Source: Candidatus Bipolaricaulota bacterium
GTDB taxonomy: Bacteria > Bipolaricaulota > Bipolaricaulia > RBG-16-55-9 > DRXL01
NCBI GenBank assembly: GCA_025060395.1
Contig: JANXCC010000002.1
Coordinates: 1-64,000 of the forward strand
DNA: 64,000 bases
Reading direction: 5' to 3'
The position numbers and the translations under genes are program-made. This document shows positions 1-64,000 of the stretch, one piece after another. Position 1 is the stretch's first letter, and every line of letters starts with the position of its first letter. The notes below the pieces were generated by a model, which worked only from the letters and a program-made list of their open reading frames with translations, had not been told where the DNA came from and did not search any database.

Positions 1-1620
1 GGCGCCGCCGACTTGGACGGTGCGGGTCTGGCCGTTGGAGAAGTTGAGCGTGAACGTCCCCACAACGCAGATGTTGGACGGCCCCGTCCAGATCGCCGAA
101 TAGATGCCATCCCCCGCGTAGAGGTCTCCTGATACGGCTTCATTGCCGTCGTCCAAGAGATTGAGCACCGTCCCACCGGGGTTGATGGTCACGCTGATCG
201 GGCCGGCAGGGTTCTCGCAGTTGACCCAATAGACGGCGATGAGCATGGGCCAACTCGCTGTGCCCATCGGGCGCCAGACCCCAAAGAACGGCACGTTATT
301 GCACGTAAGCGCGTTATACGCGTTGATGCGTCGGTCGCTGATCGTGACGTTCTGCATCCCCGACGTCACGTCGCCCGTCGCCAAGATGCGATTGCGAATC
401 TGATACCAATTGAACGCTGGGAACTGGGCTTTGATCAGCGCTGCTAAGCCGGTCACGTGCGGGGTGGCCATCGAGGTCCCGCTGTAGGTGCTGTAGGTAT
501 TGTTGGGCGTCGTGCTGAGGATGCTCGCCCCCGGAGCGCCGACGTGCACGGTGTAGCGCCCGTAGTTGGAGAAGCTGGCCCGCGCGTCGGTGTGGGTCGT
601 GGCGGCGACCGCGATCATATTGGGCAGGAAGTAGCTCGCGGGCAGGAAGAGCGCCGTGTCGTTGTTGAGGTTGGAGTTGCCCGCCGCGGCGATGAAGAGA
701 ATCCCCGCGTTCATGTGCGATTTGATCGCGTCATAGAGCGCTTGGGAGAAGCCGCCGCCGCCCCAGGAGTTATTGGTGGCAATGACCGGAACGGGATGAT
801 TGGTGCGCTGCTTCAAGTTGAGAATGTACTGCAAGCACGCGATCGCCCCGGCGGTCGTCCCGGAGCCTAAATCGCTCAAGAACTTGCAGTGTCCGACCTT
901 CACGTTCCAGTTGACGCCCACGACGCCAACGTTGTTATTGCCCACGGCCCCGATCGTCCCGTGGACGTGGGTGCCGTGGCCGTCGCCGTCGAAGGGATTA
1001 GTGTCGTTATAGTACGTATCGATGCCATAGACGTCGTCAACGTAGCCGTTGTTGTCATCGTCGACATTATTGCCAGGGATCTCGCCGGGGTTAGTCCAGG
1101 TGTTGGCCACCAAGTCGGGATGGTTGTAGTCCACCCCGGTGTCGATGACGAAGACGACGACGCTGGAGCTGCCCGTCGTGATATCCCACGCTTCAACGGC
1201 GTCAATGTCAGCATCGGGGGTGCCGCCGGTCTGCCCGGTGTTGTGGAGCCCCCACAGCTGATTGAACATTGAGTCATTAGGTGTCAGCTGTACCTGCTGG
1301 GCCTTTTTGTGAATATAGTTGGGCTCAGCGTAGAGCACGTTGGGATTGGCTTTGTAGAGCGCGATAGCCTCGGAGACGCTTATAGGTAGCTTCACGCGCT
1401 GGAGGTTGGGCACGATCTGAAACTCTTGTAACACATGTGCCCCAATCGCAGCATGGATCTGATTGATCACTGTCCTGGGAGTCTCTTGCTTAAAGCGCAC
1501 GAGCAACTCGTCTTTGACGTACTCATAGAGGAGAGGCTCTTTCTGCCCCTGGACGGCCCACCCTCCCAGAGCCACGGAGAGCAAGAGCAGCCCTATGAAG
1601 ATCCTTTTGGCAAGGCGCAT
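1..1620 (-). CDS. Subtilisin-like S8 serine protease, secreted; 3' end runs off the window
   Basis: Reverse-strand reading frame from ATG at 1620: MRLAKRIFIGLLLLSVALGG signal peptide, VVVFVIDTGVDYNHPDL (Asp), GDGHGTHVHGT (His), GTSMATPHVTGLAAL (Ser). Absent from the ORF track because it has no stop in the window. Confidence 0.93.
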   Translation of the reverse strand, partial: MRLAKRIFIGLLLLSVALGGWAVQGQKEPLLYEYVKDELLVRFKQETPRTVINQIHAAIGAHVLQEFQIVPNLQRVKLPISVSEAIALYKANPNVLYAEPNYIHKKAQQVQLTPNDSMFNQLWGLHNTGQTGGTPDADIDAVEAWDITTGSSSVVVFVIDTGVDYNHPDLVANTWTNPGEIPGNNVDDDNNGYVDDVYGIDTYYNDTNPFDGDGHGTHVHGTIGAVGNNNVGVVGVNWNVKVGHCKFLSDLGSGTTAGAIACLQYILNLKQRTNHPVPVIATNNSWGGGGFSQALYDAIKSHMNAGILFIAAAGNSNLNNDTALFLPASYFLPNMIAVAATTHTDARASFSNYGRYTVHVGAPGASILSTTPNNTYSTYSGTSMATPHVTGLAALIKAQFPAFNWYQIRNRILATGDVTSGMQNVTISDRRINAYNALTCNNVPFFGVWRPMGTASWPMLIAVYWVNCENPAGPISVTINPGGTVLNLLDDGNEAVSGDLYAGDGIYSAIWTGPSNICVVGTFTLNFSNGQTRTVQVGGA

Positions 1621-1682
1621 AGTGACCTCCTCTTTTTTTAGGGAATCCTCTCACCTCAACTGAGGGCGTGAGGATTCTCGTG

Positions 1683-3071
1683 TTAGCGCAGGACGACCTG
1701 GATCTCGATCAGGCCAGTACCCTCGCTCAAGGGTTCAAGCGCCTTGCCGATCACTGCCCCAATACACTTGGATGCTTCAGGGCACTTCATAGCGTAGCCT
1801 GGAATGGGCGAGCTGACGAGGAGATCGCCGACTCGGATCGCACCAAACTTGGCCGTCGCTTTCACGGGGACGCGGCCAGCGAGCGCCAAGATCGGGCGAG
1901 TGTCCGTGCCCAGAGCGTCGGCGTTGCCCAAGATCACGCCCGGAGCCGTGGAGATGACTCCAGCGACGCGCGTGCTGATCGCTTCGCGGGCCTTGCGGAA
2001 CTTGCCCGGATTCTCTGGGTCGATCTCGACGACATCCCCAGGTTCGACAGCTTCGCTGACGTCGATGCGTTCCGCGACGTCGGCACCGCCGCCTTGGAAG
2101 TTCCCGTCGGCGTAGACATTGCCTGTGGTGCGCTCGACGCGGAAGATGAGATTCGTCCCGCCCTGAGTGTTGTAGATCTCTAGAGCATTCTGGCCACTCG
2201 AGCTATCAATGCGCAGGCCCGGTTGGTTCGCGGTGTTGTTGATGTGCACCAGAGCTGAAGGGCTCTGGGTGCCAACACCAAGATTGCCGGTGCTCGTTAA
2301 TCGCATCCGTTCTACTTCGAAGGTGTCTCCTATTCCCTTAGTAGAGAATGCAAACGCCCCAGCCCCGCCTCCACTAGGACTCTCCAGCACCCCTCTAGCT
2401 CCTGCTACGTTGATATACGTTCCATCCCCTCGCTTCAGCCGGAAGGTAAAAGCTACAGCATCATTAGCTGTCGGTGTGGGCGCGTTGTCACGCTCTAGAA
2501 GAAAAGCATTACGGTTCAGACCATCCCCTGCGGCTATGCGGGTGAAGGCTGCTGGAGTAGCGGTATCTATCACCTGAATCTTGTTCGTTGGGGTATCGGT
2601 GCCCACGCCCAACTGCCCGCTGATAAACCAATCTGTGGCATTATAAGCGAGAGGAGCTAACCGTTCCCTGACGAGCTGTCCTACTGTGATCCCGCTCAGC
2701 GGCGGAGCAGCTACCCCTTTGCCGCGCAGTACGGCAAGCTTCCCCAGTCTCTTGGTGACGGTGCCGGAGGGGTCTTTAACGGTGACGATGTAAAGATAGA
2801 CCCCGTTGGCTACCGGTTGGCCCTGGTTGTTCAACAGCTTCCAATCCAGGGCGTTGCTCAAGACCGGGCCCGAATCAAAAACCTCCTGCCCGGAGAGCGC
2901 AAGAATCTCGACGTGCAGCTCCTTGACTGAGCCTTGGGCGGAGAAGCGCACCGCGTCGCTATAAGGGGTCACGGTGAGAGAGACCGGCTGGGCTAAGGCT
3001 CCAAAACCCAGCGCCAAGACAAAGGCTAACCCGATCAGAAGACTTCGGGAAACCTGCCGCTGCATCATCAT
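1683..3071 (-). CDS. Secreted protein: FlgD-like Ig domain plus tail-fibre-like GxLGVGTxxP repeats
   Basis: 462 aa ORF; signal peptide; GQLGVGTDTPTNKI and GNLGVGTQSPSALVHI repeats; NGVYLYIVTVKD motif. Confidence 0.7.
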   Translation of the reverse strand: MMMQRQVSRSLLIGLAFVLALGFGALAQPVSLTVTPYSDAVRFSAQGSVKELHVEILALSGQEVFDSGPVLSNALDWKLLNNQGQPVANGVYLYIVTVKDPSGTVTKRLGKLAVLRGKGVAAPPLSGITVGQLVRERLAPLAYNATDWFISGQLGVGTDTPTNKIQVIDTATPAAFTRIAAGDGLNRNAFLLERDNAPTPTANDAVAFTFRLKRGDGTYINVAGARGVLESPSGGGAGAFAFSTKGIGDTFEVERMRLTSTGNLGVGTQSPSALVHINNTANQPGLRIDSSSGQNALEIYNTQGGTNLIFRVERTTGNVYADGNFQGGGADVAERIDVSEAVEPGDVVEIDPENPGKFRKAREAISTRVAGVISTAPGVILGNADALGTDTRPILALAGRVPVKATAKFGAIRVGDLLVSSPIPGYAMKCPEASKCIGAVIGKALEPLSEGTGLIEIQVVLR

Positions 3072-3159
3072 GATGCTGTGCCTCCTTCTTTTGTAAGTTG
3101 TGGCTGTATTTTACATTACGTACCCCATTTTTGTCTAGAGCTCAAAGCTATGACGACAA

Positions 3160-4395
3160 CTATAATAAGCTCTGCAGCAGCTTCTCATAAGCCTCTATTG
3201 CCGTGGATAAGTCAAACTGCGCTATGCGCTCGCGGCCCCTTCGAGCCAACTCTGTGCGTAGCAGTTCATCTGAGAGCAGTCGCTCTATCCCCCAAGCTAG
3301 AGCCTTTGGATCACCTGGAGACACAATCAAACCAGCTCGCCCATCGTCTAAGTACTCGCGCACCCCAGGTGAGCAATCGGTTGCAACGATGGGAAGTCCC
3401 AGTGCCATCGCTTCTCCGATCACGTTAGGCATCCCTTCCGTCAGCGATGAGAGCACAAAGAGATCAGCTCGAGCCATGTACTTCCATGGGTTCTCTTGAA
3501 AGCCCAGGAGCGCGACCCGTTCAGCTAAGCCTAATGCTGTAATCAAGCGTTCTAGCGAAGAGCGCTCCTCGCCTTCACCGATGATCACAAGCTTCGTTGG
3601 GAGGGAGAGTTGAGCGACAGCTTGAATCAAGAGATCGAATCCCTTGAGCTTAACCAGACGGCCTACAGCAACGATGAGGAAATGCTCTCGACTTCCAAAC
3701 CAGGCATGATCGACGGGCTCTTGGGCACGCGCGTGTAGGCTGCGCTCATCTATAGGGTTGTAGATCATAACAATCTTGTGCGCAGGGATGCCGAAGCTCT
3801 CTATAAGATCGCGTTTGATGCCGTGGGCGACAGCGACAATGACATCAGCCCTAGGATACAAAAGCCGGATAAGCCATCTCAGCAAGAGGCGTCTGGAGCG
3901 CGTGAGGGCAGTATGCTCTAAAATCTTGCTGGTTATATCATGCACGTTGATGACCACCCTCAATCGCGGGTGAAAGACCTTAGACAGAATCGCTATAACA
4001 TTGGCTGCCGTGATGAAACTCGCAACAATAGAACACCGGTTTCGACGGGCTGACTCCGCCACTTTGTATGCGTTTCTCACTACTCGTAGCACAGATGCAG
4101 CGAAGGAGCGCTTCAATCCTGACAGCGCTGGGTCCCATTCTTCTCGCTCAACTTCAAGTACAGGGATAGCCGGTCCTACCTGATGCAATAGAGGTCCTCG
4201 ACGAGATTGCAAGAGCAAAAATTTTTCTAACGAATCCAGGTGATTCAGGTAATTCAAACAAGCGCGCTCTGCACCCCCAGCTTCCAAGGTGGGGATGAAG
4301 AACAACACCCTTGAGGAGTTGCGTGGCGCAGTCATTGGTCTCTTCGAGAGCTTGCACCGATATGAGTCTATACGATCAGCGTCTCTTTTCTCCAC
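3160..4395 (-). CDS. Glycosyltransferase family 4
   Basis: ORF with IPTLEAGGAERACLNYLNHL, VGRLVKLKGFDLLI and SLTEGMPNVIGEAMALGLPIVATD motifs. Confidence 0.9.
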   Translation of the reverse strand: MEKRDADRIDSYRCKLSKRPMTAPRNSSRVLFFIPTLEAGGAERACLNYLNHLDSLEKFLLLQSRRGPLLHQVGPAIPVLEVEREEWDPALSGLKRSFAASVLRVVRNAYKVAESARRNRCSIVASFITAANVIAILSKVFHPRLRVVINVHDITSKILEHTALTRSRRLLLRWLIRLLYPRADVIVAVAHGIKRDLIESFGIPAHKIVMIYNPIDERSLHARAQEPVDHAWFGSREHFLIVAVGRLVKLKGFDLLIQAVAQLSLPTKLVIIGEGEERSSLERLITALGLAERVALLGFQENPWKYMARADLFVLSSLTEGMPNVIGEAMALGLPIVATDCSPGVREYLDDGRAGLIVSPGDPKALAWGIERLLSDELLRTELARRGRERIAQFDLSTAIEAYEKLLQSLL

Positions 4396-5026
4396 ACGGG
4401 AACCACTGTGCCAACCGGGCGCGCAAGCTCTCCCTCAACCTCTTTGCAGGCTTGGGACAGAAGCGTAACAGGCGAAATCCAGCCCAGACGACACGCTGCC
4501 CCTTGTAAAAATTTTCCGTAACGTTGGCCTCCCTTGCTATCATGCCACAGTCTATTAGCTCAGGATGACGCTGGAGAGCCACCTCAATGGCCTCTGCTAC
4601 TTCGAAATAGTGTGCATCATGCAATAAGATATAGCCCCCTTCTTGCAAGAACGGAAGCACCCCTTCTATATCTTTGAGGACATATTCAAAGCCATGATTG
4701 CCGTCAATGAATACGAAATCGAAAGGGGATTTAGTGAGATTGAAGGCCTGTAGCAAGGCCTCAGGCGATGGCTGTGCTATGAGTATGGCTCTATGGGCCA
4801 TGCGCGCCCAATCCTCGGGAGCGATCTGAGGGGAAGGATCGACGATCACCAGATGGCCTGAGCCAAGCTGATCAAGAGCCGCGCATATGATCAGAGCCGA
4901 CCCTCCTCGTGCTGTTCCAATCTCTAGACAGCGCTGAGGTCGAAGGCCATAGATCAAGGCATAGAGTAGTAACCTTTCTGAAGTTGCTAGCATCGCCGGA
5001 GCTGTATGAATAATTTCAAGGTTCAT
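4376..5026 (-). CDS. Class I SAM-dependent methyltransferase (CmcI/macrocin-type)
   Basis: CLEIGTARGGSALIICAAL, DFVFIDGNHGFEYVLKDI. Start set to MNLEIIH at 5026, giving an ATGA overlap with the upstream gene. Confidence 0.8.
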   Translation of the reverse strand: MNLEIIHTAPAMLATSERLLLYALIYGLRPQRCLEIGTARGGSALIICAALDQLGSGHLVIVDPSPQIAPEDWARMAHRAILIAQPSPEALLQAFNLTKSPFDFVFIDGNHGFEYVLKDIEGVLPFLQEGGYILLHDAHYFEVAEAIEVALQRHPELIDCGMIAREANVTENFYKGQRVVWAGFRLLRFCPKPAKRLRESLRARLAQWFPCGEKRR

Positions 5027-7365
5027 TGTGCCTCCCGGAGTATAAGCTTGGCTATCCTTCTGACGGCCCGGTAGCCGAATTTGGCTATCTTGCGCGCTAC
5101 AACGCCACGCCTTCCTGGGATGTCGTTTAAACGCTTGTTCAACTGAGTTGCTATCGCCGTTATCTCTGCTACTATAGCCGATGGAGCAAAGTCGCTCATG
5201 GTGCTCACGGGGGTATCCACTAGTTGAGGCCACGGCACATTTGCCCCTGGATGAGGCCACAGGTACGCTGGCCCATTAGCGTTTTGAAGGTTAAATAGCT
5301 CCACCCCGTGCTCTTGATAGATATGGGGGTGACGATGAGAGATGAGATCATATAAATAGAGGGCTTGGTTGGCATTCATGCGTCGGAGCATAGATCCTGG
5401 ACGTACGCGGTAACGCACCAAGAATTGAGGAATACTCACCCCTACACAACCCGCTGCTACCATGCGAATCCAACCTTCGTAATCCTCTAGCGCATACTCC
5501 ATCTCTGGGCTATGCCAGCCATACGCTAGCCAGCTGGAACGCTTGACGACCACCCCTGTGATGGAACATATGTTATGGCCAAGCAGATAGGGAAACTCGG
5601 TATTCCATGTGATCCACGCTCCCTGAGCATCGCCAAACTCTCTTAACCAGCTGTATACGAAGTCCACATTCTCGTATGATTTCAAGATCTCTATAGCTCG
5701 AGCAAAGAACTCGGGCTCCACCGCATCATCAGCATCAAGAAAGGCGAGGAACTCTCCGCGTGCTGCCAGCGTGCCGGTGTTTCGTGCCGTGGCTAGCCCC
5801 TGGTTATGCCGATGATGGATAACACGCACCCGAGGATCAGCATAATGTTCAATGCGTCGCAGCACTTTAATACTAAGAGGATCGTCGCTTGCGTCATTGA
5901 CTATGATGGCCTCTAGCGGGTGATAAGTGGAGCCAAGGACACTGTCAAGAGCCTCCTGGAGATAGGGACCTAGGTTATAGAAGGGGATCACTACGGATAG
6001 CAAATCGGGCACGTATTCGTCTTTAGAGGGCTTTCCTGGAGGTGGGGACGTCTTCTTCTTCAGAGAGATAGTGGGAAAGACCTTGCAAGGCATGCTGGCC
6101 CTATATTGTTCAATGACTTGTTGATAATGGGCAAGCCGCTGCGGGATCACTTTGCGAGGGTCTGTTAGTTCGCGAATACGCTGAGCTGCTCGAAGCCCCA
6201 TTTGCTGGTTTTCCTCAACAGACATAGCCAGTACTCTTGTGAGAGCTCGCTCCCAATCTCCCGGTATAGCCCAATCGAAGAGCAGCCCATAGCGTCCATC
6301 GGCTTCTATCATCTCTGCTTGCCCCCCTGCCGTAGAAGCGATTACTACCTTGCCTAGCGCCATAGCTTCTATGCAGACATTTGGGAAGTTCTCCCATATT
6401 GAGGGGACCACTACGGCCCAGGCTCTGGCATAGCGTTTGTAGAGTTCTTTTTGGGGTAGAGGCTCTTTCGTGATAGCTAGATGGCCTGACTGAACGAATC
6501 GTCGATACTTGTTGAGCAAATACGATCTAACGGTGACCCCTTGAGGGTAGAATTCTGTATCACCTCCGATCAAGGTCAAGCGAAAATCGAGGCCCTCATC
6601 CCAAAGCCGTGCGCACGCTTGGACCAGAGGGAGTACCCCTTTGCGAATTTCTAGGCGTCCCCCGTACACGATATCCCCTGGCTGAGGCTGAGGAGAAGCA
6701 GCGAGCACCTCTTCAAAATCTTCAAATCTGTACGGATAGGGGATCACTTCAATAGGGAGTGATCGCTGGAGTGTTGAGCATACGCAGTCCTTCAAATAGC
6801 GGGAGGGCGAGAGCAAACCATCTGCCGCGAGAATGCAAAACTTCTCCATCTCCCCAATCCAGTAGAGAGGTAGCTTATAGCGGGGAAATTGGTTGATGCG
6901 ATAGACTTCAAACATTGGGCTATGTAGGTGTATCAAGATTGGTAGCCTGGCGGCTAGTCTGTCTCGCGTCAGGCGTCTCTGCAAGATAAAATAAGCAATG
7001 CCCAAAAAATCCTGGCATTCTATGATGTCTGGTAACTCTGGTTCTTCCGAGAGTCTGCGAAGGAGTTCTTCAGCGAATTGATAGCTGAGAGCTGGCCCCC
7101 ACGACATAACGTTGAAGGGAAAGGCTGGATGATCGTCTGCTTTTCCGCCTGTAGGTGAGGGAGCCGACAGTTCTGAGATTCGATCTCGAAACCGAATAAC
7201 TCGTACACCCTCAGGGGTATATTCCTCGCCCTGTCTATGACGGTCGTAGACCAACACGGTGACTTTGTGTCCTGCTTGTGCGAGTAGGCGACTTATGTTG
7301 CCTAGATAGGTACTCACTCCTCCAGGGAAAGGAGGGTATTCTGTTCCTAGAAACCAGATGTTCAT
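5023..7365 (-). CDS. Bifunctional glycosyltransferase: GT4 N-terminal and GT2 C-terminal domains
   Basis: MNIWFLGTEYPPFPGGVSTYLGNIS...IWENFPNVCIEAMALGKVVIAS then SVVIPFYNLGPYLQEALDSVL...EFLAFLDADDAVEP. Start adjusted to 7365. Confidence 0.85.
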   Translation of the reverse strand: MNIWFLGTEYPPFPGGVSTYLGNISRLLAQAGHKVTVLVYDRHRQGEEYTPEGVRVIRFRDRISELSAPSPTGGKADDHPAFPFNVMSWGPALSYQFAEELLRRLSEEPELPDIIECQDFLGIAYFILQRRLTRDRLAARLPILIHLHSPMFEVYRINQFPRYKLPLYWIGEMEKFCILAADGLLSPSRYLKDCVCSTLQRSLPIEVIPYPYRFEDFEEVLAASPQPQPGDIVYGGRLEIRKGVLPLVQACARLWDEGLDFRLTLIGGDTEFYPQGVTVRSYLLNKYRRFVQSGHLAITKEPLPQKELYKRYARAWAVVVPSIWENFPNVCIEAMALGKVVIASTAGGQAEMIEADGRYGLLFDWAIPGDWERALTRVLAMSVEENQQMGLRAAQRIRELTDPRKVIPQRLAHYQQVIEQYRASMPCKVFPTISLKKKTSPPPGKPSKDEYVPDLLSVVIPFYNLGPYLQEALDSVLGSTYHPLEAIIVNDASDDPLSIKVLRRIEHYADPRVRVIHHRHNQGLATARNTGTLAARGEFLAFLDADDAVEPEFFARAIEILKSYENVDFVYSWLREFGDAQGAWITWNTEFPYLLGHNICSITGVVVKRSSWLAYGWHSPEMEYALEDYEGWIRMVAAGCVGVSIPQFLVRYRVRPGSMLRRMNANQALYLYDLISHRHPHIYQEHGVELFNLQNANGPAYLWPHPGANVPWPQLVDTPVSTMSDFAPSAIVAEITAIATQLNKRLNDIPGRRGVVARKIAKFGYRAVRRIAKLILREAQ

Positions 7366-7376
7366 ATCGCCGCTCC

Positions 7377-8471
7377 TTATTCTATTCTCAAGGCTTTCTT
7401 GATAAGGTTGTTTAGCGGAATAAGTATCCAGCCTGCTCCGTGTTGTTTCCCCCACTGATAGATGGGATTAGCCGTTTTTTGAAGCATCCTGTAGAATCTT
7501 TTTCGCCATGAGTGGCTCTCTTGTTGGGAGGTAATCAGTTGGGAGACCCAGCGTTGGAGCTCGTGCAGAGCTGCCTCTCTTCGTTCTGCTTCAGCCTGCC
7601 AATAGCTTCTCTGGTCTTCTAGGTGTTTGTGAGCTTGCTCCAGTCTGGTAATGTGAGCCTGGAGCTCTTGCAGTCTATCTGCAGCCCAGTAATTGGCACG
7701 GCGCATGTCCTCGTTCATCTGAATGAGGTAATGAAGGGATTCAGCAGTGCGTTCCGGAAACATGGCTACTATCTTCTTCAGGGCTGATAGTCGTGTTTCT
7801 TGCATGTGTAGCCAATCTCGGCTCATATTGCTGGAGTGGAGTCTATAGTATACTAGAGACTCATCGATGTAATAGGCGCGATACCCCGCGCCGGTGACGC
7901 GAAGCCACAGCTCATAATCGGCATGTCCTCCTAAAGACTCGTCAAAATAGCCTACGTCTTCCAGTACGCTGCGTCGGATAAGCACCGTGTGCGGCGTGAA
8001 ATACCCACCAGCTAATAACGAAGCAAATATATCGCCGCTCAAGAGCTGGCGCGCCTGGCCGACTCCCCCGCTTCCTACAGGAATCCCTTCTTCGTTCACC
8101 ACCATAAAATCGCAATAGACAAATCCAAAGCCTGATTCTTCTAAAAGCACCCGTGCTTGCTTCCGTATAGCTGAGCGATCGAGCCAATCGTCGGCATCGA
8201 GAAATTTGAGAAACTCTCCCTTGGACTCTTGGATACCGCGGTTGCGTGCCTGGGGCAGCCCACGGTTCTCTTGTCGGATGTACTTCAGAGCCGGATGAGA
8301 GAGATAAGGGCGAAGCTCTCTGAGCGGATTGTCGGTCGAACCGTCATCTACCACTATAACTTCCAGAGGCTCATAGTCTTGGTGCAGAGCGCTTTCTACA
8401 GCTTGAGCCACAAAACGAGCTTGCTCAAAGCAAGGGATGATGATACTCACTAATGGCAGAGCTCTTCCCAT
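7377..8471 (-). CDS. Glycosyltransferase family 2 with C-terminal coiled coil
   Basis: [46 protein letters not shown]. Confidence 0.88.
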   Translation of the reverse strand: MGRALPLVSIIIPCFEQARFVAQAVESALHQDYEPLEVIVVDDGSTDNPLRELRPYLSHPALKYIRQENRGLPQARNRGIQESKGEFLKFLDADDWLDRSAIRKQARVLLEESGFGFVYCDFMVVNEEGIPVGSGGVGQARQLLSGDIFASLLAGGYFTPHTVLIRRSVLEDVGYFDESLGGHADYELWLRVTGAGYRAYYIDESLVYYRLHSSNMSRDWLHMQETRLSALKKIVAMFPERTAESLHYLIQMNEDMRRANYWAADRLQELQAHITRLEQAHKHLEDQRSYWQAEAERREAALHELQRWVSQLITSQQESHSWRKRFYRMLQKTANPIYQWGKQHGAGWILIPLNNLIKKALRIE

Positions 8472-10831
8472 AAACCGACAGCCTTTTCTCGGCACACCTC
8501 CCAGCCTTCAAAATCATACTCCCATGAGGGCAACAGAACAAGCCTCGATAGCCAACGCTTGCTCTCGTGGACATAGAAGCTGTCCACCGTATCTGGCTTG
8601 AGAGCTGCCAGCAGAAGAGCCAGCGCGCCATAAATCGTGGGCCGGATGCCTATCGTGCCTGCAGAGAAGACTTCTTGAGGAAGCGCCCACTGCCTGTCCG
8701 AACACCGCTGCAAGCACTCCCAATTGTCTTCTTTAGATCTTCGAGCGTCATGGTAGATAGTCAGAGCGTCTAGCAGATCCGATGGACGTGAATGGGTCAG
8801 TGTTCCTATAGCGTGAACCAGGGTTTCTAACAACCACGTTTTCGTGGGGAAAAGCCAGTCTTCAAGAGTAATTTGATCATACTCAGGGGCGATCTTCCAT
8901 AAATAGGCTTGTCGCACGCGTTCAATCAAAGCGGAGGGCACACCCGAGGCAGCGGCTAGAAGAGCAAAGCGTTCACGACGTATAGCGTACAGCGTGTTGT
9001 AATCCCCCCACTTGAGAAGATACCAATCACCAATAGCAATGAGCGCTTTGATAATTTGATTGCTGAGGAATTTTCTTTGGGTTTCATCGGGTTTCCGATG
9101 TTTGCTGAAATTCTTTAGGCCAATCATTAAACCCGCTACTCGATTGAAGAGTAACTTGACCCCTTCTGATAGGGGGATTTGCACCGGAGCATACTTGGGC
9201 AATCGAGTAAGCATCTCGGGGGATCCCTCGAGCAGCTGGCTACCATAGACAACATCGAAGTCAAGCAAAGAGGGAGAGGCCTGGGGTGGCTGATAGGCTT
9301 TGAAGGCCAAGATATCTACATAGTCTATACCAATTTGCTTGGCTAACTCTTGTCCGAGGGCCTTAAAGTCATGCTGAGGAATTTGCTCCCCTAACGCGAT
9401 GAGATCGAAATCATTGACGGGACGGATTTGTCCGGTTTCATCTTGATAGACCCCGCCCTCGCCACGCCCGAATCCGCCCACTAAGAGAAGTGCTCTCATC
9501 TCCGGCCAAACGCTTTTGATCTCTGCAGCGATGAAGTCTAGATGTTGCTGAATGACCGCGTCGGCGTGGGGCAGGTGAGCTTGGGTATAACGGCCTCGCT
9601 TGGGTAATCGCTGCATGTGTAAAGCGGATAGGGCGCGAGGCCCTGGAAGCTGTAGAAGTTCGAGAGCTGTGAAGTAGATCTGCCACGCGTCGAGAGGAGG
9701 GATCTCGCCAGGGTGGACGGTATCGGAATAGAGGAGAAATATCCCCAAGTTATCTGGACAATTGGGGTCGTACCCATGCATGCCCCGCACCGTCTGATCG
9801 GCGCGCTGGAAGAAATTCGGAGCAATCACGATGCCTGGATGTAAAAGGAAGATCAGTTCCCCATTCCGCCAGTCACACCCGGCAATATGAAACTTCTCCC
9901 AGTGCTCTTGCTGCAATATGACTCCCTCACGAAGAGGCGTTAGAAGTTCTATCACCTTCTTGCGTGCTGCATTCGTGTGGAACCAAAAGCGTGCCATCGT
10001 CGAATCCAAAAAATAGACGAAATCATGGCCGAACCGCAATCCTGATTTCTCCAGAATGCCCCAGAGATCTATGGTATGTACCACAGTCACCATGCCATGA
10101 TCTCCCCAGATCAGCACGTCCACGGCATCGAAGAGCCGCTGACAGTGCTCTACCAATCGACGCACAAGACGGTCAATCTCTTCAAGACCACGCTGTACTT
10201 CAAGGGAACCTGGCCCGTGGACATGACCTAACGCATCGAGCTGCTGTAGATGCACGTAAGCCAGTCGATGTTCAGGACGCAATTGCCGAATCACATAGTC
10301 TACAATAGCCGCATCATCGCTGCGAGGCAGCTGGGTGCTCAAGGGCCAGGAACACTCAATCCAAGACAAGCCATGAGCGGTGAGTTGTAGGAACAGGGAG
10401 TTATATCCCACCTTAGGATCCCAGGGGGCGTATTTCTCCGTAAGGGAGAAAAACGGCAGAAATCGTAGGGGGATCTCAAACGTCGAGAGGTAAGCTGCTG
10501 CAAAGGGCGGGACTCGTTCGCGTCCCACGTGGGTCAGCCAGGCTCGGGCTGGAGAAGCAAGCGTAGGAGCTTTCTCTTCTATCCAGCTTAACCCTCGAGC
10601 TATGCCAAAGGGTGAGTCAGCAGGATCATAGCAAAATAGATGGGTGAACTTGGCTTCGGAGGGTTTCAAGCCTCCAAAGTAGGAAGCTCGAGGCGAGAAG
10701 CCAAAGGGTTCACGTAGAGAACCACGAAGGCATTTATGCGCCCAGTGGGCTAACCACCGGGTACGAGGAAGATAGTCCGGACGGAACGCGTCCAGCAAGA
10801 TCATCAAGAGTAGATGCTTGTTGGCCATCAT
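8450..10831 (-). CDS. Alkaline-phosphatase-superfamily phosphodiesterase fused to a nucleotidyltransferase-like domain
   Basis: N-term [21 protein letters not shown] and [14 protein letters not shown]-term [12 protein letters not shown]...[12 protein letters not shown] (GG-x-GRGE...DxD nucleotidyltransferase pattern). Start 10831 gives an ATGA overlap. Confidence 0.72.
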
Positions 10832-11775
10832 GCTTTCCCAAGCAGCGAACGAAAATACTCTAGCGTGCGCCGTAACCCTTCCTGGCGCGGGATCTTCGGC
10901 TCCCATCCCAGGCGTTCCTTGGCTCGTCTAATATCAGGACGGCGTACTTTAGGGTCATCCGGAGGGAGCGGCTTGAAGACGACAGAGCTTCGGCTGTCGG
11001 CTAGCTTGATAATCTCTTGCGCTAGGGTCGAGATGGTGACCTCTTCAGGATTGCCCAAGTTGATCGGGCCAGTCTCATCGGACAATAACAGCCTATACAA
11101 GCCCTCGATCAAGTCATCTATGTAACAGAAGCTCCGGGTCTGAGAGCCATCGCCATAGATCGTTAACGGCTCGTTGCGTAGAGCTTGCCAACAGAAGTTC
11201 GAGACAACGCGCCCGTCATCGGGGCGCATGAGCGGCCCATAGGTGTTGAAGATACGCGCAATCTTCACATGAAGTTTATAACGCCGGTGATAGGCCATTG
11301 TTAGGGCTTCAGCATAGCGTTTGGCTTCGTCGTAGCAACTGCGTGGCCCGATGGGATTGACATGCCCCCAATAGCTCTCTGGTTGCGGATTCACTTCTGG
11401 GTCGCCATAGACTTCAGATGTAGAAGCCAGCATAAAGACCGCAGCTTTCTGCCTAGCTAACTCGAGCATATTATATGTCCCCAGTGCGCCAACACGGAGG
11501 GTCTCGATAGGGTATTTCAAATAGTCGACTGGGCTTGCAGGGCTCGCAAAATGCAGCACGTAGTCTAGAGGAGCCGGCAGTAGCAGGGGCTCTATCACGT
11601 CATGTTGGATCCAGTGAAATCGCGGGTTACTGAGGAGAGGGGTGATGTTCTCTAAGCGTCCTGTGAGGAGATTATCTACGCACCAGACTTCATAGTGCTC
11701 TTGGAGTAGGCGTGCACAAAGGTGCGCGCCGATAAAGCCAGCTCCTCCTGTGATCAAAGCTCTTTTGGGGCTCAT
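10828..11775 (-). CDS. NAD-dependent epimerase/dehydratase, UDP-glucuronate decarboxylase-like
   Basis: [51 protein letters not shown]. Confidence 0.88.
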
Positions 11776-13073
11776 GGGCGACCAACTCCGTAGTAGGTAA
11801 AACCGAGCTGGCGCAGCTTTACCGGGTTATAGATGTTACGCCCATCGAAGATAACTGGGGAGTGCATCACCTGCTTCATGCGCTCGAAATCTGGGTTTCG
11901 AAACTCATTCCATTCAGTGATTAGGACAAGGGCTTCAGCTCCTTGCAGGCTGGCGTATAAGTCTTCGGCGTACGAGATCTGATCGCCGAAAATAGCACGA
12001 GCGGTCCCATTAGCCTTGGGATCATGAGCGGTGATCGTTGCTCCTTGGCTCAAGAGATGCTGAATAATAGTGATTGAGGGGGCTTCTCGCATATCGTCGG
12101 TACCGGGCTTGAACGCTAAGCCCCACACGGTTATGCGGCGTCCGTGGAGATCTCTTCGGAAATGTTTGTAGATCTTTTCAAGGAAGCGGAGGCGTTGCTC
12201 GTGATTGACGGCCTCGACCGCTTCGGCAATGTGGAGGGGGCATTCGAGCTGACGTCCGAGGTGGATAAGGGCCTTGATATCCTTGGGAAAACACGAGCCT
12301 CCATATCCTACGCCTGGGAAGATAAAAGCATACCCGATGCGGCTGTCGGCACCTACCCCTTTGCGCACTTGCTCGATATCTGCTCCCACTCGCTCGCACA
12401 GGTTCGCTAGCTCGTTCATCACGGAGATCTTAGTGGCCAGCATTAAGTTCGAGGCATACTTGGTCATCTCTGCGCTGCGGTTGTCCATCAAGATAATAGG
12501 CTTTTCTGTGCGCACAAAAGGCGCATAGAGCTCCTTCATCACTTCAGCGGCCTTGGAGCTGCTGGTGCCGATGATGATCCGATCTGGCTTGAGAAAATCG
12601 TTGAGGGCTGCCCCTTCTTTGAGGAATTCAGGGTTGGACACGATGTCGAACTGATATGGCGTAGAGCGGGCGATGATCTGCTGGACTTGCTCCGCCGTTC
12701 CAACGGGCACCGTGCTTTTAATTACGATGATCTTGGGGCCGTTCATAGCGTGTGCGATCCCCTCAGCTACAGCAAAGACCTGGCTGAGGTCGACACTGCC
12801 GTCGGGATTAGAGGGCGTTCCTACTGCAATAAAGATGATCTCAGAGCGGCGAACCGCTTCTGAGAGGTCTGTTGTAAAACGCAGTCGCCCCTCACGGATG
12901 TTGCGCTCCAACAATTCCTCTAGCCCCGGTTCGTAGATGGGAGAATGCCCGCTCTGTAATTGCGCGACCTTATCGATATCGTTATCGACGCCAATGACGT
13001 CGTTACCACTATCGGCTAAGCAAGCAGCGACGACCAGGCCAACATATCCCGTGCCAAGTACCGTAATGCGCAT
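11772..13073 (-). CDS. ugd: UDP-glucose 6-dehydrogenase
   Basis: [43 protein letters not shown] catalytic Cys, TDDMREAPS. Confidence 0.93.
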
Positions 13074-13154
13074 TCCAGCCTCCTAGAATCTTGTCAGATT
13101 ATAGCGAGCTGTTAGACCAGAGCCAAGATCCCTCTTGAAGATCTTCTTCCGGTC

Positions 13155-13913
13155 CTAGGGCGTCAGGACTCTTGGTGCCGCTGCTGATCTATAGAGCTCG
13201 ATGATCTTCGAGACCTCACCCAGCTCGACCATTCTGCCTTGCATCAAGAGACAAGCTCGGTCACAAAGCCTCTGCACAATCTCGGCGATGTGGGAGATAA
13301 ATACTATGGTCTTACCTTGCTTGCGAAGCTCTAGCATCTTCTCTAGGCATTTGTTTTGGAACCGCTCGTCCCCTACCGCAAGCACTTCGTCAACGAGCAA
13401 GATATCCGGATCCAAATGCACGGCGATAGAAAACCCAAGCCGCGCATACATCCCCGTCGAATAGTTCTTCACGGGTACATCAATGAACTCACCAAGCTCA
13501 GAGAACTCTACAATATCATGGTAGACTCTGTCGATCTCGCGGCGCGTTAGGCCATAGAGCGACGCATTAAGATAGATATTCTCTTGTCCGGTCAGCTCGT
13601 GATGGAACCCCACACCCAGTTCGATCATGGGGGCGACGCGCCCTCGTACAATGATCTCGCCCTTGGTGGGATAGAGCGTGCGCGCAATAAGTCTCAGTAA
13701 CGTGCTCTTGCCTGAGCCGTTGGGGCCGATCAGCCCGAGGGCCTCGCCGTGCTCGACCGTGAAGCTGATATCCCGTAGCGCCCAGAAGGGTTCGCAGCGC
13801 TCCCGATAGCGTTGGTTGAAGAGCCCAATGAATCTCTCTTTGAGGGAATCAGCGCGGTTATGTCGGATGAGAAACTGCTTCCAGACGTGACGCACTTCAA
13901 TAGCGGGGAGCAT
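13155..13913 (-). CDS. Polysaccharide ABC exporter ATP-binding protein (Wzt/TagH-like)
   Basis: GLIGPNGSGKSTLLRLIA, YSTGMYARLGFSIAVHLDPDILLVDEVLAVGD. Start 13913 (MLPAIEVRHVW). Confidence 0.9.
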   Translation of the reverse strand: MLPAIEVRHVWKQFLIRHNRADSLKERFIGLFNQRYRERCEPFWALRDISFTVEHGEALGLIGPNGSGKSTLLRLIARTLYPTKGEIIVRGRVAPMIELGVGFHHELTGQENIYLNASLYGLTRREIDRVYHDIVEFSELGEFIDVPVKNYSTGMYARLGFSIAVHLDPDILLVDEVLAVGDERFQNKCLEKMLELRKQGKTIVFISHIAEIVQRLCDRACLLMQGRMVELGEVSKIIELYRSAAAPRVLTP

Positions 13914-14695
13914 TAGAGATCCTCCGTGAAGAGCCGTTGTCGCCGCCGAAAAACCCAGCTGCCCACCCCCAGCGCGAGCACCGCCCACAAGCTTCCCAAT
14001 AATACCATTTGGGCGTCAGGCCAACGACCCCAGTAGAGCATGTCGTGATACGCTGTAATATACGCGGTCATGGGGTTGAGCTCGAAGAGCCAGCGCACCC
14101 GCTCCGGCACCATTGAAAAATGATAGACGACTGGGGTCATCCAGAAGAGGATCATCAACGCGATCTCGGTGAGATACTTGATATCTCGGTAAGCAACAGC
14201 AATAGCAGAAAGGAAGAGCGCTACACCTCCTGTGAAGACCACCTGTAAGAGCAAGACGAGGGGATAGAGAGCAATAGCTGGGGTCCACGGTGCCCCAAGA
14301 AAGGCGAGCGCAGGAAAGAAGACGAGCAGCGCCAAGAGAAATTGCGCCACGTGAAAGAGCACGGTGGCTAAGGGGAGGACCTCACGGGGGAACGCGATCT
14401 TTTTGATGAGATTGGCATTGCCGGTGATGGCCTCTGTCGCGGCTATCGCCGTCCCGCTGAAGAGGTTCCACGGCAAGATCCCTATGATCAGAAAGAGCGG
14501 GAAATTCTCAATCTGCACCCGTAAGATATACCGGAGCACCACCGAGTAGACGATAATCATCATCAAGGGGTTGAGCAAAGACCACAAGAACCCTAAGAAC
14601 GAGTTGCGGTACTTCACCTTGAGATCTTTGATCACCAGGTTTTTTAGAAGCTCTCGGTACTGAAAGAGAGAAGGCTGCGTCTCTATAGTACTCAT
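13913..14695 (-). CDS. ABC-2 type polysaccharide export permease (Wzm-like)
   Basis: Hydrophobic 260 aa, LVIKDLKVKYRNSFLGFLWSLLNPL motif; overlaps the ATPase gene by 1 nt. Confidence 0.9.
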   Translation of the reverse strand: MSTIETQPSLFQYRELLKNLVIKDLKVKYRNSFLGFLWSLLNPLMMIIVYSVVLRYILRVQIENFPLFLIIGILPWNLFSGTAIAATEAITGNANLIKKIAFPREVLPLATVLFHVAQFLLALLVFFPALAFLGAPWTPAIALYPLVLLLQVVFTGGVALFLSAIAVAYRDIKYLTEIALMILFWMTPVVYHFSMVPERVRWLFELNPMTAYITAYHDMLYWGRWPDAQMVLLGSLWAVLALGVGSWVFRRRQRLFTEDL

Positions 14696-14707
14696 ACAAA
14701 GACGATT

Positions 14708-15847
14708 CTACTCAAAGCTTAGATGGGACTCAACCTCGCGGTACAAGGCCTGCATGTGGCGAATCATGCGATCAACCGTGAACTGCCGGAGCGCGCGCTG
14801 ACGCCCAAGCTCTCCCATACGCTGTCGCAGCTCCGCTGAGTTGATAAGCTGTTCCAAAGCGTTGCCCAGAGCACGAGTATCCCTGGCGGGCACCAGCAGC
14901 CCAGTGATACCCTCTTCAACGAGCTCAGGCACTCCGCCAACCCGCGTCGCGATCACAGGGAGTCCCGCAAACATCGCTTCGATCACAGTAAGGGGCAGTC
15001 CCTCCCACCGCGACGAGAGCACAAAGATATCCGAAGCCTTTAAGATTGCCGGCACATCGTGGCGTTCCCTTAAGAACCGAATGTGTTGGCAGAGACCCTT
15101 GGCGCGCACGAGCTCTTCTAAGCGCGAGCGCCGCGGACCCTCTCCGACAAGCCAGAGCTGCCAGCTTGGGGCTCGTAATCCCTCCCACGCCGCGATGAGT
15201 GTCTCGAAATCCTTAGGCGGCGCGAAACGCCCTACCATCGTCACGACTCCGGCGGCATCGCTCATCCCAAGCCGCAGGCGCAGCTCTCTCTTATCTGTTG
15301 TAAGGCAAAACGGCTCTGGCTCAACACCGTTGTGGATGACCACGAGCTTCTCTTTCGGAGCCACTCTGAAGCGTAACGCCAACTGACGATCGTACTCCGA
15401 TACGCAGATGATCTTCGTCGAGAATCGTGCTGGGAGTCGTTCGACCTGGGCTAAGAGCCAGCGCCACGGCCCAAGGCGTCCTTCGGAGAAGGCCCAGCCG
15501 TGTGCTGTAAACAGAATTATGGGTACTTGCGCCCACGCCGCTGCCAGGCGCCCCAACAGCCCTGCCTTGGTGCTGTGCGTGTGCACGATCTCGAAGCGCT
15601 CGCGCTTCATCAGGTGATAGAGCTTCCACAAAGCGCGAGGATCTCTGATCGGATGAGGGTTGCGACAGAGCTCGGGAATCTCGAGAACGCGAATGCCCTC
15701 GGCGCGCAACCGACCTCCTAACGGCCCTCCAGGAGCACAAGCAACGGTGATCTCATAGTCAGAGCGCAGATATTTCGCTAGTAAATAGACAATATGCTGC
15801 GCGCCGCCCCACTCGGAGAGCGTGACTATCTGAAGTACTCTCTTCAT
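14708..15847 (-). CDS. Glycosyltransferase family 4
   Basis: MKRVLQIVTLSEWGGAQHIVYLLA, THSTKAGLLGRLAA, SSRWEGLPLTVIEAMFAGLPVIAT. Confidence 0.9.
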   Translation of the reverse strand: MKRVLQIVTLSEWGGAQHIVYLLAKYLRSDYEITVACAPGGPLGGRLRAEGIRVLEIPELCRNPHPIRDPRALWKLYHLMKRERFEIVHTHSTKAGLLGRLAAAWAQVPIILFTAHGWAFSEGRLGPWRWLLAQVERLPARFSTKIICVSEYDRQLALRFRVAPKEKLVVIHNGVEPEPFCLTTDKRELRLRLGMSDAAGVVTMVGRFAPPKDFETLIAAWEGLRAPSWQLWLVGEGPRRSRLEELVRAKGLCQHIRFLRERHDVPAILKASDIFVLSSRWEGLPLTVIEAMFAGLPVIATRVGGVPELVEEGITGLLVPARDTRALGNALEQLINSAELRQRMGELGRQRALRQFTVDRMIRHMQALYREVESHLSFE

Positions 15848-15925
15848 CGAGTTCAAGATAGTCAAATTTTTGAAGGTGTGCAATGGAGCTCTTGATCAGA
15901 GTCAGGCGAGTTCTTACAATAAAGC

Positions 15926-16132
15926 ATGGAGCGCAGCCGCGATTGGATGGATCAAGCCCAAGGCGACCTCGAACATGCTCAGCACGATCTAGAGCACGGT
16001 TTCTATGAGTGGGCGTGTTTTTCCGCGCAGCAAGCCGCGGAGAAAGCTGTCAGGGCCATCTTTCAAAAGCTGGGAGCAAGTTCTGTCAAGATCTTCTATC
16101 CCAAGCTGAACCGAAGTGAAATCATCATATGA
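15926..16132 (+). CDS. Short HEPN-domain protein, apparently C-terminally truncated
   Basis: RDWMDQAQGDLEHAQHDLEHGFYEWACFSAQQAAEKAVRAIFQKLG; only 68 aa; stop overlaps the next start (ATGA). Confidence 0.65.
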   Translation: MERSRDWMDQAQGDLEHAQHDLEHGFYEWACFSAQQAAEKAVRAIFQKLGASSVKIFYPKLNRSEIII

Positions 16133-17109
16133 CTCTCCCGTTGGTCGCGCTGCTGGTGTCTGGCATTGGCACGTTTGTGCTGCTGCGCTTGCTCATCCCG
16201 CGCTTGGCACGGGCAGGTATTGTCGGCAGAGATATGAACAAACCGGGCCAGCCTTCTGTCGCTGAGATGGGCGGGTTGGGACTGATAGGGGGCTTTGGCG
16301 CGGGGATTTTAACGATCATCGCGTTGCGCACGTTCTTTGGAACAGAAGCGCTCGTCGCCCTGAACACCGTAGAGCTCCTGGCCGTCTTGGCGACCGTTTT
16401 GATCATCGCGCTCATCGGACTGATTGACGATCTGATAGGGGTTCACCAGGGCTGGAAAGCGATCATCCCGGCGTTGGCGGCCGTTCCCTTGATTGTGATC
16501 GAAGTTGGTCAGCAGACCATGATCATACCCTTCATTGGGCCGGTGCATTTTGGGGTGCTCTATCCCTTGGTGCTCGTCCCCCTAGGTGTGACCGGCGCGG
16601 CGAACGCGTTCAACATGCTGGCGGGGTTCAACGGCCTTGAGGTGGGTCTGGGGACAGTCGCTGTCGGCGCGCTCGCTGTCATTGCAGCTCGTCTAGGAGA
16701 AGGAACCTCGTTAGTGCTCCTGCTGGCGGCGCTCGGGGCACTTCTTGCTACGCTCTACTTCAATTGGTACCCGGCGAAGGTCTTCATCGGCGACGTGGGG
16801 ACGCTCACCATCGGCGCAGTGATCGCGACGGCTGTTATTATTGGGAACTTCGAATGGGCCGGAGTGATGGTGATCCTCCCCCACGGACTCGATTTTCTGC
16901 TCAAAGCACGGAAGGGGTTTCCCAGTGCCGGCTGGTGGGGGGAGTATCGCGACGGCAAGCTCTATTGTCCAGCGCACGGCCCGGTCGGGTTGGCTCAGCT
17001 CGTGCTCCAGCTGACAGGGGGCGTGTCTGAGCGTACGTTGGTCTTGATATTACTAGGGCTGGAGGCGCTCTGCGGGCTTGGCGCGATGGCGTTCTATCTC
17101 GTAAGATAG
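16129..17109 (+). CDS. MraY/WecA-superfamily phosphoglycosyltransferase, archaeal/eukaryal DPAGT1/AglH-like
   Basis: Multi-TM; GRDMNKPGQPSVAEMGGLGLIGGF, IGLIDDLIG, GAANAFNMLAGFNGLEVG, FIGDVGTLTIGA. Confidence 0.82.
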   Translation: MTLPLVALLVSGIGTFVLLRLLIPRLARAGIVGRDMNKPGQPSVAEMGGLGLIGGFGAGILTIIALRTFFGTEALVALNTVELLAVLATVLIIALIGLIDDLIGVHQGWKAIIPALAAVPLIVIEVGQQTMIIPFIGPVHFGVLYPLVLVPLGVTGAANAFNMLAGFNGLEVGLGTVAVGALAVIAARLGEGTSLVLLLAALGALLATLYFNWYPAKVFIGDVGTLTIGAVIATAVIIGNFEWAGVMVILPHGLDFLLKARKGFPSAGWWGEYRDGKLYCPAHGPVGLAQLVLQLTGGVSERTLVLILLGLEALCGLGAMAFYLVR

Positions 17110-17116
17110 AATCGCC

Positions 17117-17704
17117 ATGACTGCTAAGAGAAAGCCTCGCGAGCACGCCGCGGTGATAGCTGAGCTCTTCCCGCCTCAGGGCCAGTGGACAGAGCGTGAC
17201 TATTTTGCCCTTCCCGATACGAATCGCTACATGGAGCTTTCGGAGGGGAGACTAATTCTGCCACCGCATCCAACACGAAGCCATCAAGTTGCTGTCGAAG
17301 AACTCTACTTACGACTGCGCGCATTCGTACGTGAACGGGATTTAGGGGAAGTGCACATAGCGCCCTTGCCGGTGCGTCTGTGGCCCGGCAAGATCCGCGA
17401 GCCCGATATCTTCTTTATTACTAAAGAGCACGCTGATCGCATCGGCGAGCAAGCGTGTGGGGTGCCCGATCTCATCGTCGAAGTTCTCTCTCCCGCGACA
17501 CGCGAGACCGACCGCGGCGAAAAGTTCTTTGAGTACGCCAAGGCCGGCGTCAGAGAGTATTGGCTTGTCGACCCGGAGAAACGCTCCATCGAAGTCTATA
17601 CCCTGCGCGGGCAGGTCTACGAGCCCTTGACACTCTCGGGAGAGCGAGCCTGCTCGAGGCTCCTCGAGGGCTTCTGCGTCCGCCCAGAAGAGATCTTCAC
17701 CTAG
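17117..17704 (+). CDS. Uma2-family (DUF820) putative endonuclease
   Basis: YMELSEGRLILPPHPTRSHQ, REPDIFFI, PDLIVEVLSPATRETDRGEKFFEYAKAGVREYWLVDPE. Confidence 0.85.
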   Translation: MTAKRKPREHAAVIAELFPPQGQWTERDYFALPDTNRYMELSEGRLILPPHPTRSHQVAVEELYLRLRAFVRERDLGEVHIAPLPVRLWPGKIREPDIFFITKEHADRIGEQACGVPDLIVEVLSPATRETDRGEKFFEYAKAGVREYWLVDPEKRSIEVYTLRGQVYEPLTLSGERACSRLLEGFCVRPEEIFT

Positions 17705-17737
17705 GCAATAGAGATCTTCCCCATCAGATCAAGAGAC

Positions 17738-17766
17738 TTGACAAGTTCTCCTCGTCGTAGTATGCT
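17738..17766 (+). promoter_or_regulatory. Sigma70-type promoter of the padR operon
   Basis: TTGACA (17738-17743), 17 nt spacer, TATGCT (17761-17766). Confidence 0.75.
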
Positions 17767-17773
17767 AGCGCCA

Positions 17774-17795
17774 ATATATGCAAAATCACATATAT
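17774..17795. promoter_or_regulatory. Candidate PadR operator: perfect 7-bp inverted repeat with 8-nt spacer
   Basis: ATATATG-CAAAATCA-CATATAT directly downstream of the -10, before the GTG start at 17807. Confidence 0.7.
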
Positions 17796-17806
17796 GGGTG
17801 ATCATA

Positions 17807-18367
17807 GTGTCATTGAAGCACGCGTTGCTAGGGTTTTTAAGCTTCGGCCCGGCGACGGGCTACGAACTGAAGCACGCGTTCGAGAACTCGGTGCAGCACT
17901 TCTGGAGCGCTGATCTCAGCCAGATCTATCGCACCCTAGAGAGCCTCAAAGAAGAGGGATTAGTTACAATGCGCATCGAGCACCAGGAGACCAAGCCCCC
18001 AAAGCACATCTACTCGCTTACGGAGCAGGGGCGTGCGGAGCTGATTCGCTGGCTCAGCGAACCCACCGTCGAGCTGCCTACAGTACGCAACCCATTTCTG
18101 CTCAAGATCTTCTTCGGGGCACTTATCCCTAAAGAGACTGTGCTCGAACATCTGCGGCGCTTCGCCGTCGCTCTTGAGGAGCGCTTGGCCGTCTACTATC
18201 AGATCGAAGAATATCTGCCTAAACGCTGCCGTGAACAAAGGCTGCACGAACACGAGCCGTTTCTCCTTGCAACGGTGCACCTGGGCATCAAGAATCTCAG
18301 GGCCACTCAACAGTGGTGTCACGAGCTGATCGCTGAACTTGAAGAAGGTCGAAGGAGCTCACAATGA
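17807..18367 (+). CDS. PadR-family transcriptional regulator
   Basis: LKHALLGFLSFGPATGYELKHAFENSVQHFWSADLSQIYRTLESLKEEGLV. GTG start preceded by GGGTGAT; the ORF-track start at 17738 is the -35 TTG. Confidence 0.9.
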   Translation: MSLKHALLGFLSFGPATGYELKHAFENSVQHFWSADLSQIYRTLESLKEEGLVTMRIEHQETKPPKHIYSLTEQGRAELIRWLSEPTVELPTVRNPFLLKIFFGALIPKETVLEHLRRFAVALEERLAVYYQIEEYLPKRCREQRLHEHEPFLLATVHLGIKNLRATQQWCHELIAELEEGRRSSQ

Positions 18368-19053
18368 TCTTGCGAACGGAAAATCTCACGAAGGTCTATC
18401 GCGTCGGCAAGGAAGAGGTTCCCGCGCTGCGCGGGGTCAACTTCGCGCTCGATGCGGGCGAGTTCGTGGTCATTAACGGTCCATCGGGATCAGGCAAGAC
18501 TACGTTCTTAAACCTAATCGCGTGCATCGACAAGCCCACGTCTGGAGAAGTCTATATCGACGGACAACCGACGAGCCGGCTCTCTGAAGGCCAGCTCGCT
18601 GAGCTGCGGAAGCACAAGATTGGCTTGGTATTTCAGACGTTCAATCTCATCCCGGTCTTGTCGGCTTACGAGAACGTCGAGTACCCGCTCATTCTCTTAG
18701 GGGTAGGCCGGAAGGAGCGCCATCGGCGCACTATGGCCCTGCTTGAGGAAGTCGGCCTCAAAGACTTGGCAAATCGTCGACCCGATGAGCTCTCAGGGGG
18801 CCAGCGTCAGCGGGTCGCTATCGCTCGGGCACTTGTTACCAACCCCAAGTTGGTGCTCGCCGACGAACCCACGGCAAACTTAGACTCGGAGACGGGCAAG
18901 CAGGTGATGGCCATCATGAGACGGCTCAACGAGGAGCACCACGTCGCGTTCCTCGTCGTCACGCACGATCCGGTCGTCACTCAGTATGCCCAACGGACCG
19001 TGAAGATTCGCGATGGGCAGCTCTTTGACGGAGGACGTACTAATGGAGCTTAA
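18364..19053 (+). CDS. ABC transporter ATP-binding protein (LolD/MacB type)
   Basis: VINGPSGSGKTTFLNLIACIDKPTSGEV, LSGGQRQRVAIARALVTNPKLVLADEPTANLDS. Confidence 0.93.
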   Translation: MILRTENLTKVYRVGKEEVPALRGVNFALDAGEFVVINGPSGSGKTTFLNLIACIDKPTSGEVYIDGQPTSRLSEGQLAELRKHKIGLVFQTFNLIPVLSAYENVEYPLILLGVGRKERHRRTMALLEEVGLKDLANRRPDELSGGQRQRVAIARALVTNPKLVLADEPTANLDSETGKQVMAIMRRLNEEHHVAFLVVTHDPVVTQYAQRTVKIRDGQLFDGGRTNGA

Positions 19054-20260
19054 GCTGCTTATTCCCTTAAGAAATCTCTCGCGCAATCGTCGCCGCACTT
19101 TGCTTAGCTTGGCGATCATCGCCCTGGGCACGGCGATGATCTACGCCGTGCGCGGCTACGTCGACGAGAGCATGCTCACCATCCGTCAGGGGACAGTCCG
19201 ACAGTTTGGCAACCTTCAGATAGCGTCCCCGCTGCTGTGGGCGGAGAAGACTGAGAATTTTCAGTATCTTATCTCTCCCGAAGACGTAGGGCGCATCGTA
19301 GAGGTTCTCAGAGAGATTCCCGAAGTCACGGCGTACACTGCGCAACTCAATCTGTCAGGGCTGGCGATTACCGAGCGCAAGACGAAGGTCGTGCGCGCCA
19401 CGGCTCTAGAGCCGCAAAATCAAGCCCTGGACTACAACGATCTCGTTGTCGAAGGATCTGGACTCAATCCCGACGACCGCGCGAAAGCCTTAATTGGGCG
19501 CTCGCTCGCGGAAGAGCTGCAACTCAAGCCCGGGGATTTCTTCAATTTGACGACGACGACCGTCGATGGTGCGTATAACGTCGGGCCGCTGCAAGTCACG
19601 GGAATCTATACCCTCAATAACGCTGCGATCGAAGGCCAGCTCATCTTCATGCCCCTCACCTATGGGCAGATTCTCCTCGATACCTCGGGCGTTGCCAAGA
19701 TCATCGTTAAGCTCGCGAGCATTGACCAGACTGACCGAGTCGCTCAGCTAGTACAGAGCAAGCTCGCCCAAGCTGGCTTGGAGTTTGAGGTACGTACGTG
19801 GGTCCAGCTCGCGGAGTTCTACCGCCAGATCAGGAGTTTTTTCGATATTCTCTTTGGGTTCTTGACGATTGCCGTCTCGGTGCTCGTCTTCTTTATCGTG
19901 TTACAAGTGCTGACGCTCTCGTTTCTGGAGCGCACGCGCGAGGTCGGTACGATCCGAGCGATCGGGACGAAGCGTTATCAAGTGTTCTTGATGTTTTTGA
20001 TGGAGAGCGTCTTTTTAGGGGTCTTGGGAGGGCTGCTAGGGGTTGTTGGGGGCTGGGTGATTGGCCAAGGGTTTAACGCGCTGGGGATCGGCTGGACGCC
20101 TCCGGGAGCGATTGAACCAGTCCCCGTGCGATTGCGCCTCGAGCTGGGCAACGCTGTCGCGCCGTTCATGGTGAGTCTCTTGGCGACGCTCTTCTCAGCG
20201 CTCTACCCCGCGGCACACTCGGCGCGGCTTAATGTCGTAGAAGCCCTCGCGTCACGGTGA
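19043..20260 (+). CDS. FtsX-like ABC permease, first paralogue
   Basis: LRNLSRNRRRTLLSLAIIALGTAMIYAVRGY; LSFLERTREVGTIRAIGTKRYQVF. Start 19043 after GGAGG. Confidence 0.9.
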   Translation: MELKLLIPLRNLSRNRRRTLLSLAIIALGTAMIYAVRGYVDESMLTIRQGTVRQFGNLQIASPLLWAEKTENFQYLISPEDVGRIVEVLREIPEVTAYTAQLNLSGLAITERKTKVVRATALEPQNQALDYNDLVVEGSGLNPDDRAKALIGRSLAEELQLKPGDFFNLTTTTVDGAYNVGPLQVTGIYTLNNAAIEGQLIFMPLTYGQILLDTSGVAKIIVKLASIDQTDRVAQLVQSKLAQAGLEFEVRTWVQLAEFYRQIRSFFDILFGFLTIAVSVLVFFIVLQVLTLSFLERTREVGTIRAIGTKRYQVFLMFLMESVFLGVLGGLLGVVGGWVIGQGFNALGIGWTPPGAIEPVPVRLRLELGNAVAPFMVSLLATLFSALYPAAHSARLNVVEALASR

Positions 20261-20278
20261 TATCTGAAGGAGGGTCGT

Positions 20279-21490
20279 ATGTTTTTCAGAATCGCGTTAA
20301 GAAACGTCCTACGCAACAAGCGCCGCACAGCGTTTAGCCTAGGGGTAACGGCTCTTGGCGTAGCTATCTTGTATTTCGTTATCGGGTTTATCACGTACAA
20401 TTTTGCGTCGATCAAGCGCAATCTCACTCGCGAGATCGGCGCGGTCCAAATCGCCGATGCCAGACTGTTTGACAACAAGGCCGAGCGCTATGAGTATCTT
20501 ATCTCACCTTCGACGCTTGAGCAGGTCGTGGCGTTGCTGAAGGATGATCCCAGAGTGGCAGGCTACACGTGGACCTTGGGGTTTGCTGGGCTGATTGGCA
20601 ACGAGAAGGGGAGCACTCTGGTGGTCGGGCGCGGGCTCATTCCTGGCAATCCCATCGAGGACTATAGCCAAGTCGTCGTCGAAGGGCGTCCCCTCTCTGG
20701 GAAGGGCACGCCTCAGATTCTCCTCGGACGTCGACTCGCTGAGACGCTCAACGTCCGCCCTGGTGAGATCATCAACGTTGCTACCGGCACGGTGACGGGA
20801 GCGTTCAACGCCGCAAGCGCAACTATCGCTGGTACGATACGCTACAACAATATCGCGCTCGAGGGTCAGCTCGGCATCGTCAACCTCGAATTTGCTCAGC
20901 AGCTCCTGCGCACGCAGGGAGTCGAACGAGTCATCGTGCAACTAGAGGATTTAGATCAAGCTGAGGCGTTCGCTCAGGAGCTGAAGGCCAAGCTGTCGGC
21001 CATGGGAATCCCACTTGACGCGCGTCCATGGCAGAAGCTTACGGCGTTCTATGACTCGATCCGGGCATTCTGGAGCGTCTTCGCCGCGTTCACTACCGTG
21101 GGGGTCTTTGTGCTCGTCTTCTTCAGCGTCTTGGAAGTCTTGACCATGTCGTTTTTAGAGCGCACGCGCGAGGTCGGCACAGTTAGGGCCATTGGGACTA
21201 CCAGATCTCAGGTCTTTCGGCTCTTCGTAACTGAAGGGGTGATCTTGGGGGGTATAGGGGGTGTGCTCGGAGTGCTTATAGGGGTGCTCTTGAGCTCTTG
21301 GATCAACGCTGTGGAGATTCGGTGGTTGCCACCGGGGGCGATCGATCCCGTGCCGGTGCGCCTGGCCGTCGATCTCTCTACGGGCATTGTGCCGTTCTTG
21401 ACGGCGCTTATCTCGACGCTCTTGGGCACGCTCTATCCGGGGTGGAAGACCGCGCGCATCAATATCGTCGAAGCGTTAAGCTATGTCTAA
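20279..21490 (+). CDS. FtsX-like ABC permease, second paralogue
   Basis: LRNVLRNKRRTAFSLGVTALGVAILYFVIGF; MSFLERTREVGTVRAIGTTRSQVF. Confidence 0.9.
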   Translation: MFFRIALRNVLRNKRRTAFSLGVTALGVAILYFVIGFITYNFASIKRNLTREIGAVQIADARLFDNKAERYEYLISPSTLEQVVALLKDDPRVAGYTWTLGFAGLIGNEKGSTLVVGRGLIPGNPIEDYSQVVVEGRPLSGKGTPQILLGRRLAETLNVRPGEIINVATGTVTGAFNAASATIAGTIRYNNIALEGQLGIVNLEFAQQLLRTQGVERVIVQLEDLDQAEAFAQELKAKLSAMGIPLDARPWQKLTAFYDSIRAFWSVFAAFTTVGVFVLVFFSVLEVLTMSFLERTREVGTVRAIGTTRSQVFRLFVTEGVILGGIGGVLGVLIGVLLSSWINAVEIRWLPPGAIDPVPVRLAVDLSTGIVPFLTALISTLLGTLYPGWKTARINIVEALSYV

Positions 21491-21512
21491 GAAACCCAAG
21501 AAAGGAGCATCT

Positions 21513-22271
21513 ATGAAGAGGCTGACGCAGTACGTTCTATTGGCCGTCCTTGCGACCGCGATGATGGGGATCGCTCTGGTGGCGCAGCCTGCGCCTACCG
21601 ACGATCAGCTCTTGGAAGCGTTCGACAAAGCCCGCTTCATCGAAGCCACGTCCTTTACGATAACGGTAGAAATTGTCGCCGACAGACCCGATGGCACCAA
21701 GCAAGCGATCGTGCAGCTCTACTTCAAAGAGATCAACGGGAAGCGCTACGCACGGATTGAGTTCTTAGCGCCCGAGGAGCTGAGGGGCCAAGTCTATCTC
21801 AGCACGCCGGAGGGGACGTTCTTCTGGCAGCCGGGGCTAGCGACCCCCTTGAAAGTGAGTGGTCGCCAGCAAGTCTTCGGCGACTCCAGCGTCGCCGAGA
21901 CCGTGGGCATCCAGTTTAAAGGTGATTACAAGATCAAAGCGCGCAAGGACGTGACGCTGTCGGGCAACAAGCCCGGCTGGGAAGTCGAACTCGAAGCGAC
22001 CGACAAGAGCGTCGCGTTCCAGAGGGCTGTTGTGACAGCCGAGAAGGCTACCCTGCGCCCAGTGAAGGCGCGGCTCTTCGCGCTCAGCGGCGACCCTCTC
22101 AACGACGTCACATACCAAGAGTACGCGGCCCTAGAGAGGGATGAGTACGTCAAGAAGCAACTCATCGAGAACCAGCTCATCAAGGCAAATAAGACTTTAC
22201 TGACGATCACAAAGATCGAGGCGAAAGATCTTCCCAACGATCTTTTCGATCCGAATAAGCTAGGGAGGTAA
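21513..22271 (+). CDS. LolA-like outer-membrane lipoprotein-sorting family protein
   Basis: Signal peptide; IVQLYFKEINGKRYARIEFLAPEELRGQVYLSTPEGTFFWQPG; start after AAAGGAG. Confidence 0.78.
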   Translation: MKRLTQYVLLAVLATAMMGIALVAQPAPTDDQLLEAFDKARFIEATSFTITVEIVADRPDGTKQAIVQLYFKEINGKRYARIEFLAPEELRGQVYLSTPEGTFFWQPGLATPLKVSGRQQVFGDSSVAETVGIQFKGDYKIKARKDVTLSGNKPGWEVELEATDKSVAFQRAVVTAEKATLRPVKARLFALSGDPLNDVTYQEYAALERDEYVKKQLIENQLIKANKTLLTITKIEAKDLPNDLFDPNKLGR

Positions 22272-22274
22272 GCG

Positions 22275-23876
22275 ATGGTGCGCGTGCGGTGGGCTCTCTT
22301 GACCGGAACGCTCCTGCTGAGCTTGACGGCCCTAGGGCAAGAGACTCCACCGTCAAGCGAGTTGACGGCACTGAAGCGCGAGGCGCTTGCAGTCTTCTCC
22401 AGAATACTGACGGACGGGAGCGCCGCGGAGCGCCTCAGCGCCGTGAACAGCTTGGTTCGCAACGGCGACGACTCTGTCGTCCCTTTGCTTATAGAGCGTC
22501 TGCTTGCTGACGAGGCACCGTTTGTGCGCCGGGCGGCTGCGGTTGGGCTGGGGCACTTTCGCTCGCAAGAAGCTCAGAGAGCCTTGCGTCGCGCTGCGCT
22601 CTCCGATGAGATCGCGAGTGTTCGCTGGGATGCGGCGCTCTCGGCTCAAGAGTCTGACGTCATTCTCGCTCTGCTGAGCCAGCGCGAGACACTAGCAGCG
22701 GCAGCGCTCTCGCTGCAGGAGTCAGCGGGGCGTCTGCCGGGGGCGATCTGGCACTCGGTGGAAGTCGCCTTGTTGCGTGCGTTCCCAGATCGCGAGAGCT
22801 GGAACGTCGTCGAACGCGCCGCGATGCTGAAAGCATTGGCGCAGCTTGGCTCACTCGGCGCTGTAGATCGTCTTCGGGTGACGCTTGCTGATACCGATGA
22901 AGACCCGTTCGTGCGCGGCGCAGCGGCTTTTGCGCTAGGGGTGCTGGGCGTGCGCAACGCCGTGCCGGAGCTGATCGCGGCGCTCGCTGTAGATTCCGAG
23001 GCGATCCAGGTCGGCGCAGCTGGGGCCTTGGGACTGCTAGGTGATCCTGTGGCGCTCGAGCCCTTGAGCAATTTGGTGCGTACAGGGCGCTCACCGCAGG
23101 CGCGCATCGCTGCCGCCGCGGCGCTTGCGCCGTTGGGTATTCAAGCAGTATCGGCGCTGGCTCAAGCGTTGCTGAGTGACCCTGTGCCTGCGGTGCGTCA
23201 GGCCGCTCTACGGGCGCTGCGCCAGATCAAGGGAACAGCAGCAACGCATGCTGTGCTTACTTTTCTTGAGAGCAAGTATCTCCAAGAGTGTGATCCGATT
23301 TCGTGTGGGGGGCTTGCTTTAGAGACCCTAAAGGCCCTTGCGGAACTCGGCCAAGGGCAGCTTGCCCTCCAAGTTGCTCAAGCCATGGTTGCAGCGCTGC
23401 GAGACGTGCTCCCTTTGTTGTTCATCTTTGCTGAGGGTGAACTCGTCCAGACGTTCAGTATAGTAGGGCGCAGGGCCCCGGAGCTGTTTGACGTGCTTCT
23501 GCGTGATCACAGCCCGTTTGTGCGCGCGCTCGGGATCGCAGCCTATGCGAGTGTCTATAAAGCTGAGGCGCGCGAGCTGCTCTTAAAGAATCTCTCAGAC
23601 GAGAACGCCTTGGTGCGTCGAGTAGCTCTTGAAGGACTCTCTCTATGGGCTACCCCTGATGATACCAAGGTGTTTGCCCTCTTTGTCGCCGACAGCGATC
23701 CGCGCACTCGTCTGGCAGCGCTTACTGCCCTCGCGCGCGTAGGCGATGGGCAGGCCCTGGAACCCTTGCGCCGAACGCTGCGTGCAGAAAACCCTGCAGT
23801 GCGTCTTGACGGAGCTGGAGCAGCCCTAGCGTTTGCCATCCGCTGGGGCAGGACCTCATCGCCATCAGTTCCCTAA
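22275..23876 (+). CDS. Secreted HEAT-repeat protein
   Basis: Signal peptide and repeated units such as PFVRRAAAVGLGHFRSQEAQRALRRA and PFVRGAAAFALGVLGVRNAVPELIAAL. Confidence 0.85.
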   Translation: MVRVRWALLTGTLLLSLTALGQETPPSSELTALKREALAVFSRILTDGSAAERLSAVNSLVRNGDDSVVPLLIERLLADEAPFVRRAAAVGLGHFRSQEAQRALRRAALSDEIASVRWDAALSAQESDVILALLSQRETLAAAALSLQESAGRLPGAIWHSVEVALLRAFPDRESWNVVERAAMLKALAQLGSLGAVDRLRVTLADTDEDPFVRGAAAFALGVLGVRNAVPELIAALAVDSEAIQVGAAGALGLLGDPVALEPLSNLVRTGRSPQARIAAAAALAPLGIQAVSALAQALLSDPVPAVRQAALRALRQIKGTAATHAVLTFLESKYLQECDPISCGGLALETLKALAELGQGQLALQVAQAMVAALRDVLPLLFIFAEGELVQTFSIVGRRAPELFDVLLRDHSPFVRALGIAAYASVYKAEARELLLKNLSDENALVRRVALEGLSLWATPDDTKVFALFVADSDPRTRLAALTALARVGDGQALEPLRRTLRAENPAVRLDGAGAALAFAIRWGRTSSPSVP

Positions 23877-23878
23877 TT

Positions 23879-24343
23879 ATGCCTCGAATCTATAGACTGT
23901 TGCGTACTCAAATCGTGCCCGCTGATATCGAGAGAGTCTGGGAGTTCTTCGCCACGCCGCGAAACCTCAACGAGCTAACTCCGCCCGAGATGGACTTCAC
24001 TATACTGTCGGGAGCAGACGAGCCAATGTACCCTGGGCAGCTCATCGAATATCGAATTCAAATTGTGCCTGGGATTGTCGTTTCGTGGCTGACGGAGATC
24101 GTCCACGTCGAGCCCAAGCGCCGCTTCATCGATGAGCAACGCTTCGGCCCCTATCAGTTTTGGTATCATGAGCATCGCTTTGAGCCCACAAGGGAGGGGA
24201 CGTGCATCGAAGATTACGTCACGTATGCGCTGCCGTTGGGGATCATAGGGGGAGTGGTCCATGAGCTGTGGGTGCGACGACGGCTTGAGTATATCTTTGA
24301 CTTTCGCCGTCAAGCGATCGAGCGTATCTTCGGCACCATTTGA
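23879..24343 (+). CDS. SRPBCC-family (START-like) ligand-binding protein
   Basis: VPADIERVWEFFATPRNLNELTPPEMDF...DYVTYALPLGIIGG. Confidence 0.85.
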   Translation: MPRIYRLLRTQIVPADIERVWEFFATPRNLNELTPPEMDFTILSGADEPMYPGQLIEYRIQIVPGIVVSWLTEIVHVEPKRRFIDEQRFGPYQFWYHEHRFEPTREGTCIEDYVTYALPLGIIGGVVHELWVRRRLEYIFDFRRQAIERIFGTI

Positions 24344-24369
24344 GAAGAAATGTGCAGACGCCCCTCAAC

Positions 24370-24399
24370 TTGACAGCGACGTGGGTCTGATGCTTTACT
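24370..24399 (+). promoter_or_regulatory. Sigma70-type promoter very close to the start codon
   Basis: TTGACA, 18 nt, TTTACT; GTG start at 24407, 7 nt past the -10. Confidence 0.55.
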
Positions 24400-24406
24400 C
24401 TCTGCC

Positions 24407-25000
24407 GTGATTTGCTGGCGCGAGGTTTTAAAAGAGCTGCCTGAGCCGTGGCTGGTGATGGTCTGCGGGCTGGTGGGCGTGGGCAAGACCACGATTGCAC
24501 GACAGATTGCACGAGAGCTGCGGGCACGTTATCTGAGCACCGATAGAGTGGGGTATCGGCTCTTTGGCGCTCAGCGTTCGTATGACGACGAGTATTATCG
24601 TCGAGTTTATGAGTACATGATCGCTCGTGCGCGCCGTGCGTTGGGCAAGCATCGTTCTGTCGTCTTAGACGGGACGTTCTTGCGCCGTGAAGTGCGCCAG
24701 AGATTCTTTGCGGAGCTGAGCGAAAGGGCTTCCCCATTGATTGTCTACGTAACGTGTCCCGAGGAGGTCGTCAAGGTGCGTTTAGAGTCACGGCGCGATG
24801 TGCCCTTAGCCCAGCGAGGGTATTCTGATGGATGTTATGAGGTCTATCAAGCAGTGAAGCAAAGGCTCAGCGATAGCTGGAACGACCCGCGCATGGAGAG
24901 GATCTCATTTGTCACGGTAGACACCGCTTTAGGGGAGCCTCACCTTGTCGAAATGCAAATTGAACTGAAGACTGTTCCTGGTGGGTGGTGGAGGATTTGA
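24407..25000 (+). CDS. P-loop kinase-like AAA-family ATPase
   Basis: MVCGLVGVGKTTIARQIARELRARYLSTDRV, RRSVVLDGTFLRREVRQRF; ends inside the convergent tRNA-Val. Confidence 0.8.
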   Translation: MICWREVLKELPEPWLVMVCGLVGVGKTTIARQIARELRARYLSTDRVGYRLFGAQRSYDDEYYRRVYEYMIARARRALGKHRSVVLDGTFLRREVRQRFFAELSERASPLIVYVTCPEEVVKVRLESRRDVPLAQRGYSDGCYEVYQAVKQRLSDSWNDPRMERISFVTVDTALGEPHLVEMQIELKTVPGGWWRI

Positions 25001-25053
25001 ACCTCCGGCCTTCTGCACGTCAAGCAGACGCTCTTCCGCTGAGCTAACCACCC
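24979..25053 (-). tRNA. tRNA-Val(GAC)
   Basis: Reverse complement GGGTGGTTAGCTCAGCGGAAGAGCGTCTGCTTGACGTGCAGAAGGCCGGAGGTTCAAATCCTCCACCACCCACCA; loop TTGACGT; encoded CCA. Confidence 0.93.
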
Positions 25054-25057
25054 GGTG

Positions 25058-25129
25058 AGGCGGCGACCGGAATCGAACCGGTGCATAAGGGTTTTGCAGA
25101 CCCTCGCCTTACCACTTGGCTACGCCGCC
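25058..25129 (-). tRNA. tRNA-Cys(GCA)
   Basis: Reverse complement GGCGGCGTAGCCAAGTGGTAAGGCGAGGGTCTGCAAAACCCTTATGCACCGGTTCGATTCCGGTCGCCGCCT; loop CTGCAAA; CCA not encoded. Confidence 0.92.
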
Positions 25130-25233
25130 AGTAGCAAACTATTCTATCGTTCTCTTGCTCACCTGTCAAGCCCCCCGGTTTGGCAAGCCCTTGAATCTTC
25201 AGCTAAACTTAATAAACCAAAAGGAGGAAGACC

Positions 25234-26586
25234 ATGAAACGATTTGCCGTTGTACTGGTCGTCCTGCTTGCTGCAAGCGTCGAGGGGGCGCACCAGCAAC
25301 CCTTGGGGCCGAATCTCACGATCTATAGCGACTTAGCGCTTGTTGAGGAACTACGCACGCTCAGGGTCTCCCCAGGGGGGAACGAATACGTGGTTGAAAA
25401 CCTGCCCAAGAGCGTTCTGCCTGACTCCGTGCTCTTCCGTCCCATCGGGGAGATCCAGATCATCGAGCAAGAGTTCCTGCCAGCCCAGGAGTTGACCGGT
25501 TGGCAGCTCTTACAAAATTCTGTCGGTCAGCAAATCGAAGTGACCGTCGCTCGCGGCTTGGTGCCGAAAACGTATCGTGGCACCCTACTGAGCGTCGAGG
25601 ACAGCATAGTGCTTCAAGAAGTAACAGGGCGGATTCACATCATCAAGGATTTGACCGACATCTCTTTAGATCAGCTCTCGGAATACCGGAAGACCCCAGC
25701 ACTCCGATGGCGCATCCAAAGTGATATCTCCGGCGAAGTCTCAGGACGCCTCAGCTATCTCACCGCGGGACTGAGCTGGTCGGCTTCGTACACAGCAATC
25801 CTCAACGACGCTGAAACTCAGATGAGGCTCACTAGCTGGGTCACGGTGCACAACACGAGCGGACGCGACTACGCAAATGCTCAGCTGACGCTCGTCGCTG
25901 GGGAGCTGCGCCGCGTGACACCGGCTGTAACTCCTAGTTTAGCTCCCCAAGCCGTGCCCCTAGCAGAACGGGGGAAGGATATGGAACCACAGCCCCTCTT
26001 CGAGTATTACGAGTATCGGCTCCCCCAACGCACAACCCTAAAGGACAAACAGGCTCTGCAGCTTACATTTCTACATGCTAATGCTGTCACAGTCTCGAAG
26101 CACTACGTCTATGACACGGCCATCTATCCGACGCCGCACGTCGAAATTCGCTTCGCAAACGAGAAGGCTCATGGGTTGGGCGTGGCATTGCCCGCCGGCG
26201 CTGTGCGCCTTTATAAAGAGACGGCCGATGGGCTACGGTTCCTCGGCGAGGACTTGCTCGGGCACGCGCCCGTGGGTGAGAGGATCGCGCTGACACCTGG
26301 AAGGGCTTTCGATCTGAAGGCCGAGCGGGTGCTCAAAGATCGCCAGCTCGTGGGGCGCGATGAGCTCGGCCGCGAACTCTATCGCGATAGCTATGAGATC
26401 ACTCTGCACAACCAGAAAGAGACTGACGTCATAATCGAAGTGAAAGAGCGTCTTCAGGGGATATGGAGGATCATCTCGGCAGAGCCTAATTATGAGAAAC
26501 TCGATGCGAGCACGGTGCTCTTTAGAGTTCTCGTGAAAGCGCGCGGTATGTCGAGAGTGACATATACGGTGGAGTGGAGATACTGA
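25234..26586 (+). CDS. DUF4139 domain-containing secreted protein
   Basis: Signal peptide; SYLTAGLSWSASYTAILNDAETQMRLTSWVTVHNTSGRDYANAQLTLVAGELRR. Confidence 0.8.
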   Translation: MKRFAVVLVVLLAASVEGAHQQPLGPNLTIYSDLALVEELRTLRVSPGGNEYVVENLPKSVLPDSVLFRPIGEIQIIEQEFLPAQELTGWQLLQNSVGQQIEVTVARGLVPKTYRGTLLSVEDSIVLQEVTGRIHIIKDLTDISLDQLSEYRKTPALRWRIQSDISGEVSGRLSYLTAGLSWSASYTAILNDAETQMRLTSWVTVHNTSGRDYANAQLTLVAGELRRVTPAVTPSLAPQAVPLAERGKDMEPQPLFEYYEYRLPQRTTLKDKQALQLTFLHANAVTVSKHYVYDTAIYPTPHVEIRFANEKAHGLGVALPAGAVRLYKETADGLRFLGEDLLGHAPVGERIALTPGRAFDLKAERVLKDRQLVGRDELGRELYRDSYEITLHNQKETDVIIEVKERLQGIWRIISAEPNYEKLDASTVLFRVLVKARGMSRVTYTVEWRY

Positions 26587-26867
26587 TGGAAGAGGTTCTC
26601 ACACAGCCCGATGGGCCCTATATACCCGATGCGATGCAGCGGTACGCGCGGGCGATTGAGAAGACGCTCGCTGAGGTTCCCGTAGTCAACGGCGTGGTGA
26701 CGCTAGAAGCGCTGTGGATGGAGCTAGGGCTGCCGCGCGATCTCATCATCGAGGCCTTCGAGACGATGGAGATCAAGCTGCCGCCGCATGTGGAGCGCGT
26801 CATCGGGCCTAATGGACAGATCTTGGCTCAGCAGAAGAAATCCGAACAGACGGGCCCTCTCTCATGA
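26586..26867 (+). CDS. Hypothetical protein
   Basis: Start overlaps the upstream stop (TGATG); stop overlaps the next start; operon position. Confidence 0.6.
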   Translation: MEEVLTQPDGPYIPDAMQRYARAIEKTLAEVPVVNGVVTLEALWMELGLPRDLIIEAFETMEIKLPPHVERVIGPNGQILAQQKKSEQTGPLS

Positions 26868-28336
26868 GCGCGATTCGCTTTGGCACGGACGGCTGGCGCG
26901 GGGTGATCGCCCGGGATTTCACGTTTGACAGTGTGGGGCGTGTCGCCGCTGCGATTGCTGAATATTTAAAGAGCCCACAGCGCCGCGCGTTAGAAGTCTA
27001 CAAAAAATGGGGCGTCGCCTATCGTCCCCCAGAGCGTGGCGTCGTCATTGGGTACGATACACGCTTTCTGTCCGAAGAGTTCGCAATCCACCTCGGCCGC
27101 GTCTTGCAGGACTTTGAAATCCCCGTTTGGATTGCACACGAACCCGTGCCCACCCCAGCGCTCTCCTACGCTGTTCATCATCATCAAGCAGCATTAGGTG
27201 TAATGGTGACGGCCAGCCACAACCCTCCAGAATACAACGGCATTAAGATTAAAGTTGAATACGCGAGCTCTGCGCCACCTAGTGTCACCCAGCTCATTGA
27301 GTCTCTTATTCCTGCAGAAGCGCCGACGCCAAAGACCCCGCTGAATGCTCTGAATTTTGTAGACTTCAAGAGCCCATATCTCATGCGCATTCGTCAACTG
27401 ATTGACGCTGATCTATTGCGTCAGAGCGATCTCTGCGTCGTGATTGACGCGATGTACGGGGCGGCGCGGGGCTACATTGCTGAGATCCTCAAAGAGTTAG
27501 GTGTAGAATTCCTCACGGTGCGTCATGGGGACAACCCGCGCTTTGGGGGAAAGAACCCTGAGCCCATCGCGAAGAATTTGGGTCCGCTGCGTGCCGTGAT
27601 CGCCAGCGAGAGACTCAAGAGATCGAAGAGCGCTAAGCGCTTGATCGGCGTTGTCACCGACGGCGACGGCGACCGAGTCGCCGCGATGGACGAGCTAGGC
27701 AACATCATAGATTCCCATCGCTGCTTCGCGTTGATTTTGAAGCATTTGCTAAAGAAGGGCTGGCGGGGGAAGGTCGTCAAGTCTTTTGCGCTCTCGGATA
27801 TGATCGACACGCTCGCGGTCAAGAACAACTTAGAGCTTGACGAAGTCCCCGTAGGGTTTAAGTATATCTGTGAAAAAATGGTGCGTGAGGACGTTCTGAT
27901 CGGGGGCGAAGAATCTGGGGGCATTGCGATCAAGCATCACATTCCTGAACGAGATGGGGTTTTGAATTCTCTGTTGCTGTGCGAGATCGCGGCGCAAGCG
28001 AACAAGCCCGTGAGCGAGATCGTGAACGATCTCTTGGCTGAAGTTGGGCCGCACTGGTATGACCGGCGCGACTTGCACTTAGAGAATCGCCTGGAGATTG
28101 TCGAGCGGGTGAAGCGTCGGCCACCGAAGCAGATCGCGGGCTTAGAAGTCATAAAAACAGAGATGCTCGACGGGGTGAAGCTGCGCTTCCCTCATGGATG
28201 GTTGCTATTGCGCGCCAGCGGGACAGAGCCATTGCTGAGACTCTATTGTGAGCTGGACTCGCTCAACAAGGTGCGCGAGGTCTTAGACGAAGCAGAGCGC
28301 TTCGCCAAAGGCGACGTGAGCTTGTGGGGGAAGTAG
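26864..28336 (+). CDS. Phosphoglucomutase/phosphomannomutase family protein
   Basis: RFGTDGWRGVIARDF, VMVTASHNPPEYNGIKIK, VVTDGDGDRVAAMDELG, GGEESGGIAI, RASGTEPLLRLYCE. Confidence 0.93.
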   Translation: MSAIRFGTDGWRGVIARDFTFDSVGRVAAAIAEYLKSPQRRALEVYKKWGVAYRPPERGVVIGYDTRFLSEEFAIHLGRVLQDFEIPVWIAHEPVPTPALSYAVHHHQAALGVMVTASHNPPEYNGIKIKVEYASSAPPSVTQLIESLIPAEAPTPKTPLNALNFVDFKSPYLMRIRQLIDADLLRQSDLCVVIDAMYGAARGYIAEILKELGVEFLTVRHGDNPRFGGKNPEPIAKNLGPLRAVIASERLKRSKSAKRLIGVVTDGDGDRVAAMDELGNIIDSHRCFALILKHLLKKGWRGKVVKSFALSDMIDTLAVKNNLELDEVPVGFKYICEKMVREDVLIGGEESGGIAIKHHIPERDGVLNSLLLCEIAAQANKPVSEIVNDLLAEVGPHWYDRRDLHLENRLEIVERVKRRPPKQIAGLEVIKTEMLDGVKLRFPHGWLLLRASGTEPLLRLYCELDSLNKVREVLDEAERFAKGDVSLWGK

Positions 28337-28377
28337 CAACGGCCATCATAAAGCGCTTCGGAACAAATAGCTTTTCA

Positions 28378-28406
28378 TTGACAACGCTCAACCTAGTTGC
28401 TAAGCT
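28378..28406 (+). promoter_or_regulatory. Sigma70-type promoter
   Basis: TTGACA, 17 nt, TAAGCT upstream of the lipoprotein gene. Confidence 0.65.
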
Positions 28407-28427
28407 GCGTCCAGAGGTGAGGAAGTG

Positions 28428-28943
28428 ATGAAGCGGCTAAGATTCTTCCTAGCTGGCTTGCTCGTCGGCTTCGTAGCGCTCACAGGCCTGGTGGGATGTG
28501 TGACGAACAGCAATCCCCAAGGGCTTCTGCTGTGGCTGGAGATGCCCTCGGAAGTGAGCGCCGGCGAGACCGTGCCCTTGACCCTGAAGATCAAAAATAT
28601 CAGTGCTCGGCTTATCGTTTTAGGCCATGCCCACCCTGCGTATAACTTCATCATCACAAGGTCCGACGGCACAGAAGTTTGGCGTTGGGCTACGGGTATT
28701 TTGGATATTCTCCTTGCGAAGTCGGTAGCTCCAGGAGAAGAGCTAAGTTTTATGGCGGAGTGGGATCAAAGAGAGCTTCAGGGGGATGAGCGCCACGGCC
28801 CTGTCGAGGGTGATCTTGTGACGCCGGGCACCTACTGGGTGCACGGGATCTTTCATGGTAATCTATTGGAGAAGGTCTATGGAGGCGGCGCAGAAGAGCT
28901 GAAGACGAAGCCTAAGCGGCTAGTTATTAAGCTGAGCGATTGA
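28428..28943 (+). CDS. Lipoprotein with BsuPI-like domain
   Basis: ALTGLVGC lipobox; VSAGETVPLTLKIKNISARLIVL...WRW...GTYWVHGIFHG. Confidence 0.7.
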   Translation: MKRLRFFLAGLLVGFVALTGLVGCVTNSNPQGLLLWLEMPSEVSAGETVPLTLKIKNISARLIVLGHAHPAYNFIITRSDGTEVWRWATGILDILLAKSVAPGEELSFMAEWDQRELQGDERHGPVEGDLVTPGTYWVHGIFHGNLLEKVYGGGAEELKTKPKRLVIKLSD

Positions 28944-28968
28944 CAATCCTAGGCGCAACTGCTAAGCT
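28940..28968 (+). promoter_or_regulatory. Sigma70-type promoter, near copy of the 28378 promoter
   Basis: TTGACA, 17 nt, TAAGCT; both share TTGACAA...TGCTAAGCTGC. Confidence 0.6.
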
Positions 28969-28985
28969 GCTTGTGGAGGAGACTG

Positions 28986-29273
28986 ATGCCTAAAAAGATT
29001 ACGAGCACAAAGCTGCCAGAGAATATTCTTCAGGTGCTCGAAGAGATAAAAGAATGCGGTGAGCCATGGTGATCACAGAGCGGTCGCGGCCTATAGCTGT
29101 TCTGATAGAATTTGAGGGCTTTATGGCTTTGCAGGAGCGCCTGCGCGAGCTAGAGGAGTCTCCAGGTGCAGCAGATCGTTGCCCAGGGCCGGCAAGAGCA
29201 TGAGCAAGGCCGCACGCGTCGCATCAAGTCTTTGCGCGAGCTGCGCTTCGGCCCCCATAGCACGATTTATTGA
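28986..29273 (+). pseudogene. Phd/YefM-like antitoxin split over three reading frames
   Basis: Frame 1 MPKKITSTKLPENILQVLEEIKECGEPW (stop 29070); frame 2 VITERSRPIAVLIEFEGFMALQERLRELEES; frame 3 QVQQIVAQGRQEHEQGRTRRIKSLRELR (stop 29271). Confidence 0.6.
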
Positions 29274-29785
29274 AAACTATATCACGATGTTTTCTCTCTC
29301 TGGTGGGAGGACTGCAGATACAGTTTGGTTGGCCTGGTGCAAATTGCACCTTAGGGTTCGTCGCTGTCAGACAGGGCGTCGAGGGCTTTGTGACCAACTC
29401 GCACTGCACACATACCCAAGGTGTCGTCGACAATACAGAGTATCATCAACCAATAAGGCCTATAAATCCATGGGACATGAGCAATAGAGTCGGCCTTGAG
29501 ATTGCGGACCCACCGTTCTTCACAGGAGGGAATTGCCCTTCTGGTTATCGATGCCGCTATAGCGACAGCGCCTTCGTGCGGAGCCCTCATCCATCAGGCC
29601 CTTCTGTCACGCTCAACCGTGGGTACATAGCGCGCTTAGTTTCAATCGATTGGAACGGAAGAGATCTCTACCGAATCATAAGTGAAGTTGAAAATGTGCA
29701 TGAGGGGGAAAAATTGTTAACATGGTTGGGAGGGCATCGGGCAGGAAAATTATTAGAGTGTGCCGAGGAGGAAAAGAAGGAGGCT
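29270..29785 (+). pseudogene. S1 (chymotrypsin-fold) serine protease fragment with His and Asp regions
   Basis: LVGGLQIQFGWPGANCTLGFVAVRQGVEGFVTNSHCTHTQG, CPSGYRCRYSDSAFVRS; then a frameshift to MVGRASGRK at 29722. Ser region missing here. Confidence 0.65.
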
Positions 29786-30400
29786 GTCTCCACCGCAGCA
29801 TTGGAAACAGTTTCCACTTTTTCTTCGACCCCAAACCTCGTCATTACGCTGCAGACGCCATCCGCAGAGATGGAGCAGCGTATACATCAGTTGGAAGAAG
29901 ACAAGCGACGAGGCTACGAAAATGTTGATGCTTTTGTCTCTGGAGAACTGCTTGGGCGAAAGCCGCGGCGAGCAAGAAGAACTGCTGAGAGTGCTTCGCA
30001 TTATAGCCGGAGGCGGATAGATCCTCCCCTGAGAGAGGATCTTATTGGACATTTGGTATTCCGGAGTGGACGAGTAGCCTGTTGCTTGCTGGATGTCCTT
30101 GTAGGTAAGTGGCTTCTGCGCGGCAAGCAGAGTGAGCAGAATCTCCTTCCAGGCTTGGTTCCTCTTCCGTGTTTTCGTTCCATCTTCAACCGGTGGTATA
30201 TCGTACTGATACAAGTCGATATCCAGCAGGTTGAGGAAGGCCCAGCGTGTCTTGAAGCGAACAGCACAAGGATTGATGTAGCCATGGAGAACCTTGTGCA
30301 CCGTAGGCAGTGAGAGCTTGCCGTACGAGGCCAAGTCTTCCGGCCGCAGCCCACGCTCGTTCATACCGACGCTGAAAGTTCTGGTCATCGGGAAGGCCAC
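29753..30400 (-). CDS. Putative HTH DNA-binding protein (3' part uncertain)
   Basis: LRPEDLASYGKLSLPTVHKVLHGYINPCAVRF (XRE-like) and WKEILLTLLAAQKPLTYKDIQQATG (winged-helix-like); the last ~80 aa look noncoding. Confidence 0.45.
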   Translation of the reverse strand: MAFPMTRTFSVGMNERGLRPEDLASYGKLSLPTVHKVLHGYINPCAVRFKTRWAFLNLLDIDLYQYDIPPVEDGTKTRKRNQAWKEILLTLLAAQKPLTYKDIQQATGYSSTPEYQMSNKILSQGRIYPPPAIMRSTLSSSSCSPRLSPKQFSRDKSINIFVASSLVFFQLMYTLLHLCGWRLQRNDEVWGRRKSGNCFQCCGGDSLLLFLLGTL

Positions 30401-30424
30401 TGACTTCGTAATTGAGGAACGCCT

Positions 30425-30958
30425 TTAGGTTTCGGGTGTAGGTTGGGGGAGTTGTTGGGGGTCTATTTGTTTAGGGTTCATTGAGGATATTTTTTTATGA
30501 GTATAGGCGCATTGTGGGGAGCAGAACTTTTGGGTGATGCGTTTAGGGGTGAATGGGGTACCGCAATGGGTGCAATTTTTTTCTTTGGTATATGTACGGT
30601 GTATACGGCCGAAGGATTTACGGCATTTGGCGCAGAGCAATCCTAGGCGATAGAGTTTAGAGCCGCAGTAGAGGCAATGGGTGTTTTTTGTGGGTGGTGA
30701 GGATTGAGTTATGAGGGAGATGATGCGGGAGCAGTAGGAGCGGGATTTTATGGCTTCTATGCCGGAGTTTTTCCATTCTTGGTATTTTTTTTGGGCGTAT
30801 CGTCTTAGGGAGATTTTGTAGGCTTCGTAGTAGCAGGTGATGGAGCAATATTTTTGTCGTGGGCAGGTGGGGGTGAACTCTTTGGTGCAGATGGCACAGG
30901 GTTTGGGTTTGAATCTTCGTTTTCTTATGGGTGTGGTATTCATGGTTTCGGCATTCAT
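30425..30958 (-). CDS. Multi zinc-ribbon (CxxC-rich) protein
   Basis: CAICTKEFTPTCPRQKYCSITC, CLYCGSKLYRLGLLCAKC, CTHCGTPFTPKRITQKFCSPQC. Start 30958 just after a strong promoter. Confidence 0.7.
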   Translation of the reverse strand: MNAETMNTTPIRKRRFKPKPCAICTKEFTPTCPRQKYCSITCYYEAYKISLRRYAQKKYQEWKNSGIEAIKSRSYCSRIISLITQSSPPTKNTHCLYCGSKLYRLGLLCAKCRKSFGRIHRTYTKEKNCTHCGTPFTPKRITQKFCSPQCAYTHKKISSMNPKQIDPQQLPQPTPET

Positions 30959-30964
30959 GCTTTT

Positions 30965-30993
30965 ACTATACCATATCTGCTGGGTATTGTCAA
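30965..30993 (-). promoter_or_regulatory. Sigma70-type promoter of the zinc-ribbon gene
   Basis: Reverse strand TTGACA, 17 nt, TATAGT, then AAAAGC-ATG. Confidence 0.75.
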
Positions 30994-31726
30994 TGGTGCT
31001 GAGGAGTGGACCATGCGGTATTGTTTCTCCGAGAGGGTGTAGACGACTTTCGGCTTTTGCTGCACCTCCGTGGATGAAGTTCCCGGCGACCGACTCCCAC
31101 CGAAGCGAGCGCACCGGTGAGCGTGCTGGATGGCATTCTCCGCACTGCTCCTGTACTAGGCAGCGTGCAACGTACATCTACTCTGCAGATACGGCTGTGC
31201 CGTACAATATAGAAAAGTTTCTTGGGGCTACAGTTGCTACGCGGACTGGGTGGCCGCAGCCTGGGGGGCGTGGAATCACGACAACAGTCAGGGTTATTAC
31301 AGCGGTCTTTCCAGCAATCTTAGCCAGAGTGGCTTTGTTTTACGTAAACGGTCCTAGCGGAACAATTACTCCGGTCCTTCGCGCTACAAGCACTCGTAAC
31401 GATGGCACTGATGCTGTCAAGAAGTTCCTCGTACGAAGCTACGATGCCAGCTACACCCTTGGTGGTAATGAGGAATTAATCTCGCTCACGTATAAAGTGA
31501 GACCCTTGCCAACTTGCCTTAAGAGTGACTCGCTCGCTTCGAGGAGGCTATCGACGCCGTGGGGGGCATCGAGCAACTGAAATTGCCGTCGATGGTAGGC
31601 TCGCTCGGGCGAATGATCCCGGCGTTCTCCGGGTCAGACAGTTCGAGCGAGCAGAGGAGCTGTAAAGAACTCATACGCTGATGGCTTACATCACCCTACT
31701 GTCGTCTATATCGACGATGAACCGTA

Positions 31727-32032
31727 TGCCGTGGTGCGGGATCAACGCTGGCACTTGGGCAATGTCCGCGTCCTGGAGGTAAAACGCACCCTTCCTGGAC
31801 CGCCTATGCCTTAAGGGCCCGCGTGAACGTTGGTGCTCTTGGAGGGGACAGCGGTGCACCGGTCTTTAGGATCATCAATTCTCCAGCTCCCAATGACGTC
31901 ATACTCTATGGCATCCTCTGGGGAGGAGACCCGGCAGGAACCCAGTATTACATCTTCAGCAATATGGGATTCGTGCAAAGAGTTGATGAGCTGGGAACCC
32001 TACAGAACTGCCCTTCCCCATTCACGTGCTAG
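31727..32032 (+). pseudogene. C-terminal fragment of an S1 serine protease with the Ser active site
   Basis: VNVGALGGDSGAPVFRIINS...GILWGGDPAGTQYYIFSNMGFVQRVDELGTL; no His/Asp part in the same frame. Confidence 0.6.
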
Positions 32033-32071
32033 GGTGTGTAATGGAATCGTCATAGGAAGGGAGGTCAAACA

Positions 32072-32650
32072 ATGTTCAAGAGGTTCATGGTATTTGGGTC
32101 TCTCACGATGTTGGTGCTCAGCGGGTGTGATCTCTTGCAAAACCCAGACCCAGTGCCCCTGCCACCGCCTGGGACGACTTGCGAAGAGATCTCAGAAGAT
32201 CCTAATGACCCACGCCTGATGGATCTGAGACTAGCCCAGCGCGTCCCAGCCTATGGGGGGATGTTCTTCGATAATAATATTCTTTACGTCTATTTGACGG
32301 ATCTTGCTCAAGAGGAGGCAGTGAAGCAGGCAATCAGAGAGATATTTGGACCACGCTGGTTAGAGTTCCACACATATCCTGAGGAGATCCGAGTGCTGCA
32401 AGGGCAGTACAGCTACATGCAGCTCAAGACCTGGTATGAGTGCGTGAGGGACCAGATCCCAGCTATTCCAGGCGTAATAAGGACCGACCTTGACGAAAGG
32501 AGAAATCGAATCGCGATTGACATTGATATTGGCTTGCAGGCTAAGAGAAAACGACAAGTGATAGAAGCAGTAGAGACCATTCTGGAGAGATTAAGCATCC
32601 CACGAGAGGCAGTTATCATAGAATTCGAGCAACCCTCAGTATTTAAGTAA
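32072..32650 (+). CDS. Hypothetical lipoprotein
   Basis: SLTMLVLSGC lipobox. Confidence 0.65.
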   Translation: MFKRFMVFGSLTMLVLSGCDLLQNPDPVPLPPPGTTCEEISEDPNDPRLMDLRLAQRVPAYGGMFFDNNILYVYLTDLAQEEAVKQAIREIFGPRWLEFHTYPEEIRVLQGQYSYMQLKTWYECVRDQIPAIPGVIRTDLDERRNRIAIDIDIGLQAKRKRQVIEAVETILERLSIPREAVIIEFEQPSVFK

Positions 32651-32666
32651 GCACGTGGGGCAGGGT

Positions 32667-33335
32667 ATGCAAGTTTTTAGAGCACTAGGAGTGCTAAGTT
32701 TCAGTAGCATACTGTTCTTGCTCTCTGGGTGCTTGAGGCCTGGAACGCTAGAGCTGGGGCTTGAGATCACAAACGCCTCTATAGCTAGGCAACTCTGTGA
32801 TCTCAATCTCAACAGCTCTTATGAGTTAGCGATAACCTGGCGTGCCTATGGGGGAACGCCCCCGCTCACGGTTTGGATCTCTTATGAAACCCTAGATGGG
32901 CGAACACAAGCCTTCGGGCCTTTCCCCTGGCCGGAGCAAAATAGCTATACTTTGCTTGTTGATTCATACGAGGGCGAGTCCTTAGTCATCTATGCATTAG
33001 CTCAAGATACAGAAGGAGCTCGCATAGAAAGAAGACACCGTATCGCATTGAGGCCATGTGCTTCCTTACCCCCGATGAAGCCGATAATCACTATTATCCC
33101 TTCAGGTGGCACTGCTACTCAGGAGCAGATGGTTATCGAAGCTACTATGACTAATACCGTAGCAGCTCCGATATGGACCGGAGCTCTTGTAGCTACAGGC
33201 TGCACGGTGGAGCGCACCCAGCCAGATCTTCCTCTCTTGTTGGAACCTAACGCCTCTGTGAAGGTGCGCGTGAGCCTCCAGTGTCCTGAAAGGGGAGTAA
33301 GATGGAAGCTTCACGTTGTTGAAAAGCTTCCGTGA
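32667..33335 (+). CDS. Hypothetical lipoprotein
   Basis: MQVFRALGVLSFSSILFLLSGC lipobox. Confidence 0.6.
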   Translation: MQVFRALGVLSFSSILFLLSGCLRPGTLELGLEITNASIARQLCDLNLNSSYELAITWRAYGGTPPLTVWISYETLDGRTQAFGPFPWPEQNSYTLLVDSYEGESLVIYALAQDTEGARIERRHRIALRPCASLPPMKPIITIIPSGGTATQEQMVIEATMTNTVAAPIWTGALVATGCTVERTQPDLPLLLEPNASVKVRVSLQCPERGVRWKLHVVEKLP

Positions 33336-33337
33336 AT

Positions 33338-35740
33338 CTAGGCCGTTAGACTGAGCTTCTCCCGCGCCAGCTCCTTCTCTTTCTCCGCGACTAAGAGCCG
33401 TGTCTTGATCACCGTATCGGGATTGAGCGAGATGCTGTCAATCCCACATTCTACTAAGAATTCCGCGAACTCCGGGAAATCTGACGGCGCTTGTCCGCAG
33501 ATCCCGATCTTGCGCCCCTTCCGATGCGCTACGGCAATGACATGCTTGACGAGACGCTTCACGGCTGCGTTGCGCTCATCGTAGATGTGCGCAACTAATT
33601 CTGAGTCGCGATCCAACCCGAGAGTTAACTGAGTTAGATCGTTGCTCCCAATCGAAAAGCCGTCGAAGATCTCGGCAAATTCTTCAGCTAAGATCACGTT
33701 ACTGGGAATCTCGCACATCACGTAGACTTCCAAGTTATTTTCTCCCTGGCGTAGCCCAAACTCCGCCATCGTCTCGATTACTCTCTTCCCTTCTTCTGGA
33801 GTGCGACAGAACGGAATCATCACTTTAATATTTGTCAAGCCCATCTCGTCGCGGGCTTTCTTGATAGCTTGGCATTCGAGCCCGAACGCGTCTTTGTACT
33901 TGGGATCATAGTAGCGCGACGCGCCGCGCCAGCCGATCATCGGGTTCGATTCCGTCGGCTCGTAGAGCACACCACCAATTAAGCTAGCGTACTCATTGCT
34001 CTTAAAATCAGAGAGTCTCACGATCACGTCGTTGGGCCAGAAGGCCGCGGCAATCTTGGCGACCCCCGATGCAAGCTTGTCTACAAAGAACTGGGCTTTG
34101 TCGGAGTAGCCCAGGGTGCGCTCGTCTATCTGTTGCACGATCTGGGCGATCTGTGGGTCGTGGGCCGCGCGAGCCTTGAGCTGCTCATATTCGATCAGGG
34201 CTTTGGGATGAATCCCGATGTGCGAGCTGATGATAAACTCTTCGCGCGCTAACCCTACGCCGTCGTTGGGGATACGAGCTTGAGCAAAAGCTGTCTCCGG
34301 GATGCCCACGTTCATCATGATCTTGGTGCGCGTTCTGGGGAGCTGCGCTACGTCAACCCGATCAACTCGGAACTTCAATCGTCCGGCGAAGACCCGCCCT
34401 TCGCCCTGGGAGCAGTCTACGGTAATCTCTTGACCGGTTTGGATCTTCTGCATAGCCCCCTCAGCCCCGATGACACAGGGAATCCCCAATTCGCGGGAGA
34501 TGATCGCGGCATGGCACGTCCTCCCCCCGCGCTCGGTCACAATCGCCGACGCGATCTTCATGATGGGTTCCCAGTCGGGGTCGGTCATCTCCGTCACTAG
34601 GACTTCGCCGGGGCGGAAGCGCCCAATCTCTGAGACGTCACGGATGACATGGGCAGGGCCTTGGCCGATCTTGCTGCCCACGGGTTCGCCGCGCACCAGA
34701 AGCTTTCCGGATTCTTCGAGCACATAATTTTCTAGAGTGCTTGCGCTCTGGACCCCATGGACGGTCTCCGGGCGAGCTTGCACGATGAACAGCCTATGGC
34801 TGATCCCATCTTTGGCCCACTCGATGTCCATGGGACGCCCATAGTGCGCTTCGATCTGAAGAGCCCACCGAGCTAACTGTAGAACCTCATCATCGCTGAT
34901 GGAGAAACGCTGCTGTTCTTCTGGGCTGACGCGCTCTTCGCGCAGGGCGCCGTTGGCGCAGACGAGTTTCTTCTGCTTGCTGCCCAGACGTTTCTCTATG
35001 ATAGCTTGATAGCCCTTTTTCAGTCCCGGCTTGAAGACGTAGAACTGATCAGGGTTGACTCGACCCTGCACCACAAGCTCGCCAAAGCCGTAAGAAGACG
35101 TGACATAGACGACATTCTCCGCGCCGGATTCGGGGTCAATCGTGAAGAGCACCCCAGAAGCAGCCAAGTCCGAGCGCACCATCTGTTGCACCACCACGGC
35201 GATATTGACGTCGCCGTTGGTGAAGCCGCGGTCACGACGATACGAAATAGCGCGATCCGTAAAGAGGCTAGCAAAGCAGCGGCGCACGCGATCTAACAGC
35301 ATCTCTTCGGTTGTGACATTGAGGAACGTATCGTGCTGGCCGGCGAACGAGTGCTCTTCGGAGTCTTCTATCGTCGCCGAGGAGCGCACAGCGACGTCCG
35401 TGCTGCCGGTCTTCTTGGTAAGCTCGCGATACGCGCGCCGGATCTCGCCCTCAAGATCAGAGGGCAATGGGGTGTTGATAATAAGATTTCTGATTCTCTG
35501 CCCATATTCAGCGAGCATCTGGACGTTCTGCGTATCGAGCTGGGCCATGAGGGTCTGGATGCGAGTATCCAGCCCAGCGCGCTCCAAAAACGCGCGGAAC
35601 GCTTCAGCGGTGACGACGAAGCCATCAGGCACGGGGATCCCTTTGAGGACCTTGCGCATCTCCCCTAGGGATGCTCCCTTTCCCCCAACCAAGCTGACAT
35701 CAGCTCGCCCTACCTCATCCAACCAGGCGATGGTCTTCAC
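33338..35740 (-). CDS. ppsA: Phosphoenolpyruvate synthase
   Basis: VSLVGGKGASLGEM, TERGGRTCHAAIISRELGIPCVIG, FSIGSNDLTQLTLGLDRDS, GICGQAPSDFPEFAEFLVECGIDSISLNPD. GTG start at 35740 preceded by AAGGAGG. Confidence 0.93.
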   Translation of the reverse strand: MKTIAWLDEVGRADVSLVGGKGASLGEMRKVLKGIPVPDGFVVTAEAFRAFLERAGLDTRIQTLMAQLDTQNVQMLAEYGQRIRNLIINTPLPSDLEGEIRRAYRELTKKTGSTDVAVRSSATIEDSEEHSFAGQHDTFLNVTTEEMLLDRVRRCFASLFTDRAISYRRDRGFTNGDVNIAVVVQQMVRSDLAASGVLFTIDPESGAENVVYVTSSYGFGELVVQGRVNPDQFYVFKPGLKKGYQAIIEKRLGSKQKKLVCANGALREERVSPEEQQRFSISDDEVLQLARWALQIEAHYGRPMDIEWAKDGISHRLFIVQARPETVHGVQSASTLENYVLEESGKLLVRGEPVGSKIGQGPAHVIRDVSEIGRFRPGEVLVTEMTDPDWEPIMKIASAIVTERGGRTCHAAIISRELGIPCVIGAEGAMQKIQTGQEITVDCSQGEGRVFAGRLKFRVDRVDVAQLPRTRTKIMMNVGIPETAFAQARIPNDGVGLAREEFIISSHIGIHPKALIEYEQLKARAAHDPQIAQIVQQIDERTLGYSDKAQFFVDKLASGVAKIAAAFWPNDVIVRLSDFKSNEYASLIGGVLYEPTESNPMIGWRGASRYYDPKYKDAFGLECQAIKKARDEMGLTNIKVMIPFCRTPEEGKRVIETMAEFGLRQGENNLEVYVMCEIPSNVILAEEFAEIFDGFSIGSNDLTQLTLGLDRDSELVAHIYDERNAAVKRLVKHVIAVAHRKGRKIGICGQAPSDFPEFAEFLVECGIDSISLNPDTVIKTRLLVAEKEKELAREKLSLTA

Positions 35741-35759
35741 AAGCTGCCTCCTTCCCTTC

Positions 35760-35772
35760 GTCACTTTGTGAA
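35760..35772. promoter_or_regulatory. Operator-like palindrome copy 1
   Basis: GTCACTTTGTGAA, 12/13 match to TTCACTTTGTGAA; near the predicted ppsA +1. Confidence 0.65.
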
Positions 35773-35780
35773 GTGCTTAT

Positions 35781-35810
35781 AGTATAAAATATTCACAAAG
35801 TGAAAATCAA
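35781..35810 (-). promoter_or_regulatory. ppsA promoter
   Basis: Reverse strand TTGATT, 18 nt, TATACT; the spacer contains palindrome copy 2. Confidence 0.65.
35792..35804. promoter_or_regulatory. Operator-like palindrome copy 2 (perfect)
   Basis: TTCACAAAGTGAA. Confidence 0.7.
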
Positions 35811-35897
35811 GCATCTGGAAGGGCTCTTGCTATCGCGAATATTTGCGGGGGACCCAGGCCGTAGAAGCTCGATCACCGAGGCTTTCCTCTCCTGTTC

Positions 35898-35910
35898 TTG
35901 ACAAAGTGAA
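35898..35910. promoter_or_regulatory. Operator-like palindrome copy 3
   Basis: TTGACAAAGTGAA, 12/13 match; overlaps the -35 of the HTH-GalU gene. Confidence 0.65.
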
Positions 35911-35927
35911 TATCTGCGAGCTAAACT
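35898..35927 (+). promoter_or_regulatory. Promoter of the HTH-GalU-like gene
   Basis: TTGACA, 18 nt, TAAACT. Confidence 0.65.
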
Positions 35928-35948
35928 GAGTGACGAGGTGGAGAGCCC

Positions 35949-37097
35949 ATGGCTGCCTACGATTTAGAAAGGCTGGCCCTCTTGTTGCAAGGGTATCGCA
36001 AGCGGCTGAACCTTACGAAGGCGCAGCTGGCGCAGCGCGCTGGGATCTCAGCCAGCTTCGTGACGTATATTGAGCAGGGGCAGCGCCGACCCTCTTTACC
36101 CATGCTCACGCGCCTGATGCAGGCCCTCGACTTGACAGACTCAGAGAAGAGAGGATTGCTTCGAGCAGCTGGGTATCATTCCCTGGGAGAGCTGACGCCG
36201 TGCCTGAGCGATCTGAGCGAGCAACTTGCGGAGCTGCCCCAGCCGGAACGCGACGAGTTGCTTGAGGAGTTCTCGCGGATGATCGGGCGGTGGCGCGAGC
36301 TACGCCGCAAGCGCGTACGCCGCGTCGTCATCCCCATCGCGGGCTGGCAGCCGCGTCTGCTCTCCCCCGAGCAGTTAGGCAAGATGCTCCGTCCTGCTCT
36401 GGAAGAGACGGCCCTGGCAGGCTTAACTGAAGTCGTCTTGGTGCTTGCGCCTGGCAAATCCGTTCCCCTCTTGAAGCTTCCGCGCGGGCTGAAAGTGCGC
36501 ACCGTCGTGCAGGAGCCCCAATTGGGGCTCGGCCATGCTATCTTGACGACCCACGGGGTTGTGGGAGACGAGCCCTTCGCGGTCATCCTGCCCGATGATA
36601 TCTTGCTCGGGGAAGGCCGCGAGTGCTTGCGCCAGATGCTCACTCTTTATGAGCGATATCGATGCAGCATGTTGGCGGTGACGGAGGTCGAAGGGGCTGC
36701 AGATCTTAAAAATTACGGGGTTGCTCACTTGGGCGATCCCTTGGCTGAGAACGTCTATCTCGTCCAAGGGCTGCAAGAGAAGCCGACGAGAGGACGACGC
36801 AGTGGGCTGACTATCGTCGGTCGTTATGTGCTGACCCCCCAGGTCTTTGAGGCCCTCCAAGCGACTACTCCTGATAAGAACAACGAGATCCAATTGACCG
36901 ATGCGCTCAATCTCTTATTGCGCCGCCAGCGGATTAGCGCGTTTGTCTATCGGGCGCAGCTCTTCCGGGTAACGCCGATTAAAATGCTCTTAGAGCAACT
37001 CATTGATGCACTGGACGAGTCGCACCCCGAGCGCCTCGAACAAGCGATGCAGATTACTAAAGAGGCCCTGCAGGCCCTGACGGCCCTGCGGGCCTAG
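35949..37097 (+). CDS. XRE-family HTH regulator fused to a GalU-like sugar nucleotidyltransferase domain
   Basis: HTH: LLQGYRKRLNLTKAQLAQRAGISASFVTYIEQGQRRPSLPMLTRLMQAL; GalU-like: VVQEPQLGLGHAILTTHGVVGDEPFAVILPDDIL...VGRYVLTPQVFEALQATTPDKNNEIQLTDALNLLL. GxGTR...PK catalytic loop not seen. Confidence 0.85.
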   Translation: MAAYDLERLALLLQGYRKRLNLTKAQLAQRAGISASFVTYIEQGQRRPSLPMLTRLMQALDLTDSEKRGLLRAAGYHSLGELTPCLSDLSEQLAELPQPERDELLEEFSRMIGRWRELRRKRVRRVVIPIAGWQPRLLSPEQLGKMLRPALEETALAGLTEVVLVLAPGKSVPLLKLPRGLKVRTVVQEPQLGLGHAILTTHGVVGDEPFAVILPDDILLGEGRECLRQMLTLYERYRCSMLAVTEVEGAADLKNYGVAHLGDPLAENVYLVQGLQEKPTRGRRSGLTIVGRYVLTPQVFEALQATTPDKNNEIQLTDALNLLLRRQRISAFVYRAQLFRVTPIKMLLEQLIDALDESHPERLEQAMQITKEALQALTALRA

Positions 37098-37150
37098 AAT
37101 CTCTTAGATGCTTGCACCATCATCGCCTAAGTGCTATCGTTGCTCTTACT

Positions 37151-37861
37151 ATGAATGTGATACGGTGCGAAGATCGCGAGGTTCATCCCCAAGTCCGCAC
37201 GCTGCGCGAGATGCAGTCGGTTGTCTTTGATAGAAGCTGGCTGCGCACTGCAGACTTAGATCAAGCTCTGTATTTGATGTACCGAGACTGCGTGCTCCCC
37301 GAAGATCGCGAGATCGCCCAGAAGCTCCAAGTGCGCTATGACATTACTGTGCTTCTGCCCGTGTGCTTGGGGCGCGAGCACAACAAGACGAAGGGCCACT
37401 ATCACTCCGAGTACCAGCCGGGGCTGCGCTACCCCGAACTCTATCAAGTTCTCGAGGGCGAAGCCCATGTACTCTTGCAGAAGCAATCTGGAGATACCGT
37501 CAGTGACGTTGTGCTCGTCATCGCCCACGAAGGAGAGATCGTGCTCGTGCCCCCCAATTACGGACACATCACGATCAACCCCACAGAAAAGATTTTAAAG
37601 ATGGCCAACTGGATCTCGACGAAAGTCCAGAGCTTCTACGAGCCCTTTGAGCAGAAAGGCGGCGGCGCATACTTCGAGCTACGCGATGGGCAGCTCATTG
37701 CCAATTCGCGCTACGGTGCGTTACCCCCATTGCGCGTCGTTTCGGCACGAGAATACCCGGAACTTGGGCTGCGCCACGGCCAGCCCATCTACGAGCTGAT
37801 TAAGACCCCGGCGCAACTACGATTTCTCAGCTATCCTGATGGACCTCTTCCCCTCCCTTGA
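37151..37861 (+). CDS. Cupin-type glucose-6-phosphate isomerase
   Basis: REHNKTKGHYHSEYQPGLRYPELYQVLEGEAHVLLQK; VPPNYGHITINPTEKILKMANWIS. Confidence 0.85.
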   Translation: MNVIRCEDREVHPQVRTLREMQSVVFDRSWLRTADLDQALYLMYRDCVLPEDREIAQKLQVRYDITVLLPVCLGREHNKTKGHYHSEYQPGLRYPELYQVLEGEAHVLLQKQSGDTVSDVVLVIAHEGEIVLVPPNYGHITINPTEKILKMANWISTKVQSFYEPFEQKGGGAYFELRDGQLIANSRYGALPPLRVVSAREYPELGLRHGQPIYELIKTPAQLRFLSYPDGPLPLP

Positions 37862-37883
37862 AAGGGAGCAAGGGGGTTGGCTC
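37842..37883. repeat. Palindromic repeat, short copy
   Basis: GACCTCTTCCCCTCCCTTGAAAGGGAGCAAGGGGGTTGGCTC; covers the PGI stop codon. Confidence 0.5.
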
Positions 37884-37884
37884 T

Positions 37885-38847
37885 TCACGTCTTACTCGGC
37901 TCACGCCGCCTAGGGAAAAAGAACGCCATCAGCACCCCAATGATCACGCCGATGCCTGTCCCCCATAAAATAATCTGAAGGCGATTAGGTCCTATCGGGC
38001 CTTGAGGAAGTCGCGCTGGGGTGACAACCTCCAACGGTTCCCACCCCTTGAGGATCTGCTGCACTTCCACTTGAGCTTGCGCCAGCGCCTCCAGGCGCTC
38101 TTCAAGATCTAGAACGCGCTGATACTCCCTCTCCATAGCGGCAATACCCATAGTAGTCAGTCGATCGAGTTCGCGCTCGATCTCCTCCAGGCGTCGCAGC
38201 AGGGATTCTACATAATTACGATAGTACCAACTCTCCAGCGTGGCCCCTGGTTCCCCCACGCGCATCTGTGCTGTGCGGGCCTTAAGCAGCTCTTGTAGGG
38301 CTTGTTCGAGGCTCTCTTTTTGAGAGTGGAGCAGAGCTGTGCGCGCCTCCACGCGGGTCATGAGGGTTTGGACAACCCGCTGGCGATGCTCCTCCAGCGC
38401 TTGGTGCAGAGCATTCAGCCGAGCGCTCTCGCTCTCCAAGGTCGAGCGCAAATCCCTGGTGAGCTTCTCTGCGGCTTCTTCAATATACACGGCTAGCGTA
38501 TCGCGCACTACGTGTTGAGGGAATCCACCGCGTAGCTTCAGCATGACCAAGCCGTCGGTCTCCTCGACCCGTAAGCCCTCGGACAGCCATGAGACCACAG
38601 GCCAAGTCTCCCTTGTCTCTTCAGAGATCTTGGTTCTCTTGGCCACCTCTATGGCGAGGTCGGGGCTGTACCACACGCTCTTGTCCCATCCAAAGTGCAC
38701 AGAGGACTCCTTAGGTAACGGGGGAACCTTGACCCGTACCAGGGCGCTCGCCTCAAATTCTAAGGGCTGGCGGAGTGCGAGGATCGCTGAAAGAATCAGA
38801 GCAGCTAATACAGTTATGATGAAGAGCCAGCGTCGTTCTGTGGCCAT
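37885..38847 (-). CDS. Wzz-like chain-length determinant protein
   Basis: N- and C-terminal TM segments flanking a long coiled coil; LRQPLEFEASALVRVKVP. Confidence 0.65.
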   Translation of the reverse strand: MATERRWLFIITVLAALILSAILALRQPLEFEASALVRVKVPPLPKESSVHFGWDKSVWYSPDLAIEVAKRTKISEETRETWPVVSWLSEGLRVEETDGLVMLKLRGGFPQHVVRDTLAVYIEEAAEKLTRDLRSTLESESARLNALHQALEEHRQRVVQTLMTRVEARTALLHSQKESLEQALQELLKARTAQMRVGEPGATLESWYYRNYVESLLRRLEEIERELDRLTTMGIAAMEREYQRVLDLEERLEALAQAQVEVQQILKGWEPLEVVTPARLPQGPIGPNRLQIILWGTGIGVIIGVLMAFFFPRRREPSKT

Positions 38848-38889
38848 CCTCTTATCATCTCCTTGGGTGTAACGATATCATATATGAGC

Positions 38890-40029
38890 TCAGTTCGTCA
38901 AAAAATGCTGGCGCAAGGTCTGCACGATGCGCTCGGCGGCGTGGCCGTCGCCGAAGGGATTGACCGCACGCGCCATCTGCTCATAGGCGTCGCGATCTTC
39001 CAGGAGCCGCGCAGCTTCGCGGAAGATATTCTCAGTCTCGGTACCCACGAGCCTGGCCGTGCCCGCTTCAAGAGCTTCGGGACGCTCGGTGACCTTGCGC
39101 ATGACCAAGACGGGCTTGCCCAGCGCTGGAGCCTCTTCTTGGATGCCCCCAGAGTCCGTCAGAATCAAGAACGCCCGGCCCATAAGCCAGACGAATCTTT
39201 CGTAGTCTAACGGCTCTATCAGAAAGACGCGATCTACTTGAGAAAGAATCTTACGCACAGGGGCACGCACGTTGGGGTTCAAGTGCACGGGATAGACCAA
39301 GACGACGTTTGGATAGCTTTGGGCGATCTTTTTCAATCCAAGACAGATGCTCTCGAACTCTGGGCCGAAGCTCTCGCGCCGATGGCCCGTTATGAGTAAG
39401 AGCTTTGCGTCGCCGTGCTCGATCTGCGCAAAGATCTCTTTGGGCAGAGCAAAGTGCTCGCGGAGATCGCGATCTTTGACGCGCGCCCACATCTGCTGGA
39501 GCGCGTCAATGCCAGTGTTTCCGGTGACGAAGATCGTTTCAGCAGAGATCCCTTCGCGCAAGAGGTTCTGTCGAGCGCGCTCGGTAGGGGCAAAGTGGAA
39601 GTCAGCGAGCCGATCGGCGAGCACGCGGTTGACCTCTTCGGGGAAGGGGCTGTATTTGTCGCATGTGCGCAGCCCAGCTTCCACGCGCGCGATCTTAATT
39701 TGAGCGTAGAACGCCGCAAGGCTCGCGACGAACGCCGTCGTGGTATCTCCCTGAGTGATGACTAGATCAGGCTTTTCCCTCTGAATGACAGACTCTAACG
39801 CGACGAGCGCCTCGGCTGTCAGCTGATAGAGACTCTGATTGGGGCGCATGAGATCCAAGTCATAGTCTGGAGTGATCTCAAAGAGTTTTAAAACTTGGTC
39901 GAGCATCTCGCGGTGTTGCGCGGTCACGCAAACGCGAGATTGAATCTCGGAAAATTTTTGAAGCTCCTTCAGCACTGGGGCGAGCTTAATCGCTTCTGGG
40001 CGTGTTCCGAAGACTGTCAGGGTTTTCAT
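38890..40029 (-). CDS. wecB: UDP-N-acetylglucosamine 2-epimerase (non-hydrolysing)
   Basis: MKTLTVFGTRPEAIKLAPVLKEL, VTAQHREMLDQVL, TGHRRESFG, LTDSGGIQEEAPALGKPVLVMR. Confidence 0.95.
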   Translation of the reverse strand: MKTLTVFGTRPEAIKLAPVLKELQKFSEIQSRVCVTAQHREMLDQVLKLFEITPDYDLDLMRPNQSLYQLTAEALVALESVIQREKPDLVITQGDTTTAFVASLAAFYAQIKIARVEAGLRTCDKYSPFPEEVNRVLADRLADFHFAPTERARQNLLREGISAETIFVTGNTGIDALQQMWARVKDRDLREHFALPKEIFAQIEHGDAKLLLITGHRRESFGPEFESICLGLKKIAQSYPNVVLVYPVHLNPNVRAPVRKILSQVDRVFLIEPLDYERFVWLMGRAFLILTDSGGIQEEAPALGKPVLVMRKVTERPEALEAGTARLVGTETENIFREAARLLEDRDAYEQMARAVNPFGDGHAAERIVQTLRQHFLTN

Positions 40030-40217
40030 AAAGCTGACAGCTATGCTAGAGCCTTGGGACACATTTTGTCAAGGGCTTCCCTTGAGGGCTACACTGCTTG
40101 CGTTAGTAAAGGAAGCCTCCATGCACCCAGGGCGAGCTTGGAGCATTGGCGCAATGGAGCTAGCCCGTAGCTCTTGGCAGAGGTCGGTGGTGAGGCTGGG
40201 CGTGTGCAGGCGGGATT

Positions 40218-41138
40218 TTAAAAGTTAAAGATCGCAATAGCTACAGCGCATAGCACTGCCACGATTCCATAGAAGAGCATAACCGTCACGCGCTCACTCA
40301 GCCCTAGAGCTAAGACTCTGTGATGCAGGTGCCCGCGATCAGCTTGGAAGATCGATTTTTTCTGTCTGAGGCGGCGCAGGATCGCCCACGCCGTGTCGCC
40401 AATGGGCATGCCTAACAGCAAGATCGGGACGAGAATCGGCACATCGCTGAGCCTCGTGCTGAGAGTCGACTGCGTCGCTTGAATGCAAAGCACAGCAAGC
40501 CAGTAGCCCACCAAGTGTGTCCCACTATCACCAAGAAAGACTTTTGCTGGTGCCCAGTTGAAGAGCAAAAAGCCTAGCAAGATCCCAACGAAGCCCATCG
40601 AGAGCGCAAAGACTATACTGTTGCCCGATTGAGAGGCAGTAAGAGCTGTCGCACCGAGGATAATAGCCGCGCTCCCCGCCGCTAAGCCGTCGAGACCGTC
40701 TATAAGATTGAAGGCGTTGATCGCCCCAACGACCCAAAAGAGCGTGAAGGGGATCGTCATCCAGCCCAAAGCCAGCTCGATTCCAAAAAGATTCACGGAC
40801 TGAATGGTCCATCCCGCAACGAGCACAGCGACAAGCGCGCCCAGAAGCTGCCCGAGGAGCTTCGCTTTCGGACTGAGTCCGAAGCGATCATCGAGTAATC
40901 CTGTCAAGAACGCGACGAGGCTCCCCAGGGCGAGCTTCCAGAGCTCTGCTAGGTTCGCAAGAGCGAGGATTGGAAGCGCAGCAAAAGCGAGGGCCCAGCC
41001 GCCGATCGCGACCGTGCGCCCATGATGCTTGTGCGCGTCATTGGGGAGATCGAGCAAACCGAGTCGTGGAGCTATGTATTGACTAAGCGCTGTGAGGGCA
41101 AGACTGCTCACAAGCCCGATGAAAAACTCTCTCACCAC
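40218..41138 (-). CDS. WecA/MraY-type UDP-GlcNAc(-like) phosphotransferase, bacterial type
   Basis: DLPNDAHKHHGRTVAIGGWA, FLTGLLDDRFGLSPKAKLLGQ, NAFNLIDGLDGLAAG, VFLGDSGTHLVGYWLA, GHLHHRVLALGLS. Confidence 0.9.
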   Translation of the reverse strand: MVREFFIGLVSSLALTALSQYIAPRLGLLDLPNDAHKHHGRTVAIGGWALAFAALPILALANLAELWKLALGSLVAFLTGLLDDRFGLSPKAKLLGQLLGALVAVLVAGWTIQSVNLFGIELALGWMTIPFTLFWVVGAINAFNLIDGLDGLAAGSAAIILGATALTASQSGNSIVFALSMGFVGILLGFLLFNWAPAKVFLGDSGTHLVGYWLAVLCIQATQSTLSTRLSDVPILVPILLLGMPIGDTAWAILRRLRQKKSIFQADRGHLHHRVLALGLSERVTVMLFYGIVAVLCAVAIAIFNF

Positions 41139-41190
41139 AGGGGTATTATAGCGATTTGGCTTGTGTATGCCAAAGCCGCACTAACGGATT

Positions 41191-41961
41191 CTACAGCTCA
41201 TAGCGCTCGATGAGCTTCTTCTCTTCCCCGGCGATCTCCGCGCGAATCTCAAAGTACTCCGCAAGCCCAGAGTGCTTGAGCTTCTCTTTGAGAAGATTGT
41301 CTATCTGAAAGATCCCCGCGGAGTTGGACATCTTTATAGCGATACAGATGGGGCGCTTCTCGCCCTTGCGCAATTGTACGTCTTCTATAGCTAATGCTGA
41401 GACGGCATGAATGGTCATGGACCCTGCTTGAAATGGGATGCGCGCCCGCCCCTCTTCCATATCGAGAGCATCGGCGATCTTTAATACGCCGGCTTCGACC
41501 GTCAATGGCTCGATCTCGGTCTCATGGGCGTAGACCGCGTGCAGGACTTCTGCAGTGATGATTGCGCGCTCGCGCTCCGGATAGATATCTTTGAGAAGTT
41601 CAGGCAACAGATCCGCAGCGAGTGCGACGGAGAACGGCTCGTGATTCATACGATGGACAATGTGTCCGATGTCGTGCAGGCACGCCGCGAGAACTACTAT
41701 GACTTCGGCGTCGTCTTTGGTGAGCTTATGGTCTTTTTCGACGCTGGGCTGCACGCCTGCCTCGATGAGCATGCGCAGGATCTTGAGTGCAAGATTCGCG
41801 ACAATTCTGATATGCACGGGGCCGTGATCGTTGATCCCTAATCTGTCGATAGCGTTGACGTTCGAGCAGTACCAATAGGTGTTTAAAGTGACATTTTCGT
41901 TGATACGCGCGACAACGGCCTCGAGCTTCTTATTCTCTCGAACGGGAATATTGAGCGCCAT
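41191..41961 (-). CDS. HD-domain phosphohydrolase
   Basis: NDHGPVHIRIVANLALKIL, AACLHDIGHIVHRMNHE. Confidence 0.85.
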   Translation of the reverse strand: MALNIPVRENKKLEAVVARINENVTLNTYWYCSNVNAIDRLGINDHGPVHIRIVANLALKILRMLIEAGVQPSVEKDHKLTKDDAEVIVVLAACLHDIGHIVHRMNHEPFSVALAADLLPELLKDIYPERERAIITAEVLHAVYAHETEIEPLTVEAGVLKIADALDMEEGRARIPFQAGSMTIHAVSALAIEDVQLRKGEKRPICIAIKMSNSAGIFQIDNLLKEKLKHSGLAEYFEIRAEIAGEEKKLIERYEL

Positions 41962-41967
41962 AGCTTC

Positions 41968-42501
41968 TTAAGGGTGCTTATCCGACTTGTAGATGTGACG
42001 GAGGCGTTCTACTCCCTTGATCTCTTCAATAACTTGGGCGACGACCGGTGGCACATGGGATCTCCACGCGTCACCATGGAGCATAAGCTCTCGGATCTTC
42101 GTGCCATCCCAGTGGGCGCGCTCGACATAAGGCAATGAGCGCACGGTGATGCCGCGCTCGGCAAAGAGCTGCTGCACCAAGGGATTGTTGGAGTAGACGA
42201 TCTCGAACGGCGGTGTCAAGCTGCGAATATGAGCGACATACAGAGAGTTGCGCTCGATATCTTCGATGGGCAAGACGTACGTTATAATTGGCGGCTTCAA
42301 GTCTTCAAGGGCCTTGGTGATCATCATGATGCGTTCGCCGGCGGTGAAGGGGTCTTTGAGGGTGTGGCTCTCTTGAGCTGAGCCGATAGCGATAATTAAT
42401 TCATCGATCTCGCGGCTCTCACAGATCTGTTTGATGACGGCGTGGTGGCCATTGTGATAGGGCTGGAAACGTCCGAGAAATAAGCCGCGTCTGATCTTCA
42501 T
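41968..42501 (-). CDS. Nicotinamide-nucleotide adenylyltransferase, archaeal NadM type
   Basis: RRGLFLGRFQPYHNGHHAVIKQI, IGSAQESHTLKDPFTAGERIMMI, RAHWDGTKIRELML. Confidence 0.88.
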   Translation of the reverse strand: MKIRRGLFLGRFQPYHNGHHAVIKQICESREIDELIIAIGSAQESHTLKDPFTAGERIMMITKALEDLKPPIITYVLPIEDIERNSLYVAHIRSLTPPFEIVYSNNPLVQQLFAERGITVRSLPYVERAHWDGTKIRELMLHGDAWRSHVPPVVAQVIEEIKGVERLRHIYKSDKHP

Positions 42502-42755
42502 TGAGATTGCTCTCCTTCCAAGAACCCTCGTACAGCCTGTGCGACTGTTTCGGCGTTGGGCAAGCCCTCGTCACCCATCTGAATAATAAGAATATCGTTA
42601 GAAGTGACGCGGAAGACCCCGTCGTGTCCGGGCTTGAGGGTTATGGCCTCGACTCTGTCAGCGTAGCTTTCTAAAATCTTCTGGGCAGCCTCAAGGGCCG
42701 GCTTCAAGTACATACACTCGTGGCAGTATTCTATAGTAATTATGGGCTTGAGCAT
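42498..42755 (-). CDS. Rdx/SelW-like thioredoxin-fold protein (CxxC)
   Basis: ITIEYCHECMYLKPALEAAQKILESYADRVEAITLKPGHDGVFRVTSNDILI. ATGA overlap with NadM. Confidence 0.65.
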   Translation of the reverse strand: MLKPIITIEYCHECMYLKPALEAAQKILESYADRVEAITLKPGHDGVFRVTSNDILIIQMGDEGLPNAETVAQAVRGFLEGEQSQ

Positions 42756-42864
42756 GGCATCAGTATTGTACAGCGTGGGCACCCGGCTCGTCCAGCACGA
42801 TTTGCCGAAGACTTTCACTGCGAGTAAACTAACTGATATAATTGCCCAACCGAGGTGATCTCTC

Positions 42865-43392
42865 ATGCTCAAGTACGGCGACCAAGCCCCGGAGTTTCAG
42901 CTCAAAGGTGTGGACGGCAAGCTCTACAAGCTCTCCGACTACAAGAACAAAAAAGCCGTCGCAGTGATCTTTAGCTGCAACCATTGCCCCTACGTCAAAG
43001 CCTACGAAGAGCGCATGATCGCGCTCGCCAAGGAGTACGAGCCCAGGGGAGTGCAGTTCCTCGTCATCAACTCCAACGATCCTGTTAAATACCCAGAAGA
43101 TAGCTTTGAGAACATGGTCAAGCGCGCCAAGGAGAAGGGCTATCCCTTCCCGTATCTGTATGACGAGACCCAGCAGATCGCCAAAGCGTACGGGGCCCAG
43201 CGCACGCCCGAAGTCTTCTTGTTCGATGGCTCGATGAGGCTGCGCTACCACGGAGCGATTGACGACAACGCTGAAGATCCCGCAAAGGTGACCAAGCGCT
43301 ATCTCAAGGATGCTCTCGAGGCGGTGCTGATAGGTCGCGAGCCTGATCTCAAAGATACCCAGCCCGTCGGCTGCACCATCAAATGGAAGTGA
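42865..43392 (+). CDS. Thioredoxin-like AhpC/TSA-family protein
   Basis: [48 protein letters not shown]. Confidence 0.9.
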
Positions 43393-43990
43393 AGCGCTTT
43401 TCCACCGCGGCCCAGTTCACGACATTCCACCACGCTTGGACGTAGTCGGCGCGGCGATTCTGATATCTCAGATAGTACGCATGCTCCCAGACGTCGATCC
43501 CTAGGATTGGGATCTTGCCCTCCATCAGGGGGCTGTCTTGGTTGGGGGTAGAGTAGACTTCGAGCCTTCTTTCGGGGGTGAGGACGAGCCAGGCCCAGCC
43601 AGAACCGAAGCGATCGAGAGCTGCCTGGGTGAAGAGCTCCTTGAACTTCTCGAAGCTGCCGAACGTTTGATTGATGGCTTCAGCGATCTTGCCTATGGGT
43701 TGACCCCCGGCTTTGGGCCCCATGATCTCCCAGAAGAACGAGTGATTAACATGACCGCCGCCGTGATTGCGCACGGCTGTTCGGATCTTCTCCGGAACAA
43801 TAGCACAATTGTTGGCCAGAAGCTCTTCTAAGCTCTTATTGGCCAACTCCGGCGCGGATTCCAATGCTTTATTGAGATTATTCACATAGCCAGCGTGATG
43901 CTTAGTGTGATGAATATACATGGTCAGCGCGTCAATGTGGGGCTCTAAAGCATCGTAGGGATACGGCAACTGCGGTAACGAGAACGGCAT
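43379..43990 (-). CDS. Fe/Mn superoxide dismutase
   Basis: [68 protein letters not shown]. Confidence 0.96.
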
Positions 43991-44051
43991 GATAGAAACC
44001 TCCTTTCACACAACGTTTTTTATCTTAGCAGATTGGAGAGCCGGCGTCCAA

Positions 44052-44666
44052 CTAGGTGACGATGTGGGCATGATGCTTGGCCCATTGGAGCCCCTCGTCG
44101 AATGCCAGGAGATTGAGCTCAACGGTCTTGGGCGGGACGAGCTCGGTGACGGCAGAGTGCCATGCGTCCTGGGGAAGGTCAAGGAAGAGGGAGAGTGCGC
44201 CGAGCATAACGGTGTTGGTCAGCGCGGGAGTGCCTATCTGCTGTGCGATCTTCAAGGCGGGCACCAGGAAGGCAGACCGTGTGCGGCGACGCAGCGTCTC
44301 CTCGAGAGTTCTATCGTCGGGGTAGGGAGCAAGCTTGAGCGATTCGATGCTGGGCACGATGCGCTGATCGTTCACGAGGGCTAAGCCGTTCGTTGTGAGA
44401 TAGTTCAAATAGCGCAGGGCTTCGAGCTTCTCAAACGCGAGTAAGACGTCGGCAGTCCCTTCGGAGACAGCTGGGGAGAGCACAGCTTTTCCGTAGCGCA
44501 CCGTGGAGAAGACGGAACCGCCGCGCTGAGCCATACCGTGGACTTCGGAGGTCGCGACTGACAACCCGGCAAGCATCGCAGCGCGTGCGATGATCTGGCC
44601 GGCGAGCACCGATCCCTGGCCGCCTACCCCTACGACAACGATGTTGGTGATCTCATGGGTGTTCAT
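44052..44666 (-). CDS. iorB: Indolepyruvate:ferredoxin oxidoreductase beta subunit
   Basis: VGVGGQGSVLAGQIIARAAMLAGLSVATSEVHGMAQRGGSVFSTVRYG. Confidence 0.88.
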   Translation of the reverse strand: MNTHEITNIVVVGVGGQGSVLAGQIIARAAMLAGLSVATSEVHGMAQRGGSVFSTVRYGKAVLSPAVSEGTADVLLAFEKLEALRYLNYLTTNGLALVNDQRIVPSIESLKLAPYPDDRTLEETLRRRTRSAFLVPALKIAQQIGTPALTNTVMLGALSLFLDLPQDAWHSAVTELVPPKTVELNLLAFDEGLQWAKHHAHIVT

Positions 44667-47653
44667 CGCTTAGAGCTCTTGCGCTTGAGATAGGCGGCGA
44701 CGGCGCTGGCGACGCGTCGCCCCGTGGCAATGCTCTGGGTCACCGTGCCGTAGCCAAACGCCACATCCCCACATGCAAAGACCCCCGGCTGCGAAGCGAC
44801 CCCCATAAAAGTCGTTTGGACCTTCTCGGCGAACTGTATATTGGTCTCTTTGAGAAACCCTAGATCAGCACGCTCCCCGATGGCTAAGATCACCGTGTCG
44901 ACCGCGACGCAAAATTCGCTCTCGGGGATGGGCACCGGACGACGACGTCCGTCTTTCTCTAATGGCCCCGGCTGCATGCGGATCAGTTCTAGGCCGCAGA
45001 CGCGCCCACCTTGGGCGAGCACTTTGATGGGGTTCGTCTGAAACTCGAAGGTTATCCCCTCAAGGATAGCTTCGTCGATCTCGTCACGGATTGCGGGCAT
45101 CTCCTGAGCGGTACGGCGATAGTACACTGTAACTTCGGCTCCCAGGCGCTTGGCCGAGCGCGCGCAGTCAATCGCGGTGTTGCCCCCGCCGATGACCGCA
45201 ACGCGGCGTCCAACTTGAACTCTCTGCCCACGGTTGATGCGCCTCAGAAACTCAACTCCATAGAGCAGCCCCTCTCGTACCTCGCTGGTGCCTTCCAGCT
45301 CGAGTTCTTGAGGAGCCGAGTCTCCTACGGCGATGACGACTGCATCGTATTCGTTCTGGAGCTCGGCAAAGCTCACATCGCGCCCGACCGTGACGTTACA
45401 GCGGATCTCGACGCCCATCATAGAGAGTCTATCGATCTCGCGATCTAGGATCTCTTTGTTGAGGCGGAAGGCAGGGATGCCGTAACGCATCATGCCGCCG
45501 GGCTTTTCAAGTGCTTCCAAGACTGTCACGCGGAAGCCTCGTCTGCGCAGATAGAACGCAGCAGACAACCCTGCCGGTCCAGCTCCGATGATCGCGATCT
45601 TCTCTGGACGTTCTTCGGTGGGGGCAAACTCCGCTCCAGAGAAGTGTTCGATCCCATAATCACCCAAAAATCTCTCGACGTCGCGCACGGAGAGCTTCGC
45701 TGGGTATCCCGGCGCGGCAAACTCTCTCACTAAGTCGGGGTAGCGCTGGGCGTAGAGCTTCTCTTGGGGCCACCCCAAGGCGTTGACCTCATGATCGCAG
45801 GGATGCGGGCAGACTCGCCCTGCAACCGCCGGGAAGGGATTAGCCCGCATTAAGACCCTAAAAGCCTCCGCATAGCGCTTCTGATGGACGAGCTCGAGCA
45901 CTTGGGGGATATCGATCCCCGCGTTGCAGTCGGCGCAGACCTGTTGGCAGTGGGTGCACGCAATGCAGAGCAATTTATTAATTTCGATGTGTCCGTCTTG
46001 GATCTCTATAGCGGGGCAGCCGAGCTCCGTGCACGCAAAGCACTCGGTACACTTCTTATGATCGACCGAGACGATCTCGCCGAAGCGTCGTTTCTCCTTG
46101 AGCACGCAGGAGGCATCGGCGATGATGACTGACGGATCCGGGCGATGGAGCGCTGCGTCAATCGTGCGCCAGGCCGTCAAGAGATCATAGGGGTCAAGGC
46201 GATGCACGTGTTTGATGCCTAAGCCTCGCGCAAGCGATTCCAGGTCGATAACCGGGGCGGGTCGGCCTTTGATCGTGCGGCCGGTGCCGGGGTGCTCCTG
46301 ATGGCCGGTCATGGCCGTCGTGTGATTGTCTAGGATGATCGTGACGATCTGGCCGCCATTGTAGAGAATATCTATAAGGGCTGGAACGCCAGAGTGATAG
46401 AACGTCGAATCCCCGATGACTGCAACGAGTCTCTTCTTCTCCTCTTCGGAGAAGATTTTGGCCATACCATGGGCCATCGAGAGCGACGCTCCCATGTTCA
46501 TGCAGGTGTCCATGGCATCGAGGGGCGCAAGCGCGCCAAGGGTGTAGCAGCCGATATCTCCGGAGACAATCGCGTCGAGCTGCTTGAGCACGTAGAAAAC
46601 CCCACGATGCATGCAGCCGGCGCACAAGATCGGTGGGCGTGGCGGCAGGGGCGGGAGGTCGACGGAGGGAGGGGGAGCTCCGTCAGGGACAGGTTCCACC
46701 GCCTGCCGCACTAACCCAACCGAGAGTTCGCCAAAACGCGGGAGGGAGATCTCTTCGACCGTAATCCCTAACGCGCGCACTTGCTCAGTCAGATAGGGCT
46801 CAAGCTCCTCAAGGACGACGATGCGCTTCTTGCCCGCGCAGAATCTTTTGATGAGTTCTCTGGGCAAGGGATGGGTCATGCCCAGCTTCAAAATAGTCGC
46901 AGTGGGAAAGGCCTCGCGAGCGTAGAGAAACGCCGCCCCAGAGGCGATAATCGCTAAGTCGTCGGAGCCCTCAAAGATCTGAGCCCAGCGCTCCGCTTCT
47001 TTTTCGAGCGCGGGGATGCGCTGGGTCTCTATGATGATGTGTCGGAGGCGCCCGTGGGCGGGGAGCACCACGTTCTTCTGAACGTTCTTCCGATAGGGCC
47101 TTCGCGGGATCTCGCAGCGCTCGCCCAGGGTCACCAGGCCCTTGCCGTGGGAGATACGCGTCGTCGTTCGTACCAAGACAGGCGTATCGTAGCGTTCAGA
47201 GATCTCAAACGCCGCGATCGTAAAATCTTTGCACTCTTGCGTCGTCGACGGCTCTAAAAGCGGGACACGAGCAGCTCGAGCCAAGAGTCGATTATCTTGT
47301 TCATTCTGGGACGAGTGCATCCCGGGATCATCAGCGGAGACGACGACCAGCCCAGCGTTAACCCCCATGTACGCCACGGAGAAGAACGGATCAGCTGCGA
47401 CGTTGAGACCGACGTGTTTCATCGTGGCGATGGCTCTGCCTCCTGCCAACGCCGCGCCAACCGCGACCTCCAAGGCGACTTTTTCGTTGGTAGACCATTC
47501 ACAATCGACTTCGGGATACTGGGCGAGGGCTTCTAGGATCTCGGTACTGGGAGTGCCAGGATAGCCGCAGCCAACACGCACGCCCGCTTCCCACGCCCCA
47601 CGGGCAATCGCCTCGTTGCCCGACAACAAGATCACGCGGCTCTGCTGAGTCAT
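44663..47653 (-). CDS. iorA: Indolepyruvate:ferredoxin oxidoreductase alpha subunit fused to a GltD-like flavoprotein
   Basis: VGCGYPGTPSTEILEAL, PPILCAGCMHRGVFYVLKQL, ferredoxin-like CTECFACTELGCPAI; then IGAGPAGLSAAFYLRRRGFRVTVLEAL and VIGGGNTAIDCARSAKRLGAEVTVYYRR. Confidence 0.88.
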   Translation of the reverse strand: MTQQSRVILLSGNEAIARGAWEAGVRVGCGYPGTPSTEILEALAQYPEVDCEWSTNEKVALEVAVGAALAGGRAIATMKHVGLNVAADPFFSVAYMGVNAGLVVVSADDPGMHSSQNEQDNRLLARAARVPLLEPSTTQECKDFTIAAFEISERYDTPVLVRTTTRISHGKGLVTLGERCEIPRRPYRKNVQKNVVLPAHGRLRHIIIETQRIPALEKEAERWAQIFEGSDDLAIIASGAAFLYAREAFPTATILKLGMTHPLPRELIKRFCAGKKRIVVLEELEPYLTEQVRALGITVEEISLPRFGELSVGLVRQAVEPVPDGAPPPSVDLPPLPPRPPILCAGCMHRGVFYVLKQLDAIVSGDIGCYTLGALAPLDAMDTCMNMGASLSMAHGMAKIFSEEEKKRLVAVIGDSTFYHSGVPALIDILYNGGQIVTIILDNHTTAMTGHQEHPGTGRTIKGRPAPVIDLESLARGLGIKHVHRLDPYDLLTAWRTIDAALHRPDPSVIIADASCVLKEKRRFGEIVSVDHKKCTECFACTELGCPAIEIQDGHIEINKLLCIACTHCQQVCADCNAGIDIPQVLELVHQKRYAEAFRVLMRANPFPAVAGRVCPHPCDHEVNALGWPQEKLYAQRYPDLVREFAAPGYPAKLSVRDVERFLGDYGIEHFSGAEFAPTEERPEKIAIIGAGPAGLSAAFYLRRRGFRVTVLEALEKPGGMMRYGIPAFRLNKEILDREIDRLSMMGVEIRCNVTVGRDVSFAELQNEYDAVVIAVGDSAPQELELEGTSEVREGLLYGVEFLRRINRGQRVQVGRRVAVIGGGNTAIDCARSAKRLGAEVTVYYRRTAQEMPAIRDEIDEAILEGITFEFQTNPIKVLAQGGRVCGLELIRMQPGPLEKDGRRRPVPIPESEFCVAVDTVILAIGERADLGFLKETNIQFAEKVQTTFMGVASQPGVFACGDVAFGYGTVTQSIATGRRVASAVAAYLKRKSSKR

Positions 47654-48537
47654 GACTGAACTAATTTCAGTAATTTCTGCCAGCGCTTATCTATGATCCC
47701 TTGAATCGTCTGAATATCTTTTTCTGTCAGGTGGCTGAACCGCCCTTGGAGCTTGAGATATTCGCTGACGGGCAGGGCCGGTTCATCGGCCTGAGGGGCG
47801 TTCAGGGTATAGCGCTCTCCGTCTTCGACTTCGTAGAGTGGGAAGACTCTGGCCTGCACAGCCAGGCGCGAGAGCTTGATCGCCCATTCGGAAGGAGCTC
47901 GCCAGCCTGGCGGGCAGGGCGCCAGCACGTGTAAGAACTTCGTCCCGTAGATGCTCTTGGCCTTCTGGACTTTCCGGATGAAGTCATCGGGATAGGCGAT
48001 CGTCGCCGTGGCTGCATAGGGGATGCGATGGGCGACCATGATCCCCATGATATCCTTCTTAGGCTCACTCTTGGGGGTCTTTTCAGGGGTAGTCGTCGTC
48101 CAGGCTAAGAGAGGCGTGGCGCCGCTGCGCTGGATACCCGTGTTCATATATGCTTCGTTGTCGTAGCAGATATAGATAATATTCTCATTGCGCTCAGCGG
48201 CTCCAGAGAGCGACTGCAGCCCGATATCGAAGGTGCCGCCGTCGCCGGCCCAGGCGATCACCGTCGTCTCGGTATCCCCCTGGATATCTAAAGCAGCGCG
48301 TACTCCAGAAGCCGCTACGGCTGCCGTCTCAAACGCCGTGTGCAGCACCGGCACTTTGAGCGACGAATAAGGGAACGGCCCAGCAATGATCGTCCAACAG
48401 CACGCAGGAATGACGACGATCGTCTTCTCTCCCAAGGCTTTCAGGACGTAGCGCATCGCCAGGGCGCCGCCGCAGCCTTGACACCCCAAATGCCCAGAGC
48501 CCATGAGCTCGCGCTCCGGCAGCGTGAAGTTCCTCAT
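47650..48537 (-). CDS. 2-oxoacid (pyruvate-like) ferredoxin oxidoreductase beta subunit
   Basis: GHLGCQGCGGALAMRYVLKAL, AWAGDGGTFDIGLQSLSGAAERNENIIYICYDNEAYMNTGIQRSGATP. Confidence 0.9.
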   Translation of the reverse strand: MRNFTLPERELMGSGHLGCQGCGGALAMRYVLKALGEKTIVVIPACCWTIIAGPFPYSSLKVPVLHTAFETAAVAASGVRAALDIQGDTETTVIAWAGDGGTFDIGLQSLSGAAERNENIIYICYDNEAYMNTGIQRSGATPLLAWTTTTPEKTPKSEPKKDIMGIMVAHRIPYAATATIAYPDDFIRKVQKAKSIYGTKFLHVLAPCPPGWRAPSEWAIKLSRLAVQARVFPLYEVEDGERYTLNAPQADEPALPVSEYLKLQGRFSHLTEKDIQTIQGIIDKRWQKLLKLVQS

Positions 48538-49706
48538 CGTTTCACCCCCACCCAGATGAGATCCTCGGGGTCGTCGTGGCTCTCTGCGTACTCGATGATC
48601 TCAGTGATGACGTGCGGGGTGATGTCGCGCCCGCCTAAGCCCGCAACAAACCCGAAGATCGGCGGCCGATCACAGGCGTTATAGAGTGCCGCTTTGATCT
48701 CTTGTGCGAAGATTCCGCCCATGCCAAAGCTGATATTTCTGTCTATGACCGCGACTTTCCGGGCGTTGGCTACCGCCTCACGCACGAACTGGGCCGGGAA
48801 GGGCCGGAAGACCCGGATCTTGAGCAAACCTACACGGCGCCCTTCAGCACGAAGCTCGTCGATCACCTCGCGGGCCGTGCTCGTGACCGTCCCCGACGTC
48901 ACTAAGATCAAGTCAGCGTCGTCGGTCCGATAGGGCTCGATCAATCCGTAGCGTCGCCCAAAGAGCTCATGGTACTCTTCGTCGGCGCGGGCCCACTCTG
49001 CTAGGGCGTCTTCCATTGCCCGATGCATCTTGTAGCGTAACTCCATGTAGACATCAGGAGGAGCGAGCGCCCCAAACGAGTGCGGGTCGTTCACGTCTAA
49101 TTTATAGATGGGCTGATACGGCGGCAGATATTGATCGACGAGAGCCTGATCGGGGATCTCGACGGGCTCGGCTGTGTGCGAGAGGACGAACGCGTCCAGC
49201 ACCAGCATCGCGGGCATGAAGACCTTTTCCGCGACTTTATAGGCTTGAATGACCGTATCGAGAACCTCTTGGTTGCTCTCGCAGTAGACTTGCATCCAGC
49301 CGACGTCGCGCTGAGATAAGCTATCGTTCTGATCGGTCCAGACGGACCAAGGCGGGCCCATGGCTCGATTGATGTTGGCCATGACGATAGGAAGTCTTGC
49401 GCCGGCGGCCCAGTGGAGCATCTCATGCATAAGAGCTAAGCCATGGGCACTCGTTGCTGTGAATGTTCGCGCTCCTGCGCTGGCCGCGCCGATGAGGGCA
49501 GCCATCGCTGAGTGCTCAGACTCGACCTTGATAAACTTGGCGCGCAGCGTTCCGTTGGCGCAGAACTCGCTCAAGAGCTCGACGACTTGGGTCTGCGGCG
49601 TGATGGGATAAGCCGAGATCACCTGAGCCCGGGCGAGCATCACGCCATAGGAGACGGCGTGATTGCCGGTGACGACCTTCTTGGTTCCGGTCAGTATGGG
49701 CGTCAT
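48534..49706 (-). CDS. 2-oxoacid (pyruvate-like) ferredoxin oxidoreductase alpha subunit
   Basis: GNHAVSYGVMLARAQVISAYPITPQTQVVELLSEF; ATSAHGLALMHEMLHWAAG. Start 49706. Confidence 0.9.
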   Translation of the reverse strand: MTPILTGTKKVVTGNHAVSYGVMLARAQVISAYPITPQTQVVELLSEFCANGTLRAKFIKVESEHSAMAALIGAASAGARTFTATSAHGLALMHEMLHWAAGARLPIVMANINRAMGPPWSVWTDQNDSLSQRDVGWMQVYCESNQEVLDTVIQAYKVAEKVFMPAMLVLDAFVLSHTAEPVEIPDQALVDQYLPPYQPIYKLDVNDPHSFGALAPPDVYMELRYKMHRAMEDALAEWARADEEYHELFGRRYGLIEPYRTDDADLILVTSGTVTSTAREVIDELRAEGRRVGLLKIRVFRPFPAQFVREAVANARKVAVIDRNISFGMGGIFAQEIKAALYNACDRPPIFGFVAGLGGRDITPHVITEIIEYAESHDDPEDLIWVGVKR

Positions 49707-51358
49707 AGCTCCTCCTCGACGAGCGAGATCACGTTGCGGGGGCATTCTTCAGCGCAGACCCCGCAGCCCTTGCAGAAGTCATAATCGATCCGATAGGTAC
49801 CGTTCGTATGAGTGATGGCCGCATCGGGGCAGAAGACCCAGCAGTTATCGCAATTGTTGCAGACCCCGCACGAGAAACAACGGCTTGCTTCGGCGCGCGC
49901 TTGCGCCCCAGAGATCGCGCGCTTGGTCTCGACGAAGTTTGTAATTCTCTCTGAGATGGGGAGCTGAGGCGTGGAGACCCGCGGCGCATGGGTGAAGTAA
50001 TGGAAGTTGATGCGCAGCGCCTCTTCGAGCTTGTGGGGCTTGGGCGGGCGCTCGCCGCGCAAGAAGCTCTTGATGGCTTGCGCAGCTTCCTTGCCGGAGC
50101 GTATCGCTTGGGCAACAGTGCTTGGGCCGGTCTGGGCGTCGCCGCCGATGAAGATCCCAGCGCGCTCCAGTACCCCGTGAGCGCGCTCAATCACGATGCC
50201 CTCGCTCGTCTCCAGGTGCTCCGACAAGAACGACAGATCGGGCTCTTCGCCTACGGCCTTGAGGACACTATCAGCGCGCAGGACAAACTCCGAGCCAGGG
50301 ATGGGAATGGGGCGACGGCGCCCGCTGGCGTCGGGCTCCCCAAGCCTCATCCGAATACACTCCACCTCGAGCTTCCCATTGAGCCTGCGAATCGCGACTG
50401 GGGCGGCTAGGAACTCAAACTGTACTCCCTCATGCTCGGCTTCTTCGACCTCTTCAGCGATCGCGGGCATCTCCTCGCGCATGCGCCGATAGACGACGAG
50501 GGGCTGAGCCCCAAGTCTCAAGGCAGTACGAGCGCAGTCCATGGCTGTGTTGCCCCCGCCGATGATGAGCACGCGCGTGCCGACGGAGACAGCCTGACCA
50601 GCGTTGACAGCCTTGAGGAATTCGAGCCCTTGGAGAGCAAATTCTTCCCCTGGGATGTTGAGCGCACGGCCGCGATGCGCCCCTGTCGCGATGAAGACAG
50701 CGTCATGCTGCTCCCAGAGCCTCTCGATCGAGAGATCGTGCCCGATCGTGGTGTTCGTGCGGAACTCGACCCCCCAGTGAGCGATCAGCTCGATCTCGCG
50801 GTCTAAGACGTCTCGTGGGAGACGATACGACGGAATCCCCAAGCGGAGCATCCCACCGGGCTGGCTTGCCGCTTCAAAGACGGTGACGGCGTAGCCGTCT
50901 TTGGCCAGGAAGTACGCGCACGCTAGCCCTGCTGGGCCAGAGCCGACCACAGCGATCTTTTCAGATCGTTTCGGACGCTCTGGGATTTTGTCTTCGAGCT
51001 CGAAACACGCATCAGCGACGAAGCGCTCTATCGCAGCGATCGAGAGCGCTTCATCGAAGTTCTTTCGGTTACAAAAGCTCTCGCACGGATGATAGCAGAC
51101 CCTGCCGCAGACCCCTGGCAAGGGAGACGTCTCGCGGAAGAGCCGCCAGGCGTCTTCGTAGCGTCCTTCGGAGACGAGCGAGAGAATTCTTGGGATATCG
51201 TTGCCCACGGGGCAGGCGTTCTTGCACGGCGCGATCTTTTCCAGATAGATTGGGCGGAGGTACCGCCACCCTCCTGTACGGTTGTGTCCCATATCGGCAA
51301 GTGAGACGGCCATGGGGGGCATCTCGCGTTCGCTGGTGAAGACGATGGGCTTCTTCAT
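49703..51358 (-). CDS. GltD-like FAD/NAD(P)-binding oxidoreductase with C-terminal 2[4Fe-4S] ferredoxin (PorD-like)
   Basis: CKNACPVGNDIPRILSLV, VVGSGPAGLACAYFLAKDGYAVTVFEA, IIGGGNTAMDCARTALRLG; CGVCNNCDNCWVFCPDAAI...CKGCGVCAEECP. Confidence 0.88.
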   Translation of the reverse strand: MKKPIVFTSEREMPPMAVSLADMGHNRTGGWRYLRPIYLEKIAPCKNACPVGNDIPRILSLVSEGRYEDAWRLFRETSPLPGVCGRVCYHPCESFCNRKNFDEALSIAAIERFVADACFELEDKIPERPKRSEKIAVVGSGPAGLACAYFLAKDGYAVTVFEAASQPGGMLRLGIPSYRLPRDVLDREIELIAHWGVEFRTNTTIGHDLSIERLWEQHDAVFIATGAHRGRALNIPGEEFALQGLEFLKAVNAGQAVSVGTRVLIIGGGNTAMDCARTALRLGAQPLVVYRRMREEMPAIAEEVEEAEHEGVQFEFLAAPVAIRRLNGKLEVECIRMRLGEPDASGRRRPIPIPGSEFVLRADSVLKAVGEEPDLSFLSEHLETSEGIVIERAHGVLERAGIFIGGDAQTGPSTVAQAIRSGKEAAQAIKSFLRGERPPKPHKLEEALRINFHYFTHAPRVSTPQLPISERITNFVETKRAISGAQARAEASRCFSCGVCNNCDNCWVFCPDAAITHTNGTYRIDYDFCKGCGVCAEECPRNVISLVEEEL

Positions 51359-51933
51359 GCGATGCTCCTTTCGCGAGTCGCGGCGATCTTGACGGCCTCA
51401 TAAGCGGCGCGGGCGGCAGCCTGATTGCGCTCACGCTGACGGTCCGGGATCTTCTCGGCAATAGCGTCCAGGAGCGTCTCCAGGCGGACAAAGCCCGTCA
51501 GGCGCGCAAACGCTCCCAAGATCGCGGTGTTGACGATAGGGTTCGTCCGCGTGCCCAAATTATGGGCGACGGCGATCTCCCCAGCAGGCACGGTCGCGAC
51601 CAAGAACTTGCGGAGATTCGTGAAGCGTTCTGGGGGGGAGTCGCTATTGATCAAGATAGTGCCGTGGGGCTTGAGCCCCGCCGTGACGTCGACGGCTAAT
51701 AGGAGCGTTGGATCGAGGACGACGACGTGGTCGGGCTCATAGATCTGGCATCGTCGCCGGATGGGGGTGTCATCGAAGCGTAAGAAGGCCATGACAGGGG
51801 CGCCGCGGCGCTCCACCCCGAAGGCCGGGAAGGCTTGGACGAACTTGCCCTCCTTGAAGAGGGCCGCTGCGAGGATCTCCGAGGCGACGACAGCTCCTTG
51901 CCCACCCCGTCCGTGAAACCGCACTTCGATCAT
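51355..51933 (-). CDS. 2-oxoacid ferredoxin oxidoreductase gamma subunit
   Basis: MIEVRFHGRGGQGAVVASEILAAALFKEGKFVQAFPAFGVERRGAPV. Confidence 0.92.
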   Translation of the reverse strand: MIEVRFHGRGGQGAVVASEILAAALFKEGKFVQAFPAFGVERRGAPVMAFLRFDDTPIRRRCQIYEPDHVVVLDPTLLLAVDVTAGLKPHGTILINSDSPPERFTNLRKFLVATVPAGEIAVAHNLGTRTNPIVNTAILGAFARLTGFVRLETLLDAIAEKIPDRQRERNQAAARAAYEAVKIAATRERSIA

Positions 51934-52079
51934 GAGGATCAGCTCCTGTCCGGTCCCATCCTAGCGCTGCTCGGGCGAGTGACTCAATGATTTGCAGCAT
52001 ACGAAAAACTGCTGTTCGTCAAATTCCCATGGAGGGCATAAGCCGAATGGGATATAATGACGCAAGAAAGGAGGCGCCG

Positions 52080-52385
52080 ATGGCAGGATTTCGGCTGCGT
52101 GAAGGGGTAGGGATCGAGCTTTTTTTGCGGCGTTTGACGGAAGCAACCCTCGAGGAGATCGAAAAGCACTATGGGCCAGTGACGCCGGAGTTCAAGGGGC
52201 GCTTAGAGCGAGCGCTCAAGCACGTCCTGCACTATGAGATGGAGGCCTCTCCCCTGTGCGGCCTATCAACGACCTGTAACCCCTCGGAGGGCCTTCGTGC
52301 GCGTCCGTGGTCGAGGCAGGCCGCGGCATGGGGATTGGTCTCTCAAGCCGACCCGGAGCTAGAGAGATCTACCCCGAAGAGCTAA
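52080..52385 (+). CDS. Hypothetical protein (C-terminal part doubtful)
   Basis: AAGGAGGCGCCG-ATG start; first ~58 aa look coding. Confidence 0.45.
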   Translation: MAGFRLREGVGIELFLRRLTEATLEEIEKHYGPVTPEFKGRLERALKHVLHYEMEASPLCGLSTTCNPSEGLRARPWSRQAAAWGLVSQADPELERSTPKS

Positions 52386-53014
52386 TGCTTGGGCTCGATA
52401 GTGATCGTGAGGACAGCCCGGTCGATGACCTGGCCGGCGCGATCTTTTAAGACAGCGATGAGTTGAGTAGGTCCTGGGGGAAAGCGCGCGGGATTTGCGG
52501 CAAAGCCCACGGGCAAGCGGAGCCTCTGGGCCGGGCCCATACGGATCGCTCGTGGCCCAAAGAGCCTTTCGGTGCGGCCATCACCTTTGGAGATATACAG
52601 TTCCCCGATGACTTGCCAGTCACGCCTCTCGAGGTTTGTGAGGGTGATGAGAAACTCGATCCGTCCCGCGGGTGGTATGTGGAGAGGACCTAAGGGGTCG
52701 AGGCGGATGGCGCGCCCAACGATGACAGCCGGCTCTTCCTGGGTCTTCGAGCTAGGAGCTGCTGGCTGGGGACCGTGAACGAGTCGTCGGACCGGGGAGC
52801 GAGGGGGGAAGCGCAGCGGGTCGATGAAGTCCGAGCCATCTTCCAGAGTCTGTTGGGATTGCATGGGCTCGGCGAGTCCCGCCGGAGCGCTCTGAGGCGG
52901 CAAGGCCGAGGGTTGCTGGGGTATGGGCTGGGAGACGGACCATCCCATAAGCACAGTCATCACGACGATGAGCGTGAGGGCACTCCCGCGCTGTGCCCGC
53001 TTGATCTTCTTCAT
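52382..53014 (-). CDS. Hypothetical secreted/membrane-anchored protein
   Basis: N-terminal TM/signal, Pro-rich linker, Ig-like region IEFLITLTNLERRDWQVIGELYI. Confidence 0.55.
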   Translation of the reverse strand: MKKIKRAQRGSALTLIVVMTVLMGWSVSQPIPQQPSALPPQSAPAGLAEPMQSQQTLEDGSDFIDPLRFPPRSPVRRLVHGPQPAAPSSKTQEEPAVIVGRAIRLDPLGPLHIPPAGRIEFLITLTNLERRDWQVIGELYISKGDGRTERLFGPRAIRMGPAQRLRLPVGFAANPARFPPGPTQLIAVLKDRAGQVIDRAVLTITIEPKH

Positions 53015-53310
53015 GGTGTGCTCATCTTATGCGAAGCAAAGCGAGATTCCAATGAGAAAGGCCCTCTTTCGTGACGAAGTCCGATACTCTTCTTGGGGAC
53101 ACAAGCCCTCAACCTTATAAGAGAGTGGACACAAAAAGAGCGACCCCCCGGCCGTGCGTGAGCCAGGGGGCTGCTGATCGGAGGTTTCCGCCAATGTTTA
53201 GAAGATCGGCTCCAAGTATAAAAGTCCCTCAAGCCCCAGGGGAGGAGCCGTGTCTGCTTCAGGCGCGTGAACCCAAAACTTTTTTTAGGGACACGGGCAT
53301 GTAACGAGGA

Positions 53311-53922
53311 TCACCCAGCGTGGGCCAGCAGCTTGTGAAAGAGCGTTCGCGCGCGCTCGCGCGTCTCTTCGACCGTGCCTGAGGTGTCCAGGACGAAGTC
53401 AGCCTGAGGGAGAAGTAATTCTGAGGGAGTCTGGGCTTCGACGCGACGGCGCGCCTCCTCGGGGTCAAGCCCGCTGCGCTCGATGAGTCTCTGAATCTGG
53501 GTGTGGCGTGGGGCAGTCACTAAAATAACATAATCAAAAAAATCGCGCCGGACATAGGGCGATTCAAGCATAAGCGCTGCTTCGATGACCAAGAGCTTGG
53601 TGCCTTGAGCCCGATGCGACTGAGCGATCTTCTCTAGCGCTATTTGAACAGCCGGGTGTATGGTAGCGTTCACAAACTCTCGCGCTTCTGGATCAGAGAA
53701 GACGAGCGCGCCGAGTTTCTTTCGATCAATCTCGCCGTCTTCGGAGAGAATCTTTTCCCCAAAGTGCGCCACAAGCTTCTGGTAGGTCTCAGTGTTTTTT
53801 CTATATGTCTCCCAAGCGACCTTGTCAGCGTCAACGACGGCGACCCCAGGAAGCTTTGCGGCTTCTTGAGCGACAAGGCTCTTCCCTACAGCAATGCCAC
53901 CGGCTATACCAACGATCAGCAT
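53311..53922 (-). CDS. coaE: Dephospho-CoA kinase
   Basis: VGIAGGIAVGKSLVAQEAAKLPGVAVVDADKVAWETY; LLVIEAALMLES. Confidence 0.93.
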   Translation of the reverse strand: MLIVGIAGGIAVGKSLVAQEAAKLPGVAVVDADKVAWETYRKNTETYQKLVAHFGEKILSEDGEIDRKKLGALVFSDPEAREFVNATIHPAVQIALEKIAQSHRAQGTKLLVIEAALMLESPYVRRDFFDYVILVTAPRHTQIQRLIERSGLDPEEARRRVEAQTPSELLLPQADFVLDTSGTVEETRERARTLFHKLLAHAG

Positions 53923-53923
53923 T

Positions 53924-54625
53924 CTATGAGTGTGCTTTGTCTTCAAAGCTTAGAAGCTCGCGCCAGCGTCGATAGAGCTCAGCCGTGGCGCGCACGTCGT
54001 CAAAACAATATTGAGCGATCTCGCGATACTTGCCCTCGGCAAAGAGTTTGTTAATCTGCGGGCCGGAGAGACGCCCCTTGGGGCTTGTGATGCCGAACGC
54101 TTTACAATAAAAATCAAGATTGAATCGTCGGATCGCGCCGTGGAACGTCAATTCTTCTAGCAGATCTATATGCTTGGCATCGAAGCGCGAGGGCATCAAG
54201 TCTCGCGATGGTTTGATACCCAGAATCGCCGAGCGCAGCAGTAAAAATGGGCAATCGAAGCCCCGGCCGTTGAACGTGATGATCTGTCTGTAAAGGCGCA
54301 CGTCTTCCCAGAATCTCGTCAGAATCTCTCTTTCGCTGCCTGACTCGAACTCGATGAGAGTATCTTCAGAGCGCCAGGACTCCTTCGTTGGTGCTTGGTA
54401 GTAGACGCGGCCCCTTTGGCTTTGGACGTTGAGCATCCCGATGGCGACGACCTGGGCCGTGAACGGATAGAGATTGAGCTGGGCGATGAGGTCTTCGCGT
54501 TTGCGCTCTTGGCGTTCTGGGGTCTCTTCGCGCTCAGCCCATTTCAAGAGATATTCTCTCTGGGCTTCATCGAAAGATTCGATGGGCAACCCCACGGTCT
54601 CGATGTCGAGGACGAGCTGAGCCAT
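53924..54625 (-). CDS. PolB-like 3'-5' exonuclease (RNase H fold)
   Basis: LVLDIETVGLP, IITFNGRGFDCPFLLLRSAI, YCFDDVRATAELYRRW. Confidence 0.85.
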   Translation of the reverse strand: MAQLVLDIETVGLPIESFDEAQREYLLKWAEREETPERQERKREDLIAQLNLYPFTAQVVAIGMLNVQSQRGRVYYQAPTKESWRSEDTLIEFESGSEREILTRFWEDVRLYRQIITFNGRGFDCPFLLLRSAILGIKPSRDLMPSRFDAKHIDLLEELTFHGAIRRFNLDFYCKAFGITSPKGRLSGPQINKLFAEGKYREIAQYCFDDVRATAELYRRWRELLSFEDKAHS

Positions 54626-54632
54626 AGAGCTA

Positions 54633-55424
54633 TTATAATTCTTTATGAGCGTGCTCGACCAGTCGCGCCCAGTCGAGGGGCACACCGTGAGACGATTCAT
54701 TGCGAATGTGTAGAAAGAACTCGATATTCCCTGCTGGTCCCCTGATGGGTGAGTGCGTCGCGTTCACGACTGAGAGCTTCAGCGTTTCTTCTGCGAAGCG
54801 CACCAGGTCTTCCAAGACGCGTTGATGCACGGATGGATCTCTGACAACGCCGCGCCGAACGTGCTCTCGACCCGCTTCAAATTGGGGTTTTACGAGAGAG
54901 ATCAGATCGCCCTGGGGCTTGACGATCTGGGTGAGCGGGGGCAAGATCAGCTTGAGCGAGATGAACGAGACATCTACTGTTGCGATGTCAACGAGTTCGC
55001 CGATCTGTTGGGGCTGCAAATACCGGGCGTTAATCTCTTCTAAGACAACGACTCTTGAGTCGGTGCGCAGCTTCCAATCGAGCTGCCCTTTGCCCACGTC
55101 AACAGCGTAGACTTTTTTTGCTCCGTGCTGGAGCAGACAATCTGTGAATCCCCCGGTCGAAGCGCCAACGTCTAGGCAGACTTTGTTCGTGACGTCTATC
55201 TGAAATGCGCGAAGCGCTTTCTCTAATTTTAACCCACCTTGGCTGACGTAGCGGGGAGTCTCTTTGACTTCGATCTGCGAATCAACAGAGACTTGAGCGC
55301 CAGGCTTGTCTATGATTTGTCCGTTGACAAGCACTAAGCCAGCAGAGATAGCCCGCTGGGCTTGAGCGCGGGAGCTAAAGAGCCCACGATCTACGAGCAA
55401 AAGATCCAGACGTCGTTTGGACAT
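54633..55424 (-). CDS. tlyA: TlyA-family rRNA 2'-O-methyltransferase
   Basis: KRRLDLLLVDRGLFSSRAQAQRAISAGLVLVNG, CLDVGASTGGFTDCLLQHGAKKVYAVDVGKGQL. Confidence 0.93.
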   Translation of the reverse strand: MSKRRLDLLLVDRGLFSSRAQAQRAISAGLVLVNGQIIDKPGAQVSVDSQIEVKETPRYVSQGGLKLEKALRAFQIDVTNKVCLDVGASTGGFTDCLLQHGAKKVYAVDVGKGQLDWKLRTDSRVVVLEEINARYLQPQQIGELVDIATVDVSFISLKLILPPLTQIVKPQGDLISLVKPQFEAGREHVRRGVVRDPSVHQRVLEDLVRFAEETLKLSVVNATHSPIRGPAGNIEFFLHIRNESSHGVPLDWARLVEHAHKEL

Positions 55425-55486
55425 AGTCTTCTTTATTTTGAATTCCTTACCAAACCCATTATACTTTGTGCTAAGAGGGGATGAAT

Positions 55487-57460
55487 ATGGAGCTCAAGCA
55501 ACAACGTAAGCGATGGCCCTGGGGCCTCGTCTTTGTAGGGATCATTTTCGCGATCTTCATGGTCTTCCAAGTACGGGCGTGGATCGAAAAGCCCCGACAG
55601 ACTAAGCCGATCACGTATCTGTTTGATCAGCCCGTAACTGTTCGATTAGAAACGAACGAAGACTGGTTACGGGGCGTGGTGTGGATCAAGCCTCGGCTGT
55701 GGACGCAGAGTGCGGCGTTCTCTCCTGATGGGCAGTTCATCGCTGTGCCTATGGGCTTTGGGATGATCGGGATCTTGCGCGCACAAGACGGCAGCTTGGT
55801 GCGCATGATGGCAGCACGTAAGAGTCGAATCGAATGGGTCGCTTTTTCGCCCGATGGGCGGTTTTTGGCTTCTAGAGATGATGAGGAGATTCAGCTATGG
55901 AGCATTGCCGACGGGAAGACCGAGATCGTAAAGAGATTTCCTTGCAAAATATACCATCCATGGGGTGAGCAAGCTGTGTTCTCGCCCGATGGGCGCTTGC
56001 TGGCCGCTGGATGTGAAACCACCGTTAAAATATGGGAGCTCGAAACCGACCACGTAAGCACTATCCCTGCAGGAGGGCAGCCCACTTTATTTTCTTCTTC
56101 CGTGGCATTCTCTGACGATGGGCAGCTGATCGCCTCCAGCGACTTCAGGGATGGAACTATTAGGGTCTGGCGAGCGAGGGACGGAACGGAGCTTTTTGCG
56201 ATTAAAGAGCAAAAAACTTTTGGTCCTGTGAATCTCTCACTAAGAGGATCGCTGCTTGCGTCTGCAACCCCAGAAGGCGTGATCAAGCTGTGGCGTTTGC
56301 CTGAAGGGAGTCTTGTACGGACTATCTCTGCACATCGCAAAGCAAAATTGACCCCTGTCGTGCTCTTCTCGCCGAGCGGTGATATGCTCGCTTCAAGCTC
56401 TGGGGAGACTATCAAGCTTTGGAGCCCTGAGGGACGGTTTCTCGGACGGCTCGACTGGCAAGCCGGCTGGCCTCTGGCTTTCTCGCCTGATGGGAAATAT
56501 TTGCTTTCAGGAGGGACTACGCTTAAGCTCTGGCAGCTCTCTGATAGATCTTTGAAGCTGAACCTTGGAGGGATTCATCCTTTGTGGACAGTGGGGGAAG
56601 GGGTAGAAGCGCTTGCGTTCTCCGCAGATGGGTCCTTGCTTGCTTCTTCGTTTTCAGATAATTCTGAAGAGGGCGTGAAGCTGTGGCGGATGCCCAAGGG
56701 GCGTCTTGAGGGGATATTACCTACACGGGGACATGCCTTGGCCTTCTCTCCTGACGGTCAGCTTCTCGCAGTAGTCGAGCCTCAAGCCGTTACGCTCTGG
56801 CGCATAGCCGACGGAAAGCGTGTGCGTTCTCATTCGTGTCGTGTGACAAGCTTCACGGGTTATTTAGTAGCTTTCTCGCCTGATGGGGCGCTTCTTGCTG
56901 CTGCATGTGAGCATCAAATTATAGCATGGAATGTCTCAGATGGCAGCCAGTTCTTTTCCGCAAGAAGCTGGAGAGTAGGAGGAATCGCCTTCTCGCCCGA
57001 TGGCCAGTTGCTCGCGGTCAACGGCACGGGTGTGAAGCTCTACAGTGCTCGCGACGGCAAGGAAGTGCGCACGCTTCTCCAGGCTAGTTATTGCTTGGGC
57101 AGTTGTGCTGTGGCCTTTTCAACCGATGGCCAGCTTGTCGCTGCCTCTCCTGACGGTGACAGTATTACGGTGTGGCGGGTTTCAAATGGCCAGGAGGTAC
57201 GCAGCTATGTAACTCAGTCGGAGTATTGGAGTGATATTCAAGCACTAGCTTTCGTCCCTAGCAGCAAGATTGTTGCTATTGCTGAGGGTGAAGTGATCAA
57301 GTTATGGGACGTTGAGAATGACCAATGGGTTGGCATTCTCCAAGGACACGGAGGCTCGATCGATAGTCGGATCAAAACCTTAGCTGCCTCTCCAGACGGC
57401 AAGTATCTAGCCTCCGGTGGCAGCGATGGCCTAGCGCTCTGGCAAATACAAAACCGATGA
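55487..57460 (+). CDS. Membrane-anchored WD40 beta-propeller protein
   Basis: N-terminal TM helix; repeated AFSPDGQLLA...VKLWR units. Confidence 0.88.
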   Translation: MELKQQRKRWPWGLVFVGIIFAIFMVFQVRAWIEKPRQTKPITYLFDQPVTVRLETNEDWLRGVVWIKPRLWTQSAAFSPDGQFIAVPMGFGMIGILRAQDGSLVRMMAARKSRIEWVAFSPDGRFLASRDDEEIQLWSIADGKTEIVKRFPCKIYHPWGEQAVFSPDGRLLAAGCETTVKIWELETDHVSTIPAGGQPTLFSSSVAFSDDGQLIASSDFRDGTIRVWRARDGTELFAIKEQKTFGPVNLSLRGSLLASATPEGVIKLWRLPEGSLVRTISAHRKAKLTPVVLFSPSGDMLASSSGETIKLWSPEGRFLGRLDWQAGWPLAFSPDGKYLLSGGTTLKLWQLSDRSLKLNLGGIHPLWTVGEGVEALAFSADGSLLASSFSDNSEEGVKLWRMPKGRLEGILPTRGHALAFSPDGQLLAVVEPQAVTLWRIADGKRVRSHSCRVTSFTGYLVAFSPDGALLAAACEHQIIAWNVSDGSQFFSARSWRVGGIAFSPDGQLLAVNGTGVKLYSARDGKEVRTLLQASYCLGSCAVAFSTDGQLVAASPDGDSITVWRVSNGQEVRSYVTQSEYWSDIQALAFVPSSKIVAIAEGEVIKLWDVENDQWVGILQGHGGSIDSRIKTLAASPDGKYLASGGSDGLALWQIQNR

Positions 57461-58663
57461 TCACCGAGTCTGTGTGTAGCTGAGAAGCCCCTCGCGCAAG
57501 ATGCGCATTGCTCTCTTGAGCGCATCCGTGTTCAGCACATACGCGATGCGCACTTCGTCGCGGCCCTTGCCCGGAGTCGCGTAGAACTCGGCGGCCGGGG
57601 CGAGCATCACCGTCTCGTTGTCCAGCGAAAAGTCCGTGAGCAGCCAGCGCGCAAAGTGCTCCGCATCTTCAACGGGCAGCTTCGCTGTGACGTAGAACGC
57701 CCCTTGAGGCTTAGCACAGATCACGCCGGGCATCTGGAGCAACTCAGCGTAAACCAAGTCTCTGCGCTGCTTGAACTCGGCGATCATCTCACTGATGAAC
57801 TTCTGATACTGCGAAGACTTCAAGAGATGGATCAGCCCATATTGTTCGAGCGTGGGCGGCGACAGCCGCGCCTGCGCAAACTTCAGCGCCGACTCCATGA
57901 CTGAAAGATTCTTGCTCGCGATCACGCCGATGCGCGCCCCGCACGCCGAAAAACGCTTCGAGATACTGTCGACCAAGATCGCGCGATCTTCTATCCCCGA
58001 CAGCTGCAAGACGCTGATCGCCTGAGCGCCATCATAGGTGAACTCGCGATAGACTTCATCAGCAATGATATAGAGATTGTACTTACGCGCGATCTCCGCG
58101 AGCATTTCGAGCTCGGCTTTGGTATAGACGACCCCGGTGGGGTTGCCCGGATTGCAGAAGAGTATCGCCTTGGTCTTCGGGGTGATCTTCGCTTCGATAG
58201 ACGTTCTATCTGGCAGCCGGAAACCGTCCTCGGCTCTTGTCTCAATGGGCACGATCTGAATCCCTGTGATCTGGGCATACGAGTTATAGTTCGTATAGTA
58301 AGGCTCAGGGACTATGATCTGATCGCCGACATCAGTGACAGCGAGAAGCGCGAACGTGATCGCCTCGCTGCCGCCGGTCGTGATGATCATCTCATCGCGA
58401 GTGAGCGCGATATCGAACGTCCGATAGTACTCTACCAGCGCGTCGAGGGCTTCGTCTAATCCCTGGGAGGGGCTATAAGCCAAGACGCCTTGGGCAGCTT
58501 GACGAATACCGTCAAAATACTCTTTAGGCGTGGGAATATCTGGCTGCCCGATATTTAAGTGATAGACTCTCTTTCCGGCGCGTTTGGCTTGATCGGCTAA
58601 GGGCTTGAGCTTCCGGATAGGCGAAGCCTGAACGGTTTTCGCTCGCCAACTGATAGATGGCAT
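57461..58663 (-). CDS. PLP-dependent class I/II aminotransferase (AspC-like)
   Basis: YHLNIGQPDIPTPKEY, CNPGNPTGVVYTKAELEMLAEIARKYNLYIIADEVYREF, SISKRFSACGARIG. Start 58663 preceded by AGGAGG. Confidence 0.92.
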   Translation of the reverse strand: MPSISWRAKTVQASPIRKLKPLADQAKRAGKRVYHLNIGQPDIPTPKEYFDGIRQAAQGVLAYSPSQGLDEALDALVEYYRTFDIALTRDEMIITTGGSEAITFALLAVTDVGDQIIVPEPYYTNYNSYAQITGIQIVPIETRAEDGFRLPDRTSIEAKITPKTKAILFCNPGNPTGVVYTKAELEMLAEIARKYNLYIIADEVYREFTYDGAQAISVLQLSGIEDRAILVDSISKRFSACGARIGVIASKNLSVMESALKFAQARLSPPTLEQYGLIHLLKSSQYQKFISEMIAEFKQRRDLVYAELLQMPGVICAKPQGAFYVTAKLPVEDAEHFARWLLTDFSLDNETVMLAPAAEFYATPGKGRDEVRIAYVLNTDALKRAMRILREGLLSYTQTR

Positions 58664-58679
58664 GATTCCTCCTTCTTGT

Positions 58680-58728
58680 GACCTCTCCCTGAGCCCCTTC
58701 CCTTGAGGGAAGGGGTGGGGGTTAGGTC
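58680..58728. repeat. GC-rich palindromic repeat, intergenic copy
   Basis: GACCTCTCCCTGAGCCCCTTCCCTTGAGGGAAGGGGTGGGGGTTAGGTC. Confidence 0.65.
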
Positions 58729-58738
58729 TGATTAGCTC

Positions 58739-58848
58739 AGGCCGGCCCGCTCCAGAAACGGCGCCCGCAGGGGACATCTTACCGTTGCTCCCTTCCGGGC
58801 CTGGCGGGGTTCGACGGCCTGCGCCGCCGCTCCGCAGCGAGCCGACCC
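58739..58848 (-). ncRNA. ffs: Bacterial small SRP RNA (4.5S-type); ends approximate
   Basis: Reverse strand CGAACCCCGCCAGGCCCGGAAGGGAGCAACGGTAAG (SRP core) with terminal pairing GGCTCGCT/AGCGGGCC. Confidence 0.88.
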
Positions 58849-58852
58849 CAGC

Positions 58853-58921
58853 CCAGGCTTCGCCTGGACCGTTCATCGTGCCGCCGCAGGCGGCACGGTG
58901 CACAGTCCAGACGAAGTCTGG
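58853..58921. repeat. Triple-hairpin element between SRP RNA and tRNA-Ser
   Basis: ccaggc-ttc-gcctgg, gtgccgcc-gca-ggcggcac, ccagac-gaa-gtctgg; contains ggtgcacagtcca, shared with 62661-62675. Confidence 0.6.
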
Positions 58922-59008
58922 CGGAGAGGGTGGGATTTGAACCCACGGCCGACTTACGCCGGCACGTGCTCTCCAGGCACGCCCCTTAGTCCGCTCGGAC
59001 ACCTCTCC
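58919..59008 (-). tRNA. tRNA-Ser(GGA)
   Basis: Reverse complement GGAGAGGTGTCCGAGCGGACTAAGGGGCGTGCCTGGAGAGCACGTGCCGGCGTAAGTCGGCCGTGGGTTCAAATCCCACCCTCTCCGCCA; long variable arm. Confidence 0.93.
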
Positions 59009-59064
59009 AGATCTTCTGTAAAAAGTTTATCTCAAGCTCTGGGCTCTGTCAATCGAGTCACTAT

Positions 59065-59094
59065 TTGACAGCTCTTTGAGAATTTCTCTACACT
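59065..59094 (+). promoter_or_regulatory. mscL promoter
   Basis: TTGACA, 18 nt, TACACT. Confidence 0.6.
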
Positions 59095-59124
59095 CACGTC
59101 ATCTTAAATTGAGAGGAGGGCGCT

Positions 59125-59565
59125 ATGCTCAAGGAGTTCAAAGAGTTTGCGATGCGCGGCAACGTGCTAGACATGGCTATCGGGATCATCATCGGTGCGG
59201 CCTTCGGCAAGATCGTCAGCTCGCTTGTCACCGATATTCTCATGCCGCCCATCGGGTTGCTCTTGGGGAGAGTTGACTTCTCCAACTTGTTCATCAATCT
59301 CTCTGGGGTGCCTTATGCGTCCTTGGCTGAGGCCAAGGCGGCCGGAGCTCCGACAATCAACTATGGGGTCTTCCTCAATACCGTGCTCGACTTCGTGATC
59401 GTCGCGTTTGCGGTCTTTTTAGTGATTCGGCAGGTCAATCGCCTAAGACGACAGCCTGAGCCAGCGCCTGCAGCACCGACAACAAAAGAGTGCCCCTACT
59501 GCTTCTCGGTGATCTCGATCCGGGCGACGCGCTGCCCCTATTGTACTTCCGAAGTGCACACGTGA
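59125..59565 (+). CDS. mscL: Large-conductance mechanosensitive channel with C-terminal zinc ribbon
   Basis: [59 protein letters not shown]. Confidence 0.95.
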
Positions 59566-59591
59566 AGCCAGAACGGGTATAATGTCGGATG

Positions 59592-60422
59592 ATGAAGATC
59601 ATCTGGCATCCCAAGTGTTTGGAATATGGGACTCCGGGGCATCCTGAAGGCCCGGAGCGCCTTGTCCACGCCTATGCGTTCTTGAGTGATCCCACGTTGG
59701 GCTATGAGTTCGTCTTGGCTGAGCCTGCTTCAGAAGAAGATTTGCTTCGCGTTCACTCGCCTAGGCATATTGAGAACCTCAAGAAACTGCACTTCTATGA
59801 TCCCGACTCTCCCAGATATCCTAATATCTTTGAGTACGCGCAGCTCTCGGCGGGTGCGGCGATCCAGGCGATGAGGCTGAACGGCTTTTCGCTGATGCGC
59901 CCGCCGGGGCATCACGCGGCGCGCGAGCGCGTCGCCGGCTTTTGTTATCTGAATAATATCGCGATTGCCGTCAGAGCGTCGGGCAAAAAGACGCTGATTG
60001 TTGATATTGACGGCCATCACGGCGACGGCACCCAAGCGATCTTCCTCGGCGATCCCCAAGTCATATATATTTCGTTGCACAGTTTTCCCAACTATCCAGG
60101 GACAGGGCTGCGCCCAGAGCAGAACTGTTATAACTATCCGCTGCCCTTCAATTGTGGGGACAAGGTCTATCTGCAGACGCTCGACGAAGCTCTCACGTCG
60201 ATAGATCTGAACGGGATCGAGCACGTAGCGATCTCAGCAGGGTTCGACACATACTATAAAGATCCGTTAGCGTCGCTAGGATTGACGACGGAGGGGTATT
60301 TTCGCATTGGGCAGCGTTTGAAGAAGCTGGGGCTGCCGACGTTTGTCGTGCTCGAGGGCGGCTATTGGGTCGAAGATTTGGGCAGAAATATTCATGCGCT
60401 GCTGAGTGGGCTCAGCTCTTAG
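59592..60422 (+). CDS. Histone-deacetylase-family protein
   Basis: HPEGPERLVHAYAFL, RPPGHHAARERVAGFCYLNNIAIA, VDIDGHHGDGTQAIF, SAGFDTYYKDPLASLGLT. Confidence 0.92.
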   Translation: MKIIWHPKCLEYGTPGHPEGPERLVHAYAFLSDPTLGYEFVLAEPASEEDLLRVHSPRHIENLKKLHFYDPDSPRYPNIFEYAQLSAGAAIQAMRLNGFSLMRPPGHHAARERVAGFCYLNNIAIAVRASGKKTLIVDIDGHHGDGTQAIFLGDPQVIYISLHSFPNYPGTGLRPEQNCYNYPLPFNCGDKVYLQTLDEALTSIDLNGIEHVAISAGFDTYYKDPLASLGLTTEGYFRIGQRLKKLGLPTFVVLEGGYWVEDLGRNIHALLSGLSS

Positions 60423-61585
60423 AGCTTCAGCATGCTGTACTCATGCTGGCACGGCGGCCCGCTGGCGATGAGAAGCGTCTTTTCATGGAGGTCCATCACG
60501 ACCGACACAACAGTGGCGTAGCGCTCTTCTGGGGGAAAGTTTTCGTCGGGATGGCGACAGAGCGAGTAGGGGAAATCGTCGTGATCGCGTAAGATTTCTA
60601 TAGCTCGCTCAAGAGAGATCTGAGAGCTTGAGCGCAAGAGCTGCTGAACACGTGCTAAGCGCTGTTCGGTGCTGGGGCGCTTAGAAGTGTGAATCTGGCG
60701 CGTCAGTCCTACAGCGTTCAGATTAAGAAAGTGATTTGTGTGCGTGAGCCAGCCGTCTTGGGGAAAGATGCTGCTAACGCCCGTTGGAGCGGTCTCTAAG
60801 TCAATCGCTCTATCGGGCGCTTGGGCGATGAGAAAATTCGCAGAGACGCTGCGCTCGCCCTCGGTGACGACACGCACGGCTTGCTCAAAATCAGGGCAGC
60901 GCAAGACCTCCCAGCAGCGCACATGGAAGGGCTTGGAGAGCCGTGCCCAATTGTCGTGCTCCGAGTTCAGCCCGTTGATCGCCAGCCCCAAGCCTGACGA
61001 GTTTAAGCCGATCTTGCCCCCGACAATCCCTGCTTCGGTAAAACAGAGAATCTCGGGTATCCCTGGCTCACGAATTTTTAAGACGAGGCCTTGCACTTCA
61101 GGGATCCAGTCCCAGTTTTCGGCTAAGAGCAAGTGTCCGTTGGCAGTCTTAGTGGGCAAGACAGTGAAGCTGGTGCAGCCGTGGGACCTCTCCCCCAGCC
61201 CCTCCCCTAAAGGAGGAGGGGAGCCTCCCCCCTTCTTCAGGGAAGGAGACCAGGGGGTTAGGTCAGCATTGAGCACTTTACGCGTCTCTTCACTATAGAT
61301 TAATTCGTAGCGCGCGTTGAGCGCCGCGATCTCTAGCAGCTCTCTCCCAGAGCCTTCGGCGACGCCCCGCATCGCCTCAGCATAGCGGGGCGCAAGCTTC
61401 TCAATCACATCCAGATACAACCCTGAACGACGCAAGACTTCAGATTTGGGAAGTCCTGTCTCGCGCTCGAAGCGATAGAAATAGATCTCCAAATTCTTGG
61501 CGATCAGCTCACGTGCGAGCTGGCCGTGAGTGAGTCCTTGTTCGTAGGGGGTGCCCTCAAGCTCCAGGACCGGCAGCGTCTTCAT
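60419..61585 (-). CDS. C45-type acyltransferase/peptidase (acyl-CoA:6-APA acyltransferase-like)
   Basis: GTPYEQGLTHGQLARELI, GCTSFTVLPTKTANGHLLLAENWDW; carries an in-frame repeat insertion. Confidence 0.82.
   Translation of the reverse strand: MKTLPVLELEGTPYEQGLTHGQLARELIAKNLEIYFYRFERETGLPKSEVLRRSGLYLDVIEKLAPRYAEAMRGVAEGSGRELLEIAALNARYELIYSEETRKVLNADLTPWSPSLKKGGGSPPPLGEGLGERSHGCTSFTVLPTKTANGHLLLAENWDWIPEVQGLVLKIREPGIPEILCFTEAGIVGGKIGLNSSGLGLAINGLNSEHDNWARLSKPFHVRCWEVLRCPDFEQAVRVVTEGERSVSANFLIAQAPDRAIDLETAPTGVSSIFPQDGWLTHTNHFLNLNAVGLTRQIHTSKRPSTEQRLARVQQLLRSSSQISLERAIEILRDHDDFPYSLCRHPDENFPPEERYATVVSVVMDLHEKTLLIASGPPCQHEYSMLKL
61185..61264. repeat. GC-rich palindromic repeat, in-frame intragenic copy
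   Basis: GACCTCTCCCCCAGCCCCTCCCC...GGGGGTTAGGTC; encodes LTPWSPSLKKGGGSPPPLGEGLGERS. Confidence 0.7.
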
Positions 61586-62541
61586 GCGAACTCCTTCACG
61601 AACGTGATCCACGCGGGCTGACGCACAAAACCCAGCTTCTCATTGATCGCTAGCATTCCTACATTCGTACTGTCGTTCCATGTCTTGATGACTTCATAGC
61701 CATGTGATCGGGCGTACTCGATCGTCTTGAGCTTGAGCGCCATCGCGACGCCTTTGTTACGGTACTCGCGGCGCACGCCCGTCAACCCTTGGTATAAATC
61801 TTTCGGCTCACCCTGACTGCGCCGGAGGTTGCTCAGCCCTATATATTTTTCGCCGTCCTTGGCGATGAAGTACCCCTCAGCGATCGCGTCGGGGTGCTCG
61901 ATGCTATATCGCAAGAAGTGCTCGAAATCTACAGGCGTGTACTGATCGGGATGGGGCACGTCTTCCATAACGAGCACGTAGAGTTCATAGAGCTTCTTGA
62001 GACAAGCAGGGTCGCGCTGGCGCTCCTCCGCGAGCGTAGAGATCGTCAAGCCATGAGCTGAGAACTTTTCTAAATAGTGCGCGAATTTGGCAAAGTTGAA
62101 TGTTTGCACGGCTAGGCGTGACTCCCAGGAGCGTCTCGTCTCAGCAAAGCCATTCTTATAGAGAAACTGAAGACTGCGCGAATAATCCTCGCGGGCGCTG
62201 GTGAAGACGCGCACGGCGTTGAGCGCTCGCAGATCACTCTCGATCTGTTCATAGAGTGCCCGCCCAATGCCCTGTCTTTGAAATTCAGGATGGACGCCGA
62301 CGTAGACCCAGAACTTCTGAGGATGGAACATGCCGGGCATATGATTGTATTCGGCGTGACCCACGACGCGGTCACTTATTTCAGCGACGTAGCGCTTGAA
62401 GATAAATCTCGTTTTATCAAAGTGCTCGTCATCGTAGCGGATCTCGTCGGCGTGGTAGCGATAGTCAGGGTAGATTGCGTTGTCGATCTGGGCGAGGGCG
62501 TCGTAATCATCAGGGGTAAATTCACGAATATGGAAGTTCAT
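61582..62541 (-). CDS. Tandem GNAT acetyltransferase
   Basis: YVGVHPEFQRQGIGRALYEQI and TGVRREYRNKGVAMALKLKTIEYARSHG. Start 62541; the longer ORF overlaps tRNA-Arg. Confidence 0.88.
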   Translation of the reverse strand: MNFHIREFTPDDYDALAQIDNAIYPDYRYHADEIRYDDEHFDKTRFIFKRYVAEISDRVVGHAEYNHMPGMFHPQKFWVYVGVHPEFQRQGIGRALYEQIESDLRALNAVRVFTSAREDYSRSLQFLYKNGFAETRRSWESRLAVQTFNFAKFAHYLEKFSAHGLTISTLAEERQRDPACLKKLYELYVLVMEDVPHPDQYTPVDFEHFLRYSIEHPDAIAEGYFIAKDGEKYIGLSNLRRSQGEPKDLYQGLTGVRREYRNKGVAMALKLKTIEYARSHGYEVIKTWNDSTNVGMLAINEKLGFVRQPAWITFVKEFA

Positions 62542-62549
62542 GAGAGTGT

Positions 62550-62625
62550 TGGTACGCCCGGGAGGACTTGAACCTCCGACCTCTGGCTCCGCAGGCCAGC
62601 GCTCTATCCCCTGAGCTACGGGCGC
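62550..62625 (-). tRNA. tRNA-Arg(GCG)
   Basis: Reverse complement GCGCCCGTAGCTCAGGGGATAGAGCGCTGGCCTGCGGAGCCAGAGGTCGGAGGTTCAAGTCCTCCCGGGCGTACCA; loop CTGCGGA gives anticodon GCG. Confidence 0.92.
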
Positions 62626-62643
62626 ACGCGGCGCGTGGGCTCG

Positions 62644-62691
62644 CCAGACTTCGTCTGGCAAAGGTGTACAGTCCAAGCGAAGCCTAGCTGG
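62644..62691. repeat. Hairpin repeat upstream of tRNA-Arg, related to 58853-58921
   Basis: ccagac-ttc-gtctgg followed by ggtgtacagtccaagcgaagcctagctgg. Confidence 0.55.
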
Positions 62692-62782
62692 TCAATTCTA
62701 GAGCATAGCAGCCCAGTGTGCAACTCACAGTGATGCTTTTCTTTGTGGAGCTATCTCCCTTCTATGTGCTATTATAAAAACT

Positions 62783-64000
62783 ATGCCCAAGACCGAGGTC
62801 TTAGAAGCCCGAGCTTCTGGGCAAGTCTCGCTGAGTCTGGCGCGGATCGTGCGTGCCTGGTGGCCCTTGGCCGCCAGTTGGATGCTCATGGGACTAGAGC
62901 TTCCCGCGGTGAGCGCTGTCGTCGCACGGCTTCCAGAACCGCAGATCAATCTCGCAGCTTACGGTATCGTCTTCGCGCTCTCGATGATCATCGAGTCGCC
63001 CATTATTATGCTCTTGGCAGCCTCGACAGCCCTCAGTAGAGACTGGGATTCGTATCTCAAAGTGCGACGCTTCATGATGCAGGCTGGGGCGTTCTTAACT
63101 GCGCTGCACGTCGTGATCGCTTTCACGCCCCTATATTATTTTGTCGTCGTGAATCTCATCGGGGCTCCAAGTCAGATTATTGAGCCAGCTCGCTGGGGCT
63201 TAATGCTCATGACCCCCTGGACGTGGTCCATCGCCTATCGGCGGTTCAATCAGGGGGTCTTGATTCGCTTTGGGCACTCTGAGACTGTTGGCTTAGGCAC
63301 GGTCGTGCGGCTCAGTGCCAATCTCGCGGTGCTCGGTCTTGGATATCTCTTGAAGATGCCAGGGATCGTTGTCGCAGCGAGCGCTGTTGCTATGGGCGTG
63401 ATGAGCGAAGCGTTCTTTGTTGGGCTGCGCGTGCGTCCGTGCTTACAGAGACTGCGCCAGATCGTGCCCGATGGAGACCCGCTCACGCTGCGCGCGTTCT
63501 TGCGCTTCTACGTTCCGTTGGCGCTGACGTCCCTCTTGACTTTGGTAGTGCAGCCCATCGGGAGCGCCGCGATCAGCCGGATGCCGGGAGCGTTGGAGTC
63601 TCTAGCAGTCTGGCCAGTGGTGTCGGGGCTGCTCTTTCTGTTGCGCAGCACTGGGATCGCCTATAACGAAGTCGTCGTGGCGCTCTTAGGCGAGCTGAGG
63701 GCCGAAGAGAGCCTGCGACGCTTCGCGAAGATCCTCTCGCTTTCTCTGTCGGCAATTCTCTTGCTTGTGGCTGCGACGCCACTGGCAGGGCTTTGGTTTA
63801 GAGGGCTGTCGGGTTTGTCCCCGGCGTTAGCCGATCTCGCACAATCCAGCTTGTGGTATGCCCTGCTCTTGCCGGCGTTCAGCGTCTGGCAGAGTTTCTA
63901 TCAGGGATCTTTAGTCTACTCTCGCCGGACGCGCGGGGTCACTGAAGCGATGGCGCTCTCTTTAGCAGTCAGCAGCGCGATCTTGAGCGCAGGGGTGCTC
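62783..64000 (+). CDS. Polytopic MATE/flippase-like membrane protein, 3' truncated by window end
   Basis: Continuous open frame from ATG 62783 to 64000 with many TM segments; absent from ORF track as it has no stop. Confidence 0.65.
   Translation, partial: MPKTEVLEARASGQVSLSLARIVRAWWPLAASWMLMGLELPAVSAVVARLPEPQINLAAYGIVFALSMIIESPIIMLLAASTALSRDWDSYLKVRRFMMQAGAFLTALHVVIAFTPLYYFVVVNLIGAPSQIIEPARWGLMLMTPWTWSIAYRRFNQGVLIRFGHSETVGLGTVVRLSANLAVLGLGYLLKMPGIVVAASAVAMGVMSEAFFVGLRVRPCLQRLRQIVPDGDPLTLRAFLRFYVPLALTSLLTLVVQPIGSAAISRMPGALESLAVWPVVSGLLFLLRSTGIAYNEVVVALLGELRAEESLRRFAKILSLSLSAILLLVAATPLAGLWFRGLSGLSPALADLAQSSLWYALLLPAFSVWQSFYQGSLVYSRRTRGVTEAMALSLAVSSAILSAGVL

Follow-up and report, generated by a model that had tools for sequence, protein, structure and literature searches.

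Three palindromic operator-like sites at the divergent promoters of ppsA and a gene for an XRE-type protein with a degenerate GalU-like domain in Bipolaricaulota

The window (i.e., the whole 64,000-nucleotide stretch analyzed here), which belongs to a Candidatus Bipolaricaulota genome, contains the gene for phosphoenolpyruvate (PEP) synthase, ppsA (33338-35740, minus strand), which scored 1145.9 bits against TIGR01418 (cut-off 739.75). Divergent from it lies the gene of a likely regulator, HTH-GalU (35949-37097, plus strand), with Pfam matches to HTH_31, HTH_3 and NTP_transferase, which is followed by a possibly co-transcribed gene for a cupin-type glucose-6-phosphate isomerase (pgi, 37112-37861, plus strand; Pfam GPI, 128.8 bits). 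A consensus scan of the 208-bp region between ppsA and the HTH-GalU gene returned exactly two promoters, one per strand, where 0.1 were expected. The predicted ppsA promoter (35781-35810, minus strand) reads TTGATT-18-TATACT, with a -10 hexamer that is kept in five genomes, and the predicted HTH-GalU promoter (35898-35927, plus strand) reads TTGACA-18-TAAACT. Transcription of ppsA is expected to start near 35773-35775. Translation probably starts at the GTG at 35740, which is preceded by AAGGAGG (35753-35747) that is kept in relatives, rather than at the longer frame start at 35764.

Three copies of a 13-bp palindrome were found in this region. Site 2 (35792-35804) is a perfect copy, TTCACAAAGTGAA, with arms TTCAC and GTGAA flanking AAA, and takes up 13 of the 18 bases of the spacer between the -35 and -10 of ppsA. 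Site 1 (35760-35772) reads TTCACAAAGTGAC on the minus strand (12/13, one mismatch) and is located where ppsA transcription is expected to start, or immediately past that point, covering approximately the first transcript bases; with translation starting at the GTG at 35740, it would therefore fall in the leader, outside the coding region. Site 3 (35898-35910; TTGACAAAGTGAA, 12/13, one mismatch) overlaps the -35 of the HTH-GalU gene, with the TTGACA hexamer forming the beginning of the site. The one base that breaks the palindrome in site 3, a G in place of C, is the base required by the -35 hexamer and is shared by 7/7 genomes compared. A preliminary description of this DNA had already placed three copies over the two promoters, and this arrangement was confirmed: all three were verified in the sequence (13/13, 12/13 and 12/13), copy 2 in the ppsA spacer and copy 3 on the HTH-GalU -35 agree with the consensus promoter scan, and copy 1 falls approximately at or just past the expected +1 of ppsA. 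A Rex-type site was also considered and discarded, as the half-sites face the opposite way in Rex.

Within the 64-kb window, no further match to the 13-mer with up to one mismatch exists beyond these three sites, and allowing two mismatches adds a single, intragenic match at 41282. Shuffling of the 64 kb gave an expectation of 0.84 matches at up to two mismatches, with none of 100 shuffles getting to four. Likewise, when the 208-bp intergenic region was shuffled 20,000 times, no shuffle contained more than one match at a tolerance of one mismatch, and a thrice-repeated 13-mer of whatever sequence was found in 0/150 shuffles of the same region.

Four public relatives (L030-L033) share the locus, with HTH-GalU identities of 82-86%. 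The intergenic regions of five same-genus genomes were aligned, and invariance was counted in ungapped columns only. The sites hold their promoter positions in all five genomes, in contrast to the divergent sequence that separates them, with invariant columns amounting to 12/13 for site 2, 12/13 for site 3 and 7/10 for site 1, compared to 1/23 for the stretch separating sites 2 and 3. For the three genomes with a long spacer, the corresponding values were 13/13 (site 2), 12/13 (site 3), 10/13 (site 1) and 19/87 (between sites 2 and 3). Site 1 of L031 has one clean half (TTCAC) and a degenerate other half. The distance between sites 1 and 2 is constant (32 bp) in all five genomes. Sites 2 and 3 are either 43 bp apart (two genomes) or 106-108 bp apart (three genomes). 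The observed spacings (32, 43/44 and 106-108 bp) approximate whole helical turns, and the short and long spacers differ by about six turns, which would leave all sites facing approximately the same side of the helix. Such same-face phasing suggests cooperative binding.

In the sister genus (G054, G055 and G056), HTH-GalU is encoded at 61-63% identity and its gene is not adjacent to ppsA. In G054, its divergent neighbor is a carboxyltransferase-like gene; the sequence upstream of the G055 gene is similar to that in G054, and the G056 gene is found behind a different gene that is acyl-CoA dehydrogenase-like by eye. No recognizable copy of the 13-mer is present in the vicinity of the HTH-GalU gene in this genus. 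At ppsA, however, the 13-mer is again positioned between -35 and -10 in both G054 (one mismatch) and G056 (perfect); TTGACA(A/G)AGTGAA occurs 44 bp upstream of it, and on the downstream side, at a distance of exactly 32 bp, there is a weak copy (9/13). As the site stays at ppsA while the HTH-GalU gene is unlinked, the operator follows ppsA and not the regulator gene. At these two loci (L077 in G056 and L089 in G054), the third operator is retained at a distance of 44 bp from site 2 despite the absence of a neighboring HTH-GalU gene. No convincing -10 was seen that could belong to a promoter diverging from ppsA, so that in these genomes the third operator may serve ppsA itself. The GTGAA halves are kept beyond the promoter hexamers in the five genomes as well as in the sister genus. 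Taken together, conservation across five genomes and the ppsA sites of two sister-genus genomes strongly support the earlier proposal of operators over both promoters. Autoregulation, which had also been proposed, fits the genus of the window, where site 3 lies at the regulator's own promoter, but not the sister genus, where no copy was found near the HTH-GalU gene.

Across 100 genomes of the phylum, HTH-GalU and ppsA are each present in eight, and both occur together in seven. Close PEP synthase homologues (E<=1e-100) were found in only 8/100 Bipolaricaulota genomes. A site is present at ppsA in all seven genomes that have both genes (7/7). In the genome with the eighth, more distant ppsA (G063), no HTH-GalU was detected and no site was found in the 350 bp upstream of ppsA, which is located directly behind a panB-like gene. 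This co-occurrence is weaker evidence than the counts imply, given the relatedness of the genomes and the incompleteness of several of them. As the system is confined to a single family, neither the co-occurrence nor the conservation described above represents independent events. The perfect 13-mer was found in only 6/100 genomes of the phylum, four times at the ppsA/HTH-GalU locus, once at ppsA of G056 and once in G048. The G048 copy was rejected as an operator, since it lies within a gene and G048 lacks both HTH-GalU and ppsA.

Pattern searches with reversed-pattern controls were used to count matches genome-wide. At up to two mismatches, the window's own genome contains 29 matches, compared to 17 for the reversed control; apart from sites 1-3, all those examined lie in open reading frames (one at the edge of a frame), and no conserved site was found upstream of another gene at this threshold. 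A free-center pattern (TTSAC-N3-GTSAA) matched at nine places, with the seven outside the ppsA/HTH-GalU locus again in open reading frames. The gene glnA of G049 was considered as a second target and dismissed, as six orthologues share only the TTGACAAA of the -35 and not GTGAA. A regulon of central-carbon genes, as contemplated in the preliminary description, is thus not borne out by scans at up to two mismatches or with a free center. Rather, the 13-mer looks like a local operator or switch, at a scan reach of two mismatches that weaker sites would escape.

The HTH-GalU protein comprises an XRE-type HTH domain (residues 8-67; 35970-36149, plus strand) and a GalU/RmlA-like domain without catalytic motifs (approximately residues 125-345; 36321-36983, plus strand). 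The HTH domain scored 51.6 bits against HTH_31 (cut-off 27) and 44.5 bits against HTH_3 (cut-off 23), and its core, SASFVTY, is identical in both genera. An AlphaFold model generated from five close sequences had a mean pLDDT of 48 and was confident in the HTH only. Residues 187-341 align to Helicobacter pylori GalU (PDB 3juj/3juk) with an E value of 1e-36. GxGTR, PKEMLP, FDVG and the other motifs of GalU (UTP-glucose-1-phosphate uridylyltransferase) have known enzymatic roles, and HTH-GalU retains LPDD (LxDD), EKP and EIQLTDA on the sugar-phosphate side, as well as GLGHA. In contrast, the GxGTR nucleotide loop and the PKEMLP lysine are lost in 8/8 HTH-GalU proteins, where WQPR replaces the loop and a deletion falls at the expected lysine (AGWQPRLLSP followed by a gap, compared to AGLGTRFLPATKAQPKEMLP in GalU-like proteins of the phylum), and the C-terminal metal-binding Asp (FDVG) is replaced by Arg (LFRVTP), also in 8/8. 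Relative to GalU, HTH-GalU has moreover gained an N-terminal HTH and does not reach the equivalog cut-off of TIGR01099 (144.8 bits vs 326.8). Membership among the GalU enzymes was therefore rejected on three tested features (score, nucleotide loop/lysine and C-terminal Asp). Loss of the catalytic motifs in all eight proteins points to a sensor rather than an enzyme, and the GalU-like domain is probably a retired enzyme kept for ligand sensing. As a separate observation, no protein above the TIGR01099 cut-off was found in the window's genome (G000) and nine family-level relatives (0/10 genomes); RmlA-like paralogues, e.g., G000:C86:36618, may supply sugar nucleotides.

On this basis, we consider it likely (probability of roughly 0.7) that HTH-GalU binds the 13-mer operators and represses ppsA and, in the window's genus, its own gene, with a sugar nucleotide or a sugar phosphate as the modulator. 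HTH-GalU would bind TTCAC-N3-GTGAA as a dimer or a larger oligomer. At ppsA, it would occupy site 2 between the -35 and -10 and site 1 at the transcript start, approximately three helical turns apart, and occupancy of both would block RNA polymerase. At its own promoter, HTH-GalU would cover the -35 via site 3, producing autorepression in the window's genus only. The GalU-like domain would most likely sense UDP-glucose, a dTDP-sugar or glucose-1-phosphate, such that the PEP synthase step would answer to the sugar end of the pathway. Gluconeogenesis is entered through PEP synthase and has sugar nucleotides as an end product, so that feedback would be the natural logic of such a circuit. The anatomy of the protein and the sites gives good support to the general working type, in which an HTH repressor has a sensor derived from an enzyme. 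We infer that HTH-GalU is the binder, that it binds cooperatively and that it represses, and likewise the ligand and the direction of its effect, with repression being read from the geometry of the sites only. A more specific version, in which an XRE HTH and a retired GalU/RmlA domain form a new type of one-component regulator that detects UDP-glucose or a related sugar nucleotide and exerts direct feedback on PEP synthase through a helically phased three-operator array, is tentative, and we would put it at a little under even odds.

The sites could instead be real operators that are bound by a different regulator, with HTH-GalU being a mere neighbor and perhaps itself a target. The sister genus lends this some weight, since sites persist there at ppsA without an adjacent HTH-GalU gene and the HTH-GalU promoter has no site. 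We nevertheless regard it as unlikely, as HTH-GalU has a DNA-binding domain and is divergent at the sites in five genomes, its HTH core is unchanged across both genera, and site and protein go together in 7/7 ppsA genomes with both being absent at the eighth ppsA. Less likely still, HTH-GalU could bind the sites but activate ppsA, or repress or activate depending on its ligand. The placements in the spacer, at the start site and on the -35 are typical of repressors, and the usual activator distance upstream of the ppsA -35 is free of sites, with the exception of site 3 in the short-spacer genomes; XRE proteins can, however, activate, and both predicted -35 hexamers are fairly near consensus, so that the regulatory effect is not readable from sequence alone. 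Finally, repeats without regulatory function (chance, a duplication leftover or AT-rich promoter sequence) are highly improbable given the shuffles of the 64 kb and of the intergenic region and the GTGAA halves kept past the promoter hexamers in five genomes and the sister genus, even though one copy overlaps a -35 hexamer, TTGACA, that is conserved in its own right and a similar -35 overlap upstream of glnA in G049 proved to be chance.

Regulation by HTH-GalU as proposed here has partial counterparts among known systems. Pseudomonas aeruginosa HigA is an XRE HTH repressor with the operator 5'-TTAAC GTTAA-3' (PMC6987408). HigA-like XRE (Cro/CI-like) repressors share with HTH-GalU the XRE HTH, a short inverted repeat on their own promoter and more than one close site; HTH-GalU differs in that its effector part is GalU-like and not an antitoxin, its main target would be a gluconeogenesis gene, and no toxin partner was seen. 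The enterobacterial NadR is an HTH fused to a nucleotidylyltransferase that exerts feedback on a biosynthetic pathway. The likeness to HTH-GalU lies in the combination of an HTH with a nucleotidylyltransferase-type domain and in pathway feedback, whereas NadR has the fold of an NMN adenylyltransferase and keeps its kinase, and HTH-GalU has a GalU/RmlA-type domain that looks catalytically dead. ROK, CggR/SorC, RpiR and NrtR proteins likewise join an HTH to a metabolic-enzyme fold reused as a metabolite sensor, often for central carbon genes, and resemble HTH-GalU in this reuse of an enzyme domain; to our knowledge, none of them pairs a GalU/RmlA fold with an XRE HTH. No description of an XRE-GalU regulator was found in the open-access literature searched, and an XRE HTH with a degenerate GalU domain was neither named among the Pfam/NCBIfam matches nor met in the PDB search. 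An HTH joined to a recycled enzyme fold is already known, and what appears to be new is the combination of XRE with a degenerate GalU/RmlA domain. If true, the GalU/RmlA fold would join the enzyme folds that have been recycled as metabolite sensors. The locus yields candidates for a regulator, its operator and its target. No described control of gluconeogenesis was found for this uncultured phylum, and the HTH-GalU protein, the 13-mer and the ppsA target are all small enough for in vitro work.

Two further observations concern the neighboring genes. The pgi gene adjoins HTH-GalU in the window, L030 and L032 and is separated from it in L031 and L033, where opposite-strand genes that are CopC/CopD-like by eye lie in between (L031:2982-5414 and L033:2491-4928). 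As these unrelated genes intervene in two relatives, co-regulation of pgi is not general. The ppsA gene of L030 (2144-5923, minus strand; CALLJK010000032.1, G053:C32) carries an in-frame insert of approximately 410 residues at GGRT^CHAAI, which starts with CFSGDTKILT, ends with VIVWN ahead of a Cys and is absent from the ppsA of the window. The insert, which lies at the catalytic-His motif, is very probably an intein.
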